Assembly (NCBI GenBank): GCA_025453925.1
Contig: JALOPK010000029.1
Location: forward strand, 1 to 17,264
Direction: 5' to 3'
DNA length: 17,264 nucleotides
Source: Candidatus Eiseniibacteriota bacterium
Lineage (GTDB): Bacteria > JAFGKV01
The notes under the pieces were generated by a model. The model made no database searches and had not been told where the DNA came from. It saw nothing but the letters and a program-made list of their open reading frames with translations. The position numbers and the translations under genes are program-made. This document shows positions 1 through 17,264 of this stretch, piece after piece (the stretch's first letter is position 1; each line of letters starts with the position of its first letter).

Positions 1-1
1 G

Positions 2-460
2 AGGTGCACCTCCGAGGACCCCACGGGATGGCACTTCCAGATCGTGGACTCCGAAGGCGACGTAGGCCGGTGGACGTCGCTCGCTTTGGACTCCTCGTAT
101 CATCCCCACATCAGCTACTACGACCATGGTAGCGGTGATCTCAGATACGCACGGCTCGCACCGACCGGGGACGAATCCCTGACTGAAGAACCCACGGTGT
201 ACAGCCTGCTGTCGGTTTCGCCGAATCCGTTCGGTACGTCGACTACGGTCAGCTACACGCTACGGCGCCCCGGAGCTTTTCTGCTCGATGCGTACGACGC
301 CTGGGGGCGGAAGGTCGCGGCGGTGGCACACGGCGTTGCAGCGGGAAGTGCAGGGCAACTTGTGTGGAGTCCTGTGGGGCTCCCACCCGGGGCCTATGTG
401 CTCCATTTATCGATTCACGGAGCCGCTGGCGCTGCGCAACGGGTGATACATGTGCGATGA
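2..460 (+). CDS. C-terminal part of a secreted repeat protein with FlgD/T9SS-like sorting domain (5' partial)
   Basis: The frame is open from the left edge of the window, so this is the last ~152 residues of a longer protein; a GTG at 44 is merely internal. The first ~50 residues contain one copy of a repeat seen in secreted FCB-group proteins, with the pattern W-x-IVD...DVGRWTSLALD...PHISYYD...GDLRYA. A short acidic/proline linker follows. The end is a ~85-residue beta-rich Ig-like domain beginning SVSPNPFG and containing the usual GxxGQLVW...LPPGAYVLHL pattern and a closing V-I-H-V-R strand. In this family such domains (FlgD-like or type IX type-A sorting domains) direct export or surface anchoring. 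The repeat fold and cargo function cannot be judged from this fragment. It converges on the ABC permease gene with a 39-bp gap in which I see no clear terminator hairpin. Confidence 0.8.
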   Translation, partial: RCTSEDPTGWHFQIVDSEGDVGRWTSLALDSSYHPHISYYDHGSGDLRYARLAPTGDESLTEEPTVYSLLSVSPNPFGTSTTVSYTLRRPGAFLLDAYDAWGRKVAAVAHGVAAGSAGQLVWSPVGLPPGAYVLHLSIHGAAGAAQRVIHVR

Positions 461-499
461 CCCGTCCACTCCCCCTGCGGCCATTCCTCGGTCATGGGG

Positions 500-3400
500 T
501 TACGACACACGGATCACATTGTCCCCCGGCACGCGGTCGATGAGCACGTTCCGGGGGTCGATGCCGGCTCTGGTTGGACGCTCCCGCACGACGATCTCGA
601 GGGTGTCCGCGCCGCTGTGAACCGTATGGAAGGCGCGATGGAGCGTGGTCTCCTCCTGCTTTCCCTTGACCGTTGCGGTGCCGAACACCCCGATCTCGAT
701 GCGGTCGGCGTGGGGGATCTCAGTCTCCAGGCCGAGGCTGTCGGCCCTGAACTTGTGGCTCTCCACCTCCAGCATGACTGCGTAAGTACCGTCTGACCGT
801 TCCTCGACCCGTGCAGTCGCGGCGCGGTTGTCGTAGAGGGTGATCGTCTCGAACAGATCCTCGATCAAGTACCGGTACTCCTCGGGAGTCGCCTCCCGGA
901 GATAGTCCACCAGGACCCGCGCGGTGGTGTACGGCGGTTTCTGATATGCCCAATCCTGGAGAAACCGCCGGAGCGCCCCGTTGAGGGCCTCTTCGCCGAT
1001 GTAGGCGCGCAGGGCATAGAGGGCCAGCCCGCCCTTGCTGTAGTAGAGGTAGGGCTGATCGGACACCCGCACCAGCGGATCCTCACCGATCTTCTCGAGG
1101 CCCCTGCCCTCCAGATAGCGATCCATCTCGTACTTGAGGAACTTCCGCATCTGGTCGGGGCCGAAATCCTTCTCCATGACCATGAAGGCCGAATACTGGG
1201 TCACGGATTCGATGATGAACAGCGCCCCCTCCACGTCGCCACTGCAGACTTGATGGCCCCACCACTGATGCGCCATCTCGTGGGCCGTCACGAAGAACAG
1301 CATGTCGAGGTTCTCGGGATCGCGCAGGTCGTCGATGAAGTGGGCACTCTCGGAGTAGGGGATGGTATTCGGCAACGACTGGGCGAAGGAACGGTAGCGG
1401 GGGAACTCGATGACCCGCACCTGCCGGAACTGGTAGGGTCCGTAGGTCGCGGTATAGTAGTCCAGCGACTTCCGTACGGCCTCGATCATGCGGCCGACAT
1501 TGTAGCCATGGCGCGGATGGTGATACACCTCGATGGCCACGTCGCCCCACTGATCCCGTGCCACCTCGTACCGTCCCGACAGCACGGCCCAGAGGTTGAC
1601 GATGGGGCAATCCATCCGGTAGTGGAAGTAGCGGCGACCGTCCGCCGTCCATTCCCGCTGCAGATAGCCGGGGGCGATGGCGAACTGATCCGGCGCGGTG
1701 CTGATCACCGCCTCGAAGCCTATCCACTCGGCGTCATGGCCCAGGTCCATCCGCTCCCGCCCCCGCGGATCGTCCACCGGCAAACGCCGGGGCCGCGGCG
1801 GTAGCCCGTGTTTCTTGCGGTCTCGCGGTTCCGTCAGCTCCCGGGTGCGATCATACCCCAGCCGGGGGATGCACTCGGTGTTGTCGAAGAACGTCCCATT
1901 GGTGACCACCTCGGTGTTCGGATCGTTGTTCACGAAGCCCCGGGGCTGGATGGCCAGGTCGAACCCGATCTCCAGGGAGTCCCCCGGGACGACGGGAGAC
2001 TCCAGCGCGCAGATGCGGTATCCGATCTCGCGATCGTCCACTGTCACGATGTGCGGCGGCAGGGAAAGCCCATTGATCCGGAGCTCGCGGTGGAGCAGCA
2101 GGTGCAGCGTGTCGATGGGCTGGTAGGTGCGGTTCACCGCGTGGAGAGTCCCCCGGATGCGAACCAGAGGTTCCTCGGGGAAGAGGTCGGCTTGTATCGA
2201 AACCGCGGTCACCCGGGGCTGCGCGACCTGTTCATACCGCTTGTACCGCTGCTCGTACAGGGCTGCGCGACGCTCCGTGCGCTTCTCCGTCTCGAAGTCA
2301 TTCAGTACGGTGGTATTGTAGTAGATCCAGACGCCGGTCCCGATGAACCCTGCGAGCAATGCGACTCCGGCGATGCCGCTCACCGGGGTCAGGCGTCGCG
2401 CTGCCTCCCGAACCCGGCCGCGCCACCGCGCATCGGTTCCCCGCACCCAGAGCAGCCTGGCGGCGATCAGCAGGAACGCCGCCAGGAAGGCCCAGTAGAC
2501 CCGGTACCAGAGAAGGGCGGCTCCGTGCGGGCCATAGCCGTTCATGTCGGAGTAGATGGCCCGCGGCGCCTTGCCGAAGAGGTAGAGACGGTGGGTCAGC
2601 CCGAACTCCGGCAGCATTTCGGTGCTGAGGAAGTACATGATCATGACCAGGAAGCCCAGGTTCCTGCTGTTGGTGATCACGTGGGCGGTCAGCGCGAGTA
2701 TGGCCACGATCACCCACTCGCTCAGCGACACCACGAACAGCCCTTTCAGGTAGAGCCCCAGCTCGAACGCGTGGTAGCCTTTGATCACCTGGAACGTCAT
2801 GGTGGTCAGCATGCCGACCGCCATGACGGTGGCCGCGACGAGCACCAGAGCCGCGACCTTCGAGAGCAACGCCATCCAGTCGGGCACGGGATAGCTGTCG
2901 AGGACTTCCGCCAGTTTCGCCTTGCGCTCGCGCCACACCAGGTGTGCCCCGTATAGCGCCAGCACCAGGAAGATGAAGAGCTCATAGCCCCCGGCGATCT
3001 CCTGGAGCATTCTTCGTGTGACCGGGTAGATCTCGGATCCCCCCCGCTTCGAGGTCATGTTGCTCACCAGGTTCATGACCCCCAAACCCAGCAGCACGAT
3101 GAACGGCACGCCGCGGAAGATGGTGCGCACCTCGTCACGAACCATATGGATCGCCTGCTGCAATCTGGTCTTCGCATCGAAGCACAGACACACGGAGGGG
3201 ATCGGTGCCGAACCGGCTGGGTCGTGGGCGAGGGCCGCGGACAGGGACCGCCGAACCCCTCGGGATCTGCCGGCGGCCAGAGTCATGCGATACCGCGCCC
3301 ACGTGAACACCATGATGGTAGTCCCGACGGCAGTCCACAGGAGGCGATTGATCAGGAATGGCCCCGTGACCGATATCACGCGAAGGTTCTTGTCCGCCAC

Positions 3401-4072
3401 GGTCCAGTACCGGGTCGCGATGTTGAAGGGCGCCAACCCCAACGGATCGATGAGTGCCACCACGCTCTGGTTCTCCAGGTCCCCGATGAAGCTCAGCGAG
3501 ATACCCCATCCGGTGAAGAAGGCCACCATGGCAACCCAGGCCCACAGCACCTTGCGACTCAACGTCGCCACCGAGAAGAACAATGCTCCGGCAAAGAGCA
3601 GATTGGGAAGAACGAACACCGTGAGTCCCTGTAGATAGGGTGTGAGGGTGAAGGGGAGAATCCGCTCCGGATCCTGCCACGGCATGGCGCTGGCGACCAC
3701 GATCCCCAGGGAGCCCGTCATGACTGCCAGCGCGGTCGGGATCAGAGCACCGAGAAAACGGCCGGCCAGGTAATCGCGCGTGCGCAGGGGGGTACTGAAG
3801 AACAGCTCCTGAATCTCGCATTCATGGTCACGGTTCACCGCTGAGGTGACGAACAGCGTCACTAGCACGACTCCCATCCCGCTCAGCGATCCCAGGAGAT
3901 TGAGAATCACATACGGCGAATTGCGGCAGATGTTGCCGATGGCGCCGCCCACCTGCACCGAATCGGTGGACACCGCGCCGAAGGCCATCAGGAAGAACAG
4001 GGCGGCGAAGAGATAGAGAAGGGGCTGGCGCAGCCGGTAGCCGAGCTCGAATCGGAGGATTTCACGGAACAT
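500..4072 (-). CDS. ABC-2 type permease fused to M1-family metallopeptidase domain
   Basis: This 1190-residue protein has two halves. Residues ~1-590 form a double ABC-2 type permease, with about a dozen hydrophobic segments (for example ~17-35, 52-80, 103-130, 147-197, 240-258, 320-338, 362-380, 401-490, 520-542 and a last one at ~565-585). Residues ~600-1190 are an M1 aminopeptidase-like domain that should sit on the outer face of the membrane. The zinc site is HEMAH (H931, E932, H935), with the third ligand probably E955. A YYSKGG motif at 1010-1015 probably carries the catalytic Tyr. The classical GxMEN exopeptidase motif is not visible; the matching position reads SFAQSLPNTIPYSE. ABC permease/M1 fusions of this length are a recognised but poorly characterised family, and their substrate is unknown. 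The ATG at 4072 lies 2 bp after the ATPase stop, so the two are surely cotranscribed and probably form one transporter. Confidence 0.93.
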   Translation of the reverse strand: MFREILRFELGYRLRQPLLYLFAALFFLMAFGAVSTDSVQVGGAIGNICRNSPYVILNLLGSLSGMGVVLVTLFVTSAVNRDHECEIQELFFSTPLRTRDYLAGRFLGALIPTALAVMTGSLGIVVASAMPWQDPERILPFTLTPYLQGLTVFVLPNLLFAGALFFSVATLSRKVLWAWVAMVAFFTGWGISLSFIGDLENQSVVALIDPLGLAPFNIATRYWTVADKNLRVISVTGPFLINRLLWTAVGTTIMVFTWARYRMTLAAGRSRGVRRSLSAALAHDPAGSAPIPSVCLCFDAKTRLQQAIHMVRDEVRTIFRGVPFIVLLGLGVMNLVSNMTSKRGGSEIYPVTRRMLQEIAGGYELFIFLVLALYGAHLVWRERKAKLAEVLDSYPVPDWMALLSKVAALVLVAATVMAVGMLTTMTFQVIKGYHAFELGLYLKGLFVVSLSEWVIVAILALTAHVITNSRNLGFLVMIMYFLSTEMLPEFGLTHRLYLFGKAPRAIYSDMNGYGPHGAALLWYRVYWAFLAAFLLIAARLLWVRGTDARWRGRVREAARRLTPVSGIAGVALLAGFIGTGVWIYYNTTVLNDFETEKRTERRAALYEQRYKRYEQVAQPRVTAVSIQADLFPEEPLVRIRGTLHAVNRTYQPIDTLHLLLHRELRINGLSLPPHIVTVDDREIGYRICALESPVVPGDSLEIGFDLAIQPRGFVNNDPNTEVVTNGTFFDNTECIPRLGYDRTRELTEPRDRKKHGLPPRPRRLPVDDPRGRERMDLGHDAEWIGFEAVISTAPDQFAIAPGYLQREWTADGRRYFHYRMDCPIVNLWAVLSGRYEVARDQWGDVAIEVYHHPRHGYNVGRMIEAVRKSLDYYTATYGPYQFRQVRVIEFPRYRSFAQSLPNTIPYSESAHFIDDLRDPENLDMLFFVTAHEMAHQWWGHQVCSGDVEGALFIIESVTQYSAFMVMEKDFGPDQMRKFLKYEMDRYLEGRGLEKIGEDPLVRVSDQPYLYYSKGGLALYALRAYIGEEALNGALRRFLQDWAYQKPPYTTARVLVDYLREATPEEYRYLIEDLFETITLYDNRAATARVEERSDGTYAVMLEVESHKFRADSLGLETEIPHADRIEIGVFGTATVKGKQEETTLHRAFHTVHSGADTLEIVVRERPTRAGIDPRNVLIDRVPGDNVIRVS

Positions 4073-4074
4073 GG

Positions 4075-4956
4075 CTACTGGCTCTGGCCGTTATGGGAGA
4101 GGTAGGTGAAGTAGACATCCCGCAGATCGGGCTCGACGGCTTCGAAGGATGGATCGGGCTGCCGGGCGCTGGAGACATGAATGATGGTCGTGCCCCCGGC
4201 GAGCCTCTTGGAGAGGACCGTGTGGTTCCGTTCGATCTCTGCCAGTTCGGCCCGGTCGACCTCTCGGCGCCATGTCGTGCCGCGGATGCCGGCGATGGCC
4301 TCCCGGGGGCTGCCCGTGTAGCGCACCACACCGTGGTCTATCACGGCCATGGAGGTGCATAGCTCGCTCACGTCCTCGATGATGTGCGTGGAGAGGATCA
4401 CCACCACGTTCTCTCCGATCTCGCTGAGCAGGTTGAGGAACCGTTCCCGCTCCTCTGGATCCAGCCCGGCGGTGGGCTCGTCGACGATGATGAGCTTCGG
4501 GGAACCCAGCAGAGCCTGGGCCACGCCGAATCGTTGCCGCATGCCGCCGGAGAACGTCCCCAGCTTGCGCCTCCGGTCGGTCCACAGGTTGGTGCGTTTC
4601 AGAAGCGCCTCAACCGCCCGGGTTCGATCACCGCGGCCGGTGATGCCCTTGAGCACGGCGAAGTGCGTCAGAAGACTCTCGGCGCTCACCCCCGGGTACA
4701 CGCCGAAGTCCTGGGGCAGATAGCCCAGCACCGTGCGCACGTCTTCCTTCTGCGTGAGCACGTCGATGCCATTGAACCGAATGCTTCCGCTGTCCACAGC
4801 CTGCAGTGTGGCAATGGATCGCATGAGCGTGGTCTTGCCCGACCCATTGGGCCCCACCAACCCGAACATGCCGGTCGGTATGGTGAGAGATACGTCCTTC
4901 AGTGCCTGGATGCCGTTCCCGTAAGTCTTGCTGATGTTCCGTATGACGAGTTCCAT
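4075..4956 (-). CDS. ABC transporter ATP-binding protein
   Basis: This 293-residue nucleotide-binding subunit is the partner of the permease/M1 fusion just downstream. All ABC ATPase motifs are present: Walker A GPNGSGKTT (35-43), Q-loop Q82 in YLPQDFG, signature FSGGMRQR (135-142), Walker B LIIVDEP (155-161, D159/E160) and switch H191 in STHIIED. The sequence resembles ABC-2 partner ATPases of the CcmA/NatA type (COG1131). It should hydrolyse ATP at the cytoplasmic face to drive the permease. The frame stays open upstream to 5442, but that extension is low-complexity and unlike any ABC N-terminus. The ATG at 4956 starts the family-typical MELVIRNISKTYG and has GGAGGA 4 nt upstream, so I chose it; an ATG at 4968 would add four residues. 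The last ~65 residues form a less conserved C-terminal extension. The stop codon precedes the permease ATG by 2 bp, suggesting translational coupling. Confidence 0.95.
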   Translation of the reverse strand: MELVIRNISKTYGNGIQALKDVSLTIPTGMFGLVGPNGSGKTTLMRSIATLQAVDSGSIRFNGIDVLTQKEDVRTVLGYLPQDFGVYPGVSAESLLTHFAVLKGITGRGDRTRAVEALLKRTNLWTDRRRKLGTFSGGMRQRFGVAQALLGSPKLIIVDEPTAGLDPEERERFLNLLSEIGENVVVILSTHIIEDVSELCTSMAVIDHGVVRYTGSPREAIAGIRGTTWRREVDRAELAEIERNHTVLSKRLAGGTTIIHVSSARQPDPSFEAVEPDLRDVYFTYLSHNGQSQ

Positions 4957-4960
4957 CCGC

Positions 4961-4966
4961 TCCTCC
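4961..4966 (-). promoter_or_regulatory. Ribosome binding site of the ABC ATPase
   Basis: On the minus strand GGAGGA is followed by 4 nt and then the ATG at 4956. It overlaps the alternative upstream ATG at 4968, which would itself lack a site. This decides the start of the ATPase gene. Confidence 0.65.
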
Positions 4967-5179
4967 ATTGACGCACGCGGTTCTGCGATCGCCCCCGGCA
5001 GCGGGTGTGATCCATGGTGAAGCCGCCTCCGCGGCCTCGACAACTCTACTCCACCTGACGCATCCGGCGTCGAAAAGGTTTCATCCGAGGGGGGTTCACT
5101 TCGCCCAACCCGCTGCCCTCCGCCCTGCGGAAACGACCTCCGTCGCGATCCCTCGTTTCGGACTTCTCGCCTTGTGCGT

Positions 5180-5250
5180 CCTGCGAAGCAGGCTGTGGGA
5201 GCGTCTTCAGCCGCGATCCGACTGCGTACAGCCGGGGCTGCAGACAGGGG
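5180..5250. repeat. REP-like stretch with adjacent hairpin
   Basis: A perfect 5-bp stem with a 3-nt loop (5180-5192) runs straight into CTGTGGGAGCGTCTTCAGCC (from 5193). From memory this resembles the TGTAGGAGCGGCTTCAGCCGCGA class of repetitive extragenic palindromes of gammaproteobacteria. Its inner GCGTC/GCCGC arms pair with one mismatch. A GCCGGGGCTGCAGACAGGGG segment (5231-5250) follows and may be the second half of the element. Copy number elsewhere in the genome cannot be seen here. Confidence 0.35.
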
Positions 5251-5275
5251 GTATCCCGGACGCGGGCCGACCCCT

Positions 5276-5317
5276 GTTCGACGTTCGTCGTCGCGCCTCG
5301 TGCGTTCGACGTTCCCT
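5276..5317. repeat. Degenerate 7-bp periodic tract with an 11-bp direct repeat
   Basis: GTTCGACGTTC occurs at 5276-5286 and again at 5304-5314, exactly four 7-bp steps apart. Read in sevens from 5277, the tract is TTCGACG, TTCGTCG, TCGCGCC, TCGTGCG, TTCGACG, TTCCCTG. The period matches the 7-bp arrays around the IVP gene at 9642-10060, although the unit sequence differs. It may be a decayed relative or simple low-complexity DNA. Confidence 0.4.
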
Positions 5318-5406
5318 GCCACTTCTCCCTGTTCGCTTTGCGGAACGCCGCGCCGAACCATATCATGGCAGTCGGGTCCCCACGCGCCTTTCGGATCACG
5401 CTCCGC

Positions 5407-5412
5407 AGGAAG
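5407..5412 (+). promoter_or_regulatory. Ribosome binding site supporting a TTG start of the methyltransferase
   Basis: AGGAAG lies 6 nt before the in-frame TTG at 5419. No comparable site precedes the ATGs at 5338 or 5461. This supports the TTG as the start. Confidence 0.55.
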
Positions 5413-5418
5413 TGTGCT

Positions 5419-6591
5419 TTGACGACCATCCACACCGTCCACCGCGGTGATGCGTCACGGATGTCCACCATCCCTGACGCCAGCATTGACCTGATGGTGA
5501 CCTCCCCACCCTATCCGATGATCGAGATGTGGGATGGGATGTTCGCCGATCTGGATGAGAACATCCGGATCGCGCTGGCTGACCACGACGCCGCCGGGGC
5601 CTTCCGGCTCATGCACGCTCGTTTAGACGCAGTCTGGGCCGAGGTGTCCCGCGTGCTCAAACCGGGGGGTATCGCGTGTATCAACATAGGTGACGCCACG
5701 AGGACGGTGGCCGGCGATTTCCGCCTCTATTCGAACCACTCCCGGGTCCTGTCGTCGTTGGAGTCTTTGGGCCTCGTGGCCCTGCCGGACATCCTCTGGC
5801 GGAAGCAGACGAACGCTCCGAACAAGTTCCTGGGTTCGGGCGTTCTCCCCGCCGGGGCGTATGTGACACTCGAACACGAGTACATCCTGATCGCGCGGAA
5901 GGGCCGCAGACGCGCATTCGCCTCCGAAGGAGAAAGGCAACGCCGTCGCGCGAGCTCGTTCTTCTGGGAGGAGCGCAACGTCTGGTTTTCCGACGTGTGG
6001 CTGGATGTGCAGGGCACCGCGCAGGACCTGGAGATCCGCGAGTCTCGGAAGCGGAGCGCGGCCTACCCTCTGGAGATCCCCTGCCGGCTGATCAACATGT
6101 TCTCAGTCAAGGGTGACATGGTGCTCGACCCGTTTCTCGGCACGGGCACGACCGCCATCGCCGCGCTCGCCACGGCGCGCAACAGCATCGGATACGAACT
6201 GGACGCCCCGCTCTGCCGGATCGCCGAGACGGTCCTCCTTGAGGCAATCCCCGCAGCCCGATCGTACATTGAAGAGAGGGTTCGTGCCCATGTGGAGTTC
6301 ATCGCCCGACGGTCCCAGGCAGGCGGTTTCTTCGGGCACCGGAATCGGCACTACGATTTCGAGGTAGTCACGGAGCCGGAGACCGACCTCGTGCTTGACC
6401 TCCCGTCGGAAGTGAGAGACGCCGGCCACGGCCGCTTCGAGGCGACATATGCCGCGGAGATCCTGCCGGCCGCTCTGCCGAGCTGGAAAGCGCAGGCATT
6501 GCCCGCTCCTCCACCCGTCCCGTGTGAGGGAAATCGCGGCCTGCGGGACGCGCTGAGGGCCGAATCGCCCTTGAACACGGAGGAGCTCTAG
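5419..6591 (+). CDS. Solitary DNA methyltransferase (N4-cytosine/N6-adenine, beta motif order)
   Basis: This 390-residue protein has the two landmark motifs of amino-methyltransferases. The catalytic motif IV, TSPPY, is at 28-32, followed by PMIEMWDGMF. The S-adenosylmethionine motif I, DPFLGTGTT, is at 237-245, followed by GYELD. Catalytic motif before SAM motif is the beta-class order; the segment between (~120-215, with a basic RRR-rich stretch) would be the target recognition region. TSPPY is commoner in N4-cytosine enzymes, but the modified base cannot be assigned. The TTG at 5419 gives MTTIHTVHRGDASRM before IPDASIDLMVTSPPY, matching how related proteins begin, and has a good ribosome site. 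The frame continues upstream to an ATG at 5338 without conserved sequence, and an ATG at 5461 would cut off the GDASRM element. No restriction endonuclease is adjacent. The C-terminal ~90 residues are proline/alanine-rich and unrecognised. Confidence 0.9.
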   Translation: MTTIHTVHRGDASRMSTIPDASIDLMVTSPPYPMIEMWDGMFADLDENIRIALADHDAAGAFRLMHARLDAVWAEVSRVLKPGGIACINIGDATRTVAGDFRLYSNHSRVLSSLESLGLVALPDILWRKQTNAPNKFLGSGVLPAGAYVTLEHEYILIARKGRRRAFASEGERQRRRASSFFWEERNVWFSDVWLDVQGTAQDLEIRESRKRSAAYPLEIPCRLINMFSVKGDMVLDPFLGTGTTAIAALATARNSIGYELDAPLCRIAETVLLEAIPAARSYIEERVRAHVEFIARRSQAGGFFGHRNRHYDFEVVTEPETDLVLDLPSEVRDAGHGRFEATYAAEILPAALPSWKAQALPAPPPVPCEGNRGLRDALRAESPLNTEEL

Positions 6592-6700
6592 TTCAGCCCG
6601 CCGTCGCGTCGGCAGTCCCGCTCCGCGCTCCGCATTCTCCGCGCCTCCGCGTCTCTGCGGGAGATCATGGTGTTCATCACTCCGAGCTCCGCGCTCCCCC
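6592..6700. repeat. Convergent intergenic region filled with 7-bp and 8-bp short repeats
   Basis: This gap between the methyltransferase stop and the hybrid-kinase stop contains three repeat tracts. Two 7-bp units (CTCCGCG, CTCCGCA) occupy 6621-6634. Three 8-bp units (CTCCGCGC, CTCCGCGT, CTCTGCGG) followed by GAGA occupy 6637-6664. Three 7-bp units (CTCCGAG, CTCCGCG, CTCCCCC) occupy 6680-6700 and end exactly at the kinase TGA. The 8-bp tract resembles the CTCTGCG-type repeat I recall from intergenic DNA of many environmental bacteria. No rho-independent terminator is evident. Confidence 0.7.
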
Positions 6701-9673
6701 TCATCCCTCCAGCGCCTCCCGGACTTTCCGGGCCAGCGCTTCCATGGTGAACGGCTTCTGCAGGAACCGCACTCCCTCCTCCAACACCCCTCGTCGCGCC
6801 ATCACGTCCGCCGTGTACCCCGATATGTACAAACTCCTCACCCCTGGCTTAACCTCTTCCATCCGCCTCGCCAACTCCCGCCCGTTCATCCCCGGCATCA
6901 CCACGTCCGTGATCAACAGGTCGATCTCCCCGCCGTGCTCCTCCGCGCAGCGGATCCCTTCCTCGGGGCTGACGGTGCTCATCACCCGATACCCCAGTGT
7001 TTCCAGCATCCGAACTCCCATCCCTAGCACCGCCTCGTCGTCCTCCACGAACAACACCATCTCACCCCGTCCCCGCACCGCGCCCCCCTGCGAATCCTGT
7101 TGCCTATTCTTCTCCTCACCCTCGTGCCGCGGCAGGAGAATCTTGATGGTCGTCCCCTTCCCGACCTCGCTGTGCACCTCGATGGAGCCCCCATTCTGCT
7201 TGACGATCCCGTGTACGGTGGCCAATCCCAGGCCGGTCCCCTCGCCAATTCCCTTCGTCGTGAAGAACGGTTCGAAGAGGTGCGCCTGCACCTCCGTTGA
7301 CATCCCACAACCCGTGTCGCTCACCGTCAGCATCACGTACCCGCTCAGCGGGGTTCCCGCATGATCGGTGCCGGATTCCCCATCGAGCCGTATGTTCTCT
7401 GTCTGAATGGTGACTTCGCCGACTCCCTCGATGGCATCCCGGGCGTTCACGCACAGGTTCGCCAGCATCTGATCCACCTGCGAGGGATCTATCTGCACCA
7501 TCCACAGGTTTCCCGCCGGCTTCCACGACAGCGTGATGTCCTCCCCGATCAGTCGCCGCAGCATGCTGAGCATCCCCTCGATGGTCTCGTTCAGGTCAAC
7601 CACCTTGGGCTGAACGACCTGCTTCCGCGCGAACGCCAGCAACTGCCGCGTGAGATCCGCCGACCTCAGAGCCGACTTCCGCGCCTCCTCCAGATCGCCT
7701 CGAAGCGGGTCAGCGGGGGAGAGCCGGCTGAGCACCATGCCGACATGGCCGAGCATGACCTGGAGCATGTTGTTGAAGTCGTGGGCCACCCCGCCCGCGA
7801 GGCGCCCGACCGCCTCCATCTTCTGGGCCTGCAGGAACTGCGCCTGGAGCCTCTCCCGCTCGTCCTCAGCGTTCCTGCGCTCGGTGATGTCACGGTAGAT
7901 CCCGTAGACGCCGAGCTGGTCGGGGCCGAGCCCGATCGGGTTTCCCAGGACCGAGACGTGGATCCTCCTGCCGTCTTTTGCCTGCCGGATAGTCTCGAAG
8001 GAGAGGTGCTTTCCCGCCGCCACCTGGGCCGTCGCCTCGGCTCCTTCGCTCTTCCGGTCCGTGGGAACGATGAGGTCGTTGATCTTGCGGCCAACCGCCT
8101 CGTGGGGCGCATACCCGAACAGCCTGGCAAACTCCCGGTTGACCCGCTGGACCACATCGCTCTTGTCGAGCACGACAATGGCCTCGGGCGCCCCTTCGAA
8201 CAGCTCCTGCAGGTACGTGGTCTGGACGCGCAAGGCCTCTTCCGCCCGTTTCCGCTCGGTGACGTCGCGGACGACGCTCAGGAAGTGCGGGCCATCCCGG
8301 AGCTGCAGCACCTCGCCGGAGATGAGCCCTTCAATCACTGCGCCCGACTTGATCCTGAACGTGGTCTCGAAGTTGACGGCTCGGCCGTCCTTCCGTACGA
8401 GGGCCATGTAGCGGTCGCGGCTCGACGGATCAGCCCAGAGGCCCAGGTCCGTGGTGGTGCGGCCGAGCATCTCCTCAACCGTGTAGCCGGAAATCCGAAC
8501 CATGCCCTCATTGACTTCGACGATGCGACCATCCGGAACCGTCGTGAGCAGAATGGCATCGGGGCTCGCCCGAAACGTCTTGGCGAACCGCTCCTCCGAG
8601 ATGCGCAGGCCCTCTTCCGCCCGTCTCCGTTCAGTGATGTCCAGCGCGGCCAACGCGACTCCGCGGCCGAGGTTGGTGCGGTCGAAGGCCGCGCTGCTCA
8701 GGATGACATCCAGGATGCAGCCGTCCTTCCGTCGGAAACGGGTTTCGACGGTGCCGATGCCGCGGTTCTCGATCTGCGCGTACTTCTCGCGGCCGACCCG
8801 CTCGAACTCCTCGTCGCCGGGAAAGATCATTCGCGACGACCGGCCGAGCAGGTCGTTCCGGTCATATCCGGTCAGCTCGCAGAGCCGGTCGTTGACCTCT
8901 GTGAACACGCGGTCGACGACCACGCCCATGCCGACCGGGGCGCCGCGGAAGATAGCCTGAAGCTTCTGCTGGCTCTGCAGAATACGACGGTTCGCGCGTC
9001 GGAGCCCGATCAGAAACAGACCGAGACTCGCCACAAGCAGCACCAGCGCCACCGGCAGGGCCGCGCGAGCAAGGGCATGCCGCCGCCAGTTCGCGGCGGA
9101 GATGTCCATGCCGAGAACTACCCGTGGGTCGCCGGCCACCTGCGGGACGAGGGGAACGAACGCACTCACCCAGGTGCCCCAACGATCCGTGAACGGGCCT
9201 TCCACGATCTCCTGCCCGCCGGTGAAGGCGGCGTGGACCTGGGGCGTCGCTTCGTCATACGCCTGTCCCGGTGGCGATTCATCCGGGGAGCCCGGGGGTT
9301 CCGAGTCGACGAAGAAGAAGACCGTTCCCTCCAGTCTCCGCCCCATCAAGTACAGGAAGCGGCAATCGGGGTTGGCACGGCGGACCAAAGCAAGCTGCTC
9401 TTTGAGCCGCACGTAGTCGGGCGATCCCAGATCGGCTTCCTCCCCGCGCAGTGCCGCCACGCGCGCGGGGCTCACCGACCAGGCAATCATCCGCGCTTGC
9501 TGCAGAAGCTCAGCGCGGAGCTGGCGGTCGGCACGGTACGTCATGTCCCAGATGGCCACCCCCGACAGCGCCACGACCACCGCGATAGAGGCAACCGCGA
9601 AGGCGGAAGGCTTCCGAAAGTGGAAGACGGGACCTTCCGAACTCGGAGCGCGGAACGCGGAACGGAGGCTCAT
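6701..9673 (-). CDS. Membrane-anchored hybrid sensor histidine kinase (3 PAS, receiver)
   Basis: This 990-residue hybrid kinase begins with a transmembrane helix (~24-43), an extracytoplasmic sensor domain (~44-200, with the patterns [20 protein letters not shown] and [13 protein letters not shown]) and a second helix (~204-224). Three PAS domains follow (~233-350, 358-475, 484-600), then a dimerisation/phosphoacceptor domain with GGVAHDFNN (H631), an ATPase domain (N-box N739/N743, D786 in [13 protein letters not shown] at 810-817) and a C-terminal receiver (E877/D878/D879, phosphoacceptor D923, K973). It should autophosphorylate on H631 and pass phosphate to D923 or another receiver of the operon. 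The ATG at 9673 overlaps the IVP stop as ATGA and has AAGGAAG 5 nt upstream, so translation is probably coupled. Residues 4-10 are encoded by the left arm of the inverted repeat bounding the IVP gene. The last ~390 residues are very close to those of the giant kinase upstream. Confidence 0.95.
9642..9668 (+). repeat. Left 7-bp repeat array, inverted partner of the array at 10030-10060
   Basis: Read in sevens the tract is CTCGGAG, CGCGGAA, CGCGGAA, CGGAGG. Bases 9646-9662 (GAGCGCGGAACGCGGAA) are the exact reverse complement of 10044-10060. The tract lies inside the first codons of the hybrid kinase, just past the IVP stop codon. Confidence 0.85.
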
Positions 9674-10023
9674 GGGTGCTTCCTTGCTGTTCGGATCGAC
9701 GCAACAACCATGGCCAAAATCTCGTCGGCCTCCTGGTACAGTTCCGTGACGAGATTCTCCTCCGTCAGCCCGGCTTCGACAATCAACTCCATCCAGTACA
9801 TGCTTTCGTCCGCTTCCTCTTCCACCGTCCCCATCTCGCTGATGAAGTCGGCGTTTGATTTCGCCCGTTTGGCTGCACGGTAGTTCGCCCCGACGCTGGT
9901 CCCGGCCCTTAAGAGCTGATCCCTGATCACGCGCCCTTCAGTCGTTGCTGGCAGTGCACTCGACAGCTTCATGACTCGCAACGCGAACCCCTTCGTTCCC
10001 TCCCTCAGTTCATCTCTGCTCAT
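9670..10023 (-). CDS. Four-helix-bundle protein, 23S rRNA intervening-sequence (IVP)/Avd-like family
   Basis: This 117-residue protein has the family hallmarks: an N-terminal TKGFALRVMKL helix, then RDQLLRAGTSVGANYRAAKRA (~34-54), the ADFISEMGTVEEEADESMYWMEL core (~58-80) and a final helix ending in a basic tail. Members form a four-helix bundle that oligomerises. They were first met as ORFs inside 23S rRNA intervening sequences, and they are related to Avd, the accessory protein of diversity-generating retroelements that binds nucleic acid. Most free-standing members have no known function. Here it is not in an rRNA gene, and no reverse transcriptase or template repeat is visible. The ATG at 10023 has only a weak GGAATGAGAG leader, partly supplied by the flanking repeat array. 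Its TGA overlaps the downstream kinase ATG. It is bounded by inverted 7-bp repeat arrays (9642-9668 and 10030-10060) and sits between two paralogous hybrid kinases, which suggests insertion as a unit. Confidence 0.9.
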   Translation of the reverse strand: MSRDELREGTKGFALRVMKLSSALPATTEGRVIRDQLLRAGTSVGANYRAAKRAKSNADFISEMGTVEEEADESMYWMELIVEAGLTEENLVTELYQEADEILAMVVASIRTARKHP

Positions 10024-10029
10024 CTCTCA

Positions 10030-10060
10030 TTCCGCATTCCGACTTCCGCGTTCCGCGCTC
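10030..10060 (-). repeat. Right 7-bp repeat array, inverted partner of the array at 9642-9668
   Basis: On the plus strand there are four consecutive units, TTCCGCA, TTCCGAC, TTCCGCG, TTCCGCG, then CTC. Bases 10044-10060 pair exactly (17 of 17) with 9646-9662. The array starts 6 bp upstream of the IVP start codon and its outer edge overlaps the first two plus-strand bases of the giant kinase stop codon (10059-10061). Confidence 0.88.
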
Positions 10061-13000
10061 ACCCCTCCAGTGCTTCACGCGCCTTTCGCGCCAATGCCTC
10101 CAGCGTGAATGGCTTCTGCAGGAAGTGCACCCCCTCCTCCAACACGCCCCTTTGCGCCATCGCGTCCGCTGGATAGCCCGACATGTAGAGGCAGCGGACT
10201 CCTGGCTTGATCTGGGCAACGCGGTCCGCCAGATCCCGCCCGTTCATCCCCGGCAGCACCACATCGGTGAGCAGAAGGTCGATCACCGGCTCCTCCTCCG
10301 CGCGCAGGATCGCCTCCGCGGGATTCCCCGCGCCCACCACGCGATATCCCAACCCGCCCAGCATCCGCACTGCCATCCTGAGAATGGCCGCATCATCCTC
10401 CACCAGCAGCACGTTCTCCCCGGCGCCGCGGGGTGCCTCCTCGATGCCGGGTTCGCCTCGCTCTCCCACCGCCTCGCTGAACGCCGGCAGGTAGATGGCG
10501 AATGTCGTCCCCACGCTCTCTTCGCTGTACGCCTCGATGTAGCCATCGTTCTGCTTCACGATCCCGTATACGGTGGACAGCCCGAGCCCCGTGCCTTCTC
10601 CCACGCCTTTCGTCGTGAAGAACGGCTCAAACAGATGCTCGCGCACCTCGGGGGACAGGCCGCACCCGTTGTCGGTCACCAACAGTCGCACGTAGTCGCC
10701 GACCACGGCACCCGGGTGGAGCGCGCGATACGTTTCATCAATACCTGCATTGGCCGTCTCGATGGTCACCTCGCCCACTCCCCCGATGGCGTCACGGGCG
10801 TTCACGCACAGATTCGCCAGGACTTGATCCACCTGAGAAGGATCAATCTTCACGGTCCACAGGCCCGCGCCTGGCTTCCACGTGAGGCCGATGTCTTCGC
10901 CGATGAGCCGCCGCAGCATCTTGAGCATCCCGGCGATGGTATCGTTGAGATCGAGCACTCTGGGACTCACGGTCTGCTTCCGGGCGAATGCCAGGAGCTG
11001 CCGCGTCAGGTCCGCGGACTTGCGCGCCGCCGACCTGATCTCTTCGAGATCTCCGCGGAGTGAGTCTCCGGGGCCGAGCCGCATCAGTGTGAGCTCCACA
11101 TGGCCGAGCACCACCTGGAGCATGTTGTTGAAGTCGTGGGCCACCCCGCCTGCGAGCCGCCCCACAGACTCCATCTTTTGTGCCTGGATGAGCTGCGACT
11201 GCAACCGCTCCCGTTCCTCCTCGGCGCGCTTGCGATCCGTGATGTCGGTGATCGCGCCAACATAGCCACTCACGTTCCCGTCCGGGCTCACCTCGGGAGT
11301 GGCCAACCCCATCACCCAGACTATGCTGCCATCAGGCCGCAGGAATCGATACTCGGCGCGTGAAACCACCCTCTCCTGGGACTCTCGCTCCCAGGCCTCG
11401 GCCAATGCGACCCGGTCGCTGGGGTGCACGGCGCGAAGCCAGCCGGCGCCCATCGCCTCAGCCGCGGCCAGTCCCGACATCTCTGACCACCGGGGGTTCA
11501 CGTAGGTGGTCGCCCCCTGGGCATCGGTTCGGAAAACGCCGATCGGCGCCATCGTCGTCAGCGTTGCGAACAGCCGCTCGCTTTCCATCAGAGCTTTCTC
11601 CGCGCGGCGCCGTTGGACGATTCTCAACACGGAGTCCATCAGCAGCGTGAGCTGGCGGACGTCTGCGCCGTCATATTCAGTCTCCTTGTTCGCCACGCCG
11701 ACCACGGCCACGATCTTACCGTCGACGCGCACCGGGATCGTCATGAACCTCTTCAACTGAGCGTGCCCCTCCGGATGGCCCTTCTTCATGGGATGCGGCG
11801 CCGCGAAGTCGTTGATCACGATCGGCATTCCCTGTCTGACCGCCTCTCCCCACGCCCCGGTCTTATCCAACTCATAAATCGTCTGCGGCTCGAGGATCGA
11901 GCACTCCTTCATTACGCTCTTCGACCACGTGCTGAGGGTGAGAAGCCGCGTGCTCTCGTCATAGTGATAGATGTAGCCGAGCGTGCTCCCCGTCAGCCGA
12001 ACCGCTTCGTCCAAGGCATGGTCGAGGAGATCCTGCTCGGTCCCGGCCTCGAACTGCGCGAGGCGGACCAGGCCCTCGAGCCGCACCTCGTTCCGCTGCC
12101 GCTCTCCCTCCAGCCGCTTGCGCTCTGTGATATCCCTGACGACGCCCTGAATGACGATCGTGCCTCCACGTTGATACGTGGTGAGCACCACCTCGGCGGG
12201 AAACAGCTCGCCATCCGCTCGTTGATGCACCCACTCGAAGCGCAAGAACCCGCCCTTCTCAAGCATCTCCCGAATCAGCTCGCGCGACGCGACAATTGAT
12301 TCGCGGCCATCAGGCTGGCGGGGAGGGGAGAAATCGGCGGGGCGCCGCGCAATGAACCGGGACTTGCTCTCCACGCCGAACATCTCCAACGCCCGCTGGT
12401 TACAGTCTATGAAGTGGCCGTCTTCGGTAATGATGGTGATGGCATCGTGCAGTCCTTCGAAGGCGGCCCGGAGCTGCCCCTCGCTCTCCCGCAGGCGCCC
12501 CTCCGCCACCTCCTGCTCGGTGACATCCTGCATCACCCCGAATGCACGGATCACCTTCCCCGAGCTGTCCCGCGCGAGTTCGATGCTTTGCGCCAGATGC
12601 CGAACGGCGCCGTCCGGCCGGATGATCCGGAACGCATACATGCCGCCCTCTCCCAACTGAAGCAGCTCGCGGAGCTTGGAATCGTTCAGGTCTCGGTCTT
12701 CCGGATGGATCATCGAGACGATGCCTTGATGCGTGAGCGCGAAGTCCTTCGACACCCCCCAGATCCGATAGAGCTCATCGGACCAGACCAGCCGCTCGCC
12801 GGGTATATCCCAGTCCCAGCTTCCGAGGCGGCCAATCACCTGGGCCCGGGCCAGCGCCCGCTCGCTTTCCCGCAGCGCCTCCTCGGCCTGTTTGCGCTCC
12901 GTGATATCGCTCACGAGGCCGACCGAGCCGATTATGGTGCCGTCAGGGCCGTACATCGGCGAGCCGCAGATCGAGACCCAGACCTGCCGGCCTTCCGCCG

Positions 13001-15563
13001 TGATCATCCTCGATTCGTAGCTGTCGCTCGTGCCCTGTCGCCGCGCCAGGGTCTTCGACCTGATCCGCTCCCACTCGCTCTCCGGCGCGAACATTTCGTA
13101 CCCGATCTTCCCCACCAGCTCGTCGGCGCTCCTTCCGACGATCTGGCAGAACCGTGCGTTGACGTATTGGATCCGGTCATCATTGTCGGATTGGATGACG
13201 CCCTCCGCCATCCCCTCGACCAGCGTCCGATACCTGGACTCGCTCTCGCGCAGCGCCGCCTCCATTCGCGTGCGGGCCGTGATGTCATGGGCGGCCACGA
13301 CGGCATGCCGTTCCCCGTCGAGCATGAGCGGCTCCACATTTGCCTCGAACCACCGGGCTTCCTGACCGCGATCAGTCTCAATCTCCATCTCGACGGTACT
13401 GTGGTACGCCGCAGACCGGCCCTGCAGCACCTCCCGGACGGCAGTGTACAGTCCGCAGGAATCGCATTGCGGGGTCTTCCCGCATCCCCGAGGATCGTCG
13501 TGGCGGCGCGCACATCCAAGAAGATCTCCGCAGCGACGCTGGCGGAGGTCCTCGATGCCGCGCCCGAAGAGCCCTGCCGCCGACGGGTTGCAGCGGGTAA
13601 TCTCCTCGCGCTGATCCACCACGAAGAGCGCCACCGGCGCGGCTTCCATGATGGCCTGGAGGTTGTTCCGCTCGACCTGCAGGGCACGCTCGGCGTGCCT
13701 CCGCTCGGACACATCGCGGAAGCTCCACACACGGCCCAGGATATCCTCCCCCAACCGCTGGGGCTGCGAATAGCGTTCGAACACCCGGCCGTCCTTGAAG
13801 GTCAGCTCGTCCAGTGACGCTTCCTCGGGCGCATCGTAGAGGTGTCTCACTTTGGCCAGGAAGAGCCCAGGATCCTCGAGTTGGTCGAGGACATAGCCCA
13901 GGAGCCTCTCATCATCTCGGGCGGCCGCCAGCGGCTCGGGAATGCGCCAGAGTTCAAGGAACCGCCTGTTGTAGCTCGTCACCCGTCCCTGGCGGTCGAC
14001 CACGAGTACGCCGTCCGCCGTTGATTCCAGGGTGGCGGACATGAGCGAGTGCGATGTCCTCAGTTGCTCCTGTGCCCTCCTGTGCTCGGAGATATCCACG
14101 TGGATCTCCAGCACCAGCGCCTCGCCGTCGGTGTCGGTGTATGGATAGTCGTACACGGCGAATACCCGCCCGCGCGAATCGACCCACTCGCCTTCCCGGG
14201 GAAGTCCGGTTCGCAGGACACTCAGGGTCTCGCACGGATCGCAGGGCGCGGCGCGGCCCTTGAAAACCTCGTAGCAGGGCCGCCCTCGCGGATCGTCAAA
14301 CGCGCGCAGGAATGCAGGATTGACGAATCGGAACGAGCAATCCGACCCAATCAGACAGAGCGGGAGGGGCATGGCCTCCAACACGGAACGGAGTCGCGCC
14401 CGCTCCACGGTAACCGCCTCCCCGGCTGCCTTGCGGTCGGTGATATCGGTGATGAGCCCCACCGAGCCATCCACGTTCCCGTCGTCATCGTGCGTCGGCG
14501 CACCGCTGACCTCGACCCACCTGAAGCCGCCGTCCTTGGCCATCATCCTGAGTTCGTAGCGGTCCGCGAACCCCTGACGCCGGAGCTCGTTCTTCGACTG
14601 GAGTAGGGGGCGATCGGCGGGTGCGACGAGCACCTCATAACAGCTTCCGCCGATGAGCTCCGATTCGTCGTATCCCAGCATGTCGCAGAGACGCCGGTTG
14701 ACGAAGATGATGCGCTCGTCAAGGTCGGCGCGGACGAGCCCCTCCGCCATCTGCTCCACCAAAGTCCGATAGCGGGCCTCGCTCGTCTCGAGGATCGCCT
14801 GCGCCCGCCTCCGTTCGGTGATGTTGGTGAACACACAGTGGGTCTGCAGGAACTCGCCGTGAGTTCCCCGGGCGATCCGTCCGTCGAAGGACACCGTGAT
14901 GGTGCCTCCGTCTCTCCGCCGCATCTCGAACTCGACGCCGTGGACGTGGCCGACCTCCTTGAAAACCGTGAATCGCTCTCTGAACAGCACCGGGCCGTCG
15001 CCTGCGAGGAAGTCGCCGAACCACCTGCCGATGACCTCTTCGCGCTCGTACCCCAGTTCGGCAAGCCAGGAATTGTTCACCTCGAGGATCGTCCCGTCCG
15101 CGGCGAGCGACTGATACGGTCCCGGAGACTGCTCGTACAGCCGCCGGAACCTCTCCTCGCTCTCCCGCAGGGCATGGTTGGACCGCTGCCGTTCCACCGA
15201 GAACCGCACCACGCGATGAAGCAAGCCGGCGGGAATCTGCCCCTTCACCAGGTAGTCCTGGGCGCCGACCCGAACCGCCGCCATGCCGGTCTCGGCGTCA
15301 TCATAACCGGTCAACACGATGACCGGAACGGAAGGCACCGTGGCGGTCACGGATCGGACGGTCTCGAGCCCCTGGCTGTCGGGGAGGCCGAGGTCCAGCA
15401 GAATGACGTCGGTGGCCTCGCGCCGGAGGCGCTCGAGCGCCGCTGAAAGGCGGTCAACCGCCTCGATCTGGATGTCGGAGGCATCGCGCAGGATCTCCCG
15501 GACCAGGCGCGCATCGCCGGGGTTGTCTTCGACGAGCAGCAGACGAATCCGTACCGTGTCCAT
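10059..15563 (-). CDS. Giant soluble hybrid histidine kinase, REC-PAS(9)-GAF-HisKA-HATPase-REC
   Basis: This 1834-residue protein has no membrane segment and is probably cytoplasmic. Domains in order: receiver (~3-122, phosphoacceptor D57, K107); PAS domains at ~136-252, 260-378, 387-497, 502-623, 626-766, 773-893, 900-1018 and 1027-1149; GAF (~1162-1318); a ninth PAS (~1327-1445); phosphoacceptor domain with GGVAHDFNN (H1476); ATPase (N1584/N1588, D1631, GEGTGLGL at 1655-1662); and a receiver (~1716-1834, D1767, K1817). The third and fifth PAS carry Cys clusters (C430/C441/C444 and C678/C684/C694/C700/C703). The N-terminal receiver suggests control by another kinase, perhaps the GAF kinase two genes upstream. 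I chose the ATG at 15563 because GGGGAGG lies 9 nt upstream; the ATG at 15572 directly abuts that site and would add three residues. It starts 24 bp after the response regulator stop. Its stop codon overlaps the repeat array bounding the IVP unit. Confidence 0.94.
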
Positions 15564-15572
15564 GCGATGCAT

Positions 15573-15579
15573 CCTCCCC
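15573..15579 (-). promoter_or_regulatory. Ribosome binding site deciding the giant kinase start
   Basis: On the minus strand GGGGAGG is immediately followed by ATG (15572) and, 9 nt later, by a second in-frame ATG (15563). A zero spacer is unfavourable, so the second ATG is preferred. Confidence 0.6.
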
Positions 15580-15587
15580 GAAAGTGC

Positions 15588-16058
15588 TCAGCACGCCCTG
15601 TTGGGGGGCAGGGTCACGATGGTCAGCCAGAAGTTCTCAATGGAGCGCATCACCTTGAGAAACTCATCCATCTGGATGGGCTTGGAGATATAGCAGTTGG
15701 CGTGGTGGTTGTAGGTCTCGAGGATGTCCTCCTCGCCCTTGGAGATCGTGAGAATCACCACCGGGATGCGACGGAGGTCTTCGGCTTCCTTGATCTCTCG
15801 CAGAACCTCACGGCCATCCTTCCGGGGCATGTTCAGGTCGAGGAGGATGATGTCGGGGCGCGGCACGGCTGCGTACGCGCCTTGGCGGCGAAGGAACTCC
15901 ATCGCCTCGACCCCGTCTCGAGCAATGTGGAGGTTGTTCCTGACCTTGCCTTCCTTCAGGGCCTCCACGGTCAGCCGCACATCGCCGGGGTTGTCATCCA
16001 CCAGCAGAATCTCGATGGGACGCTCGAGGGCGTTCCCGTTCTTCGGTAAAGGTTTCAT
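15588..16058 (-). CDS. Rcp1/CheY-like single-domain response regulator
   Basis: This 156-residue protein is one receiver domain with short extensions and no output domain. The acidic pair D21/D22 lies in ILLVDDNPGD, phosphoacceptor D74 in DIILLDLNMPRKDG, the switch Thr is T104 in VILTIS, and K126 is in CYISKP. The NPGDVRLTVEALKEG and ARDGVEAMEFLRRQG patterns place it with Rcp1-type regulators, which partner phytochrome-like or GAF kinases, rather than with DNA-binding regulators. Its ATG overlaps the stop of the upstream kinase as ATGA and has AGGAGAG 5 nt before it, so the two are translationally coupled and are the natural cognate pair. It could carry phosphate from that kinase to the downstream giant hybrid kinase, or act by protein contact. 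The hydrophobic tail (ENFWLTIVTLPP) is also usual in this subfamily. Confidence 0.94.
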   Translation of the reverse strand: MKPLPKNGNALERPIEILLVDDNPGDVRLTVEALKEGKVRNNLHIARDGVEAMEFLRRQGAYAAVPRPDIILLDLNMPRKDGREVLREIKEAEDLRRIPVVILTISKGEEDILETYNHHANCYISKPIQMDEFLKVMRSIENFWLTIVTLPPNRAC

Positions 16059-17264
16059 GGGGTCTCTCCTGTCGAGACGCGAATGGTGAAGTTGAAGGTG
16101 GCGCCCCGCTCCGGTGCTGACTCCACCCAGATCCGTCCTCCGTGGCGCTCCACAATCCGTTTGCAGATCGCCAGGCCGATGCCCGTGCCCGGGTACTCCC
16201 GGCCGTGGAGCCGCTGGAACACGACGAAGATCCGCTCATTGAACGCTGGATCAATCCCCGTACCATTGTCCCGTACCGAGAAGACCCATTCTCCGGCATC
16301 GCGCCGGGCTGAGACGTGGATGCGCGGCGCATCACTGCCCATGAACTTCATCGAATTGCTGAGTAGGTTCTGGAACACCTGGACCATCTGCGTCGGGTCG
16401 GCGACGATACGAGGCAGGGGGTCATGGGTCACCACGGCGGCAGTCTCCCCGATCTGGACTTCGAGGTTCCGCACGGCAAGGTCAAGGGCCTCCTCCGAGG
16501 CAACCTCCACAAACGGCATCCCCCGGCTCCCCACGCGGGAGTACTCGAGGAGATCGCGGATCATGGTCTGCAGGCGGTTCGCACCCTCCACGGCGAAGCC
16601 CATGAACTCCAGGCCATCGGGGTCAAGCCTGTCCCGGTATCGGCGTTCGATGAGCTGGAGGTAGCTGGCGATCATGCGCAGGGGCTCCTGCAGATCGTGG
16701 GAGGCGACATAGGCGAACCGCTGGAGTTCGGCATTGGCGCGCGTCAGGTCTTGATTCAGTGTGTGAAGCTGCTCCTCCTGTCGCTGCCGCTGGAGACGGC
16801 TGCTCAGGACCGGGGCCACATAGTCGGCAATAGCATCCAGGTTGCGCAAATCGGCGTCGGTGTAGTCCGTGGCCTTGTTCGCCACCTGGAAGAGCCCGAT
16901 GACCTCTCCGCGAAACAGAATGGGAAACGAGATATGGCGCGTGAGCGTGACGTGGCCCTCGGGGGTTCGTGTGGAGACCTCATTGGAGTAGTTCGGCTGC
17001 TTCTCGCGGATCGCCCGGGGCCAGGAGCTGTCTCCCCAGGTGGCGCGCGGGAACACGATGGTCTTCGCGGGAACCTGGCACTTGTCCCAGATGTGCCTGG
17101 TCATGGTCGGCACCACCAAGGCGCCGGCGTCGTCTATGTACCCGAAAACCCCGAACGGGCTCTCCAATTCCTCCAGTACAACCGTCAGAACCTCGTAGAA
17201 CATGGCGTCGTCAGGGATGGTGAGGAAGACGTCGGCGATTCTCTTCTGGATGGCCAGCGCCTCT
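16055..17264 (-). CDS. GAF-domain sensor histidine kinase, phytochrome-like core (5' partial)
   Basis: The frame is open to the right edge, so the N-terminus lies outside; about 402 residues are visible. Counting from the internal ATG at 17203, a GAF domain spans ~1-130 (FGVFGYIDD, MTRHIWDKCQVP, FPRATWGDS, then GHVTLTRHISFP and QVANKATDYTDADLRNL). A coiled-coil linker follows (~132-162), then the phosphoacceptor helix RFAYVASHDLQEPLR (H169) and the ATPase domain (N-box N279/N283, D312 in DNGTG, GTGIGLAICKRIVERHGG). The SHDLQEPLR and NSMKF forms are typical of phytochrome-like kinases that pair with Rcp1-type regulators, and such a regulator follows with an ATGA overlap. There is no bilin-binding PHY domain or membrane helix in the visible part. 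About 20 residues upstream of 17203 (IQKRIADVFLTIPDDAM) belong to the same GAF domain, so that ATG is not the start. The ligand is unknown. Confidence 0.93.
   Translation of the reverse strand, partial: EALAIQKRIADVFLTIPDDAMFYEVLTVVLEELESPFGVFGYIDDAGALVVPTMTRHIWDKCQVPAKTIVFPRATWGDSSWPRAIREKQPNYSNEVSTRTPEGHVTLTRHISFPILFRGEVIGLFQVANKATDYTDADLRNLDAIADYVAPVLSSRLQRQRQEEQLHTLNQDLTRANAELQRFAYVASHDLQEPLRMIASYLQLIERRYRDRLDPDGLEFMGFAVEGANRLQTMIRDLLEYSRVGSRGMPFVEVASEEALDLAVRNLEVQIGETAAVVTHDPLPRIVADPTQMVQVFQNLLSNSMKFMGSDAPRIHVSARRDAGEWVFSVRDNGTGIDPAFNERIFVVFQRLHGREYPGTGIGLAICKRIVERHGGRIWVESAPERGATFNFTIRVSTGETP

What the first reader, a model, noticed from the sequence alone, without database searches (positions are those of the whole stretch)
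9642..10060. IVP/Avd-like gene enclosed by a perfect 17-bp inverted repeat made of 7-bp units
GAGCGCGGAACGCGGAA at 9646-9662 is the exact reverse complement of 10044-10060. Both arms belong to short 7-bp arrays, and the gene between them fills nearly the whole 415-bp unit. Such symmetry around a single small gene suggests a discrete mobile or formerly mobile cassette without its own transposase, possibly moved in trans or copied through RNA. The Avd relationship of this family makes a nucleic-acid-linked mechanism conceivable. My recollection is that such short repeats often occur near free-standing IVP genes, but I know of no described mechanism.
Basis: partly seen in the sequence, partly recalled or inferred. 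Interest (0 to 1): 0.75.

Follow-up and report, generated by a model that had tools for sequence, protein, structure and literature searches.

The report
Transposase-free cassette framed by 7-mer repeats
A small gene of unknown job sits between two mirror-image arrays of 7-base repeats, and the same arrangement, with a different 7-base word at nearly every site, recurs across many bacterial phyla, where it arrives and is swapped as a unit although it carries no known moving enzyme.

Summary
The window's IVP gene (PF05635, 9670-10023, minus strand) lies between a perfect 17-bp inverted repeat built of 7-bp units. Among 203 distinct free-standing IVP genes I collected, 7-bp arrays are about 30-70 times denser within 60 bp of the gene than 1-12 kb away. 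55% of 197 genes have matched inverted arms, against 1.3% when arms are mispaired. The 7-mer differs from locus to locus but follows the IVP lineage.

The unit behaves as a cassette. Related cassettes sit at unrelated sites, whole cassettes are swapped between near-identical neighbours, and two Nostoc plasmid sites with close empty counterparts show host DNA (197 and 331 bp) replaced, with no target duplication. IVP is under purifying selection and lies sense to both neighbours (120 cases against 5).

The anatomy is that of the rRNA intervening sequence (IVS): size, stem arms, IVP gene in the loop, even heptamers in Coxiella. But none of these cassettes lies in rRNA. Best reading: an IVS-type element riding in operon transcripts, probably with RNase III-cut arms (inferred), moved by host recombination (inferred). 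Reverse transcriptase shows no association. I found no earlier description.

The parts
9646..10060 (-). Whole cassette (415 bp): 5' arm, IVP gene, 3' arm, read on the minus strand
   Evidence: Exact inverted repeat at its ends; homologous cassettes in other genomes end at their arms
10030..10060 (-). 5' arm: four 7-bp units, the outer 17 bp (10044-10060) perfectly complementary to the 3' arm; its outer end overlaps the upstream kinase stop codon
9640..9666 (-). 3' arm: inverted 7-bp units, exact part 9646-9662
9670..10023 (-). IVP gene (four helix bundle protein, 117 aa)
   Evidence: PF05635 2.1e-17, TIGR02436 1.1e-24; PDB 2RLD 8.8e-16
10059..15572 (-). Upstream host gene: sensor kinase with C-terminal receiver domain (function read from the sequence)
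   Evidence: ORF
6701..9673 (-). Downstream host gene: sensor kinase with C-terminal receiver domain, start codon overlapping the IVP stop
   Evidence: ORF
6615..6700 (-). Array remnant (GAGCGCGGAGCTCGGAG ... GCGGAGCGCGGAGCGGG) after the downstream kinase, at the place where same-genus G030 has a long array and a truncated IVP; coordinates approximate

Best explanation
The feature is one copy of a widespread family of IVP cassettes: about 0.4 kb, an IVP gene between two inverted arrays of 7-bp (sometimes 8- or 9-bp) units, with no transposase, integrase or reverse transcriptase inside. They are the counterpart, outside rRNA, of the rRNA intervening sequence (IVS). Shown here: the unit is gained or exchanged as a block, the arms travel with the gene, the IVP protein is conserved by selection, and the cassette sits sense to the host operon, usually filling the gap from one gene's stop to the next gene's start. 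Inferred: it has no promoter of its own and is expressed by read-through; in the transcript the arms pair, so IVP lies in the loop of a long hairpin that RNase III can cut, freeing the IVP message from its host genes as happens to IVS in 23S rRNA; IVP binds its cognate arms. DNA transfer is most likely by host recombination that swaps the cassette in for host DNA (deletion-replacement, no target duplication), with slippage and hairpin-templated copying keeping the two arms repetitive and complementary.
For: Array enrichment at IVP genes: 78.7 per 1000 positions within 60 bp against 1.1-2.9 at 0.6-12 kb, period 7 foremost. Arms matched within a locus: 55% against 1.3% mispaired. Inverted pairs with a 330-560 nt loop hold IVP in 44 of 49 cases. 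Arms follow the IVP lineage across sites: 68% at 70% or more identity, 5% or less below. Cassette swaps between conserved flanks, incongruent trees. Same cassette at two sites of one genome. Near empty sites: 431 bp replacing 197 bp between two plasmids of one Nostoc strain, 469 bp replacing 331 bp of a methyltransferase gene. dN/dS mostly 0.05-0.15. Sense orientation 120 to 5. Arms pair in the predicted RNA. Coxiella IVS: same size, stem, gene in the loop, RNase III cuts, heptamers.
Against: No movement, RNA processing or binding was observed. Overall folding energy of the window transcript is not better than shuffles (z -0.37). About 45% of IVP genes did not reach the arm-match threshold, so arms are lost or not always needed; L116 keeps an identical IVP without its 5' arm. 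Some genomes have many arrays without IVP. The window copy itself has no clean empty site.
Confidence: 0.6

Rival explanations
1. Classical transposon logic: the arms are terminal inverted repeats recognised by a transposase or recombinase supplied in trans.
For: Inverted ends, discrete unit, copies at unrelated sites, gene-less short-loop hairpins like MITEs.
Against: Arm sequence differs from locus to locus even within one genome, unlike ends read by one enzyme; no target duplication and host DNA replaced in two events; strong sense bias; no transposase gene inside the cassette.
Confidence: 0.13
2. Not a mobile element in its own right: a vertically kept operon gene whose flanking hairpin regulates or processes the operon RNA; sharing between genomes is ordinary gene exchange by homologous flanks.
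For: Sense orientation, stop-to-start placement, purifying selection, conserved position over long times at some sites; repeated kinase/response-regulator neighbours of the window lineage.
Against: Copies at non-homologous sites with homology ending at the arms; insertion inside a methyltransferase gene; gain on one of two sister plasmids.
Confidence: 0.15
3. Retro-mobility: the cassette RNA is copied by a reverse transcriptase in trans, IVP acting like Avd.
For: Avd and PF05635 proteins are related (PMC10053308); sense orientation in transcripts.
Against: No association with RVT_1: 6 of 24 genomes with IVP against 10 of 36 without; genomes with 6-9 IVP genes have none; none in the window's draft genome.
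Confidence: 0.05
4. Neutral heptamer microsatellites made by polymerase slippage happen to lie next to the gene.
For: Heptamer repeats are over-represented in bacterial genomes and slippage was proposed (PMC4692102); arrays far from IVP exist.
Against: Enrichment at IVP genes, inverted matching with mispaired controls, gene-sized loops nearly always holding IVP, and polarity (G over C in 84% of 5' arms and 14% of 3' arms).
Confidence: 0.04

Closest known systems
23S rRNA intervening sequence (IVS) with S23p/IVP gene, as in Coxiella burnetii (PMC4990558)
   Same: About 0.4 kb (415 bp here, 428-444 nt there), complementary ends forming a stem, IVP-family gene in the loop in sense, heptameric repeats upstream of the gene (GACAGAT there), scattered distribution with horizontal transfer
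   Different: Not inside an rRNA helix but in operons of protein genes; arms on both sides are arrays of locus-specific units; RNase III cutting not shown here
Heptameric repeats of bacterial genomes: GGGAATC in Xanthomonas, GGGGA(T/C)T in Nostoc (PMC4692102), TAACTGA in Beggiatoaceae (PMC4679880)
   Same: 7-bp tandem units in intergenic space, often next to start codons, some inverted
   Different: Described as stand-alone repeats without any link to IVP genes; here they are the paired arms of a gene cassette
Avd of diversity-generating retroelements
   Same: Related protein family (PMC10053308)
   Different: No reverse transcriptase, template repeat or variable repeat found with the cassette
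MITEs and other non-autonomous elements with terminal inverted repeats
   Same: Small, inverted ends, scattered copies, gene-less hairpin forms
   Different: Carries a conserved gene; ends are tandem arrays that differ between copies; no target duplication in two cases

Membership tests
PF05635 / TIGR02436 four helix bundle (IVP) protein | Profile score over the curated cut-off | tested here: met
   63.7 bits (cut-off 33.8) and 86.8 bits (cut-off 24)
23S rRNA intervening sequence (IVS) | Complementary termini able to form a stem | tested here: met
   17-bp perfect arms; arms pair in MFE and centroid fold
23S rRNA intervening sequence (IVS) | IVP/S23p gene in the loop, sense to the host transcript (in IVS that have an ORF) | tested here: met
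   sense in 120 of 125 loci where both neighbours agree
23S rRNA intervening sequence (IVS) | Located in a helix of 23S (or 16S) rRNA | tested here: not met
   No Rfam match in window; no 23S similarity in any collected locus
23S rRNA intervening sequence (IVS) | Excision from the transcript by RNase III | not testable with these tools
   Needs RNA data
Diversity-generating retroelement (Avd) | Reverse transcriptase nearby or in the genome | tested here: not met
   RVT_1: none in the draft genome (82% complete), no association in 60 genomes
Diversity-generating retroelement (Avd) | Template and variable repeats | not tested
   Only repeats of the 1.8-kb centre were listed
Insertion sequence / MITE | Terminal inverted repeats | tested here: met
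Insertion sequence / MITE | Target-site duplication | tested here: not met
   Two Nostoc events show replacement of 197 and 331 bp and no duplication; not testable for the window copy
Insertion sequence | Own transposase | tested here: not met
   IVP is the only gene in the 415 bp
Anti-phage defence system | Match to a PADLOC model | tested here: not met
   No match, although related cassettes sit inside defence operons on plasmids

The most novel reading that the evidence does not exclude
A transposase-free class of mobile element that spreads by replacing host DNA, recognised through tandem 7-mer arms whose sequence is specific to each cassette lineage and kept complementary by a copying process, with the IVP protein as its only and cognate factor; rRNA IVS would be one specialised branch, and many scattered heptamer repeats of bacterial genomes its decayed traces.
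Probability: 0.3. Interest if true: 0.88.

Novelty: new variant of a known kind. Interest (0 to 1): 0.7.

Why it matters
It gives one setting to three loose ends: the common but function-less four-helix-bundle (IVP) genes, the unexplained heptamer repeats of bacterial genomes, and the unexplained mobility of rRNA intervening sequences. It offers concrete sites with close counterparts lacking the cassette (Nostoc C052 plasmids A and D) where movement, RNA processing and arm recognition can be tested directly.

Tried and rejected
(1) A conserved core plus variable spacer in the 7-mer units, which would suggest a protein-binding site: not supported overall (substitution share in the most variable column 0.385 observed, 0.383 expected; adjacent variable columns 7 of 15). 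(2) Reverse transcriptase in trans: no association. (3) Arms derived from the target site: one Nostoc case has the same 7-mer (CAATTCG) at the intact site next to the breakpoint, another does not, and related cassettes at non-shared sites keep the same arm type, so not adopted. (4) IVP loci inside 23S rRNA in the collected set: none, so heptamers in rRNA IVS were checked only through the Coxiella paper. (5) PADLOC and PHROGs: no match. (6) A clean empty site for the window's own cassette in same-genus G030: the downstream kinase homologue there has no intact IVP upstream, but similarity is only about 50-60%, so not used as proof. (7) Compensatory base changes between arms of orthologous cassettes: looked at by eye only, not evident; arms of close orthologues differ by unit number and scattered changes. 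(8) Structure prediction was not run, because PDB 2RLD already covers the protein.

Full report
Observation. The 17-bp inverted repeat at 9646-9662 / 10044-10060 is exact and far beyond chance for this window. The gene between the arms is a PF05635/TIGR02436 protein, with a solved relative 2RLD. It lies between two co-directional histidine-kinase/receiver genes: the left arm begins on the upstream stop codon and the downstream ATG overlaps the IVP stop. In the 3.9-Mb draft genome, three-unit TTCCGNN arrays occur only here and at C301, beside dinB with no IVP.

Is it general? A protein search gave 80 relatives from many phyla. Reading their flanks showed inverted 7-mer arrays almost everywhere, with different words: GCGGAAC, GATTGCG, GATTTGC, CGATTTT, TGACGAT and others. 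I then fetched 80 regions of up to 20 kb around IVP genes in 12 genomes, built an IVP profile and obtained 203 distinct genes. Positions inside period-7 arrays fall from 78.7 per 1000 within 60 bp of the gene to 39, 16, 7 and 1.5, with a far background of 1.1-2.9; periods 4-6 and 10-12 stay near zero, while 8 and 9 show a smaller rise. For 197 genes with both flanks, the upstream flank matches the reverse complement of its own downstream flank (score 14 or more) in 55%, against 1.3% for mispaired loci, 0.2% for shuffles and 8% in direct orientation. The 5' arms are G-rich and the 3' arms C-rich (G over C in 84% and 14%), whatever the word. Inverted 7-mer pairs with a gene-sized loop (330-560 nt) hold IVP in 44 of 49 cases; the other common class is a hairpin with a loop under 60 nt and no gene. 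The regions were chosen around IVP genes, so this is specificity among their neighbours, not a genome-wide census.

A cassette that moves as a block. Related cassettes recur at unrelated sites: L035, L040 and L038 are 86-89% identical and homology ends at the arms, and L233 and L234 are two copies in one genome with unrelated flanks. Arm type follows the IVP lineage: among pairs without detected shared flanks, arms match in 68% when IVP identity is 70% or more, and in 5% or less below that. At fixed sites whole cassettes are swapped. Between lspA and lgt, G020 and G022 are 96%/91% identical outside, but inside have IVPs 66% identical and different 7-mers; G007 and G008 show the same split, and the types pair across the two lineages. 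Trees agree: the IVP data reject the species pairing (AU 7.6e-7, 5.5e-5) and the Lgt data reject the IVP pairing (1.6e-50, 1.6e-103); the clades were named after the identities were seen. Other Acidobacteria at that site are empty, or carry a gene-less 7-mer hairpin or a single array. The window's own genus shows a swap between MoxR-like and DUF58-like genes (names from my reading of the sequence): L001 against L154, IVP 55%, different words.

Near empty sites. Annotated Nostoc plasmids give two informative events. In Nostoc sp. C052, plasmid A carries a 431-bp cassette with 36-bp perfect arms where plasmid D of the same strain, and plasmid B, have 197 bp of other sequence; the right flank is 99.8% and the left 90.5% identical between A and D. 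In Nostoc N6 and ATCC 53789 a 469-bp cassette replaces 331 bp inside a cytosine methyltransferase gene that is intact in C052 and UHCC 0302. Neither shows a target-site duplication; both look like deletion-replacement, taking the gene-intact and widely shared form as ancestral. In the second case the intact gene carries the cassette's own 7-mer, CAATTCG, beside the left breakpoint, which would fit microhomology; the first case does not show this.

Selection and orientation. dN/dS between orthologous IVPs is mostly 0.05-0.15 (one pair 0.28), so the protein is used. By a simple ORF heuristic both neighbours run in the IVP direction in 120 cases and against it in 5; median gaps are 61 bp before and 55 bp after. 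A randomly orienting DNA element would not give this; dependence on host transcription would. The predicted transcript pairs the two arms in both MFE and centroid structures, although overall stability is not above shuffles.

The window copy. Its closest relatives (L026-L032, 69-80% identical, from different phyla) also lie among sensor-kinase and response-regulator genes and carry the same GCGGAAC word (the neighbour functions are my reading of the sequence). In G030, of the same genus, the homologue of the downstream kinase is followed by a long GCGGAGC/GCGGAAC array and a truncated IVP pseudogene; the window keeps an array remnant at the same place, near 6615-6700. So cassettes decay into arrays, which may explain some of the arrays without IVP.

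Comparison with the known. The Coxiella IVS is 428-444 nt, has a 28-bp stem, holds the S23p gene in the loop in sense orientation, is cut by RNase III, and carries GACAGAT heptamers upstream of the gene (PMC4990558). The window cassette has the same anatomy but is not in rRNA, nor is any other in the set; by location it is not a 23S IVS, but it plausibly works like one. Heptamer repeats were described without any link to IVP (PMC4692102, PMC4679880). Searches of the paper library found no description of free-standing IVP cassettes or of their arms; the library holds no preprints and few subscription papers.

What is not shown. No movement was observed, and the DNA step (host recombination), arm maintenance (slippage plus hairpin-templated copying), RNase III cutting and IVP binding are inferences. 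Reverse transcriptase involvement is not supported (6 of 24 IVP genomes, 10 of 36 others). Many loci come from MAGs, so individual contexts may be wrong; the plasmid cases come from annotated database records, nearly all described as complete.

Noticed in passing
window 6615-6700 and L295:4500-4640: A shared motif, CCCGCAGAGACGC(A/G)GAGGCGCGGAGAATGC, accompanies the array remnants after the downstream kinase in the window and in same-genus G030; it may belong to the 9-bp repeat class that is also enriched near IVP genes.
   Followed up: partly
L300:120-300 (G000 C301): A GCGGAAC-type array and a GAACGGTGAACCG stretch lie before dinB in the window's own genome with no IVP gene.
   Followed up: partly
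L287, L288, L289, L292, L293: On plasmids IVP cassettes sit inside defence operons: drmD-IVP-pglX (DISARM) in Planktothrix, DUF1156-IVP-Swt1 in Gloeocapsa and Chlorohelix, csx2-IVP-cas1 in Pseudanabaena, helicase-IVP-methyltransferase in Dolichospermum.
   Followed up: partly
L350:1278-3042: The DUF1156-Swt1 gap that holds IVP in Gloeocapsa holds XisH, XisI and a Uma2 gene in Tolypothrix; in Nostoc commune SO-36 an IVP gene is followed by XisI.
   Followed up: no
L264, L269, L275, L276, L284, L285, L286: Acidobacteria without IVP between lspA and lgt share another short repeat there, GCAGAAACACGACC(G/T)GTAGGGAGTGTGCC.
   Followed up: no
G002 and G017 (Verrucomicrobia): Dozens of dispersed TTCCGNN array sites but only 3 and 6 IVP genes; origin of the IVP-less arrays is open.
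   Followed up: no
G039, e.g. C2:122174-122711, C3:436717-437275: 19 partial PF05635 matches, mostly in divergent pairs a few hundred bases apart; looks like a different architecture of the family.
   Followed up: no
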